From the NCBI GenBank assembly GCA_003550305.1, contig QKYT01000061.1:111384-175383 (forward strand): a DNA stretch of 64,000 nucleotides. The letters are read 5' to 3'. Both the position numbers and the translations under genes were made by a program. This DNA comes from Glomus cerebriforme. Its lineage: Eukaryota > Glomeromycota > Glomeromycetes > Glomerales > Glomeraceae. This document shows positions 1 through 64,000 of this stretch, one piece after another. Positions within the stretch are counted from its first letter, which is position 1. Every line of letters begins with the position of its first letter. The notes beneath the pieces are model-generated. The model searched no databases, had not been told where the DNA came from, and saw only the letters and a list, made by a program, of their open reading frames with translations.

Positions 1-700
1 GGAAGTTAATTTTAAATAAAGTTTATATTTAGTAGTTTAAATTTATTTTTTTTAAAACATCTCAAAATATTCTTATAATAATTAAAATATCTAAATATTT
101 CAAATAGTTTATATATAAAAGATAAAATTTGAAGTATTATTATAGGTAATTTTTTCTTGGAATTATGACACTTGGATCTTAATATAATAATACTAATATC
201 TATTTTTTATATATAAATACAAGTTTATAAGAAACTTTTTTTTAAAAAAAAACTATGTACATATATTTGGTCTCATGATTTCTTTTATATATATATATGT
301 TTTTATTTAATAATAATATAATTAAATATTTATATATGTACATATATGCAATGCAACCATTAGGATATTCAGGATGAAGCGGTCATACTTTTCTCATACT
401 TTTTGCTATATTTTTACATTTTTAATATGACTGTATTTTTTGGCAAGATTTTATACTTTTCATACTTTTTACAGTAAATCAGATATGATTGGTAATAGAT
501 CTTATATATTTGATTTATCAATCTTTTTTTTTTGATAAAATTGATTAGTGTTAATATATATTTATCTCAAAGTTTCACATATTGAGAAAATTATATTCTT
601 CAAGACAGTGTGTTGTGGTGTCACTTTTGTAATATAAAAGTTGACCATAAAGTAAAAATCTATTGTAGATAATTATTTTTTAACTTTAAAATATAAAAAT
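1..700. other. AT-rich non-coding stretch
   Basis: Extremely AT-rich sequence with poly-T/poly-A runs and TA-rich simple sequence near 280-350. I see no supportable gene. It leads into decayed hAT transposase sequence. Confidence 0.6.
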
Positions 701-779
701 AATAAAAAAAAACAAATAATTCTAATTACTTAATTCAAAGAACTATACCTTCATTAATTAGAAATAATTTAAATGAAAA

Positions 780-2450
780 AGAAAAAATAAATGTTGAAAT
801 CATTGAGGCATTTATTATTTTTGCAGATATTCCTTTAGAAAAAATTGAAAAATTCAAACCATTTTTAATAAAATATTATAAAAATGGTATGTAATTTTTA
901 ATGTTTTATTTGAATTATATAAATATTTAATTAAACAAATAATAAAATAATTTAATTTATATTTTTATTAGGAGGATTAATTACTGGAGCAAATTAACTT
1001 CATGAGGAGTATCTTTTATTATCATATGAATTAGAACTTCAAAATTTAAAAAATATTATTATTAATAAGATTATTTGTATAACAAATGATAAAATAACAA
1101 ATCATTGTGGTTAACATGCAGTTAATATTTTATTTAGTTTTAATAATCAAACTAAATTAGAGAGAACTGAATTTTTATCTAATGTAAATGCTTTATCTAT
1201 TTTTCAATTTGTTATGGATACACTTATTTTTATAATATTTCTTACAAAAATGTTATTTTTTTTATATCTGATAATGCTTTATATATGAAATTAGCATATT
1301 CACATTTATCTTCTTTTTTACCAAAAATGAAACATAATTGTTGTCTAGTATATATTCTTAATTTGATTGGTAAAATTTGGGTTAATTTTAAAAAATTTGA
1401 ATTAGTTGAGAAATTGGTTTCAAATTTCAAAGCAATAATTGTTTATAATTCACAAAGAAAATTTGTTGAAAAGAGCATTTGTTGCAAAGTAATATTAATT
1501 CTCCAACTTTAGTACCATTACCTGTAAAAACATAATGAAATTCATGATTCTCATTTTTATATTAGATTAAACCTTTATATTCTCATGTAATTATATTTAT
1601 TAATGCAGAATATTCTATTAATCATAATTCAAAAGCTATTCAATATTTTTAAGACCTTTTATGAACATCAAGATCATGTTTTATATGTTAATATTTTTAT
1701 ATGTTTTATCACATATAATTGTAGCAGGTAAAGAAAATTGAATAAAATAATTATTTTTAATTAATAATTTTATTAAAACAATTTATTTATTTTTTAGATT
1801 GGTTAATAATTTGAAATTCTTTAAAATATGAAATAAAGCAATAGCTCTATTTGTTTATTCAAGAATAGCTAGCCTTCAAGCTTTTCTTTCATCAGGAAGA
1901 AGAAATCCTCTAGTTTCAAGTGAAATAAATCAAATATTAGATGAAGAAAACTGCAATAAAGAATTATTTGTTACATTATTTTCTCAGGCTTTTTTGTTGG
2001 CTTATGAAAAATGTGAAAAACATATTTTTCACCATCCAGCTTTATCATTATTTAAAACAATCCGATGCTTTGATCCAAGATTTATTCAATCTAATGTAGC
2101 AAATTATGATATGATGAATTATGGAATTATTAAAGAACTTCATTGTTCTACTGATAATTTAATTCAAGAATAGGCTATTTATTGCAGACTTAATGAACCA
2201 ATTGAAGAATTATTAGATTTAAAGGTATATTGGCAAGGCAAAACACATTTATTACCAGAACTTAGTGCTATAGCTTTAGTATATATTTGGTTACCTGTGT
2301 CTGGTGTAAATGTTGAATGTAGTTTTCTAGTTATAAAAATATTTTATTAGATAGAAGGATTGCACTTAAAGAAAAAAGCATTCAGATGTTAAATTTTCAT
2401 TATTTTAATTTAGGTAATATTAATTATGAATTATTAGATCGTGAATAATT
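780..2450 (+). pseudogene. decayed hAT-family transposase
   Basis: Broken reading frames on the plus strand give peptides of a hAT transposase like the better copy at 58.5-60.4 kb. Near 810-890 the peptide DIPLEKIEKFKPFLIKYY matches the other copy's DIPLQKIDQLLPFFKKYL, and a GT-AG intron (about 892-971) is still readable. From about 1870 to 2330 the C-terminal dimerisation part appears, with HHPALSLFKTIRCFDPRF, then YIWLPVSGVNVECSF, the counterpart of YIWLPISSCTVERSF in the other copy. Stops and frame changes are frequent, so no active product is expected. I could not find convincing terminal repeats or a target duplication. Confidence 0.75.
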
Positions 2451-2679
2451 CATATTTACTGTGAATAATAAATAAATAAAATCAATAAAAGACGTAAAAA
2501 TTATGATATTATAGCTACTAAATCTGGCCGAAATTACGGTAAATCTGGCCGGAATTAAAATCACACCAAATCACACTTTTATGTTGATCGCACCACACTT
2601 TTTTGACTCTAGAAAAAGTCAATTCATGTCATATAAAGGAGCGGTATACTTGACCCTCTTACTAGGTAATACAACAACG

Positions 2680-3955
2680 TGGGAAAGTCGTTAGAATTTT
2701 ACAGTAAAGCGTGTGTTGCTGCGGGTCTTGGATTTGTTATCGACGAAGCAAGAGACGAAGACATTGACCTGACAGTGAATGATAAGTTTCTTGTAACATA
2801 GCAACAATACTGGCAAGAGATAAAGAAGTGGTGGCTGTAAGGTTGATAGTACTTTCTGATAATTGTATAATTTTGATTTCTAAGGATGGTAAATGGTTTA
2901 TACTTATATCAGAAAAATCGAGCAATACCTAAAAAATATAGCCGAACATCCCTTTCAAGGAAAAGCATTGGAAAGTAGAGATGTGCGGGCATTTCGCACT
3001 TTTGTAATGGAGTACTGTTATTCTAAGCTCCAAACTAGATTTGAAAAGCTTAAGAGAGATATAACTACTAATCGACACAAATGAATATGTTAGTGATTTC
3101 ATGAAATTTTTCTCAACTGATGTTGATAATATGGATGAAGTGAATCTAAATAAATTTTCAGTAACTTGTTACAGGTATTGTAAACCAATCAGAGCAAATC
3201 CTAAAATCCCAAAAATCTTTCTAGGACATCTCAAAAAAGTGGGTTCTTATCATGGGACTTGAAAGATGTGCACGTAATGAAAACTATAAAAGCCTATTTT
3301 CTAATATGAGATTGCGAAAGTTGGATCCTATTTTGGGTGATAAGTATATATTTCATGGTCAAATATTATCAAACGGTTTATCCAAAAAAGTATGAGGATT
3401 TCAAGGAAACATGTTTGAAAGATTCTTTCATAGCAAATAGACTAAGAAGTATATATTGTGTCAGCGAAGATGGTGAAATTCTACTTGACTTTGAAGATAT
3501 TGAACAACATGTATGTTTACACACATAGTGGCCAACATTATAGAGTGGGGAGGGCATTTATAGCAGTATCTAAGAGGTGTTGCTACTTTTGTGAATTGTA
3601 TATTTAATTTGCAAACAATAACGGATATAATATCATCATTTCTGGAAATCATAAGAAGATATATCATACATGGAAACTTCCAAATATAAGAATTCCCGAC
3701 TTCAAGGAGAAATCCGTGTCATATTTGATTGAGAATCTCGGTCGAATCATAATGGATGAAACAAAAGAACATCGTGCTTTAACAGCGAGATCTGATAGTA
3801 GGGAAAGAAGTAGGGGTTCCAGTGATGATGAAAATAATGATGATTCTGATGAAGATTATGAGATTTTCACGAAGACGATTACAGAGACGAGATTTAGTTT
3901 ACTATATCTTCTACCAAATATCTTTGAAAAAATATACTTAATGTTTGTATAATCA
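2680..3955 (+). pseudogene. decayed gene of unknown family
   Basis: Several plus-strand frames read like protein but are broken by frame changes: about 2893-3084 (a stretch with ESRDVRAFRTFVMEYCYS), then a shifted frame to about 3260, then 3240-3390, 3337-3528 (VYPKKYEDFKETCLKDSF) and 3605-3950. The last part ends in an acidic, low-complexity tail rich in S, D, E and N. Order and spacing suggest one former gene of more than 400 codons with at least three frameshifts, or an intron-rich gene I cannot resolve. I do not recognise the family and assign no function. Confidence 0.4.
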
Positions 3956-3959
3956 GTAT

Positions 3960-4990
3960 AAATGAGTTCATATTTTACCAGTAAAGTATAAAAATTGGCT
4001 ATGCAGCATAAACATTTAAGTTTCTTTATTTTTGTATATGAATTATTAATTTTATTGGAGTAGCAAACATTTAAAGGGGGGGAGCATCGTGAGCCCTAAA
4101 CCCATGAGATGAGTTCCTTTTCGCTTACCTAGTACTAATTTTTTCATTATTTATACACATCTATTATGTCTAAAATAAACTAATCAATTCCTACCTATTG
4201 TAACAATTAATACATTGATTTTTGTGATACTGCGCCGAAATCGGCACGTGTAGACAAAGCGTGTGAATAAATTCAGGTGACTAACTTCACTACGCCATAC
4301 TGAAACTTTGACTATAAACCGGAAGACAGGACGATTAGACGGATTAGCGTATGTGAAAGAAACAGAAGTGGTTTGTGTGCATAATCAGCCATTTCCATAC
4401 CTTATATTTTTGATTACAAACTCGATTGATCTATCTTATTTAACAATCTTGATCATTGATGTATTTTGATGATGTAAAGACAAGTTTTGATTTTCTCGTT
4501 TTATTGTTGTCTACCTGCACAAGGCAGATAAAGAGTTCACTAACCAAGGCTTCATCTTTTTATATAATTCCAGTGGTCTAAGGATATTTTGGAATCAATC
4601 GTTGGGGAAAATTACGTTAATAATAACCATATCAAGAAAATCCGATCAACAGAGGCTTCTTAAAAATAAAATAGAAAAACTTAATACAATGCTGGAAAAA
4701 AATAGACCGGCGGATATTACATATGAAGTTAGCCTGATGTCATGTGGTAAACATGAAGACTCTTTACATCTCAAAATGATACCAATAAGCAGTGTTGGTA
4801 AAAATTTTCTTTCTTGTTAATCAGTGAAGCTGAAGTTTAGTCAATTGTAAAGAGGCTGATTTTATAATAAGTTTTAGGTTATGAAAAACCATGACATTCT
4901 AGTGTCGGGTAAAAAAAAAAATTTTTTATTACGTTAGTGTTGATGTAACACAGAAATAAATACAAAAAGTTAGGATTAGTCAATAGTACA
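3960..4990. other. intergenic, possible coding debris
   Basis: Mostly AT-rich. A short plus-strand frame at 4602-4820 reads like protein (for example KSDQQRLLKNKIEKLN) but has no ATG at its start and no recognisable family. Otherwise I see nothing. Confidence 0.4.
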
Positions 4991-5009
4991 TACAAAGATA
5001 GCATACAAC

Positions 5010-5540
5010 TTGCATGATCTCTTAACTTCTGCCTTTTTTATTCCTTTCAATTGTTCACCACTTTGTTCTACCGATTTTCTTGCTCCCTCCAACAACTATA
5101 CGATGCTTCCAAGGACCCTTTCCACCTTAATTTGCAAATTTTCATCTTTGTACACAACAATCACTAGTTCCGATAGCTTAAACGATGGCTTTCCCTCGTT
5201 ATATAACATGCATAAAGTACCATTTTTCTGCATCTGTTACAATCCCCATACTTTATCCAAACCATAGGAATATCATCTATTTCATTGGTTTTGCATTTAC
5301 GGCACGTCATTCCATCTGCACGATAGCTTATGCGAAATCCTGCTTAAAGTCATCTTTTTTAACCTCAATTAAACCAACGATCCTATCAGTCGAATAATAT
5401 TCTATCGCCAAACCTTGTCCGTTATTAACCGTGAATGCGAATTTTTCTAATGTACTTATATAACTCTAAATACATGCTTCGGTCCCCGTTTCCTATAAAC
5501 AATTTTTGAAGATAATCCGTCAAAAAAAAAAAAGATGAGT
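5010..5540 (-). pseudogene. C-terminal remnant of a Crinkler-type protein with PD-(D/E)XK-like domain
   Basis: Read on the minus strand, this stretch gives peptides in several shifting frames that resemble the C-terminal region of Crinkler-type proteins common in AM fungi (recognised from memory of the family, not by a search). They include a GLIEVKKDDF segment, which has the E-x-K half of a PD-(D/E)XK nuclease active site, followed by GIVTDAEKWYFM and, in another frame, KPSFKLSELVIVVYKDENL. Frameshifts and stops separate the pieces, and no N-terminal part was found upstream before the GPI gene. It is a broken fragment with no expected product. The family call is moderate; the broken state is clear. 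Confidence 0.6.
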
Positions 5541-5826
5541 TTATTGAAGATTTGGTTAGGCCGAATAAATTAATAATGAGCTTTATAATAGAATAAGCTT
5601 AGTAATTCAGTAAACATATGAAAAGATCTGCAATCAAAACATCTACTTAAATCTATCGAACAAAAAACTTATCTAAATATGTTATTAATTTGTCTACATT
5701 TGTATTGTTTATAATTAAATAAAATTTCACACACATTTGGAAACATCGAATAAATAATATAAAGAACGTACATTCTAATAATTACATTTTTCAACGATAA
5801 ATTCCAATTTTATCGAAATAAGAATA

Positions 5827-7812
<1,986 letters not shown>

Positions 7813-7899
7813 ATGGATCATTATAATAGTATAAAAAAAAAAGGTACTATTATCTTTGTATATTATTTTTTAAATTAATAAAAATTTTGGAAATGAAAA

Positions 7900-8803
7900 C
7901 TAAGAAGAACCAGTAGCTAATTCCCACAAATGATTGGTCATGAAATACTGTGAATGTCTATCATCAATTACCACAGTATGAATGTCATTACCATCAGGGG
8001 ATTCTAATAAATTTTAAGAATTCAATGTTAAAATAATTATATTTTGATGTTAAATGATAAACAAAAATTATTTTTATTTTACCTATTCTTGCTTTTAATT
8101 CGTGAGTTGCCTCATTCTCAATAAATTGAATGCCCAATTTGCGATATAAATGAAGTTGAAGCCTTATTCATTATTATTATTATTTTTTGAAAAAAAGAAA
8201 AAAATTATTAAATTGAAAAATTCCGAAATTCTAATAAACAAATTATCACTCACGAAATATTATCATCTTTTGGTAATGTCTCATCTTCAACACTCATATT
8301 CTCTAATTCTTCTAATTCTTTACATAAAGAATCAGATTCCTCTTCAAGTTCCGTAAAATAAAAATTAAGAATTATATCATGAAAAGATTATAAAAAAAAC
8401 GGCATTCATAAACTAAGGATATTTTTCTTCCGTTTCTAATTGAGCGTTTAATTCATCCAATTCGAACTTCTCACGTTCATATTTTGCTATAAGATCATTA
8501 AAACTAGGTTCATTTTGATCAGTTGATTTCTTTGCACCGGCTTTGAGTGTTGTTAACTTTCTATTAAACACTAAAGAAAAAAAAACTAAGTAAAATAAAA
8601 AAAAAAAAAAAAAAAATCAAATATGTGAACTTAAAAAACTTACTCCTTAGTTCTTTTCTAAGCTCTTCACTTTTCTGGGTTGTAATTTCTTCAAACTTAC
8701 GAACATTCTCAGTAACTTCTTTGAAAACTTCTATTTGTTCGTCTGAATTAAATTTATTTTTCAACGCGATAATTTCACTAATAATGTCATATTGTTGTTC
8801 CAT
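7900..8803 (-). CDS. kinetochore protein Spc24-like, with an AT-AC intron
   Basis: Likely the Spc24 subunit of the Ndc80 complex, which links kinetochores to spindle microtubules. Five exons (8644-8803, 8423-8570, 8254-8352, 8083-8162, 7900-8003) give 196 residues, the usual Spc24 size. The N-terminal two thirds is heptad-like, charged coiled coil; the C-terminus carries the globular-domain pattern LYRKLGIQFIE and DGNDIHTVVIDDRHSQYF. Introns 1, 3 and 4 are GT-AG. Intron 2 (8353-8422, 70 nt) has no usable GT donor: it starts ATATCCTT and ends TTTTAC, with TTCTTAAT close to the 3' end, as expected for a minor-spliceosome AT-AC intron. Using it restores an unbroken coiled coil (EEKELEEES). An ATG 60 nt upstream is also in frame; 8803 was chosen because it starts the coiled coil. 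Confidence 0.82.
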
Positions 8804-10569
8804 GGTGTGCCGAATCTTTTGATATGAGAAATAGTATTTTATGCGTAAATGATCGCTAACCAAAAACTTAGGAATTTTACACGGTAGAGTTTAGCTTTAT
8901 TCTATTTAAATTTTTAGGAACGAACATTTTGTCAATACGACGACGCGTCTTGTCACGTGACATATCATTATTATGAATTAATAATACATAAACTGGTGAG
9001 ATCTCAAAATCCTATCAGCTATTACAGAAAAAAAAAAAAAAAAAAGGTCAGCCCGAATTTTATGGGCCAAAATTAGATATCAAACATATCGTTAAAAATG
9101 GTCATTTCTTTTAAACTAAAATTTTAGTATAACAATAATCATAAAATCAACTTGTAATTTTATTCTGGAATATAAAACTTTTTCAAAAATAAAATTTAGG
9201 TTTACAATAATGTTTATTTGTTTAATAATTATTAATTTTAAAAAAAAGGGATCAAAGTCGAATATTAAATAAAAATTCATTCTTAAAAAACAAATAATTA
9301 AAAATCACTATTTATAGCAAACAAATAATGTGATTCTGTGATTCTTTATGGCTTATAAAAAATAGATCTGCTCTTCTCATTTATATTATTATATTAAAGT
9401 TATTAAAGTTATTAAAGTTACTGTATAACCACGATTAAAGTGGTTCGTACAAGTTTTTTTTTTTTTTGAATATTTCACAAAACTATAAGCGGGATAAGAC
9501 TCAAGACAGATCATCAAATTATCAAAACTTTCTTTAGAATATCTTTTTTTTTTTCTGATATAGAAAATGGAAAGAAGTATTTTGAGAATGTTTTTTTTTT
9601 GGATCTCAATATAGATTCATTGTGGTCTCAAAAACGATCAACCGGTTTTTGAAATTAATACTGAAGCTCATTGAATAAATCTATAGATAGATGGAGTTGT
9701 AATTAGTACATTTTTATAATCATTTTTGTTAATGTAATTTGTAAGATCATAGCTAATAAAGAATATAATATGGAAAATATAAATAAAGAGAAACGAGATG
9801 ATCCGAATAATCAAATATATAAATGTACGAATCGGAACTAAGTTTTTAATTTTAACCGCAAAGAAGGTACTAAGAAAGGAATTCAAGGCATAAAAAAAAA
9901 ATTGTAAACTGTACGAAAGGCTAAAAAGGTTACAAGGAAATAATGGAAAAAATAATTCCTTTGAGTTTAATTACGCCATCCTTTCATTGGTTGATCTTGT
10001 TGTTTGAATGCTATTATTGTGACGACCTTATCAACATATCCTGTTCGGGACTTTTACACTGTTTTAGGTAAGCATAGTAAGAATACTTTATGCTTGGTTT
10101 CAGGGTTTGTGTACAGTTATTTTGTTTTTTTTTTTTCGCTGGGGCTTTTTTTTCTACACCGTTTCTTTTTTTTTTGTTCCTTTTTTTTTTAATTTTTTTA
10201 AGTTTACGGTGGAGGGTTGTTTGTAGCTTCTCTACTTCTTTAATCTCTAATATAATCTTCTATTTAATATTATTAATATTTATCGCTCTCAGTGTACCCC
10301 TAATAATAAATTCCCTTATATAAAGTTATTTGCTTACTTCTGTTTACTAATTTGTACTAATTTCATTTGGGTGTTGTAATCTTCAAAGACTAATTCACCC
10401 GTTACACAAAAACCTCTAGTGTAATATTTTTAAGACTTTACGACCCGCGGTTCGTTTATTTAGTCAGGTTTATTCTATTGCCTTAAAAACAAATTCCCAT
10501 CACGTTTTGCTGGGCAAAATCTGATGTGCAACTAATTTACAAACATAAGAAAGAACTTTGATAAAAAAA
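8804..10569. promoter_or_regulatory. upstream region of Spc24 and long leader of the RRM-Pumilio gene
   Basis: AT-rich intergenic DNA between divergent genes, with long poly-A and poly-T runs (for example near 9030 and 10120-10200). About 9960-10066 is less AT-rich and ends in a good donor (GTAAGC), so a 5' untranslated exon followed by a leader intron is possible but unproven. No other gene seen. Confidence 0.4.
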
Positions 10570-13500
10570 ATGACCACGCAACAATCAGAATTGAATAAAG
10601 ATTCTTATTCTACCGGGAACAATTCTGGTGGTTCGCCTCAACACGAAGCTAGATACTTTTCTTCTAAAAGGTAGGCTTATAAGTGAGCATAAAGATAGCT
10701 AATTCTCAAAGAAAATTATATTATCGCGTGTTTTGATTTTTTTTTTTTCGTGTCACAAGCATGAGTGGGTTACACGTTTTTTGGTTTAATAAAGTTTATT
10801 AACTAACATTCTTAACTTTTAATATGACAGAGCTAGAGAAATTCAAGCTGAAGAGGGTATCACATCTGCCTTTCGTTCTGGTGCACTTCCACCTCCCTCA
10901 TTCTCTACAAATGGTGCTTTTAGTAATGGGACGCTTCTTTCGGATTCTGCTACTAATTCATCAATTGAATTTTTAAATTTGAAGTCTGTTGGTTCTAAAG
11001 TCTCTACTTCAAACGGTAGTGGTCAAGACCATATTCCTTCATACCCACCTTCTTTTCGTCGAACACGTGCAGATACTTTACCCTCTTCTTTGTCACGTCC
11101 TCCTATTCTCCATGGACATAATCCCTCCTCATCTTTATCAATGGGTTCTTCATCTACTACGAATTTACTTACTCCTCCTAAAGCCAGTTCTCGTCTTCGT
11201 TCAGGATCGCTTACACAATTGCCGTCTTCATCTCTTTCTGCTGCTTTTGGACCATCTATTTTTACTTCTGGATGGTCAGATCATCGAAGTGAATCCAATG
11301 GACCGCCAACTCCACCTATGCAAACTCCAACTACAGGTGATTTACTTCGCGGAGATGAAAACAACACAGTTGGTAAAACTTTAGATTATTTGGGTTTAGA
11401 TGATCACGAACATGGTGGTGGTGGTTCAGGAATGTCCAAAATTTCTACAAGTACTGGTAACCTTCCACAAATAAAGGTTGAAATGAAGAATTCTGCTCCT
11501 TCTTACACCTCACCTGGTGGTAGTATTCCAAATATTCCTGCTCTTCGTAGAGATGCGAACAGAATACGTTCTTATTCTGTTTCTGCTACTGCTAAATATG
11601 ATGAACCACCTGTAACGTCTACCATTGCCACAAATAATTTATTCCCTCCGGGTTCTGCTGCAGTTCAACAATTTCATCAAACTCATTCTCGACCTCGTGC
11701 TATTAGTTTAGGAATTTTGGATCTGCCTAATGATATTATGATGATGCGTCAAGGAAGAAATAGTCAAATGTATAATGATTTACCTGATTCAAATCAAGGA
11801 ATGGGAACTACAAATTCGTCTAGATCCATGGGAGGTGAACAATTGTTGGGAATGATGCTTGTTAGTACTATTGAAGGTAAAAAGAAACAACAACAAGCAA
11901 TTCATGATGATGATTATTTGTTAGTGGATCATGATGATATGGAGGTATGATATTAAAAAATAATTATCTTATTGGCTTTACTTTTTTCTTATACATGACC
12001 GAAATTTAAATAAATTTCTTCTTTCCCTTTCTTTTTTTAATATAAAAAAGGTTCCTCGATCTGGAATGTCTAGCCCTCGTGATCATACACCTGACCATTC
12101 TCAACAGAGTACTCCTCCTCCACAAACACCAACTCGTTCTCTATGGATTGGGAACATTGACCCAACTCTTAGCACCCAGGATCTTATGCAACTTTTTTCA
12201 CCCTATGGGGCCATTGAAAGTCTTAGACTCTTACCTGACAAAGAATGTGGTTTTGTTAATTTCGTTCGTGTTGAGGATGCCATTAGAGCTAAAGATGATA
12301 TTATGAATAGAATGGGAGGTCGTGTTGGAAATTGTATTGTTCGTGTCGGTTATGGAAAGGCTGACGCATTAAATAATCATGACCTTTCTCCTTCATCTCA
12401 AACTCAACTTCAACCTACACGAGCTCTTTGGGTTGGAAATATTCCCACTTCTACTACGCCTCAGACTTTGCAAAGCATTTTTTCACCATATGGTGCTATC
12501 GAATCAGCTAGAGTACTTACTCATAAGAATTGCGGTTTTGTAAATTTTGAAAAATTAGACGATGCCGTCAAAGCTAAGAAGGCTTTGCATGGTAAAGAGG
12601 TTCTTGGAAGTGTTGTTGGTCCTGTAAGAATTGGATTTGCAAAGGTACAACCTAAACCCTCGCCTACATCGACTCCTGAACCAGGGTCTCCGGCCACGCG
12701 TCATATTAGAAACCTTTCATCATCTTCTTCCTCTTCTAATAATCAAAATTCTGGTCAATGGAACAATGGACAAGTTGAATATCATAACAACATGATAAGG
12801 ATGATGATGGCAGGTGCAGTGAATGCTGCCAATGGACTTACCGAAAAACAATCGATGATGCGTGAATTAAGTGGTGGAGTTGATGACGATATTGATGATT
12901 CTCTTGGTTAGTTTCTAAACTCGGTTTTATTATTTAATTTTGGTTTATAAAAATTATACTAAAGTACCAACTATAAATTCATTCACTACTTGTTTATTCA
13001 GAAAATCGTCCCTCCGCAACATATTTTACTTCTATTCCACCTGTTGGAGATCCTAATCCAAATCGCAAACCAGATGCTTCTAGGTTAAGAGAAATTCGAA
13101 AGCGTTTAGATAGTGGACATTGTTCTGCTAAAGAAGTGGAGACTATTGCTGTTGAAGTGTTAGATGAATGTGTTGAATTATCAAGTGGTAAATAAATTTC
13201 TGATCTTTTATTTATATTTTCAAAAGTATTAATGATTTAATATATATACCTTATATTATTTCTTCTCCATTAGATTACATTGGAAACACCGTTATTCAAA
13301 AATTATTTGAGCGGTGTTCTGAGAATACCAAAACTAAAATGTTAGAAAAGATTGCTCCTCATTTAGCTACCATTGGTATTCACAAAAATGGTACTTGGGC
13401 TGCACAAAAGATTATTGATTGTGCTAAGACTCCTGCGCAGGTATAAGATTTAATATTTTAGATATTAAATTTCCACATTATGTTATAAATATATCAATAC

Positions 13501-15081
13501 TTATCATAATCATCTTCTTTAGATGCAACTTATCACTTCTAATGTTAAGGCATATACTCCACCACTTCTTTTGGATCAGTTTGGAAATTATGTAGTACAA
13601 TGTTGCTTACGTCTTAGCTCTCAACGTAATCAATTTATTTTCGATGCAATGGTGGATCGATGTTTGGATATAGCACAGGGTCGTTTTGGAGCTCGTGCCA
13701 TGAGAGCCTGTTTAGAAAGTCAACATGTAACCAAAAAGCAACAGGTAAGATAATTATTAGACGGTTTAGGATAATTTTCGCCAGATTTTCTAATATTGGT
13801 TTATTTATTCTCCGTTTATTACAGAAACAAGTAGCTATTGCTATTGTTATGAATGCCGTACCACTATCCACTAATCCAAATGGCGCATTATTATTAACAT
13901 GGATGCTTGATACCTCTTCATTCCCCGGACGTTATCGTGTTTTAGCTCCACGACTTTCTCCCCATTTAGCGCATTTGTGTACGCATAAGCTTGCATCGTT
14001 GACTGTTCTTAAGATTATCAATCAAAGGCAAGAGTCTGATGCTCGTGAACTTACAATCGCGTCATTGTTTTTCTCTACAAATGACCAAGTTTTAGAAGAT
14101 GTACTTAGTGATCAAGTTCATGGAGTTGGTGTTGTTCAAAAAGTATTAGCTAGTCCATATGTGGATCCTACTGAAAAGACACGATTGGGCGAAAAAGTAA
14201 AATATGTATTAGGTAAATTAAAAGTTCAACAAGTGCAAGGATATAAACGCTTACTTGAGGAATTAGGTATGGTGGGTGATCCATCTCTTGGTAGTACTCC
14301 TTTGAATCCTGGACCTTCCCAAGTTGGTATCCCTCCACAAGGTGTGTTCCCTAGTCCTTTGCCACCAGATCTTGCAGCAGCTGCCGCTTATTATGCGGCT
14401 GCACAGGCTGCTTTTGCAAATCAACAATTGCAACAGGTTGCTTCAGGAACTCCATCATCAGAAAATAATAGTTCTCCTCATGAGCAATTAGGATCTCAAT
14501 CTTCAATTAATCCTACCTCAAGTGAAGGATCTTCATCAAATTCAACTACAACTTCCACAACTATGGCATCCACGCCTTCGTCAGCATATCCACCAACACC
14601 CATGTTTATGAATAATATGCCAATGTCACCTCATCCTCATTCCCCATTTCCACCCACTTCACCTTATCCGCACATGAGTCCTTTCCCACCTTTCATCCAT
14701 CCATCAACATTAGCAGCAGTAGCAGGAATGTATCATCCCGCAATGTTTAGTCCAGCAGCAGCATACCCTTATATGCTTGCAGCTTCAAGTGCTATGCCAC
14801 CACCGATGATGAATACAGCACCACCTACACCAGGTAATGCTGGTATGCCAAATGCACAAATGCTCGCATTCCTACAACAACAGCAGCAATTATTGCAACA
14901 AACAAATAATCAACAATCGCAGCAGCAGCAGCAATCCCAAGAACAGTCGTCACAGCAACAACAACAGTCGCCGTCTATCGGTAGTGATGCGCAGGCGCAG
15001 TCATCGCCACAAATCATTGCCGAATCACTTACACAATCTTCAGTTGGTCAAATCGAAGTTCCAGTCCAAGCTCAACAATAA
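10570..15081 (+). CDS. RRM and Pumilio-repeat RNA-binding protein (PUF family)
   Basis: Predicted post-transcriptional regulator that binds mRNA. Seven exons (10570-10670, 10831-11944, 12051-12906, 13002-13187, 13274-13440, 13523-13744, 13825-15081) join in frame into 1,300 residues. Order: a long Ser/Pro-rich disordered N-terminus; RRM1 from about residue 435 (SLWIGNIDPT, CGFVNF); RRM2 from about 530 (ALWVGNIPTS, CGFVNF); Pumilio repeats from about 700 to 1030 (GNTVIQKLF, KNGTWAAQKIID, QFGNYVVQCC, RFGARAMRACLE, GVGVVQKVL); then a Pro/Ala/Gln-rich tail with long poly-Gln-like runs. This order resembles the fungal Jsn1/Puf2-like branch with RRMs before PUF repeats. The exact target motif cannot be read from the sequence. 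Confidence 0.93.
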
Positions 15082-15917
15082 TTGATCCTAAGAGACTATG
15101 CATTTGAATTCTTTTAATATATACATATATATGGAAGTTTTGCTAAATTTTTTTATATATTGATGGGATCAGGGTATCCTGATGACGAGTTAATCTCTAA
15201 TTCAGATTTTAAATTTATTTTACGGTAATGATTTTTTTTAAAAAAAAATTTAAAGAACGAGAACAAGAACTTATTATTAGTACATATTATCAAAAGTATA
15301 TAGTTTTTTTTTTTTCGTTCTACGTAATGTAATTTCTGAAATGGTTATTTTTAACAATTTTGGGTTTATCTATTTTATTTAGACATATGTATATTTTTTT
15401 ATTTTGTTATGCAGTATATATTCTTTTTTTTTTNTTAGAATATTTTTGTTAGAATTTTACTGTATAAACGTATAAACGTTATTATTATTTTCTTTTCTCA
15501 TTATTTTAACGGGATATCATTTGGTGATTCGTTTTTTTTTCTTATAAATAAATTTTCCTTACTTTAGTCATAATAGTATATGTGTGACGGACAAACTATA
15601 AGGTAGATTTAATCACAATTACTTTTAAGAAGAGGGTATATTAAGGTGCGGTGATTAAATTTTCTTTAAATAGCAAAATAATTTAATTTAGATACTTTAT
15701 ATATACACATATATATATATATTTTTTTACAAATAATTTACATAATTTCAATCCATCATACATATTTATGTTGACAAGACGTGTATAATATTCTAACTGT
15801 AATTTATTTAATTGAATTTTATTTTAAAAACAAATGTAATCCCCAAAAATATTGTATACATGTTATCTATATTAATTAAAAAAAATTTTAGAATTTTATT
15901 TTTTAAAAAAAAAAAAA
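15082..15917. other. intergenic / 3' ends of convergent genes
   Basis: AT-rich 3' flanks of the RRM-Pumilio gene and the F-box gene. Contains poly-T runs and one ambiguous base at 15434. No gene seen. Confidence 0.6.
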
Positions 15918-16774
15918 TTAATCATCGAAATCTTCTATAACAACACTTGAAACAACATCTTTCCATTTTTCTTCCATGGCAGTTAATAAAATGCCAGCTT
16001 TAATAACTACTTCTTCAACTAAAGCCATTACGATTATAGAATCAAATTCATCAAATTCACTAACCATATTTCTAACAACTAATGTTGCTTGATTATGAAC
16101 ATCAATAGCTTTTTTCCATCTAACTAAAGTTTCAGGTTCATTATCCATGTTAAAAGTAACAATACCTTTTGCGACAAAAGTAGCTTTGTGATTTATATCA
16201 AATGGAGAAAAGACATGTAAAGAAACATTTTTAATTAATTCAGCAGAATGATAATCAATATTAAAAGGTGTCCATGATGATTCTAAACTTATATCAACAT
16301 TTTGTCTAGTCGTTTCCCATATTTCTGTCCCTTCTAATTTTCTACCTATTATTTTTGGACTTATATTTGATGTATCATTTAATTTGGTATTTATTTTAAA
16401 TCTTATTTCTAAAGTGCTTAGATTTATATCTAATAAGATTAAATCAAATATATGAGTTGGTCTTGAACCATGAGTGTCTAAAGATTCGATAGTAGCCTTA
16501 TAACATGTTTGAAAACAAAAAAAAAGAAAGAAAAAATCGATCAATATACATAAAATTTTTTAATTAAATAAATATATCAATTTTTTTTAAATTACCATAC
16601 CAATAGATAATTTTTTCCAGATTCAAAATTATTTTGAATTCTTTCGACTAATATTTTATGTATTTCGTATTGTAATTCTTTTGATAAACGACGATATCTA
16701 AAAAGTGACTTAGCTGGAACAAATGATAATATTGAAATTATAATTTCCATTGGAAGTCGTTGAGAAATCGTCAT
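15918..16774 (-). CDS. F-box domain protein
   Basis: Two exons (16601-16774 and 15918-16496) encode about 250 residues. The first exon is an F-box: LPMEIIISILSFVPAKSL followed by RYRRLSKELQYEI, which in this family binds Skp1 in an SCF ubiquitin ligase. The second exon has no domain I recognise; by position it would be the substrate-binding part. It ends in an acidic EDFDD. The splice was chosen (donor GTATGG, acceptor ATAAG) because it keeps both exons in frame; a GTAATT donor two bases downstream would run into a stop. F-box genes are strongly expanded in AM fungi, so the substrate is unpredictable. Transcribed divergently from glucuronokinase. Confidence 0.8.
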
Positions 16775-17395
16775 AATTCTTTGTTTTTTAAAAAATTGAA
16801 TAAAAAGTAATTCGTTTAATTAAAAAAGATGAACTGATAAATGTTGATAAAATGTAATGCATCATTTATTTATATCGAGAAAAAATTTTCATTACAATGG
16901 AACTTTTAACAATGTACTCCCGAATATATTTCGTATAACCCCAAATTTTTCGTATCACTGTGCTGTCAAAAAAAAATCTTGTATATATAATCTAAGCCAT
17001 AAACATAATTTTATATTTTTGTGATCTTTATATATGCGACTTGTGTGATTTCAAGTTTATAATTAAAGTTTTCGTTTTTTTTCGTTCACAATTACAAAGT
17101 TGAAACCGCATTATTACATCATCCTCTATATAGATTTCAGGGGCTAAATTTCATTTTAAATTCATTCTTAACCCCTGAAAAATTTTTGTTTAAGGGGCGT
17201 TTTCTTATCAGCATATATACATATAAACTAGTCTAAATTGCAACTCATTCAACACGAAAATCTTCAAAGTCACATGAATAATATATTTCATCTATCTCCC
17301 CATAAAGTTCGATTTTTGTAACATTATAATCTTTTTTTTTTAAATAAGGAAATATAAATTCTTTCCTTTTTTTTTCTTTACAAAAATTGCCTCAA
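16775..17395. promoter_or_regulatory. divergent promoter region, F-box gene and glucuronokinase
   Basis: About 620 bp of AT-rich DNA between two divergent start codons. TATA-like runs occur near 16980-17035 and 17213-17225. No specific factor site can be called. Confidence 0.45.
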
Positions 17396-18472
17396 ATGGA
17401 ATTGACGCATCATTCTTATGCTAGAGTTGGTCTGATGGGAAATCCATCAGATGGATTTTATGGAAAAACCATCTCTCTCTTAATTTCAAATTTTTTTGTT
17501 AAACTTACTTTAATTCCAAATGATTTAATAGATAATAATAAAATTTTTTTTCTTTCATCGTCTAATTCCAACAATGATTGTAATTTATCATTCGATTCTT
17601 TAAATTCTTTAGTTGAGATATCTAAAAGTAAAGGATATAATAAAGAAAATTGTTTATTACAAGCTACTTGTAAAGTATTTTCAGAATATTGTTTGAAAAA
17701 TAATTTTAATCTTCATAATCAAGGATTTTCAGTTCATTTTAATACAAATATTCCAAGACAAGTTGGTTTAGCAGGTTCATCTGCTGTTGTAACAGCTTTT
17801 TGGAAAGTATTAATGAAATTTTATAATATTTCTGATAAAAATATACCATTACCTATTCAAGCTAATTTAATACTTTCAGTTGAAAAGGATGAATTAAATA
17901 TTTCGGCTGGATTACAAGATCGTGTAATTCAAGTTTATGGTGGTTTAATGTATATGGATTTTAATAAAGATCATATGATTGAACATGGTGTTGGTATTTA
18001 TGAAAGATTAGATATTAATTCATTACCAAAAGAATTATGGATTGCTTATGAACAAAATCCTAGTGATTCTGGTAAAATTCATAGCGATGTAAGAAAAAGA
18101 TACGAAAGAGGGGATCAAAAAGTAATCGATGCAATGAAACAATTTACATTATTTGCTGAACAAGCACGTAACATTTTAATTCAAAGAAATGAACCAAAAC
18201 GAAGTGAATTTGCTAAACTTATGAATAAAAATTTCGATTTAAGACGCGAAATTTTTGGTGATCAAGTTTTAGGTCAAACGAATTTAATTATGATTGAATT
18301 AGCTAGAAAACATAATTTCGCTGCCAAGTTTACAGGATCTGGTGGTGCTATATTAGGACTTTGGAATGGTGACGATGACAATGATCCAACAATTTTAATA
18401 AATGCTGAAAAATTAAAAAGCGAATTAGAAAAGGAAGGATTTTGTTTTTGTTGGTTAATTCCACACGAGTAA
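17396..18472 (+). CDS. glucuronokinase (GHMP kinase family)
   Basis: Predicted to phosphorylate D-glucuronate at C1 with ATP, giving glucuronate 1-phosphate for UDP-glucuronate synthesis. A single intron-free exon encodes 358 residues; the ATG at 17396 was chosen because the frame upstream has only a TTG. The protein follows plant glucuronokinase closely as I remember it: N-terminal SYARVGLMGNPSDGFYGKT, the GHMP ATP-binding loop PRQVGLAGSSAVVTAFWK, SAGLQDRVIQVYGGLMYMDF, NPSDSGKIHSDVR, and the C-terminal FTGSGGAILGLW. The usual fungal sugar kinases are not of this type, so its presence is notable, particularly beside inositol-3-phosphate synthase 16 kb away. Its 3' end converges on METTL3, about 200 bp from that gene's stop. 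Confidence 0.9.
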   Translation: MELTHHSYARVGLMGNPSDGFYGKTISLLISNFFVKLTLIPNDLIDNNKIFFLSSSNSNNDCNLSFDSLNSLVEISKSKGYNKENCLLQATCKVFSEYCLKNNFNLHNQGFSVHFNTNIPRQVGLAGSSAVVTAFWKVLMKFYNISDKNIPLPIQANLILSVEKDELNISAGLQDRVIQVYGGLMYMDFNKDHMIEHGVGIYERLDINSLPKELWIAYEQNPSDSGKIHSDVRKRYERGDQKVIDAMKQFTLFAEQARNILIQRNEPKRSEFAKLMNKNFDLRREIFGDQVLGQTNLIMIELARKHNFAAKFTGSGGAILGLWNGDDDNDPTILINAEKLKSELEKEGFCFCWLIPHE

Positions 18473-18675
18473 TATTTGTTAACACTTTAATACTTTATAT
18501 TATTAGCCATTTATATGAGATTTGCTAAAACTTTTCCATTAATTTTGGACAGATATAAATATACCGAAAGACTTAAAACTCTTTACGATAAATAACCATC
18601 ATTTTTCGTATATATATATATACATATTAATCTTTATACATAAAAAGTTTTTAATTTTAAAAATAATTATAAAGA

Positions 18676-21104
18676 TTACCAATCATCAGGCAATGGAGTT
18701 AACCGACACGGCTTTTCCGGGTACCGTTCATTATATAGTGCAACGACTTCAGGTTCATATAAACGAACGTTATCCAATTGATTACCAAGTGTCATCCATC
18801 CAGGACGTGTATTATGTTGACGACCAAAAATTTCTAGTTTTCGTGTACCCGGAGCTAAACGATCGATCAAGCCATAGATTTCATCCGGTTTACGACTTGT
18901 CTCTCGAACCTTTTTAGTTGAAAAATCAGAAATTTTACTTTTATCTCCCTCCGAATAAAATATTATAACTAGACATATCTTACTTCTCCAACCAATACAT
19001 CACAGTCAAGTCCCCAATTTAAACATTCAGGATTGCCTTTGATTCCAACGAGACAATGTTCTTTGCTGTGATTTAACCAATGACCTGTTCGTCCTGTTCG
19101 GATGAGTCTCTGCAGTTGATTCGTCTTGATCCAAACAAGTTCATCAGCACGATCATATCTAAATATAAATTAATCAGTATAAGCATTCTAGATGAGTTCT
19201 TCCCAGAGAACGAAAATAATTATGTAAAATATAGCTGTGATATTTACCCCCAGATAGACAAGCATTCTCTTCCGAGTTCCATTGCCCTTCCGGTAACCCA
19301 TAGAAACATTAAACCCTCATCCTGCAAATCAGCAATTGCCATGGCTTTCATTTCATCGTCAGTCATAGTCCCATATGGAAGCTACATAAATATTACATTA
19401 TTAATTCATGAGATTAGTATCATTATAACTTTTATAAGCTTACCGTCATATGAATATCCCACGGTGGATCTGCCATAATAACAGTAAATTTTCCCAGGAT
19501 TGAAAAGTCGAATTTTCGCACATCGCAATTAATCCATTGTGGTGGAAGCTAATCGTTACAATAATTAAAATTTATAGTTGTTCGAAAAAAAAAAAAAAAA
19601 AAAAATTACTCACAACTTTGGTTGGTGGTGTAAAAACCTTTAATAAAAATAATTTTTTCGCGTTAATATAACAAGCGCTTACTTTTAATTAACGAAACAT
19701 TCGCTGATACTTGCCACACCAGGTGGGATTTGCCTTCGCTTTTTATATGTCCAATTTTTTTCATCATCATCAAGTTCATAATGAACATATTTACAAGTAT
19801 CCATACGATGACAAGTATTCAAATAAGAACAATCGCCAAGTTCCAATTCCGTATGAGGACGAAGCATTGGTTTAAAATGAAGCTGTTTTATTAAATCGCG
19901 TTAATAAAGATAACCACGTGACCTCAACTTGTGCAAGTAGATGTCAAACCAACCCTATTACATGCTCGAGTTGTTCTCCGATGTTTTCTACAATCAACTT
20001 TTGTGCCATATACACAGAATTCTCGGAATGAATTATTAGTTGAACGGAACTAATAAAAATCAAAAATTTAAACCGCAAAATTCAAATAGAAAAGATTTGC
20101 AATATATATAATTTTGATTTATATACCATTTCAACTATCAATTTATCTTTAGATGACCTTTTATTTAACATTACGCATAAGTCGTATAACGATTTATTAT
20201 CTTCAACTTCTTTAAATGAAGGTTTATCGAGAAGTTCATTAACTTCCTTTAATGCTAACAAATGATAAATTATTTTGATTATTTTCAAACAAATTAAATT
20301 GTTTCTGTTCTTTGAAATTTTTTCAGTTATGAATATCTCAAAATTACCAGCATCATCACTCAAATCTTCAATTTTGCGTTTCTTAATGCCATTCACAGAA
20401 GTTGTTATCTGCAGTGATTTATTAAGAAGTGAAGGATCATCCGATTCTAAGGAACTGAAATATAATAATCCCCCAAATTTTCAACGTTTAGATTTTGATC
20501 TTTCGGTTTTAATATAAATAATTTTATTAAAATCGAATAATCTAACCTTTCAATAATATTTATTACACCCAATTTCTCAATATCAACTTTTTCCACTATT
20601 AACTTGTTATTTTTATTAATTTGCTTTTCTTTAATTAAAACAACGTTAGGTCCCCATATTTTTGACAATGTTATTAGTGCTTTTTCAAGATTATTTAGTG
20701 ATTTTTTGGTAAAGGGAATGGTCCGAGTGATTTGCCAAGAAGCAAGCCTATATTAATAATACAATACAAGTTAGCAATAATTCTGAATAAATGAATTTAT
20801 CATAAAAGAATTACCTTTTCAAAAGTTCATAAGAACTTATCGGGAACGTGCATTTGCTATGTAAATTGTTCGTAAAATACTCGCGTATGAGTTTTTCATA
20901 TTCTATATTAGTTGGCACTGACTCAGGGGAAGGCGATCCGGCCTGAGTGCTAATAGAAAAGTGTTCATTTGTAGCGTTTATGCTCGAAAAACTTTCATTT
21001 TCATTATTAAAATCATGACCACTTCGAAAGCGATCTCTATCAGTGTTTAGTTTATTTCTAAGTTGTTTCAGCTCTTCTAAGGTTGTTATTTCTAAATATT
21101 CCAT
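18676..21104 (-). CDS. mRNA N6-adenosine methyltransferase, METTL3/IME4 type
   Basis: Catalytic subunit of the m6A writer, using S-adenosylmethionine to methylate adenosine in mRNA in the nucleus. Ten exons (20815-21104, 20547-20747, 20127-20454, 20049-19954, 19694-19882, 19614-19637, 19444-19548, 19248-19381, 18984-19158, 18676-18909) join in frame into 591 residues. Seen: two Cys/His-rich zinc-finger segments (CVYGTKVDC and [17 protein letters not shown], about residues 285-350), the catalytic DPPW at about 403-406, [29 protein letters not shown], and the family C-terminus [10 protein letters not shown]. Exon 6 is only 24 nt (VFTPPTKV) and the donor before it is GTTAAT. It is divergent from endonuclease V across 168 bp. 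Confidence 0.94.
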
Positions 21105-21272
21105 TTTTAAGTAGCGAGAATGTAAGTTTACTTTTTTTATTTGTACACACCTAAAAGCAATTTAAGTGTATAAAATGTGTGACATCATTTTTGGAAATGG
21201 TCGGCAAATGAGTCATATTTATATATAATTGAGGGAATATTTCCGAATATTTATTGATATTAAATCAATGTG
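21105..21272. promoter_or_regulatory. compact divergent promoter, METTL3 and endonuclease V
   Basis: Only 168 bp separate the two start codons. It contains TGAGTCA at 21209-21215, the consensus for AP-1/Gcn4-type bZIP factors, next to a TATA-like run (about 21217-21228). Binding is inferred only. Confidence 0.45.
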
Positions 21273-22278
21273 ATGAATTCTAATTATGATAATAATCCTT
21301 CAATAACACAAATGGAAGAATGGGCAAGGTAATTTTGGTTGAAATTATTATTCTCTGAATTATCAAAGAAAACTGAAAATTTGGTTATTTATATAGAGTG
21401 CAAACAGAATTAAAATTAAATTTGATAGAAACAGATGATTTGGACTTTACAAAGACAATTAAAGAGGATAATGGTGAACAAGTTATAGAATTCAATGGGT
21501 TAAATTATATTGGAGGAGTTGATCTTAGTTTTGAAAATAATGAAAATAATGAAGAAAGCGCTATTGCATCTTTGATTGTTTTGAAATATCCCAGCTTAGA
21601 AGTAAGCCTTTATTTGTAACAAGAATATATGCATTTCTGAATTGCACCAACATCAATAATTCATCCATAGGTGATTTATGAAAATTTCTCGTCGGTAAAA
21701 TTAGAGCTTCCTTATATTGCTGGATTCTTGGCCTTTCGCGAAGTTGCACCTTTACTTGATTTACTTCAAAATTTAAAAAAAATGAAACCAAATATATTTC
21801 CTCAAGTAATAATCGTTGATGGAAATGGGACATTACATCCAAGAAGGTTTGGTTTGGCAAGTCACTTAGGTGTTCTTGCAAATGTTCCTACAATTGGTGT
21901 TGGGAAAAATTTTTTACAAATTGATGATGGTGAGACTTTGACAATGGCACATGTAAAAGCAACGGTAAAAGAAAAATTAAAGAAAGGAGGTGACACATAT
22001 CTTCTTCAAGGACAATCTGGAATGATTTGGGGCGCGGTATGTATAAAAAAATGTGCATAAAAATATTTGAAATTTTAGCTAATTTCATTATCTATATTTT
22101 AAAGGCTGTTCGAAGTCTAGATCATACTACAAATCCTATTTTTGTTTCTGTTGGTCATAGAATAAGCCTTGAGACTTCGATACAAATTGTACTCAAATGT
22201 TGTCGCTATCGTATACCAGAACCCACTAGGCAAGCTGATATTCGTTCCCGTGAATATATCCGAAATCACATTTCATAA
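21273..22278 (+). CDS. endonuclease V (deaminated-base nuclease)
   Basis: Predicted to nick nucleic acid next to deoxyinosine or, as in eukaryotic relatives, inosine in RNA. Four exons (21273-21328, 21397-21601, 21671-22036, 22105-22278) join into 266 residues, typical for the family. Catalytic region seen: YIGGVDLSF (Asp about 61), then [20 protein letters not shown] (Asp about 137), TIGVGKNF, and the C-terminal [15 protein letters not shown]. An ATG at 21268 is followed at once by a stop, so 21273 is the start. The gene is tail-to-tail with Dus1 across about 320 bp. Confidence 0.94.
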
Positions 22279-22596
22279 TATGAAATTTGTGGTGGATCTT
22301 AGTGATTGTGAGACGAGTAAAAAAAAATGTGGAAATGGTTTGGTCTCTGTTCTTACATTTTAGCACAAAAGCATTAAAGTTCTATCCTAAAGATTTACTT
22401 AATAATTTTAAACGATTGAATAAAATTTTATACATCACGTATAGTGATATTTGAGCACATTAAATGTTTTATTTCGAAATCTTGAAATGATGTTAACATA
22501 TAAATCTTCGTTTACGTAAATAAAAAAAATTACTTTATATCTCATTAAAATCATTTTAATATTATATAAATACATAAAAACTCGTATACTGTAGTT

Positions 22597-24293
22597 TTAG
22601 CTAATTAATGATGATTCGACGAATAAAGAGGATACTGTAAACTGTGTAGATTCTTCATCGTATAAACTATTATTACTATTATCATTTTTACTATCATTAT
22701 TTGCATTATTATCCTGTTCACGTTGTAAAGTATCCGAAAGGTTATTTGACTCAATAACTTCCTTTTTTTCCTTTTTTGAACTGCCATTTTCTGTTCTTAT
22801 ATTAGGTTGACAGATCCAATGTGGAAATATCTTAAATCCATTTTCATCTTTACGAATTTCCGTATCTTTGCCAGACTCAGCTGCAGTTTTCTGTAAAAAT
22901 AATTTTCATAAGACAATGAATAATAAAATGAATTTAAAGAGTTTTATATCAGTGATCAAAGTGTATATTTACCATTAATCTCTCTCGCAATTCCTCTGAT
23001 AAAGCAAAAATCTCTTCAAAAGTATTAACTTTAGCCAATTGTTCTCTTAAGTCTATGTGAAATGGGAGAGCTGGTTGATAAATCTTAAAAAGATGTCCTC
23101 GTATGTAAGCTATCTTTGTTGGAACAGTTCGACAAATTTCCAAATATTCCTTGGCCATTTGCCATACTGGAGGATACATGTTGGCAAATATAGCCGGATT
23201 ATATAAATTACCCTCAGCAGACATAACTCCATCAGCACCAGTTACATCTAAGCATCGCTGAATATCTTCAAAATAAAGAATATTTCCGTTGGATATAACA
23301 GGGATTTTGAGAGCTTCTCTGAAAGCACAAAGAATATCGAATTGTTAGTTAAAGATTAATAAACTCTCCAAATGTAAATCCTAACTTAAACAAAATCACG
23401 AATAAGTTTCATTTGCATATCAGTTAAATGTAAAGAGTAATAAATAAATAAAACTGCAATAGATTCGAGTCCAATCTATTTAAATAAAAAAATAAATAAA
23501 TGAAATATGATCGAATGAATACAAAAATACCTCTTAAACATACATACTTAACTTTACGAATTTGTGTCCAATCAGCTAAACCAGTTTTGTGACCTTTTTG
23601 TTCACGTACTCGACCGTGCACTGTCAATAATTGTGCTCCAGCACTTTCAATCATCTTTGCATATTTTATTGTTTTTTCTACTTCCGGAAAAATGCGTATT
23701 TTAGCCGTTACAGGGATAGAAAGATTTTCATGAAGTGTGTTTACTACAAAGAATAGCATCAGCTAGGATTGTCCAAAAAAAACTTAATTCGTTTATATAG
23801 AACTGAACTCACTTAATTTATAAATCAAATTCCATTCATCTTGTAAAAAAGATCCATAATGTCCACGTCTAGCAATATGCTGTGGACAACCTAAATTTAG
23901 ATCAACCGCATCACATTGATCTTGTACTTTTAAAGCAGCTTTAAGTAATACCTCTGGATCATTCGCACAAAACTGTTTAAAAAAAATACAGTTTACTATA
24001 CACAAAATTTTTTCAAAAAACAACGTTACTATTCACGAACTTACCTGAACTATTAATGGACGATCATATTTTCCAGTAGACCATACATCGGTCCGATATT
24101 GTTTATTACCTTCGTCACAAAACATTTTTGCGTGAATCATTGGAGTATAGCAAACTTGAGCACCATATCGACGTGACAAAATACGCCATGCATATTCAGA
24201 TTGATCGACCATAGGTGCTAAAACAAGTTTTGCCCCCCCAAGAACTTTCTGATAAAATTCATACCCTTGAAGTTTTTGGCAGGATGAAGACAT
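22597..24293 (-). CDS. tRNA-dihydrouridine synthase (Dus1 type)
   Basis: FMN- and NADPH-dependent reduction of uridine to dihydrouridine in the D loop of tRNAs (Dus1 acts at positions 16/17 in yeast). Five exons (24045-24293, 23813-23972, 23548-23743, 22973-23318, 22597-22890) give 414 residues. Seen: [13 protein letters not shown] at the N-terminus of the TIM barrel, [20 protein letters not shown] with the catalytic Cys, [31 protein letters not shown] and [11 protein letters not shown]. The C-terminal exon adds a Lys/Asn/Ser-rich disordered tail. Nothing damaged. Confidence 0.95.
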
Positions 24294-26270
24294 TAGAAAT
24301 GATATCTAAAACTGTGGATCAAAATCTTAAGATAATCGGCGATTGCCAACGCAGATAATGCAATTTTTCGTCGCTGGCCAAAAAGGCGCAGCGCTATACT
24401 ATATCCATCGTGTTTCAATTGTAAATATTATTTGATTGGTTACTTTATTTTCCGATCCGAACAATCCGATCTATAAATGAATTCGTCCTAAGCCCCATTT
24501 TCTTGCGACAATGGGGTCTTCATCTCGGCAATAAATTTTCCGGAAGTAATCAAAAGTTTTACAGATGTAGCCATTAGTTATAATAATTACAAATTGTAGA
24601 ATATACATTAGAAGCGTAAAAACATATTATTTTTGTTGATGTATTACTTGTTACAAGATAAAAATATATACAGTATATATATATATAATTATACAGATTG
24701 TGATAAAAAAAAACCAATCAAGAATAAAAATATAAAAACTTTTAGTTTATATAATACGTCCGGGAGGATATATCATTCTAGTTGTCATTTGAGTATTCTA
24801 ACCCATATCGTAATCATTCCATAAATAGCTGAATAGTAAACACTAACTTATGAGAATGTTAGTTTATATTCGTTTATACAAACCTCATATTTTAATAGGC
24901 CATTATGATCTCACAAGCACCTTTGACCTTTCATATCTTTCTATGATTTCGGAAAAGGAATTTTTAATACTCGCTTCTGCAAATTTGAGCCGGAATTCAT
25001 AAATAGTCAACTGATATACTGTAAATGTCAAAAAGTTAAAGTTATAAGAACTTACAATATTGCATCACGTAAAGTTTAATTGTTCGAATGTTAAAATTCG
25101 GACGAAGTTCCGCTAATCGACTCATCATAATCTTCAGCATTTTTATGATTTCCATGTCACCTTTATAATGATTCAATCTTGTCTTAAGGGAGGACAACTA
25201 ACTTCAACAACAAAGAATTCCTCATCTTCTATTTTTGAATGTTATCGTAAAGACACTTTTATGTCTTTTGCAGAATATTTGCAAGAGTAATAATTTGGCC
25301 ATTTTGTCCATTTTGTCTATAAAGCAAAATTGTAATTCCATTTTGGCTTTAATTTCTTGTACTGGAAGATTATCATAGTGACTTTTATAAGTTTCGCAGA
25401 AAATTTTTGTAAGTCATTATGATAATAATAATATTGATTGTGTATCTTGCGATTGTCATCCTCCTTCTGATCGTTACATACTTTAGCACGGCTTTAAGGC
25501 ATGTTTCTTTGTACTTAACACGCCAATCCGCTTTATGTTTTATAAAAACTGGTAGATTCCTTCTAGTAACGAATTGATCTCTTGTTTCATAGTATCTTGT
25601 GCTTCTTCTTACATATTCGAGCATGTATTCTTTCCTAATGTCTCTAAAAAACCATTTTTATCTATTGCATTGAAAAAATTACGTCATAATAGTCATAATA
25701 CTCGAGTTTTGTTTAGGTGATTTTTTTTCAGTTAATATTCTGTTAAACGTCGAGATCATCAACAACCAAAGAATCATTTCCCGGTTTGATCCGCAATATA
25801 TTCTTCTTCAGTGTTATCTTCTTCCTCTTCAATATCACGATCATGTTTGCTGCCAGTTATAAAAGGATTCGAACTACGGTAACTTGGTTAACAATATGTC
25901 TTGATTGTTCTGGTAATGGAGATTGTTCTGGTTACGCAATATAATAATCCGTGATTTTTCGTTCTTCTAGCATTTTTGAATTTTGCTTTTCAATTCTTTA
26001 TAAGTACCTAGCAATTTTTTCGTCTTAGCCATCTGCTCGTCGTTAAGTTCGGCTGAATTGGAAATATTTTACAAACTTTCCTTATAGAAATATAAGCTGT
26101 TCTTCCTGTCAAATTCACTTCATAAAGTGCCTTTGCATATATCGATTCACCGGAAAATTTGCCGAGTGTTTATTGTATCACGCCGTCGCAAATATTGCAC
26201 ACTGCGATTAGGTCATCATTTACTGTAATGATTAGATAAGCTTTCTCTTTGGATAGAAATTTTTTTAAAA
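24294..26270. other. intergenic with minus-strand coding debris
   Basis: About 24950-26230 read on the minus strand contains protein-like peptides in shifting frames, including an acidic EEEEDNTEEEYIADQTG near 25800-25850, an open frame at 25385-25624, and VVEVS-like text near 25200. It looks like a decayed member of a large lineage-specific family; I could not name it. The rest (24294-24950) is AT-rich flank of Dus1 with nothing recognisable. Confidence 0.35.
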
Positions 26271-27717
26271 ATGTTCTCTCTTTATGTATGGGGTCCAGGC
26301 TGGGACCTTCCTTCTATCGACCCGGGTTGTTTGACAGTAATTGTGTATTTTCAACTTCTCGTGTCAGAAGAATGGGGTATTGTTGAATGTAATGACCCGA
26401 ATATCTCTCCAACGGGTACTGAGCTTTTTTCAGTCTTTTACTATTACAAGGCGCGATAAAATATTATCTTAGCTTATCAAAAACGATTATCAATTTCTCA
26501 AGGTGAATTGCCAGTATTGAAAGACGGAATAGAATGGGTTGCGGGTGTAAATAATATAATTAAATATATGAAAAGGAAAGGGTTCGATGCTGACGAAAAT
26601 TTGACAACTAGACAAATTGCTGATATCGTGGCGCAAGTATCTATTGCTTACATTTACATTTTCACTGATAAATTTATCAAATTTTTAATTTCTCTTATAT
26701 AGATACATGTCTTTTGTTGAAAACGGAATTTACGATTCTTTGGTAAGTGTGAGCTTGAAAAGATTACGAAGTTTATTTATTATTAACGATTATTTATACT
26801 TCAGTTATATTTATGGTATGCGGACACCAAAAATTTTATGCAAGCAATCAGTCCTCTTTACGGAAGACTTCTCGCCTTTCCAATCAATTATTTTATACCC
26901 GATCAAATGCGTGAGATTGCTAAAACAAGATTAGAAAAATATGGTGTTGTTTCTGTTGGAGATCAAGGTTTTCTTGAGGATAAGGAATTAAAGGTTTAAA
27001 TTTTTCTCTCCTTTTTTTGCAACTATTTTATATACGGATGTTTAAACCGATTACCGGTATTATAATTTGTACAGATGTATAATATTATAAGAGAATCCTA
27101 TAAAGTATTATTGAACAAAATTGGGGAGAATGAGTTTTTTCTTGGAGATAAGTAAGTTAAGAAAAAAAAATTAATTTATTTTATTATCTACAATTATTCT
27201 TACAACTTATTAAATTATTTATAATAGACTCTCTACGCTAGATATAATGGTATATGGACATCTAGCAACTCATCTATACCCAGATCTCCCAAATCCAAGT
27301 TTGGCCATTATTCTTAATACAGAGTATCCTAGGCTTGCAATGTTTTGTGAACGCATAAAAGGACGACTTTCTGAAAAGGAAATTGTTAGATTACCAACAA
27401 ATGACCTTCCATCCGTTTTTACAGGAATTCTCAGATCTCCTCGTACATGGTTCAATAATGCATTCTGGAGAACTAGAAATATTGAAAAAGAGACAGAAAA
27501 ATCACAAGCCCAAAAGGATTTTGAGAGAAAAAGAATTATATCTATTACTGGAGCAATTCTATTTATGGTCACTTATATAGTTTGGAATAGAATCATCAGG
27601 ATAGAAATTGTTCACAATAAAGAGGAAGAAAATGGAGAGGAAGAAAATGGCGATGAAGAAAACGAATACGATGATAACGACAATGATAATGACGATTACG
27701 ACGATGAAGATGATTAA
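26271..27717 (+). CDS. metaxin / Sam37-like mitochondrial outer-membrane protein
   Basis: Likely subunit of the SAM complex that inserts beta-barrel proteins into the mitochondrial outer membrane. Six exons (26271-26415, 26503-26632, 26703-26742, 26805-26993, 27075-27151, 27228-27717) give 356 residues. N-terminal thioredoxin-like metaxin signature: LYVWGPGWDLPSIDPGCL, then SPTGELPVLKDG across the first intron. The GST-C-like half follows (FFLGDKLSTLDIMVYGHLA). A single C-terminal membrane span (ISITGAILFMVTYIVW) is followed by a strongly acidic Glu/Asp/Asn tail. The second intron must be GC-AG: donor GCAAGT at 26633 is the only one that keeps DIVAYMSFVENG in frame. Confidence 0.88.
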
Positions 27718-27974
27718 AAGTTTTGATCTGAATAAAGATTAAAAAATATTGTTATATTTTCACTTGTTTCTTTCTGTCCAAATATAAATTTAATGAAAGT
27801 ATTGCCATGGAACTACAAATTAATAGAATTGGAGAACAAGAATTTAAATAGGAAAAATCGGAAATTGTATGTTTGATTTCTCTTGTTAATTATGTTAAAA
27901 TTGTATTTGATCAACTCAAATACATTGATGTTTATAAAAAAATGTACAGATATGTTCCAGTTTCATCTAACTAA

Positions 27975-28688
27975 TTAGTGGTGCCCATGTCCTTCGTTTT
28001 CACTACCAATAAAATCAAGTTTGAATACTTGACCACATTCGGGGCATCTATCGAATTCATGATGTTTATCAACACCTAACCAAATTGTCTCATGAGAATC
28101 AACAGGAAACCCTATGAAATAAAAAATTATTTAGTTTCATGTTAAAATTAAATAATAATATCGAATTATAAGAAAACATACCAGTACAGCCGACAAAACG
28201 TACAGGATCTGTGCTCTTTACCAACACAGGGTTCTTTTTTGTACCCAAAGCAGTAATTTTCAAAGGACTAAGGTCATATAATTCCTTGCCTTCCAACTTA
28301 GCAAGTAATTCAGCACGTTCAATACCAGTAGCTTGATCTATATCATCAGCAATAGTACCTGGCTTTGCACCGGAACCAACAAAAAATTTATTACTCAATT
28401 CTAAAATCAAAGACTGTATTAGATTTAAATTATTGCAATAAAAATTATATAATATCCGAATTAAAAATAAATTTTGTATCAATTTGCTACATTTTATTTA
28501 TCTTAATTAGTTCACAAATTTGCAGTTCTTTACAATTATTTAAAGAATTGAAAGTTTAGTTCACCTCCAAAACGAGGTCCAAGAACAGAGAACGCTCTAG
28601 TTGTTGATGGTTGAGGTTGCCTAACAACGCCTTTAATAACTATTGTCCTAACTGATCCAACTGTACGACGAAGAGCTGATGATAACAT
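27975..28688 (-). CDS. cytochrome c oxidase subunit, Cox4 (mammalian COX5B) type
   Basis: Nuclear-encoded zinc-binding subunit of respiratory complex IV, on the matrix side of the mitochondrial inner membrane. Three exons (28565-28688, 28182-28400, 27975-28111) give 159 residues. The N-terminus is Arg/Ser/Thr-rich without acidic residues, as in a mitochondrial presequence (RRTVGSVRTIVIKGVVRQ). The mature part shows GTIADDIDQATGIERAELLA, then FVGCTGFPVDSHETIWL and the zinc site RCPECGQVFKLDFIG. The C-terminus is His-rich. Nothing unusual. Confidence 0.95.
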
Positions 28689-28892
28689 AGTTTTAATTAC
28701 GAAGATAGAATATTATAAGATGGAAAGATTTAGAACGAGCGCAATAAAAAAAAAATACATGTGACCTGTTCTCCAATCAATTTCATATGATCGGATCGGC
28801 ATCATGTCGATCATTTTTACAATGACGTGAATAATATACATCTCCCAGTTTCCATTTTGCGTATTTTAATAAATAAAAAAACGGGAATTACA

Positions 28893-29006
28893 ATGTCAGA
28901 ACAAGAACACAATATTCTCTCATCATTCTCACCATTTACCGTGAACTTAATAGAAGAAAATATTGTTGAAATATCTAAGTTTAATGAAACACTGCTTGTA
29001 TCATAG
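28893..29006 (+). CDS. short open frame, possible truncated gene start
   Basis: A 37-codon frame beginning MSEQEHNILSSFSPFTVN starts 205 bp upstream of, and divergent from, Cox4, with an A-rich leader typical of start codons in this window. It stops early; protein-like text may continue in other frames to about 29160. It could be the first exon or a truncated remnant of a gene. Family unknown. Confidence 0.25.
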   Translation: MSEQEHNILSSFSPFTVNLIEENIVEISKFNETLLVS

Positions 29007-29009
29007 GCT

Positions 29010-31400
29010 GGAAATTCGTAAATAAATTGGTAATCATTTAAAACAAGCAAGATTACACACTGTTTATTAAAGAAAAATCAGTGGTATGAGGATCAAAATT
29101 ATCCTCAAAATGAAAAACCATATATATGTCATGCCGATTTATCAATGAAAATTTCGAATTTTTTTTTAAATAAAACTTAATACAAGCTTTATATACTGTA
29201 GCTCTCAAAATTATAAATTATAAGTAATTTTACCAGAATCCCGAAATATATATGTAGGGGTAGGGTGCACTATTGCGTCGCCATCATAGAGAAATTTTAT
29301 GAAGTGAGGTTTGGATTTGGTTATTTTATTAATGGATTTTTTTTATTATAAGCAAAGGCATATTTTTTTGCTGATCATATACAGTATATATAATATAAAA
29401 AAAAGAAAATTATCTTTTATCACCATGGCGTTTTATAATTTTGGCTGGAATTAAGGTTTGGTTAGGGGGGATTAGAGTTAGGATTAGAGTCAGGTGATTA
29501 GGTTTAGTATCACATCTCGTCACGCCATTTTTATTAAATATTCTGGGGACAGGATTTTTTTTGATGGTGAAATCCTATTTGTCATCATTATATATCACGC
29601 CGGCGACAAAATCACCATGGCGATAAATTACAAAATCCTAAAAAAAAATTTATTTATTCAAAACTTCAATAAAAAAAATTTTCTTAAAAATTAAAAATTT
29701 AATTTTTTAAAAACAAATTGCATAATAATCTAAAGGTCAGAAGATTATTTTGCTTATTTTTTCTGATTTTCTGAAGTTAAGTATATAAAGATATTATTAA
29801 CTATCTAAATATACTATTTAAAAAATTCTTAAATTTACTTAAAAAATATTAGCATTTTAAAAATAAATATTTTGAGATTTATGCTGAATTTTTTAAAGTA
29901 AAAATAATAAGTAGTAAAAATAATGATATTGATAATTTAAATGAAAGTTTTAACTAATTTAATTATAATTTTATTTTACAAATAAGTATATAATATACTT
30001 TATTATTTTTAGTAATAAAGATTTATTTTATTTAATTTTTATAAATTTAATATTAAAATTACTAAATTATTTACAATTCATTTATTTTTAAAATATAAGA
30101 AATTATATTTGAAAAATTAATAATTTAAGTTATGATTTCTGCAGATTTTTCTTTATAATAAAAAAAATAAGAAAGTTTAAGATTTTTTTATTTTTTTTTT
30201 AGATCTAGTATTAAAATTATTAATATACAAAGTTTTAGAAAAAGAATATTAAATAAAAAATCAAAAATACTTGACTTAAAATTAAGAAATAATCCTATTA
30301 GTATTATATTATCTTTTAATAATTAAACTAATATTTTAAATTAAAATATTTTTAGTTTTATTTTTATTATATTTAAAGATAAAGTAAATAATTTAAAAAA
30401 TAATAAATATAAATAATAAATTAAAAAGGTGAAAAGAAGTTATTAAAAAATTTAAATTAATTCTTAAAATTATATTACTATAAGGTATATATCTATTTAA
30501 TTTTTAAAATTTATTTATTTTAGAAAATTTTTATTTATGTTTAAATATATAATTTTCTTATAATCAAAATTTTAATTTTTATAAGAAATATTTTTTTTAA
30601 AATTTTATGTAATATTATATGACTTTTATCTTATATTATAGAATTTAACCAAAATTAATTATATGATGAATAATAGTAATAAATACTAGGATTTTTTATA
30701 TTAAAAAAAAATTGTTTTTAGAATATATAATGAAAATAAACAATTAAAAGATATAATATAAAATAACAAATATATGATATTTTATAAAACTCATATAATT
30801 TGTATTTAAATACACTATGTAAACTTGAAAATTTTCTTTATTTTATATTATTTTATTAAATAATTAAGGTTTTATTTTTTTAATAAATATAAATTTTAAC
30901 TTTTAAAAACATATATAGTATTAATAAAAGTAATAAAAATTACATTATACTTTAGATTATTAAATAACAAATATTTTATTAATCATCTTTGAATTTTACA
31001 AAAAAATTATATGAAAAATATATTTAAATTACTATTGAAAATAATATAAAGTAGAAATATTATTATAAATACTTTTATATTTTAATCAAATTAAAAGAAG
31101 AATTAAAAGTATTGTATTTTTTTATTTTATTATTGAGTTATAATACTGTTTATATATTTTTTTTTAAATAAAATTTTAAGTTCAAAGTTTGAAACTTATA
31201 TCTTATTAATTTAAGTTTATTATATCTTTCTACCAAATATTTTTTTTTACTTTACTTAATAAGATTTGTTTTAGAACTTGTAAAATTACTCAAATCATAT
31301 TGTATAATAAGGTCTCTAAAAAACTCTAAAACAACTCATAATTTTTTTTTACTAATGAGTTTTAGCAAATTAAATCAAATTTGAAAAGTTAAAAATTAGT
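29010..31400. other. very AT-rich gene-free repeat region
   Basis: From about 29640 to 31400 the sequence is nearly pure A and T with no supportable gene. A repeat lies at 29528-29583 (see separate entry). Around 29455-29500 there is a G/T-rich patch (GGTTAGGGGGGATTAGAG), which does not form a telomere-type array. Confidence 0.55.
29528..29583 (+). repeat. dispersed repeat, copy 1
   Basis: About 56 bp matching, in inverted orientation, the sequence at 54254-54312. Both copies read GACAG(G/A)ATTTTTT and (A/T)CCTATTTGTCAT-like text; translated, both contain DRIF followed by EILFVI. This suggests two fragments of one unidentified element. Confidence 0.55.
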
Positions 31401-31401
31401 T

Positions 31402-31518
31402 TTTTGCAATTATCTTACCATCCAATAGTTCAATTTAAAAATATAGCTCTAAATAAGCTTTACAAACAAAAAAAAGTTGATATAAATCAGATCACTGGAT
31501 GGTAAGATAATTGCAAAA
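31402..31518. repeat. small hairpin MITE
   Basis: An inverted repeat with arms of about 23 bp: TTGCAATTATCTTACCATCC on the left and its complement at about 31495-31516 on the right, around an AT-rich centre of about 70 bp. The arm sequence ATTATCTTACTATCCAGTGA also occurs inside the foldback MITE at 60.7-61.0 kb, so the two appear related. Confidence 0.65.
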
Positions 31519-31929
31519 ATTGTCTTAGTAAAAAGTATTAATTTTGTTACAGATTAGTTGAGTTGTTTATAGGATCCTGCAATTACATAAAATATTATAT
31601 GGATTTGAATATTTTGTAAAATTTTAAAAGATTATAAGGATTTGAAATTTGGTACAAAAATGATTAATCATTTTTAAATAAGATGGAAAAGTTAAAAACA
31701 ACCATCATTGCTTATTATAATTTTTGCATTTTAAATATAAAATAATAAAATTTAATCATATTAGATATATATTTTAGTAAACGATTAATTTATTATGAAG
31801 CTTAGTCAAAAACAAAATTAAGATATTCAATATTAATGGATTTTTCCAAATTTTTGGAATATGTATTAATTTCTTTATACCAAAAGGCATAATAAATAGA
31901 TTACAAGTAAGTACCATATATTGTGGGCC

Positions 31930-32085
31930 ATAGTACCTCCCTTATGCATATTACCCCTCTCTTTTGCATGAAAAAAAGGACCATTTTTTATTGACATTAT
32001 TATTTTAAGAATCTAATTTATTCAGAAATTACATATAAATATTTTTCTGATTATGATGCAAGATTTTAAACACACACTATTTATA
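31930..32085 (+). repeat. dispersed repeat, copy 1
   Basis: About 155 bp starting at TAGTACCTCCCTTATGCAT, repeated in the same orientation at 63051-63200 with moderate divergence. Shared later blocks include AAATTACATATAAATATTTT. No coding potential; probably part of an old mobile element. Confidence 0.6.
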
Positions 32086-32329
32086 GTAAAAGTTTGAGTT
32101 ATAACCTTGCTGGTATATGAAGTCAACCTTCCGAAATTTGCATATTTTATTTAATATAATAAATAATAATTTTTATGATTTTTTATTTAATAAATTTACA
32201 TTGAAATTTTTATATAACTTAATTCCATGGTGATTTTATGAAAATATCAATCACTTGTGCAATTACTATTCACCAAACAGGTTTCACCATTCTAAATGAA
32301 ATTCGCCAGATGCAAACATTCTCAGATAC

Positions 32330-32820
32330 TGTTAAACAAAAATTTGTCTCGTCAAACGAAATACAATCAGATATGTAAAGAGGGCAATTGACTTGGCTTT
32401 TGAAATCAGCTGTGAAAATGAGTCGAATCAAAGAAAAAGAGTATAAGCGAGTCCAACAAGGAGAATCTTCCACATGTTAACAATCCTCATCAAACGCGTA
32501 CAAAGGGTGCTCCAAAGAAACCTGTAAGAAACTCGTTAGAAAATGCTACTCTAAATTCCATGATAAAAGAATTCGTGAAATGTGCGACGCGTTAATAAAG
32601 GTTAAGGTGCTTTACAAAATGTAGATCATACGTAAGATATTTTATTTTACAATGGCTGATTCTTAGTTAAATCATGAAAGACAATTTTGTATTCAAGCCA
32701 ACAAAGTAATAATTAAGATGAATCCTCTTAGCATAGCTATAATGTGAAACATGTAGTTATTGCAAAGGTGTTGGTCATAATAGTGTCATAATGCCCAAAG
32801 TTGGAAATGCAAATAATTAG
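32330..32820 (+). pseudogene. C-terminal relic of a SWIM/MULE-type transposase
   Basis: Broken plus-strand frames give text typical of the C-terminal end of MULE-type transposases: a Lys/Arg-rich segment, NNPHQTRTKGAPKK, and a degraded zinc knuckle (CSYCKGVGHN) just before a stop. Stops and frame changes are frequent and the catalytic part is absent. Family call rests on pattern memory. Confidence 0.45.
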
Positions 32821-33914
32821 CTTGTTTAAGAGTTTGTTAAAAATATTTATTTTGAATTCTGAAGGGGAATAGCCATTTAAAATTTCAAGATAAAGGACTT
32901 GATTAAAATTCTTAAAAATCTGAGTTTATCCTTTTAAAAATGATGTAACTTTACTAATCCGGTAAACTTTAAAATAAGAAGTATTAAAAAAAAATTCGCG
33001 AGAATTTTTCTTGACCATAGTAATCTTACTAAAATTAGTAATACCCTCGCTTGCGGTGAGATTTAACGAAAAATCGTTCGAGAAAGTACTGTACTGGGAA
33101 CACAATAAAGAAACCCAATTAATGTATTGATATCTACATTTTGGTAAAAAATACTCCTGCATTATTTAAAATTCGCACAAGTTCACTTTTTCTTATAAGA
33201 TAACAAAAGAGCATGCCATCCCGACAGGGTGTATGTATGTAACAATAAAAAGATGGAGAAAAAAAACACATTTGAGAATCGGGAATTTTATTTTATTATT
33301 CAGATTGCAATACATTTTTCATATGGATAAAAAAAAAAAAAATTTTTTAATCGATTTGAGAAATTTCAGAAATCCAAATGTTCAGATATTATCTATATCA
33401 AACACATGAAGAAATTTTTTTCATCAATATCAATTAGATAATAGTATAGACGATTCCGGAAAATTCCGATTAATCCAGTCAACCACGTAGTTATATTGTG
33501 TTATTGTGTTCCGAAAATGTTTAACATATTTTCCTAATTAATATTTGTTTTGATTTGGCTAAAGAAAAGAAAAATTAGATCATAATTTCAATTTTTTAAA
33601 CGGGTACCTTGCATAATTCTATACATTAAAAAATGATGATGATCCGATAAAACCGGGGGACCTTTTTTTATACTGTATATTAGATCTTCAGACGATTTTT
33701 TTTTTCATCAATCGATTATATATTTAAAAGGCTGAAAAATTTCGTTCTTTCAACATAAATTTATAATCACTTTTTTTTTGGTTTCCATTTAAAACAACGC
33801 ACCTTTATTTTAACAATAAAAATTTGCAAACACGTTCTCAAATCTAGTCGCTTCGCTACATAATCCTCATAGGGGAAAAATAGGATCGAAACAAAAGTTT
33901 AATCCTCTTTAATA
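32821..33914. other. intergenic, upstream of inositol-3-phosphate synthase
   Basis: AT-rich, no gene seen. The proximal promoter (33600-33914) has poly-T runs and TATA-like text but no clear copy of the yeast inositol-responsive element. Confidence 0.5.
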
Positions 33915-35891
33915 ATGCCTCCAAACATTCTTGAACCACTTACTCTTGGACCTGTTCCAACGTTTAAAGTCATCTCTCCAAACGTTATTTACACCGATAC
34001 ACATATTCTTGCAGACTATACTTATCATAATGCCACCGTTTCTAAAAACGAAATTGAGGGTATTTTGGAGGTTACTCCTACCGAAACAAAGTATAAATTC
34101 AAGACTGATTGTAACATCCCTAAAGTGGGGTAAGTTTTTTAACACTAGTTTCAAAATTTCTGATAATAAAAAAAATTTTTTTTTTCAATAATCTGGAAAA
34201 AACTCGTTTTTTTTATTTATTTGTCAACCAAATTTTGGTTGAAAAGGTTTATATGGAAAATTACACGTTGGGGTTGATAAAACTTATGTAAATATCCATT
34301 TATAAAAAAAAAAAAAAAAAAATTTTTGAATTAAATCAAGTGATTTTAGTAATATTTATTTTTAAAATAATTTAAATTAAAGATTAATGATGGTTGGATG
34401 GGGAGGTAATAATGGCTCTACCTTGACCGCTAGCATTATTGCTAACCGTGAAAAAATCTCATGGCACACCAAAGAGGGTATTAAATCCGCGAATTATTTC
34501 GGATCCGTCGTTCAAGCTTCAACTCTCAAATTAGGTGTGGATGCCAAAGGAAATGATTTTTTCATTCCTTTTAATCAAATCTTACCTATGGTTCATCCCA
34601 ACGACTTGGTATTTGGCGGCTGGGATATAAGCTCTTTCAATCTCGCGCAAGCTATGGAGCGCGCTCAAGTTCTCGATTATGACCTTCAACGTCAAGTCAA
34701 ACCTAATCTTGAACAATTAAAACCGTTACCTTCAATTTATTATCCCGATTTTATTGCTGCTAATCAAAATGATCGAGCTGATAATCTTATTCCTGGGAAT
34801 AACAAGAAAGAACACCTTGAACATATTCGTAGAGATATTCGTGAATTCAAAGAAGCTAATAATCTCGATAAAGTCATTGTCGTTTGGACTGCCAATACTG
34901 AACGTTATGCTGAAATTATTCCAGGCGTGAATGACACCGCGGACAACATTTTGAAAGCTGTTGAGAATAGTCATCCAGAAATTGCGCCATCCACAATTTT
35001 TGCCTTGGCTTGTATTCTTGAAAAGACTCCTTTCATTAATGGATCACCTCAAAATACATTTGTTCCCGGTTGCATTGAACTCGCAGAACGTGAACATGTT
35101 TACATCGGAGGAGATGATTTTAAATCTGGTCAGACTAAAGTTAAGTCTGTTTTGGTCGACTTTTTAGTGAATGCCGGTATTAAACCAATCGGGATCACAT
35201 CATATAATCATCTTGGTAATAATGATGGTAAGAATTTGTCTGCACCAAAACAATTTCGATCCAAAGAAATATCTAAAAGTAACGTTGTTGATGACATGGT
35301 TGCTGCCAACCAAATTCTTTATAAACCCGGCGAACACCCCGATCATGGTAAGTTGATGAAAATAATGGTAAAATCGGGTTAAAACTACATTTTAATAATT
35401 CATCTTATTATATATAGTTGTTGTTATCAAGTACGTACCAGCAGTTGGCGATTCAAAACGAGCCCTTGATGAATATGTGTCAGAAATCTTCATGGGTGGA
35501 AAGAATGTGAGTGATTAACAAACAACAAACATAATTCTTAGAATCAAGACGATATAACTAATCTCATCATTCAAATTAGACGATTTCATTGTACAATACT
35601 TGTGAGGACTCGCTCTTGGCTTCTCCGCTTATTTTGGATTTGACTATTATCACTGAATTGATGACACGCATCGAATACTGTGCTGGCGATATGAAAGCAT
35701 TTGAACCTTTCGATGCAGTTTTGTCCATATTGAGTTTCATGTTGAAAGCTCCTTTAGTACCACCAGGAACTCCAGTTGTTAATGCGTTAAGCAAACAGCG
35801 TATGGCAATGGAAAATTTATTTCGCGCATGCATTGGATTAGCTCCTCAAAATGAAATGCTTTTGGAGCATAAGGCTCCGGTTAAAATGTAA
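33915..35891 (+). CDS. INO1: inositol-3-phosphate synthase
   Basis: Converts D-glucose 6-phosphate to 1D-myo-inositol 3-phosphate with NAD, the first step of inositol synthesis. Four exons (33915-34129, 34383-35347, 35418-35506, 35580-35891) join in frame into 526 residues, the normal length. Seen: the NAD-binding loop [10 protein letters not shown] at about residues 76-85, [54 protein letters not shown], the signature [10 protein letters not shown], and the C-terminal [20 protein letters not shown]. The first intron is long for this window (253 nt). Product could feed phosphatidylinositol and, by oxidation, the glucuronate used by the nearby glucuronokinase. Confidence 0.97.
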
Positions 35892-36608
35892 CTTACCCGA
35901 TTTAGTAGTAAATGTTGCACAATAAAATTTTTCTGATTTTGTGATGATGGGCGATAAGAGAAATTAATATTTTGATCATGTTATATAAATAAAAAAAGGT
36001 CATAAGATCCGATCAATGATTATATGTACTTGTCGTTTTGCATTTTAGGCATAGATTTTCAACTTTACTATAAAAAAGTTCCTTTTAATTAACAAATTAC
36101 AATTCTTTAGATTCCTGCTCAATATTATCTTATTTATCATTAGATGATCAATAGCCGCACTAATTCACAAAAGACAATGTGCAAGACGATTAATATCGTA
36201 TCTGCCTAATCTGTTTTTTTTAAAAAAAAAAAAGTTATAAAATCATGGATAGAGTGGTAAATTGGTAAATTGGTAAATTGACAAAAAAAAAAATTTTTTT
36301 TTTCTTGGCAAGTTAGAATAAAGAATCGAAATGTTAATCTACTAAGGCCAAATTTAGCAAGATAAACAAAAATGAAACGTTTGCTAATTAAGGGAATTTT
36401 ACGCAATATGATGAAATCTTTTTATTGTTCATCCATGTTGTATTAAATATGTTGTATTAAATGGATTAGCACATAACTGATTATTTGTTGTACACGTGAG
36501 AAAATTTTTTTGGTAAAATAATGGAACAAATTAGGCTAAATATGTGAAAATAATGGGATGATTTTTGACTCATGACATAATGATATTTCAATATTTCATA
36601 TAAAAAGC
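35892..36608. other. intergenic
   Basis: AT-rich 3' flank of INO1 and promoter of the SPFH gene. Contains a short tandem GGTAAATTGGTAAATTG run near 36255-36278. No gene seen. Confidence 0.55.
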
Positions 36609-38386
36609 ATGTCTGTTCCTTTTATGATAGAAGAAACAAACATGTCTTCAAATTCAACAAACGCAACAAACCTTCATAATTCGCAAGGTTTTGATGGATT
36701 GGTAACAATGCAGGTTTGTTGAGCTATTCGCCAAGGATGAAAATGAATTTTTTTTTTTTTAACTATTTTTTCTAATAAATAAATTATAGCCAGTGAATGA
36801 GCAGCTAATGCAACGTTCTTATGCTGCTGAATATCCTTTACAAGATAATCCTCATACTTTTTATGGGGGTATGCTAAATTGTCTTGGAGCATGTTTTGGA
36901 TTCATTGGTTCAGTAAGTAATATTATTCTTTGATCCGCAGTATTTTAAACATTATCCTGAAATTAATATTTATATTAAATAATTAAATAGATTCCTATTT
37001 GTCCATGTTTTCCCAATCCTTATAAAAGAGTTGAACAAGGCTATGTTGGATTGATTTCTCAATTTGGTAAAAACAATTCTTTTAATTATATTTATTAATA
37101 ACTAGATAATTAATATATTTAATATTAATTTTTTTAAAAAAAAAAATTAGGTAAATTTTATAAATATGTTGATCCCGGTTTGGTTAAAGTAAATGTATTC
37201 ACTGAAAATGTTACTCGAGTCGACGTTAAGGTAGTTTTTATTTTTTTTTTTGTTAACATATTAATTTCGACGATTCACTCGCGTTGATCATGTTTTTGAT
37301 TTAATGTTTGGATTAATAGATTCAAATTACAGAAATTCCACATCAGTATATAATGACAAAGGTAATATATCAAAATTTTTTGTTCATTTTAATTAAAGAT
37401 TAAAATAAATTGCTCTAATTATTCATAATTTAGGATAATGTATATGTTCAAATTTTTTCGGTTATCTATTGGCATGTAGTTGATCCTTATCAGGCAATGT
37501 TTGGTATCGCGGATGTTCGTAAAGCTCTTATCGAACGGTTAGTTATATTGATTTCGTACTTTCATTACTGAAATATTATTAAACCTTGCTAAATTTTTTT
37601 TTCAAATAAATAGTACACAAACTACGCTGCGCCACACTCTTGGTACACGTGTTCTTCAAGACTGTATCGAAAATCGGGAAGCAATTGCTTTTGAAATTAA
37701 AGAAATTATTGATGAACCTGCTAAAAATTGGGGTGTTAAAGTGAGTATTGGCAATAATTCTGGTTTTTTTTTTACTTATTAAGGAAAAAGTATATTTATT
37801 TTCCTTACCCATTAACTTTTATAAATATTTTTATAGGTTGAAAGTATCTTGATTAAAGATATTGTATTTTCTAAGGAATTACAAGAATCCCTTTCATCAG
37901 CTGCTCAGCAAAAGAGAATTGGTGAAAGTAAAGTTATTGCCGCACAAGCTGAAGGTACTTTATTATTATTATTATTATTTTACAGAATATTTTCTCCTAA
38001 TATTCTTTCTTTAATTATTTTTGTTCTTTTAATTAGTTGATGCTGCAAAATTGATGAGACAGGCTGCAGAACTTTTGAATTCACCAGCTGCTATGGTAAG
38101 TTCTTTATATAATGATATACGAATTTATATGTATTTTTTTTTTCTAAATTTAATTTGCCTTATCTTTTATTAGCAAATTCGATATCTTGAAACAATGTCA
38201 TCAATGTCAAAAGCTTCAGGAACCAAAGTTATTTTCATGCCATATAGCTCAACTGATGGAGGTATTCCAGGAGCTACATTTGGAACATCATCATCATATG
38301 GTGGCGATGCTTCTTCAAGCCATTCTAATAAAAAGATTGATCCTATTAAAGCTTCTGTTTATGAACAAATTGCCGATCAACATTAG
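36609..38386 (+). CDS. SPFH/stomatin-like membrane-associated protein
   Basis: Predicted scaffold of membrane microdomains (stomatin/prohibitin superfamily). Ten short exons (36609-36713, 36790-36912, 36991-37066, 37151-37230, 37320-37361, 37434-37537, 37614-37740, 37837-37954, 38037-38095, 38174-38386) join in frame into 348 residues. A Cys-rich membrane-proximal segment (CLGACFGFIGSIPICPCF) could insert as a hairpin or be palmitoylated. The SPFH domain follows: RVEQGYVGLISQFGKFY, DPGLVKVNVFTENVTRVD, the usual short exon ITEIPHQYIMTKD, LRHTLGTRVLQDCIENRE, GVKVESILIKDI. The C-terminus is Gly/Ser-rich. An ATG 33 nt downstream (MSSNST) is an alternative start. A TTA microsatellite sits in intron 8. 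Confidence 0.9.
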
Positions 38387-38606
38387 ATTACTCAATTTAC
38401 TCAATATGATTGATGATTCAATTGGAAATTTGAAATTTGTTTAATTTTATTTAGACATTTAATATCACTTTGTATATCAAATAAAAACATATATATTAAT
38501 ATAATTAGAATTAAATAATAAGCAATTTTCTTGTGTTATTAAATAAATACATACTATCATAAAAAATGTTCGTTACGTATTAATTACTCCAAATTAATTT
38601 AACTCA

Positions 38607-39484
38607 TCAATCTATGGTTTGATAGGTAGGTACAAAATGCCAACCAACTTTGAATAGAATGCCGGATAATAAAATGTTAACAATAGAAGAAATATTAACA
38701 AGTATAAAGCTAATATCATATTTAACTCCATAATAGAATTTGTCAGAAGTATAATAAAGATGTGCAATTAATGCGATTGAAGAATATTGGAGAATTGCTG
38801 TATAAAAGGAATAATAAAAAGTATTTAGTAAAAAAAAATTATTTCTAATAGCTATTATAGATATAAAAAAAAAAAAAAAAAAGCTCACCATGAAATCCAA
38901 TTAAACCAACAAAAATTTTCCAAGCAATTTGTTCCTTATGAAATTTATTACTAAAAAATACATAAAGGCAATAAATTAAAGTTAAACCACCCAACACAGC
39001 TGCAATTATCATATTAGTCCTAGCTGCTTTCCATTCTTCACAAAATCCTTCTTCTTCACAATCTCCAAACTCTATTGAAGGAAATTCTCTACATTTTATA
39101 TCCAATGTTGAACATTTCTTTTAAAGTTAGAAAAAAAAAACAAAATAAATAAAATGTGTCTAAACCATAAAATGAAATATTTTTGATCTGAAAAAAAGGT
39201 ATTATATTATTTACCTGATATAGACCATAATTCGTTACAGCTCTATGCGGTCTTGGACTTTCAAAAATTAACCTTTTAAAAACACATACTTTATTAATAA
39301 AAAGTAATCATTTGTGTAAACCTCGTAAAAAAAAAATCGCTGTTGTTTTCCGGTCATTTAAAGCTAGGAAAGCGGGCATATATGAGAAAACTTACCATTT
39401 TGGTATAATTATCGATGCCAACCCACAAATATAAGTTGCAGTGAAAGTTAAAGAAACTAAAATATATGTTACGGTATCAGGCAT
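38607..39484 (-). CDS. four-span membrane protein, claudin/PMP22-like
   Basis: Four exons (39396-39484, 39215-39272, 38889-39117, 38607-38797) join in frame into 188 residues with four hydrophobic spans: VTYILVSLTFTATYICGLA, MIIAAVLGGLTLIYCLYVFF, a third around AWKIFVGLIGFHG running into the last exon, and FILVNISSIVNILLSGILF. The loop between spans 1 and 2 has NYGLYQKC followed by further cysteines (IKC, GDC, GFC), reminiscent of the W-GLW-C-C signature of PMP22/claudin proteins, with Tyr in place of Trp. Topology and loop therefore suggest the claudin-like superfamily, which includes fungal Sur7-type proteins; the exact function is unknown. Tail-to-tail with the SPFH gene (220 bp between stops). 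Confidence 0.7.
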
Positions 39485-41343
39485 TTTTATTTTCACAAAT
39501 GAAATCGGAAATTTTATAGAGAAGAAAGGGAAAAAAGAAAAATGACCCCACATTCAATATTAATATTGCTTTTTCCCAATTTTAGACTAACCGACTACAC
39601 ATGGGTCATGGGGGATTCAGATCATGACGAAATATTTACGTAAGAATCAAGATAGTTCCTTTTTTGGATAATGCCAGCTGGAATTATGTAATTCCGGCGT
39701 AATGGTACAATTCTATGCATACACCAACTCGTTCCGAAAATGCAGCACACTTCCTTGCCTACCCGGAACAAATTATGAAATGAAATTCCCATTAAATTTC
39801 TAAATAAACTTTAATTGTTAAAATTGAATTACCGATGATGAAAAAAATATCCTAAATTTAAATTATAATTAAAATGATATCACCAATCAATAAATATAGA
39901 TAAATACTGTATGTAGGAACTCCTGCTGAAATTTCATTAATATGACTTTATTAATTGTTTGGATAACAAAGTTGAAATTACTTTTTAATCTTGCTTTTTT
40001 TTTCGCTTCCTCTTGTTTTATCTCATTACTAATAAAATAAATTGTCATTAGAAGATTTATAATATGATCATGACAATTTCTCAAAATTTCCTATTTCTTG
40101 ATCTTAAGCTCAGAATTCTCAACCACAAGGTTGGTAGTATTCATTCTATTTTTTTCTAGCTCCTTGATTCAAATGAACTTCATAAGTCCTCACCTTCTAC
40201 AGTATTTCAACAATTAAAGCTCTGATGATATGTTTATATGATAGATAATAATAACATATAAAAAGTAAGTGTAATTATATGTATGAAATGTATGAAAATT
40301 GATACAGAAAATAAATTACATAATATGATACATAGATATACAAAGTGAAACGACGTTTCTATACTAATGCTTGTTATTTCAATCCATGATTTTTGTCCCA
40401 ATAATTGATATTCTATGTAGATAAAATAAATAACTAACCTTAGTAAAATGCAGAAAATTTATGTTATTTGTTCTTTGTGATGCTAATAAGGTTCTCAAAA
40501 AAATCGATGAAAACGAATATTAGTTTGCTAAGTCACTTCATTGAAAATGCATGGCCATAACCAAAATATTCGTATGTTATTTGCATAATTGTCTTATCAG
40601 TCCAGAACTTTTGCAATTATTGTTAGTCGAATTTTTGTAAATTTATATCAAAAGACTGGTGGCGTATTATAACAACCAATAAAATCCGCTGGTCAAAAAT
40701 TCTGAATTGCTGATCAAATAAACTGTCACGTGTGAAGAAAAGTGCCTTCATGTCTTCCGAACATTTCTGAGCAAATGTATTATGCATTTTCTGGATCTGT
40801 TGCTTTTGGTAGTATTAGAAAAGTTAAAGTCTTCATGAGTATAAATTGATTAACCCAAACGAAATAAATACTCAATTTTACAAACCTCGTAAGGTTGAGC
40901 TTCTTGGTCCAGGGATATGTCCAAGACGTAATATCTTTTTCTCTGACTTATTGCGAAGCATGGCAATACCCACAATATCCACTACCAATATCACGTATCG
41001 GGTATTGCATGAAAAAATCATGCCAATGCGCCTTATCGTATGTATAACCGCGGTAACAAAAATCATTCGTACAAAATTGACGCAACAATTAATGTAATTA
41101 TAAAACAGCAGTCATCTAGGCTTGATGTATCGCGAATATACCATTAACCGTAAATAACATATTTTCATTAAGCATCACGAAAGTATAGTAACGTATACAT
41201 TTTGAATAAAATAAATAATTGTTCAGCGGAGTTTTTTTTCTCCTTAGCAAAAGTACCAATAATATATAAATTTCTTTAATCTTTTTAATGATAGATCACT
41301 AATTAGAATAAAAACATGATCAATGTAAATTACGAGAGAAGAA
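39485..41343. other. intergenic without clear gene
   Basis: AT-rich. A minus-strand frame at 40878-41066 ends LGHIPGPRSSTLRGL and reads faintly like protein, but no gene can be supported. A pair of half-palindromic GGAATTATGTAATTCC bases occurs near 39674. Confidence 0.4.
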
Positions 41344-41352
41344 GGTGCCAAT

Positions 41353-42335
41353 TTACAAAGCTGTTAATGAATTTATTTTTGTTTGTACGAAAATTATGCC
41401 AATGATTATGGAAATTATGGTGTAACCCAACAAAATATTATAAATGATTCCACTTTCATTTATATACGGAAGGTGATTTCCCCCATAAAAATCGATGATT
41501 CTACGGAAAACCGAGACAAAAGCTAAAATGAGGAGTAATCCAAGAATTCCCCGCAAGATTAAAGATAGCCAAGCAAATGAGGATAGTCTTAAGAACAATT
41601 TAGCGAGTAAAAAAAAAAATGAAAAATAAAATAGATAAGATTGTCGAAAAAATATTCAGTAGAAATATTAATTATTGGATGAAATGATTTACCTGGTTCT
41701 ACGGCTTTGGCAATTACCTTGTCAATTTCATTGGAGAATCCAATTAAGTAATTGTCAGTGACCCAAACACCAATAACTGCAATAACTGCTGGATCATCAG
41801 CAAAACGCTCAAGAAACATCGTTTTATAATTAGTGGCCTGTCTTTTTACATCACGAAGCTTTTGATAACTGCTAGAGTATGAATTGAGAACTTTTGTCTC
41901 GACAACTGCGAATATTCCCTTGCCATTCGTAAGAATAATGTCATTTCTCCCCTTGTCCGGACGATTTGGGACTGGATGCCAGTTATACTCATATAGGAAC
42001 TTAAAACCTAAAAGCCAATTTTCTGGAAAGAGACTTTCGAAATTTTTGACAAGTTTATTTTGCAAATTGGCTTCGAGTCTATTCCTGAGTTTCTGAGAAG
42101 AATTAAAAGATATCCATTCGTTTCTATTGGTATAATCAATGGAGGACATTTCCAAAGTAAAATAGGAAGAATATACGCGGGGAAGTACTTCTATTATCAA
42201 CTCTATTATTTTATTGGTATCTGTCTGGTCCCAAGAATACTCACCATAAAAGCCATGAAGTGGAGCTCGAATATATTGTGGAATGAAGTCTTCACTTGAA
42301 TGTAACCATTTGGGTACATCTGAGAAGAAAAAGGA
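41353..42335 (-). CDS. PD-(D/E)XK nuclease-like protein with a C-terminal membrane part, model incomplete
   Basis: The long frame (about 41699-42335, read downward) has a restriction-endonuclease-like core: KGRNDIILTNGKGIFAVVETKVL, i.e. Asp, about 13 residues, then E-x-K, preceded by FLYEYNWHPVPNRPD. A second frame (41353-41598) encodes two membrane spans (LILRGILGLLLILAFVSVF and NILLGYTIISIIIGIIF). A GT donor after AVEPG (GTAAAT) and an AAG acceptor lie between them, but that splice ends in a stop after ten codons; the membrane frame is off by two bases. So either a frameshift error, a decayed gene or two genes. The start is also unresolved: the sequence at about 42330 looks like a 3' splice site (CTTTTCTTCTCAG), implying an upstream exon I did not find. 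Confidence 0.5.
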
Positions 42336-42898
42336 TGTTTTTCCTTCAATTTAATGCCCTGAAAAATAGCTTGCAAGAAGGTATAACTCCATTATTGCGG
42401 CAAACAAGAAGTCAATTTTCAGAATTTTTTATACTAAATTTTGTTGCACAAAAAACCTTAACCGGTTAATTAACCGGTTAAAACTTAATTCTGGACGGCA
42501 TTAAATTTTGGCCAGAATTAACATACGTAAACGAAAAATTTTTTCACGTTACGATTCCGGCCGGCATTTGACCGGAATTAACGTCAATATTTAGACAGTT
42601 TATATTTGGGAAATATCATATGCAGTGTTACATAAATTTTCAATATAAATAACAAATGAGAAAAATTTATTTTATATTGGATAAATTTACTACAATATCA
42701 AATCTTTCAGAAAAAATTCATTTTGTGTATGATAAATTTATCGCAATGTAATAAATTTATTAAATTTACATTATATTATCCATGATAAACTTATCAGAAA
42801 TTTAATATGTTTTACCATTTATTACTTCTAAAATGTTAAGATACATACGCATCTTAACTTTTATCTTTTACATTATTATATACTAATATTAACATAAA
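42336..42898. other. intergenic with palindrome and GGCC/AATTAA motifs
   Basis: AT-rich DNA with a 24-bp perfect palindrome (42458-42481) and two or three copies of a TTTTGGCCAGAATTAA-like motif (42490-42590). No gene seen. Confidence 0.5.
42458..42481. repeat. 24-bp perfect palindrome
   Basis: The core is AACCGGTTAATTAACCGGTT with two further matching bases on each side. Two AACCGGTT boxes flank a central TTAA/AATT. Could be a dimeric protein-binding site or a transposon end; only the symmetry is certain. Confidence 0.7.
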
Positions 42899-43705
42899 AT
42901 GAATAGTAAAAATCTTAAGCAACTTTTAAACATTAATAAATTTCTCTCTACAACTCCATCTCCTAATATTTATTCTGTTCAAGCTTATGTTTCAACTATT
43001 AATATATCTGATAACTTTTCTATTATTTTTGATACTCCTTATGAAACTCTTTCTTCATTAGCCAATATTGATAGTGCAGCTGAAAAAATTCTCATGATGC
43101 ATTATTTCAATTATGAATCTTAATAAAATTAATAATCTAGTTGCTTTGACTCAAAATGATGGTGCAAGATCTGGAACTTTAAGAATAAATAGATAGCAAA
43201 ATAGAAAATGTGAAATATTGGAAAGATGTCAAAATACTCCAGGTAAAATTATTGATCATTATAAATTTATTAATTATAAATGATAATTAATTAATTAATT
43301 CATAATTTATTTAGCTTTGCCAAGCATTAGTATTGCAAATGTTACTTTGGAAAATCCTACAAAGTGCAGTAGTTACGTACTTTTAGAATCAAAAATTTAT
43401 TTCATTTAAATTTTGGCTATGTATTATAAATTATCAAATTATTATTCTTAAATTCACTTTCTTATGTTTCAGCATGTATTTATACAGAGCAAATTCCAAA
43501 TATTTTTAGACGTTTTCTAACGGATGAACTAAAATATGCTTTGTTTTCACATATCCCTAGTAATTTTATTATTTATTATTTAGAAAACTGTGAAAATTTT
43601 ACTGAAAATATGGGATTTTTAATTGTAGGAAAAAAAAATGACAATCTATAATTTTTTTAATTCAGTTATAGATAAATTACAATTAATTATTACTACAAAG
43701 TCTGC
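42899..43705 (+). pseudogene. unrecognised gene, probably broken
   Basis: An ATG at 42899 opens 74 codons (MNSKNLKQLLNINKFLST...) that read like a real protein, and further protein-like pieces follow in other frames at about 43110-43250, 43320-43410 and 43470-43650 (for example IPNIFRRFLTDELKYALFSH), separated by AT-rich gaps that could be introns or decay. A possible splice lies at about 43241 (GTAAAA). No family recognised; no function offered. One ambiguous base lies just downstream at 43750. Confidence 0.35.
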
Positions 43706-43997
43706 TTAATAAATTTAATATGAAATAAAGTTTTCTGACCTGTTTACTANTAAAAAAAAAATAGTATCAAAAGTCATATGATAAAAATGTATATCAAAAC
43801 GGCAAAATTTATGTATATTTTATTGGATTTTTAATTAGTACTGTGGATGTGACCTCTATTAGAATTATCCGGCCAATACTACATAAATTTCGTTTCATTA
43901 AGTTGTATTATAAATCACGTGATATGATTATTCACTATATTCTTTGTGTGTCAGATTATTTAAATTTAAAGCTATATAATAATTACCCATTGTTATA

Positions 43998-44966
43998 TTA
44001 CCTTCCAATAGTAATACCTATATCTTCTAAATATCCATTCTTCATATTAAAAATCCAACCATGAATCGCTAATTTTCTTTTTTTATCTCTCCAAGCTTCT
44101 TGAACAACTTCATGTGAAGCAATCTTTGATACTTGATTTGATACATTAATTTCAACCAACTTTCTATGTAATTTATCTTTTTCGCTTTGAGACATATTGG
44201 CTTCAGTTACGTGATCTGGGAATAATTCTGGATGTTTATCTTTCACTCTTCGAATATCCGACAACCAAGCTTTTAAATTTGGGCGAAGATGATCGTTACA
44301 AGCGCTCATTACTCCTACGCATTTTGTGTGACCTACAGTTGTACAAATCATTAGATTTTTTTTATGGTTTTCTTTGTACAACTTAGAAAATCAACTTACC
44401 ACACACAATAATATGTTCAACTTTTATATTGTGTACGGCAAATTCCAATTCCGACATACAATTAAAATCATTGGCATTGAATTGATTCGCAATGTTCCGA
44501 TGTACGAATATTTGACCGAATCCTAACTGTGTGATTGTTTCAGGTACAACACGAGAATCAGAACAACCTAAAAAAAAAGTTATGCGGAAAGATTGGAAAT
44601 TAAGATTAAAATAATTTTAAAATTCTCATTCTAAGGAAATAATAACTTGCCAATCCAAAACAATTTTGGTTCTTGCCCTTTATCATTTAAATTTTCAAAG
44701 AATTTTATTTCACGTAAAGATTTTGTATTTGCCCATGTTCGATTGTTTTCCAATACATCTTTTAGTCCATTTGGAAGTGCTTGATATGATCTTGTAAGAT
44801 CAGGAATATGAGCTTTAATTATATTGGGATTATGTTCTTGTGGTAGAATTATTAATGGAGGTGGCCTTAGTAATGTTGGCTTTGCATATGAATCTAAAGT
44901 GGTAGGATTCTTTAAGCCTTTTAACCAATCTACAATATGAGTTTTAACATTTCCCTTTGATAACAT
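43998..44966 (-). CDS. beta-carbonic anhydrase
   Basis: Zinc enzyme interconverting CO2 and bicarbonate. Three exons (44651-44966, 44400-44567, 43998-44332) give 272 residues. Zinc ligands and partners are all present: CSDSR (Cys about 107, Asp 109, Arg 111) and GHTKC (His about 163, Cys 166). Also seen: GFGQIFVHRNIAN and the C-terminal LAIHGWIFNMKNGYLEDI. The first intron must be GC-AG: donor GCAAGT at 44650, right before the catalytic Cys codon, because no GT donor keeps GCSDSR in frame. The ATG at 44966 was chosen; the frame extends three codons upstream only through a GTG. The N-terminal 85 residues are divergent and may hold a targeting signal. Divergent from the CcP-like gene. Confidence 0.93.
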
Positions 44967-45828
44967 TTTAATCACAAAAAACTGACCATGAAGAACAAAA
45001 GGTAAAGCTTTCCCTTTTATAATGTTGAATCAATCATTATGAATGGAGATTATAAAAATCTGATCAGTTAATTTAATAACTTCGTAGATATTGGCGTTTT
45101 TAAAGTATATTTAATCTTTTTTGTGTAACATGATATTTAATATTTGTCCGAGATGCTGAATGGTAGATGGCGAATTTATGACGTCATCGTTTATTATTTA
45201 TTATATACCAAAACAAACAAATAATATTATTAATCATTAATAAGTAAGTAATTCTCGATGTTACTCGATGTTATCGTAATTATCAATCTCTTTTGCAGGA
45301 TGAGAATCGGACCTATGACCCGGACCTGACCCTTGAATGGAAATTTACATTTCGTTATTATTTTTGACGATCAATTCAAAAAAAAAAAAAAAAAATATTT
45401 TAGGATTTTCATTTTCGATGCCAATGGACTTGAAATAAAATCCATCAAAATCAACAATAATACTTACCATTTTAAGAAACTTATTAGTTTCCAATACAAA
45501 GACAAAATAAAACCTGCACATAAGCCATTTATCTTTCTTAAGAGATTTAAAACCGGCTATTGACCTAGTTTTAACCTTTCCCGTTATTGTGATATTGTTT
45601 TTCCGCAGTTTAATATTTCCAATTTTGACGATCTAATTATTTATCACGTTAATGAGTCGTGCTAGAAATTATTATCAACTACTTTTTTGGGTACATGTGT
45701 ACATGTTCTATTTATATCGCACTTACATCACATGGGAGTTTACCTATAAATTTTATTATAAATTGATCCCCCAATTACTATCCGATAGTTTCATCCGCTA
45801 ACAAAAAAAAAAAAAAAACTTTTTAATC
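44967..45828. promoter_or_regulatory. divergent promoter region, carbonic anhydrase and peroxidase
   Basis: About 860 bp without a gene. AT-rich with an A-rich leader just before 45829. No specific site called. Confidence 0.45.
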
Positions 45829-46880
45829 ATGTCAACTTCAGAAGATTATGATGCTGTACGTGAAGATATCAAGAAAATTATTCCAAATGAAGAGGTTAAA
45901 GATGGATTTGGACCAATTTTTGTACGTTTAGCTTGGCACGCTTCTGGAACTTATGATATCAACACAAAAACTGGTGGTTCTAATGGAGCTACTATGAGGT
46001 TTCATACTGAAAGTTCTGATGCGGCTAATAATGGTTTGGATATTGCACGAGACGCTCTTGAACCAATAAGGGAAAAGCATCCTTGGATTTCTTGTAAGTT
46101 TTCGTTTTATTCAAAGATATTTTCATTAAAAAGGAAATATTAATTTATATATATGTTATACCAGATGGTGATCTTTGGACTCTTGCTGGTGTTGTTGCTA
46201 TTAAAGAATTAGGTGGCCCAACTGTTCCATGGAAACCTGGTCGCATTGATGCAACTGATGAAAGTGCGGCCCCACCCAACGGTCGTCTTCCAGATGCTGA
46301 AAAAGATGAACAACATATTCGACAGGTTTTCAATCGTATGGGATTCAACGATCGGTTAATATTCACAATTTTGGTAAATTTGGTTTATTTTGTGTATGAT
46401 AAAATGGCTGCTAATCTCAAATTTGACATTGGGTTTGAAAAATTTAGTGAGATAGTTGCTCTCATTGGAGCTCATTGTCTCGGTCGATGCCACAAGGATC
46501 GCTCAGGATATGAGGGGGCTTGGACTTTTACTCCGACCCGATTTAATAATCAATTGTGAGTCTTATTAGACAATTCGGTTTATTTTTGAGCTTTTGATTT
46601 TAATCTTTTTCTTCACAATTTTTTTTTTAGTTATGTTCTATTATTAAGTCAGAATTGGACCGAAAAAGTATTAGATACCGGAGTAAAACAATTTAAAAAT
46701 GACAAAGATACAATTATGATGCTTCCAGCTGATTACGCATTTTTCACGGATCCAGAATTTAAAAAAATTGTTGAAGAATATGCTAAAGATAAACAAGCAT
46801 TCTTTAATGATTTTGCTGCGGCATTTGGAAAATTGTTGGAACTCGGAGTTCCGCGATCGAGTGGTGAGGCTCGATTATAA
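45829..46880 (+). CDS. cytochrome c peroxidase-like haem peroxidase, no transit peptide
   Basis: Class I haem peroxidase that reduces hydrogen peroxide. Four exons (45829-46093, 46165-46354, 46448-46555, 46631-46880) join into 270 residues. Distal site [13 protein letters not shown] (Arg about 33, Trp 36, His 37), [17 protein letters not shown], proximal His in [16 protein letters not shown] (about 161), [18 protein letters not shown], and [18 protein letters not shown] with the Asp that pairs the proximal His. Compared with yeast Ccp1 it lacks the mitochondrial presequence, so it is probably cytosolic, and it may belong to the CcP/APx hybrid group; the physiological electron donor cannot be deduced. 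The proximal signature has extra Cys and charged residues. Confidence 0.92.
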
Positions 46881-47433
46881 TTAAAATAATATAACTTGAA
46901 TTTTAATAAAAATAATTTTTCAATCATCTTTTGTTATTTTCTCTCATATAAACCGGTTTTTAGATACGGAAACTGCTACCTGTTAAAGATCACTTCGCGC
47001 CTTTCTGATGATTACTTTTGGATTTGAAATAAATGCAATTTGGGTGTATGTTTAAACAAACATGATAATGATCAAAATTTATTTCGGATACTTTTCTATT
47101 TGCCGCAGTAATAAATTGTTAGTAGTAGTAGGATGCGATTATAAAGTTACAACGTACAATTAAAATTTATTTTCTTCTAAGAAGTAAGAATCAAAAATAC
47201 AATAATAATTTTACAAATAAAATTGTCACAATTTATAAACTTCTTTCAAATAAGTTCTATCTTTCTTTTTTGTTCAATATATGTAATTAATAAAGAATAC
47301 AAATATAATAAAAAAGAGTCAAAAAACTATTCTCCACAAGTAAAGAATTTTGATCAAAAAGAATTATAAACAACATAAAAGCACAGCTCCTAAGTTGTGT
47401 TAATGATAAAGAAGGGAACGCTTTAAATTAAGA
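46881..47433. other. 3' flanks of convergent genes
   Basis: AT-rich region between the stop codons of the peroxidase and the unknown membrane protein. Nothing recognised. Confidence 0.55.
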
Positions 47434-48179
47434 CTAATATTCAATAATTGATGCGGTGTCTTCAGTAATTTTCATATCATGCGTAAAAGAACTTTCTTCA
47501 CTAATTCCATCAGAATTGGTTTCATAATTTCTATCGCTGGAACCTTCACCATTGTCCATGAGTTCATCATCATAATCATAACCATTCATATGTTGATAGT
47601 GATAATATTCGGCAGTATTTCTACCATCTTCAACATAAATATCGCCTCCAGCTCCACTTTTATTTTGATATCTTGATTGAGGATAAATATATTGAGAATC
47701 CCAATTCCAGCACTGAGCTTGTTGTTGTTGTACTCCAATTAATTTTTCCATGTACTTAACATATAATTTATCTACCATTTCTTGATATGTTTTTCTTCTA
47801 CTTTGCCAATATCCTTGTGGTCCTCGACTTTTATCTTTTAATGTTGCTGAAGATTTTGAACTTAAGATAGTTTTTCTTCCTGATGTTAATTTCATTACAT
47901 CAAAACAAAATCCTACTGTCGTTTGAAACGTTGAAACAATTCCAATTACTACTAACAATGAATTCCATATGCAAAACCTATAAACAAAATTAAAAAACTT
48001 TTAACAACTTTTTTTTTTTTAAAAAAACAAAACTTCTTGGTTGAAAAACGAAAAAAAGTAAAGTACATCATTGATAACTGAACTGCAAAAGCCATCCAAC
48101 GGTTTACCGCAATCACTAAAAGCGTCACGATTGCGAATGACAATCGAACAAGTTTCATAATAGTACTAATAATAAACAT
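47434..48179 (-). CDS. membrane protein of unknown function with acidic C-terminal tail
   Basis: Two exons (48067-48179 and 47434-47977) join in frame into 218 residues. The N-terminal third is hydrophobic with two or three likely membrane spans (LSFAIVTLLVIAVNRWMAFA, then SLLVVIGIVSTFQTTVGFCF). The rest is soluble: a basic part (SRRKTYQEMVDKLYVKYMEK), a QQQQAQ run, then Tyr/Asp/Glu/Ser-rich low complexity to the end. The intron (GTACTT donor, TTTATAG acceptor) is supported by continuity of the hydrophobic segment. Layout suggests a fungal DUF-type plasma or vacuolar membrane protein, but I recognise no family. Confidence 0.65.
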
Positions 48180-48737
48180 CTTTCTATTAAAAATATCTAT
48201 ATCGAATCTGTTTTAATATGATTCTCACAGAAAATATTATAAACTTTAGAGGGAGAAAAAAAAAATAATTAGAAACGAGGGAAGTACCGTGAAATATACT
48301 AAAAGTTATGCTAAGATATATCCGATAAATCAAAACCATGATAAGGATCAAAGTCACAGTTGCCAAAAATGTGAATGTAACTTAATTTGGTCTAATCCAA
48401 TCTGCCTGTTATGCGGCTAAAGTATGATAAACATTTGCTTATGAAGTATCGTTTTAGATTTTCATTATTTATTAGGGAAATTAAAGTTGTACCTTGTTTA
48501 TATATTTAAAGGTAAATCATATGTATACTAAATAAATAAGTTTTACTGTATGTTTACTGTATTTAAAAATAAAAAATAAAAAATAAAAATTTTCCAGGTA
48601 TTAACATATGAATTATGGCAAATTCAAATTTATTTTAATAATTAAAATTGAATAAGTAAAAAATTAAATCAAATAAATTAAAATCGATTTCGTATTTAAA
48701 AAGATTACCAACTTAAGCAACTTTAAGTTTGCCAAAA
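48180..48737. other. intergenic
   Basis: AT-rich, with a short AAAAATAAAAAATAAAA tract near 48566-48590. No gene seen. Confidence 0.55.
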
Positions 48738-50805
48738 TCACGCGGAATATAATGCATCTAAAAATCCACAAGCGACCTCATTTACGATCGACTTGTCCGG
48801 AATACTTGCTGCCATTCCATAAATGGCTGCAGTTCCAGAAGATTTTTTATTTGGATTAGACTTAATCTCATTAACCGATTCTCTAAGATCCTGCAAAAAT
48901 TGTTCAGCATGAGCTACTGTAAGCAATGTACATGCAATATGAACTGCTGGTGGATTTTGCAATGAATTTAAATTCCATCCTTTGGCGGTCATTTTATCGC
49001 TAATGTCATAAACATTAAGTGTCTTTGAACCGAAAGCCACTACCGATGCAAGTGGTTTTCCGCATACAAATAGATCATCCATTTGACGGATGCTTAAAAA
49101 GAATAGTAATTATTATCTCTTTTTTTCAAGGAAAATACTGATTTCTGAATGACTCACCCTTCTTCAATTATCTTTGCACATCCTACAATCTTTTTTGTCG
49201 CATCAATATAACCATTTCTTCCCATTCTCATTAAAGATGCCCAACACCCGGCAATTAATGCACCAGGGCTAAAAAATCCAGCAAAGATATCTTAGAAATA
49301 TATTAGTACTTGTTAACCACTTTCATATAAGTAAACATTACCGTGATCCAGCAATTGTAGGTGAAGCATAAATTCCTCCTGTCCATTCTGGACAAAAGAA
49401 ATATTGATATTTGCGAAGACTTGTTGTGCGATACATGATCACTGAAGATCCTTTTGGTGCAAAACCATACTACGCAACAATATTTCACAATAATAAAATA
49501 ATGAATTAGCATAAGTTTTATTATAAAATTTTTTCAACACAGTCTTACCTTATGTGTGTCGCATGATATTGAAGTTACACCATCGATTCTGAAATCAAAA
49601 GGCTGAGCAGGAAATCCTGCTTCTTCTAAAAATGGTACCAAAAAACTGCCCAAGCAACAATCAACGTGCATTCCTATATTACGTTTTTTGGCAATTGCTG
49701 CTAGTGTAGGAATGTCATCAATTATTCCATGTGGATAATTTGGCGCAGACCCTGCAATCTGTCAAAACAAATTCTTAGGAAGCCTTTCTTGTCAACGAAA
49801 TATTGTATAACGAAATATTTACCATAACCGTGTTTTTATTAATGGCTCTATTAACAGCTTTGGTATCAACACGACAATCGCTAGGATCAATTGGAATTTT
49901 TATAATTTTAATTCCAAAATAACCAGCTGCTTTATCGAATGCTGCGTGTATAGTTTCTGGGACAACCCTATCGTTATATTTGAAATAGTTAAAAGTTGTA
50001 TAACCGTTGGAAATCTTGAAATTTTAGAACTTACATTTCAGGTTCAGTAATTCCTTTCTCTTTCCTTGCCCAATCGCGATATGTTTTACATGCCATCAAA
50101 ATACTTTCAGTACCACCTGAAGTTGTAGTACCTCCTGCACTTGCAGGTGCGTGATACATATCAAGCACCATCGCGACAATTTCGGCATCCATTTTTCTTA
50201 CACCAGGAAATACTTCAGGATGCAAAGGATTACTTACAGAGAACAATGAATATGCTTCATTAAGTATTTTTGAATGATCTTTGCCTCCGTGATATACTGC
50301 ACCAGATATCCGACCATCCTCCCACTTTACATCACGATTCATATCCTGATATCTAACAAAGTAAATCAAGTTATTCAAGAATCTGCAATTAGCATGATAG
50401 ATGAATTATTTACAATTACCTTTTCAATTCTTCTCTTATTCGCGCGTCACTAAAACCAACATCAGGTAATGAAAGATATCTCGGTACACCCGGTTCTTTC
50501 GGGGCAATTTTATCCTCCAACTCTCTTATTACTTTATCGAGCTCAGTTTGAAGTTTATCTCTTGCACCAGGCGCACTTGTTATTAACCTAAAAACTGCAC
50601 CACCAATAACATAATAAAAATCTACACAAGTACGACGTACTCCTTGAACAGCAATTTTATTTAATAAGATAGAACCATAACGATATAATACTAGGATAAA
50701 TATAAAGTTTTTCAAATGAGTTAATTTAGGAGAATTTAATAAGATGAAAGCAAACTCAATTAATTTTCGTGGCGAAGTTAATGAACTTGTAACTTGGCTC
50801 GACAT
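48738..50805 (-). CDS. sphingosine-1-phosphate lyase
   Basis: PLP enzyme of the endoplasmic reticulum that cleaves phosphorylated sphingoid bases to a fatty aldehyde and phosphoethanolamine, the exit step of sphingolipid breakdown. Seven exons (50420-50805, 50035-50352, 49823-49967, 49549-49758, 49342-49469, 49158-49268, 48738-49092) join into 550 residues. Seen: N-terminal membrane anchor ([17 protein letters not shown]), [67 protein letters not shown], and the PLP lysine in [17 protein letters not shown] (Lys about 353, the last codon of exon 4). The start ATG at 50805 gives MSSQVTSS; the frame runs a few codons further up only through TTG. Shares a 243-bp divergent promoter with the BAR gene. 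Confidence 0.96.
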
Positions 50806-51048
50806 TTTTTGGAACAAATTAAAATTAAATCCAAATTTGATTTATATATATATAGATCGTAAAATGCTAGCCCGATTTACTTTTCCAAAGAGATTTGCTA
50901 ATTACATATATTATATAACACTACAAATTTAGCCATGATTAGCAAAAATTGCTTTTAAACACGTAACTAGCTTTATCATGGTACCTGTTTGTTATTAACA
51001 ACAACAAGCTTTCCTCCATTTAATAACTAGGTATAGGTTGAGCTCAAA
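50806..51048. promoter_or_regulatory. compact divergent promoter, S1P lyase and BAR protein
   Basis: 243 bp between two start codons, AT-rich with TATATATATA near 50847-50855. Both genes concern membranes (sphingolipid turnover and membrane curvature), so joint control is possible but unproven. Confidence 0.4.
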
Positions 51049-52254
51049 ATGAATAATATTTCTCGAGCACTTACTAAAAATATCAGTCAAGCATTTCAGG
51101 TTTGAGGATTTAGTTTTGGCGTTGAAAACACGTACATACATTTATTTCATCTATATATTACTTTTGTAGCTTGCATCGGAGAAACTTGGAACCGCAGAGG
51201 ATATAACTGATCTACCTCAAGAATATAAAGAACTTGAGTTGGTTAATATTCTAAGAGAAATATTCAGTTAGTTTGTTCGATGTCATAATGGCAGTTTTTT
51301 TATTCTAACATAAAATCTCTGCATTTGGCTTTAATAATTAATATGAATTGAAAGCGTGTTGATGCTCTCCGAACGACTCATGAAAATTTACTCAAAATTA
51401 CTCGCATTCATACTAATTCATCATATGATTATCCTGGGCAAATTCAAGAAACTGTAAAAGAGCTTTCACGTAGTGTTGGTGATCAACTTAAAATTTTCAC
51501 TCAAAGTCCTGCTGAAAGGGAGGCAGAATCACGAGAAGCAGAAACTTCGGCACCGCCACAGCCAAAGACATATCATCACGCTTTAGCGCGTACTTGTGCA
51601 CAAGGTGCTGAATTATTGGGTACAGAAGATCCTTTCGGGGCTGCGTTGATTAAATATGCGGCTGTACAAGAACGTATTGGAGAACATAGAATTAAGATGG
51701 ATTCCGAAATTACTCAGAAATTTGTTCAACCGTTCAATGTAACACTTAATACTAGTATTCAATTTGCTATGAGGGCCAGAAAAAATGTCAATTCAACACG
51801 ATTGGCACTTGATAGTGCTAAGAGAAGATATAAATCTACTCGTGGAGAAAGATCAGAAGCTACACGATTAGAAGTTGAACAAGCAGAGGACCAGTTTGTA
51901 TCCGCTGTTGAGGAAGCGACTAAATTAATGAAAGCTGCACTTGAAACGGTATTTAAATGGAACATTTATATTATATTCTTCAATCATTTAAAACATTAAT
52001 ACGTTTTGATTTATCATCATTTTAAATTTTCAGCCTGAACCTCTTCGAAATCTTGCTGAATTGGTGGCAGCTCAACTGGCGTTTTATAAAGAAGCACATG
52101 AAACACTTGCTCAACTTGCACCAGAGATTGATGAAATGCAAGTGACACAGGAAGCTTTGTATAGGTAACTTATGTCAATATAAATTATTGTATGTTAATT
52201 TGTGAACGAATATTAATTTTCTTTAATTGTAACAGAAACAGTCGTAATGATTAA
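51049..52254 (+). CDS. BAR-domain protein (Gvp36-like)
   Basis: Predicted dimeric membrane-curving protein of endocytosis or Golgi traffic. Five exons (51049-51099, 51170-51241, 51355-51948, 52034-52164, 52236-52254) join into 288 residues: almost the whole protein is an amphipathic N-terminus (ISRALTKNISQAFQ) plus one helical BAR domain (LRVDALRTTHENLLKITR, FVQPFNVTLNTSIQFAMRAR, LDSAKRRYKSTR, AAQLAFYKEAHETLAQL). There is no SH3 domain after it; the last exon adds only six residues. The arrangement resembles fungal Gvp36-type BAR proteins rather than endophilin. Exon 2 donor is GTTAAT, which is weak but keeps the helix in frame. Confidence 0.88.
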
Positions 52255-53564
52255 AGTTATCTTTATAATCTAGTTATCTTAATTTTTGAAAATTATTATT
52301 TCAACTTTGTATAATTAGTAGACTCGTATGGAAATAATGTTCGCATTAAGCAGGTGTAAGGTATATGACCAAATATTTATATTGGCAAAATTATTATAAA
52401 TTAAATATTACAATTATTTAGTTATTATTTTAATAAATTTACATGCTGAATAGAACATATTTTATACTAATACTACATTATGTAATTTTTAAATATACTA
52501 AATTGTTATAGCCTGTATCAGTTTAAAAAGATGAAAGTCTAAATGATCTTATTGGCTAAACGATAATCCACATTTTTTGATCCATCGGATTGATCGTTAA
52601 TTATTTTTTTGTATAGGTTGATCATTTATTGAGATTTATATATGAATATGTGACTTGGAGTTTGTGGAACATCTAATCATCATCAAGTCTACAATTAAGT
52701 ACCGATTCCTGGACTTTTACAAGTATCACCAAAATCAGTAAATTTTCTCATAATGAAACTGACATACTCTGGGGAGACTGGACTTGTTGATAGACAATCG
52801 TTCGGAAGTTATTAGGAAGGTTGAGATAAGGCTTTGAGGCAAGTATTTTTAAATTTCCCTTAAAGGTAGGTAGTATTGGAGACTCCCAGAAGGGTGAAAC
52901 TCATACAACTACAGTAGACATCTTGTCGTCTACCTCTTGTTCATTGTGGTCTGCAGAACAACTAAAATAGCTAACACAGAAAGCACGAATTTATCAGTCA
53001 CTGACTTCAAGTTCATAATTCTGTTATTTTATGCCACTTTCTGATATGAATTTGAATGATGAAATCAATGATTTCTTTAAAAGTTTTTTGAACAAAAATT
53101 AAAGTGTTTAAGTATTTAAGTATTTTTTTTATCATAATTTATTAAATGTCTATCAATAGCATATTTTTTATTACTTAATTTAATGAATATATTTCTGTTT
53201 AATCTGTTAGTTTTTATATTAATAACATATTAACATACTGTATATTAAAATTTTAAAATAAAATTATTATACTTTTTCAAAATTAAATTTTAACCAAAAC
53301 TGACTGGTCGCATCTTACTTTGGAGGGTGAGAGAATTTATAAAAGATAGTAATTTATTATAATCATAAATTTATATATAATAAATATCTTTAAGGCCTCT
53401 TATTATTTAAAAATAAAAAATTTTAACCAAAACTAAAAAGATTGAAATAATTTTATTTTTACTTAACTAATTTCTAATCAATTTTGCAAAATATTTTTTA
53501 TTTAAATTAAAATATTTTTCTTATTTATTATTATTTATATAATACATATTTTAAAATATGTATT

Positions 53565-53646
53565 ATTTATTTCATAGGGGGCTAGGAATATTATGGGTTT
53601 TTTCCCAAAAGGAAAAAAACCATGATATTCTCCCCATGAAATAAAT
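53565..53646. repeat. 82-bp hairpin repeat
   Basis: Arms of about 38 bp: ATTTATTTCATAGGGG near the left end and ATGAAATAAAT at the right end, with inner blocks TATGGGTTTTTTCC and GGAAAAAAACCATGATATTC also pairing, around a CAAAA loop. Pairing is imperfect. Probably a tiny MITE. Confidence 0.6.
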
Positions 53647-54253
53647 GGGTAATCCTCCAGAGCATATCACTCATTAAATAATATGTGACTTTACATGATT
53701 AACTATTTTAAACTTTTTTTTTACATTATTTTTCTACAAATTATTAAGTTATTATAAGACATTTTAAATAGTTCTTATAAAATTAGTGATTTTTTAGCTG
53801 TCTATATGAGACTGAAAAATAAGTGAATGAAAATTTCTGGTTAGCTAATCACATGCAAAAAATTAGACTAAAGGCAATCATGAGTGACACTTAATGTGAC
53901 AGGGAATTATAAATATGATTCCAGTTTTTTTTCTTTATAATTAACCTTTATATAAAAATATATTTTTTTAATTATATTATTAGGGTAAATCTAGATCTAG
54001 CATAGGAGTAAGACATTTATATATCACTGGGAATTTTCTTAATTCAGTAATTCTGACTGAAATTACCATTAGAATCGTCTCATCATGACGAATCGAATGG
54101 TAGTAAATTCATTTAGATCTAATCATTAGAGCTTGCTCCGACTTCAATAATCTTTGCCTTTTTGGGTTATGTAATAATACCCAAGTTCTCAAAATAGAAA
54201 TTCTGGCCAAAATTAAAAAATTCGGCCAAAATTAATGGATGTGACGATTAACA

Positions 54254-54312
54254 TATGACAAATAGAATTTCACAACTTGAAAAAATTCTGTCCCTAGAAT
54301 AAATAGTAAAAA
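54254..54312 (-). repeat. dispersed repeat, copy 2
   Basis: Inverted relative to the copy at 29528-29583. On the minus strand it reads GGGACAGAATTTTTTC and TTCTATTTGTCAT. Element of origin unknown. Confidence 0.55.
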
Positions 54313-54465
54313 TGAAAGTTGAAGGGTATAACACAGGGATGACAAATTGGAGGCGATAAATAATGATATCGCACCCCCGCATATTATTATTTAAATAATA
54401 AAATACTTTTCTTATAATAATATGAAATTTACTTTGAATTATTACTAATATTTCATTACTAGTAT

Positions 54466-54474
54466 TATTATTTA
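54466..54474. repeat. 9-bp target-site duplication, left copy
   Basis: TATTATTTA directly before the MULE; the identical 9-mer follows the right end at 62515-62523. Nine base pairs is the usual duplication for Mutator-like elements. The AT-rich sequence weakens the match alone, but the terminal repeats end exactly at both copies. Confidence 0.8.
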
Positions 54475-54583
54475 GGAAAAATTTATTTCTCATCTCGGAG
54501 TGAGATCAATATTCCTCATCCCGTCACATGATCATATAATGATATATAAATATAATACCTATCATTTAATAATATTAAAATTT

Positions 54584-54663
54584 ACTCAGTTAATTCAGTT
54601 GGTAGAACGCTAGATATTTTATTTTTTTATCATAAAAACACAGGTTCGATTCCTGTACTAGAC
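54584..54663 (+). repeat. tRNA-like unit 1
   Basis: tRNA-like fold: acceptor strands ACTCAGT and ACTAGAC, D-arm around TTCAGTTGGTAGAAC, T-arm CAGGTTCGATTCCTG. An internal run of seven T plus other T-rich text replaces a normal anticodon arm, and runs of T end RNA polymerase III transcription, so this is unlikely to make a working tRNA. Confidence 0.65.
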
Positions 54664-54818
54664 TTTTTAATTTTAATTAATTCTAGAGTTTCTTATGTCA
54701 TGTAGTATCAACAAAAATTCTCAAGGATTTTTGTTAAAATTGGAATTTAAATTTTTTAATCGTTCTTTGAACCTTAAAAAATAAGCGTTTATAACACCTA
54801 GCTATCATTTAGTAATTT

Positions 54819-54895
54819 GCTCAGTTAGTTCAGTTGGCAGAATGCTGGATATTTTTTTTTATCATAGAAACGCAGATTCAATTCCTGCGCTAGGC
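54819..54895 (+). repeat. tRNA-like unit 2
   Basis: Second unit about 235 bp after the first. GCTCAGT start, D-arm GTTCAGTTGGCAGAAT, T-arm GCAGATTCAATTCCTGC, end GCTAGGC; the middle holds a T run of ten. Confidence 0.65.
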
Positions 54896-55442
54896 TTTTA
54901 ATTTTTTTTTTTGTTTTTATTATGATTATCTTGTATTACTATAACATATCATATAATACGCATCTTTGTGACGCATCTTTTTACGTGTAGATGCATTTCA
55001 CTTACAAAGACACTTTTTTATTGTAGAACATGTGAAATCACAACAATGCATATTATTGGTCAATCACAAGTGCAGACAGATCGACAGATATTGCATCATA
55101 ATGAATCTAACTGAAGATGTTCTTCAGATAAATAATGGTGGTAATGAAGACAATATGCCTTTCACTAAAAATATAATAGGTTCTGAATTTGCAAATTGCG
55201 TTAGTTTGCCTTCAATCTATACACTAATTGAGTTTGAAGTGGAAATGAAGTTTTATTCTATGTCTATTGCCATTCATTTTGTTGAGCAATATGCTCTTCA
55301 AAAAAACTTTGCAATTGTTAAATACAAGAATGAAACTTTTTTGGACGTACTTGTAAGAAGAGAGTATTTAAATGTGATTTAAGGGGAAATATAAGGAGAA
55401 ACTTTCAAGATCACTGTTAGGTAAAATAAAGAATAAGGAGAG

Positions 55443-56681
55443 TAGAGCTTCCGTTTGATATTCAAATTGAGATTCAAACGTTTGAAAAGATTTAAGGTAT
55501 GGATTCGAATATGATTCGAATCTCACATGACATTCGAATCTTAAATCCTAAAAATTCGAGTCGAAAATAAATAATTTTTTTTTCTTGTAGGCTTCTTGCG
55601 GTTCTTGCCTTTTTCCAAAATGGCAATTTTNNNNNNNNNNNNNNNNNNNNNNNNNNNNNNNNNNNNNNNNNNNNNNNNNNNNNNNNNNNNNNNNNNNNNN
55701 NNNNNNNNNNNNNNNNNNNNNNNNNNNNNNNNNNNNNNNNNNNNNNNNNNNNNNNNNNNNNNNNNNNNNNNNNNNNNNNNNNNNNNNNNNNNNNNNNNNN
55801 NNNNNNNNNNNNNNNNNNNNNNNNNNNNNNNNNNNNNNNNNNNNNNNNNNNNNNNNNNNNNNNNNNNNNNNNNNNNNNNNNNNNNNNNNNNNNNNNNNNN
55901 NNNNNNNNNNNNNNNNNNNNNNNNNNNNNNNNNNNNNNNNNNNNNNNNNNNNNNNNNNNNNNNNNNNNNNNNNNNNNNNNNNNNNNNNNNNNNNNNNNNN
56001 NNNNNNNNNNNNNNNNNNNNNNNNNNNNNNNNNNNNNNNNNNNNNNNNNNNNNNNNNNNNNNNNNNNNNNNNNNNNNNNNNNNNNNNNNNNNNNNNNNNN
56101 NNNNNNNNNNNNNNNNNNNNNNNNNNNNNNNNNNNNNNNNNNNNNNNNNNNNNNNNNNNNNNNNNNNNNNNNNNNNNNNNNNNNNNNNNNNNNNNNNNNN
56201 NNNNNNNNNNNNNNNNNNNNNNNNNNNNNNNNNNNNNNNNNNNNNNNNNNNNNNNNNNNNNNNNNNNNNNNNNNNCTTGATATATTTTTATTTCACTTTA
56301 CTTATTGTGATGTATAATAGTTAACGTTAAGCAAGAATGAATAATGTAATAAATGTATTTGTTGTATTATTTGTATTATAAAATAAAATAAATTCATTGA
56401 TAAATCATATTATTGTTCATCTTGTAGATAAAACTCTCCCAAATTAAACTCTGTTTCTTCCATTAAAAAAAAAAAAATTTGACAATGTATTTATTAAAAT
56501 CAATTTATAATTATTTTATCGAATCTAATAATTATATTTGAATCACATGGATACATTNGAATCATATGACATATTCGAATCATGTGACATATTCGAATTT
56601 TAAAATTTTATATTTGAATATCTAATGTTGTATGACTTATGAATGAACATTCGAATATATTAATTTCAAACAGAAGCACTA
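55443..56681. mobile_element. insertion A: hAT-like non-autonomous element
   Basis: Terminal repeats TAGAGCTTCCGTTTGA and (complement of right end) TAGTGCTTCTGTTTGA, which fit the hAT end pattern YARNG. A perfect 8-bp duplication AAGGAGAG sits at 55435-55442 and 56682-56689. Subterminal regions are full of ATTCGAAT-type short palindromes. The middle is unsequenced (645 N), so internal coding capacity is unknown. Confidence 0.8.
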
Positions 56682-57287
56682 AAGGAGAGCAAAAAGTAGG
56701 GATATACGTAACAAGTAAACATTAATCAAAAAAGAGACTCACCAATAGCATATGTAACATTGTTTAACAACGAACATAACTATGAAATTTCTGTCAAAAC
56801 TGTAAAGTTTGTTACTGCATACAGAAATTTTCTGAAGAAATTATGAAGCTAATAGAATTTTATGTTGTGTATGGCCGATGTAATGCAACAACAATTAGGA
56901 ATCTTCTTCAACCAAAATATCCCGATCGCGTATTTTTTACTCAAGATTTTAGAAATGCTATTTAAAGAATTAAATGAGAAAATGGATTAAACCTAGGTGA
57001 TGCGATATCTTTGCTAACCAAGTTTCTTAAATTTCAAGCCAATGATCCTGCATGGTTTGTAAAGCCATTATTAGATAATAATCAGCTAGTTGGTATCTTT
57101 TGAATATTATCAGAACAGCGCGAAAGATGGTCAAAATTTCACGACATTATCATTTACAATAATACTGCCTGAACTAATAAGTATAATTATTCATTAAGTC
57201 TCTTTATCTTAATTGATAATTATAATAAGAGCAAATTAGCAGCTCAGGCATTTATGTAGAATAAAAGGCAAGAATCTTATAAGTGGG

Positions 57288-57531
57288 TAAAGTTGCCTGC
57301 CTAAACCTCTTCAAAATTCTACGATTAGTTTCATCAAAATTTTACTATAGATTTATTATAGTTTCGGCAGAGTTTTGGCAATTTCGGCAATTATAATAGA
57401 TTTCAGCAGTTTCACTTTTCTCCAGAGTTTCGCCAGTTTTTTAATATAATTTTAATATAATTTTGGCAGAATTTCGCTTTTCGGCAAAATGCCATCTTAC
57501 CTAAACTCCTAAGTTTCGGCAAGCAACCTTA
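57288..57531. mobile_element. insertion B: 244-bp hAT-like MITE
   Basis: Ends TAAAGTTGCCTGCC and (complement) TAAGGTTGCTTGCC, continuing TAAAC and GAAAC. The flanking 8-mers TAAGTGGG (57280-57287) and TGAGTGAG (57532-57539) agree at six of eight bases. The inside is rich in TTTCGGCA-like repeats. No coding capacity. It sits between two transposase codons of the MULE. Confidence 0.7.
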
Positions 57532-58406
57532 TGAGTGAGTACTTCAATATTGTCTTGAGACATGCGAGACTCCTCCATTGATATTTGTAACTAATGCTGA
57601 TCCCACAATAATCGTAGCCATTTTTATTGTATTTCCCAAAGCTTATCATATGCAATGTTTATATCACCTCTATCAGAACATTCCAAAGAACCTTCATTCA
57701 TATTTAGGTTTGCTATATCAAGAATTTCTTAAAGACTTTAAAGCAATTCAACGATTTCATTGCAAAAGTATTTTTAAAAGACGATCTCAAGATCTAGTTG
57801 TAAAATATGCACCAGAAAGAAAATATATAACTACAATGCTACTAAATTGAAAGCATATCTAGGTGAAATGCTTTACATCATGGCATTTTATAACAGAAAC
57901 ACAATCAACACAACGTGTCGAGTCAGAAAACACATTAATACAAAAGGCTGTGCAATCAAGTTTTTTTCTTTCCCAAGTTCAAGAAGCCATTGAAAATTGC
58001 CTTAAATTTAAATCTATAAATAATCTTTATTCTATCTGAAAAACCTCAACACTACAATATGCACAACCATTTGTTATCAAAATATTTTTTACTAGTATTG
58101 ATAATAACATAAAGAAATATCTCACTCAACTGATCCATGATGTATATTTTAAACAAATGTGTCAATCTGTATATTATCGTACATATCAAGTACTAATTTT
58201 AGAAGTCTTGACATCAGAAGACGATTCATTTGAGCCAATTCTTAATGAAGAGGATTCTGGTGCTGAAATTCCTCCTGAAGTAGATGAAGATTAAGAGCTT
58301 ACACTGGTCAAAAACTGATCTATCTTACAGATATCTTATAAATATCAGATATCCAAAATGCAGAAAATCTGTTATACATCGGATACCCAATATGTATACT
58401 ATAGAA

Positions 58407-60681
58407 CAGGGATGATGATTTTTTGTTGTGATATAATGTAAATTTTTTTGTGATAAATCATAATTTTGTGATTTTATATTTTCATTTATTGGTCATTTTT
58501 GTGATATTTTGTGACGTAATAAGCTTAATTTTGTGATAATTTGTGTAATAAAATTTACATTTTTATTAACCAATTATTTAAAATTCAAATTAAAATGCAT
58601 CATATTTAAAGCTTTTAGTGATTCTAATGATAAATTTTGGTAATCATCATCTAATATTGTATTATAGATCAAAAAACTCCTTTCAACTGTACAACTAGAA
58701 ATTGGCAACCAAATATAATCTAATGCAATATTAGATAAAAGTGGTAATTGATTTACCATTCTTAACCAAAAACCCTCTATTCCGGTATCATCTAAAACCC
58801 ACTGTTGACCACAATAAATAAACCATTCACGAAGTAATTCATTAGAAGGATTATCAAATCCATTAATTATTGAATAAAGTCTGATATTTTTTCGCCCTAC
58901 ATCAGAATAAAAAAAATATGCAGGATCAAAAATTTGACATGCTTTAAATAATTCTCGTGCAGGATGATTAGAAATATGTAAAGAAAATTTTGCAAAAGCT
59001 GCTTCAAATGCAACTTGAAAAATTGGGTAAAAGTCAATTGGATTAAAAGGAAGGGTTAAAATTAAATGTTCAAGTGAAAAGCCAAAATCTGATGAAATTC
59101 TGTTTGATTCTAAATAAGAATTAAGCTGTTGAAGTTGTAACTCAACAAAAGGAAAAACTGGAGTATTTTTTTGTTGAAAAAAGTCAAGGGTACGAACAAA
59201 TTCTTTTGAGAAATTTGAAATAAAATGAATATAAATGGTAATTATTCCTTTTTCTCGTACATTTTGTAAAATAGATTGAATTTTTGCTAGTTTTTCATTT
59301 CTAATATTATCTTGCAATTCAGCTTCAAAGAAACTTGGCCAATAATCTATATGGTCTTTAGCATAACAAACTATTCGAAACCAAGAATTCCATCGAGTTG
59401 CATTAGGTAATAGAATTTTGCAGGGTGACATAATTCCATGTTCTTTTAAATGGTTTGCATACTGACGTCTTCTTGCAGAAGTATTAACAAAAACATCCTT
59501 AATATCTTGCAAAAACTTTTTAAAATGTTGAATTGAGGAAGGTCTCTCCATGTTTCACTAAAAAAAAATCAAAGAAAAAATGTACATTGCGTAGTGATAT
59601 TTTTAAAAAAAAGATCATCATGTAACACATATCCAATTAAGTTTAAAATATGCGCGCAATAAGGAACATGAATTAATTGGGGCATTACTGACTTCAAGAT
59701 ATCTCAGTAACATTTTTTCATATATACTGCAGAGTTAGAAAGAAATAAAATAGGTTTGTTGAAAGGAATATTGTAATTTAGCAAAATATAAAAAAGAGTT
59801 TGTCCTATTGTGGTATTATTAACTCTATTCAAAAAATCAACAGAAGCAAGTTTTGTGAAATTACGATAGACGAAAATAGTGTTAACAANACTACGTGCAC
59901 AACTATNTAAACTTTCATCCATAATAATAGAAACAGGCATTGAATCAAATAAGAGTTTTAATGAAGTGACATGTTTTTCAAAAACTGAAGGGAAATATAT
60001 TTGTCATAAGGTAGGTGCTTTTGAAATAGCTCCTCCTTCTTTTAAATATTTCTTAAAAAAAGGGAGCAATTGGTCAATTTTTTGAAGTGGTATATCAGTG
60101 TTTAAAAAGGCTTCAACCATATCCTCAATAACTATTTTTCTAAAGTCAGCAGCACGTAAAAAAAGATTGTAAAGTTTGTTGTTGAGCATTTTGTTAATTT
60201 TCTTCGTAAGTTTTTTTGTTTGATATATGTTTGTTACCATTTATATGACTGTTGATAGTAGATTTATGTCTCCATTCTACTGATTTATCACAGTAAATAC
60301 AAAACATAATTCCTGCATCTTTTCTAAATATTCCTGCATATTCTTTAATTCGAATGTCAATATTTACTATTGAACTTTTTGCCCGGTGTGGACCCATATT
60401 ATATGAGGAAAGAGAAGAGAAAGTTTAATTGTAAAAGTGAAAAAAAGGATCATAAGTAAACGCGGTTGATTTAATGAGATTTTCATGATAAAAAATACGA
60501 TTTTTGTGTATTTGCAATATTTAAAATTTCCAAAATGAGAAATTCTGTGATATATCATATGAAAAAAAAAATTTTTCTTAATTTTGTGAAATTTTGTTGT
60601 GCAATGATGTAATTTTTGCTTATATCACAAAATTTTGTGATTATGTGTTATTATGTGAAATAAAAAAAATTATCGTCCCTG
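58407..60681 (-). mobile_element. insertion D: full-length hAT element (2,275 bp)
   Basis: Ends CAGGGATGATGATTTTTT and (complement) CAGGGACGATAATTTTTT. A perfect 8-bp duplication CTATAGAA lies at 58399-58406 and 60682-60689. The transposase gene is on the minus strand. Ends, duplication length and protein all agree on the hAT superfamily. It is inserted inside MITE C, which is inside the MULE, so it is the youngest of this chain. Confidence 0.92.
58574..60397 (-). pseudogene. hAT transposase of insertion D, nearly complete but interrupted
   Basis: Read downward: a BED-type zinc finger frame (60194-60397, CIYCDKSVEWRHKSTINSH then GNKH), a frame change near 60200-60240, the block DIPLQKIDQLLPFFKKYLKEGG, a TGA near 60005, the IIMDESL block with a likely catalytic Asp (about 59920), another stop near 59704, a possible intron ending TTTTTTTTAG (about 59560), then 325 codons without a stop (58574-59551) with LLPNATRWNSWFR and the C-terminal dimerisation motif YIWLPISSCTVERSF. 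Two ambiguous bases (59889, 59907) fall in it. The defects could be decay or assembly errors; the C-terminal half is intact. Confidence 0.85.
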
Positions 60682-61874
60682 CTATAGAATTAAAAAATAC
60701 AATTTATTAATTATCTTACTATCCAGTGATCATAAAAAGATAAAATATAGCTCATTTGATTCACCTCATTGAGACGTATCAAATGGTACTAATTTCCCAT
60801 TTCTAGGTGCGATAAATATCAAAATATTACATTTTTTATTTAGTTTTTTACGATTTATCAAATATCTCAACATCTATTACACCTAGAAATGTGAAATTAG
60901 TACCATTCGATACGTCTCAGTGAGGCGAATCGAATGAACTATATTTTATCATTTTATGATCACTGGATAGTGAGATAATTAATAAATTGTAGATATCTGT
61001 AAGATAGATCAGTTTTTGACTAGTGTTAATCTGCAATCTTTAATTAAAACAATTGAACATGATGATATTCTTGAGATTTGGAAGGTTTCCCAATATAATT
61101 ATCCTAAATGCTATCAATACGTAGTTTTACTTAACACTGGCAAGCATTTATGTACATGCTTTATGCTTGTCACTCATGGTATTATATGCCAGCACTTTTT
61201 TAAAGTATTTGTTGAATCTTTCAAAGCATGTTTTCATCTGAAGCTAATTTCTCGCCAGTAGTATAAAGATGAATATATTAGTTCAAGTGAGGGTGACTTT
61301 AACGAAATGGTTATAGGTAATCCCCAATTCTAACCATACATTAGAATTTACCCAAAAGTACATTATGAATGATATTTCAGATTATGACAGATAAATATCA
61401 CAAATCAACTGAAATATGATACTTTAACGGGCGAAGTGAAAAAAGCTATTCAATTCGCAATTCGGGATAGTGATGATGAACTAATTCAGTTTATAAGAGA
61501 TTTTAATAAAAGAAAGGAAGATCAATAAATTCAGGCTGAATTGATTAAACGGAAAGAAATATTAGCAAATAAGAGAATGAATGAGAATGATAATCAAGTT
61601 ATTCATAGAAGAGATGGAGTATTAGTTGATTCTAATAAAGTTTTAGATCCATTAAGACATCAATCAAAAGGAAGATCACTAGCAAAATGATTGAAGTTAT
61701 CTATCAAAACTGGAAGCAAGACAAGTTTAAAAAACAGAGATAACAGATAAGGGCAAACAAATAGCTGATGGGGTCGTAAATGTGGCATATGTGAGGAAAA
61801 TGGTCATTATTGCAATACTTATTCAAAGAATCAAGTAAATTGATTAATAAAAGCTTATAGTAAGTATAATGCAA

Positions 61875-61951
61875 ACCTAGTGCAGGAATCGAACCTGCGT
61901 TTTTATGATAAAAAAAAATATCTAGCATTCTGCCAACTGAACTAACTGAGC
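61875..61951 (-). repeat. tRNA-like unit 3
   Basis: Minus-strand unit: GCTCAGT start, D-arm GTTCAGTTGGCAGAAT, T-arm GCAGGTTCGATTCCTGC (five perfect stem pairs), end ACTAGGT. The middle contains nine T in a row. Confidence 0.7.
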
Positions 61952-62109
61952 AAATTTTAATATTATTAAACGATAGGTATTATAAATGCTTATTTTTAAG
62001 GTTCAAAAAACAATTAAAAAATTTAAATCCTGATTTTAACAAAAATCCTTGAGGATTTTTGTTGATACTACATGATATAAGAAACTCCAGAATTAATTAA
62101 AATTAAAAG

Positions 62110-62186
62110 GCCCAGTACAGGAATCGAACTCGCGTTTCTATGATAAAAAAAAATATCTAGCATTTTGCCAACTGAACTAACTGAGC
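62110..62186 (-). repeat. tRNA-like unit 4
   Basis: Minus-strand unit with start GCTCAGT and end ACTGGGC, whose seven acceptor positions all pair (one G-T). T-arm GCGAGTTCGATTCCTGT is slightly degraded. Confidence 0.7.
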
Positions 62187-62331
62187 AAATTTTAATGTTA
62201 CTAAATGATAGATGTTATAAACGCTTATTTTTTAAGATTCAAAGAATAATTAAAAAATTTAAATCCTGATTTTAACAAAAATTCTTGATACTACATAACA
62301 TAAGAAACTCTGAAATTAATTAAAATTAAAG

Positions 62332-62411
62332 GCCCAGTGTAGGAATTGAACTCACGTTTCTATGATAAAAAAATAAAATATTTAGTGTTCTACCAACTGA
62401 ACTAACTGAGC
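62332..62411 (-). repeat. tRNA-like unit 5
   Basis: Minus-strand unit, start GCTCAGT, end ACTGGGC with a full acceptor stem; T-arm GTGAGTTCAATTCCTAC is degraded. Closest to the outer right end of the MULE. Confidence 0.65.
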
Positions 62412-62514
62412 AAATTTTAATGTTACTAAACAATAGGTGTTATATTTATATATTATTATATGATTATGTAACGGGAAATATTGATCTCACCTGGGGTGAG
62501 AAATAAATTTTCCC

Positions 62515-64000
62515 TATTATTTATTATATAAATATATTGATTTATATTTATAAATAAATAATTATTATAGCAAAAAAAAATTTTTTTTTAAAAATATATC
62601 TGTTATTATTATATTATTAGTTCAGAGTTACTTAGAATTGGGATAAAGAAAAATAATAAGGTTAGGAAAGTAAACTAAGAGAAGAAAAGATGTTATAATC
62701 ATTATACTAAAGATACAAAAATAGGTTATCTAGTCAGTAGCTTTTTTAGATAATTATTTAATTTATATTATTAAATACAGTAGTGATAATAACAAACTTT
62801 TAATAATATTTAAAATAAATTTTTATAAATTATTTTAAATTACTAAAATTTTTTTTTTTAATTTGCTTTTTATATTAATCTTAATAATATTTAAAAAATT
62901 TTTAGTTAGATTTAATTAAAATTACTATATATTATAAGCTATAATATTATAGATGTTATCCAAATTAGTAAATTACATATAAACTAAATGAATTTGTACA
63001 TCTTAAATTATATTTATGATATTTCAAAATAATTTAGATGGTATTTATATATAGTACCTCCCTTATGCATAATATTCTTTTCTTTTTTATACAAAAAAAA
63101 ATTTATTTCTATTAATATTATTATTTTAAAAATCTAATTTTACTTAGAAATTACATATAAATATTTTTCTAATTATAATGCAAATTTTTAAATACTGCAG
63201 TATAAGGTAAATAAAAAGTAATAATATAGTATATAGTTAATAATTTATAAGTAAAATTAAAATATAAGCACATATGTATTATTTAATTTTATAATAGTAA
63301 TTTATTAAATAGTTAGTTAATTAAGTAATGTAGCAATCACATGTAATTATATAGCACAGTAATAATATAAGAATTGTAAGAATCATATAAGAGTCATATG
63401 ATAAAAAAATAGTTAGAAAAAGGAAAAATAAAAGAAAAAAAAATGTAAAAAAAAAAAAGAAATATATATGTAAAAGAAAATAATTATAATAATATCATAT
63501 TTAATAATAATATAATATATATTTATTAAAAACGTAATGATAAATTATAATTCATAATAAGTAAAGAAGAAATAATGATAAAAAAGAAAAAAATTAAATG
63601 ATAAATTTCTTAAAAAATATTTTATATAACAAAATTTATTATAAATAGGGTAGCTTTTAACTTTAGTAAAGTAAATCTTTATAATTTAAGAAAAATAAGA
63701 AAAATAAATAAATAAATAAATTTACATATTTATTAAAAATAAACTTTCAATTTTTGGTCATTTCTTATAAGTAAATAACTACCTTAATTGAAACTTATTT
63801 TTATAATGGCTTGAACTGGTGTGATAATTAACATCTTAGAATAAGGTTCTTGATAACTAAAAGCTTTCTATTGCAAATGGTGCATATTTTAAGAATCTTT
63901 AAAGAAAATTCAAATCTTTATTGGCTTGGTCTACATTTAGATCTTAGAAAAAAATATAAGAAAAGTATCCTAGTAAATAGATTTTTAGTAAAAAAGAGAG
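62515..64000. other. very AT-rich gene-free end of window
   Basis: The right 9-bp target duplication (62515-62523) is followed by almost pure A/T DNA. Contains the second copy of a dispersed repeat (63051-63200). No gene supported. Confidence 0.6.
63051..63200 (+). repeat. dispersed repeat, copy 2
   Basis: Same orientation as 31930-32085: TAGTACCTCCCTTATGCAT, then AAATTACATATAAATATTTT. More AT-rich than copy 1. Confidence 0.6.

Follow-up and report, generated by a model that had tools for sequence, protein, structure and literature searches.

The window analyzed here, a stretch of 64,000 nucleotides from Glomus cerebriforme, carries on its minus strand a five-exon gene (8803 to 7900) for a predicted Spc24, a subunit of the Ndc80 complex, and the second intron of this gene (8422-8353) is, with high confidence, a U12-type AT-AC spliceosomal intron in phase 2. 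The joined product is a protein of 196 aa. With the AT-AC join, the frame matched the Pfam family PF08286 (Spc24) at residues 84-191 with 85.9 bits against a curated cut-off of 25.3, and a match so far above the cut-off identifies the gene, at the level of predicted protein, as Spc24. A single Spc24 locus was found in this genome, with all five exon pieces present and in order. Searches of the PDB with the Spc24 protein and with a nine-row alignment returned four Spc24 chains at weak E values (0.029 to 0.36), which were presumably from yeast, along with a few unrelated proteins. The organization of the gene is given below, together with the residues of P0001, a protein from a relative, that were matched in the genome search.

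8644..8803, minus strand: exon 1, 160 nt, ATG at 8803; P0001 residues 1-59 match
8571..8643, minus strand: intron 1, GT-AG (GTAAGT...TTTCTTTAG), 73 nt, phase 1
8423..8570, minus strand: exon 2, 148 nt, 3′ end ...GAAGAAAA; P0001 residues 54-103 match
8353..8422, minus strand: intron 2, putative U12-type AT-AC, 70 nt, phase 2
8413..8422, minus strand: 5′ splice site ATATCCTTAG, the start of intron 2
8364..8372, minus strand: branch-site-like ATTCTTAAT, two mismatches to TTCCTTRAY, adenosine at 8365
8254..8352, minus strand: exon 3, 99 nt, starting GGAACTTGAAGAG; P0001 residues 103-138 match
8163..8253, minus strand: intron 3, GT-AG, 91 nt, phase 2
8083..8162, minus strand: exon 4, 80 nt; genome match to P0001
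8004..8082, minus strand: intron 4, GT-AG, 79 nt, phase 1
7900..8003, minus strand: exon 5, stop TAG at 7902-7900; genome match to P0001

The anatomy of intron 2 was in agreement with the sequence-only reading, which had described a 70-nt intron with a U12-type 5′ consensus, an AC end and a near-consensus branch site about 12 nt before that end. The exact octamer ATATCCTT is located at 8422, and the intron ends in TTTTAC. The U12 branch-site consensus is TTCCTTRAY, positioned some 10-15 nt upstream of the 3′ end. With its two mismatches ATTCTTAAT is weaker than this consensus, and its adenosine, which precedes the intron end by 12 nt, lies within the U12-type range; the best branch-like sites in the GT-AG introns 1, 3, and 4 showed three, five, and three mismatches, respectively. 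Left unspliced, the frame continues as ...EEKYP until a stop at the 5′ site. Removal of 8422-8353 gives a phase 2 join, ...EEKELEEESD..., in an open frame; the stop at the splice site and the fitting exon phases noted earlier were both reproduced. The marks of membership in the U12-type AT-AC class, i.e., the 5′ site, the branch site, the terminal AC with an exact codon join, and the snRNAs in the same genome, were all found.

The motif pair alone is within chance. In 300 first-order Markov simulations of 64 kb, scanned on both strands for ATATCCTT followed within 120 nt by a branch-like site and AC, the mean count of the pair was 0.86 per 64 kb, and 177 of the 300 simulations contained it at least once. 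The window contains six ATATCCTT octamers on both strands (5.4 simulated), the five others being as follows.

36831, plus strand: ATATCCTT, octamer scan
47809, plus strand: ATATCCTT, octamer scan
17638, minus strand: ATATCCTT, octamer scan
14244, minus strand: ATATCCTT, octamer scan
4587, minus strand: ATATCCTT, octamer scan

The octamer at 36831 was rejected as a splice site and looks like a chance occurrence, being inside an apparent coding stretch read by eye as ...YAAEYPLQDN..., and those at 47809, 17638, and 14244 were rejected as antisense to long open frames. Elsewhere in the window, a run of N, either a gap in the assembly or a withheld stretch, was noted at about 55600-56290 (X in the open-frame listing), as were three clustered tRNA-like genes on the minus strand, ∼220-235 nt apart (61874-61951, 62109-62186, and 62331-62411), one called as Lys(TTT) and two with a two-base anticodon call. 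Since chance predicts about one such pair in a stretch of this size, significance drawn from the motifs only was rejected, and it is the proteins that carry the case. ATATCCTT had a per-position frequency of 4.7e-5, and 122 of 5,415 AC dinucleotides (2.3%) were preceded at 10-13 nt by a branch-like site; the joint chance at the junction is ∼1e-6, as the product of two frequencies that both include this site itself. The motifs are significant at the single junction demanded by the homologous proteins, and the case for the intron rests on position, because these proteins require one junction where the octamer and the branch-like site coincide.

One protein search yielded eight relatives and a profile search brought the number to 13 in all; the genera named among them are taken by us to be Glomeromycotina, Glomus cerebriforme having been checked. 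The exact junction, EEK followed by ELEEES, was found in two of the 13 (P0001 and P0003), aligned gaplessly with the predicted protein; both contain LEMEEKELEEESYSL without a break, as the AT-AC model predicts. P0001 is a protein of 196 aa from the source ‘lgn’, with five member sequences and one 2,436-nt contig. Its frame is uninterrupted despite the four introns of the gene described here, which suggests that it derives from spliced RNA. P0003 is the NCBI entry ‘kinetochore protein spc24’ of R. irregularis, and its C-terminal end differs. By our reading, among the known kinds of intron ends only 8422/8353 would give EEKELEEES; an intron shifted by a single base would give the same residues but require TA-CG ends. 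The PF08286 score, the U12-type anatomy, and the junction shared with two of the Glomeromycotina relatives uphold the proposal of an AT-AC U12-type intron in a fungal Spc24 gene.

In four of the 13 relatives, K-Y-P was found at this place: P0004 (Funneliformis) and P0005 (Acaulospora) contain it within a longer protein, and P0007 (R. irregularis) and P0008 (R. clarus) read EEKYP into the intron as short proteins that end soon after. This footprint looks like read-through of AAA TAT CC, i.e., of an unspliced 5′ site, and because of this fit the 5′ site seems to be kept in Rhizophagus, Funneliformis, and Acaulospora. Neither junction nor footprint was found in the remaining seven (P0002, P0006, and P0009-P0013), which are joined otherwise or are without the segment. 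It was also observed that entries P0004-P0013 of other Glomeromycotina disagree with one another around this junction. The Glomeromycotina Spc24 records diverge here as if gene callers expecting GT-AG had coped differently, which points to a recurring annotation fault. The short read-through proteins of R. irregularis and R. clarus are what a sequencing error, or a decayed gene without productive splicing, has in its favor; such an explanation is exceedingly improbable, given that the 5′-site footprint recurs in several species, that the single locus keeps its five exon pieces in order, and that P0002, the public Glomus cerebriforme Spc24, lies on a separate contig (317,542 vs. 259,730 bases) and is identical outside the disputed intron.

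It had been claimed that no GT-AG choice works and that every nearby GT donor leads to a stop. This did not hold: when single introns of at least 37 nt between 8570 and 8254 were counted, 25 GT-AG and 12 GC-AG combinations stayed open and in frame, and 55 AT-AG combinations were in frame. P0002 (C1645_816659, 175 aa) corresponds letter for letter to the gene in the window with one of these introns removed.

8342..8474, minus strand: rival GT-AG intron (GTGAGAAG...TTGAAG), 133 nt, in frame, used by the public P0002, cutting into the conserved EREK

That a major-type intron is used instead, either this one or another GT-AG or GC-AG intron, is nevertheless highly improbable. The rival intron is open, carries the donor GTGAGA, and pairs there with the standard U1 5′ end (−4.7 kcal/mol). 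However, it removes 21 coiled-coil residues that are kept in the relatives and cuts EREK (residues 85-88), which is nearly invariant among 11 aligned proteins (P0002 being outside that alignment and P0013 being without EREK). None of the 25 GT-AG combinations keeps both EREK and ELEEL. The GC-AG intron 8445..8340 keeps both at a cost of only 12 residues, but P0001 and P0003 retain every residue that the GT-AG and GC-AG models drop, these 12 included. The Pfam Spc24 score was likewise highest for the AT-AC join, two GT-AG models scoring 74.5 (8474..8342) and 70.8 bits. As its intron cuts into a conserved segment, the public Glomus cerebriforme model is probably a misannotation.

The genome (112.5 Mb, 1,117 contigs) was searched with covariance models for U11, U12, U4atac, and U6atac, as had been proposed along with the original reading, and all four exceeded the Rfam gathering scores: U12 with 70.8 bits, two copies of U11 with 77.0 and 69.2 bits, U6atac with 77.2 bits, and U4atac, narrowly, with 55.9 bits (2.9 over the gathering score of 53). 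When the snRNA loci were scanned with Rfam, they were assigned to these same families. None of these snRNAs was found in 14 control genomes, which is a weak control as these genomes are taken to be prokaryotes.

L001:1501-1663: U12, by covariance search and Rfam scan
L002:1501-1646, minus strand: U11, first copy, by covariance search and Rfam scan
L003:1501-1644, plus strand: U11, second copy, by covariance search and Rfam scan

The two U11 genes, reading UAAAAGGG and UACAAGGG, are not identical at the 5′ end, the part that base-pairs with the 5′ splice site. Computed duplexes with this intron gave −8.2 kcal/mol for the U11 5′ end, −5.4 for U6atac, and −4.9 for U12. In the region that pairs with the branch site, the U12 found here reads GUAAGGAU, its last base replacing the A of the Rfam consensus. 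The AT-AC intron has A as its first branch-site base, a possible partner for that U, and the computed duplex gains 1.3 kcal/mol over the one with the A variant. A shift of branch-site preference along with the U12 change is possible in such a model, and one intron proves nothing in this respect.

U2-type AT-AC introns, which are removed by the major spliceosome, exist in other organisms, and an intron of that kind would be uninformative on the minor spliceosome. The imperfect branch site could be read in this way, but ATATCCTT is a full U12-type 5′ site for which the standard U1 5′ end gave +1.4 kcal/mol (no pairing) vs. the −8.2 of this genome's own U11, the 12 nt between branch adenosine and intron end fit the U12 type, and the minor snRNAs are present in the genome. 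Removal of the AT-AC intron by the major spliceosome is accordingly given very little chance. We infer that the transcript is spliced at 8422/8353 in this species by the minor and not the major spliceosome. The order of the snRNA steps in minor splicing is established. Following this order, U11 would recognize ATATCCTT at the 5′ site, U12 would pair around the branch site ATTCTTAAT, bulging its adenosine, and U6atac would displace U11 from the 5′ site. The minor spliceosome would join ...GAAGAAAA to GGAACTT..., yielding the 196-aa protein.

A search for proteins of the minor spliceosome, which had likewise been suggested, was fruitful in part, with 48K-like and 65K-like loci but no 59K. The zf-U11-48K model matched the genome over its cut-off, with 36.1 bits; it also matched one of the 14 control genomes (Sulfolobus acidocaldarius), and the CHHC finger occurs in other proteins too. 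Ubiquitin_4, which we take to be the SNRNP25-type domain (25K-like), matched two adjoining pieces, likewise over the cut-off, with 50.9 and 30.1 bits. The locus L033 carries a 65K-like RRM in two exon pieces that were joined by eye, and the best solved match of the joined product was RBM40 (9.6e-15), presumably the same protein as RNPC3, followed by RBM41 (3.1e-13). With the 39-residue piece alone, designed TAR-binding proteins, RBM41, and U1A ranked above RBM40. L033 is likely to be 65K, RBM40 coming first only with the by-eye exon join. Another locus, L032, was rejected as 65K, its best solved matches being poly(A)-binding protein and other RRMs. PDCD7 (U11/U12-59K) gave no match in the genome in a search that matched nothing anywhere and hence had no positive control.

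Other U12-type candidates were sought throughout the genome with the strict pattern RTATCCTTT-28..58-TTCCTTAAY, and the reversed pattern served as the control. The strict motif pair was found at 18 other loci vs. none for the reversed pattern, two of the loci (L021 and L022) having the same letters. At 14 of the 18, the joined frame stayed open for at least 17 codons to either side of the junction, compared with 35.7% of 2,000 random sites, and at 11 of the 18 for at least 30 codons, compared with 11.7% of 2,000 random sites; these counts include L018, which is also open on read-through, and score L017, L021, and L022 as misses. The latter three had no acceptor within range, and L014 failed the frame test. 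Ten of the 14 joined products passing 17 codons were compared with Pfam, L015 having been trimmed at its start; six of the ten had a match, and in four the match spans the junction, namely, L010 (kinase), L016 (Tfb4), L023 (Nup85), and L013 (Nup133-like, with 24.3 bits barely over 23.7). At L010 (1501 onward), the candidate intron GTATCCTTT...TTCCTTAAT splits the protein kinase within SFVGTPYWMAPE.

The persistence of a minor spliceosome, which had been put forward from this intron, is in agreement with the minor snRNAs in the same genome. In this fungal group it is already published and not new, since for R. irregularis, a close relative with the same intron class and the same U11, U12, U4atac, and U6atac, the text of a 2023 report describes 205 minor introns together with many proteins of the minor spliceosome and all four of its snRNAs (PMC10639083). 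That report concerns a different species, and the present fungus is unnamed in the available part of its text. It was the only article returned by a literature search on the minor spliceosome in arbuscular mycorrhizal fungi, supplements being outside the search. The NCBI Spc24 protein of R. irregularis (P0003) already shows the same junction as the Glomus cerebriforme AT-AC model. Among early-diverging fungi, the same text ascribes a high minor-intron density to Basidiobolus and cites ∼4 U12-type introns in Rhizopus oryzae and ∼20 in Phycomyces blakesleeanus (PMC10639083), which also makes these two comparable to the present case. SPC24 is a minor-intron gene in mammals (PMC6865273, PMC8034651), a likeness at the level of the gene, and is counted among genes younger than LECA (PMC6865273). 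In the passages available, these two articles, both on mammalian SPC24, were the only ones that a search for SPC24 with minor introns or the minor spliceosome retrieved, supplements again lying outside the search. A word search found neither SPC24 nor Rhizophagus in the main text of PMC7367187. The Spc24 intron may already be included in a published table.

The intron is a clean AT-AC case in a gene central to cell division, in a mycorrhizal fungus whose genome also carries the complete minor snRNA set, and it extends the 2023 Rhizophagus report to another species. Mammalian SPC24 being a minor-intron gene as well, the Spc24 intron could be dated directly by comparing the positions. Conceivably, the fungal and the human minor introns are one and the same by ancestry and share codon and phase, although we lean somewhat against it. 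If true, the origin of the intron would go back at least as far as the last shared ancestor of animals and fungi, earlier than the mammal-only evidence indicates, and the intron would have been retained in a kinetochore gene of two kingdoms.
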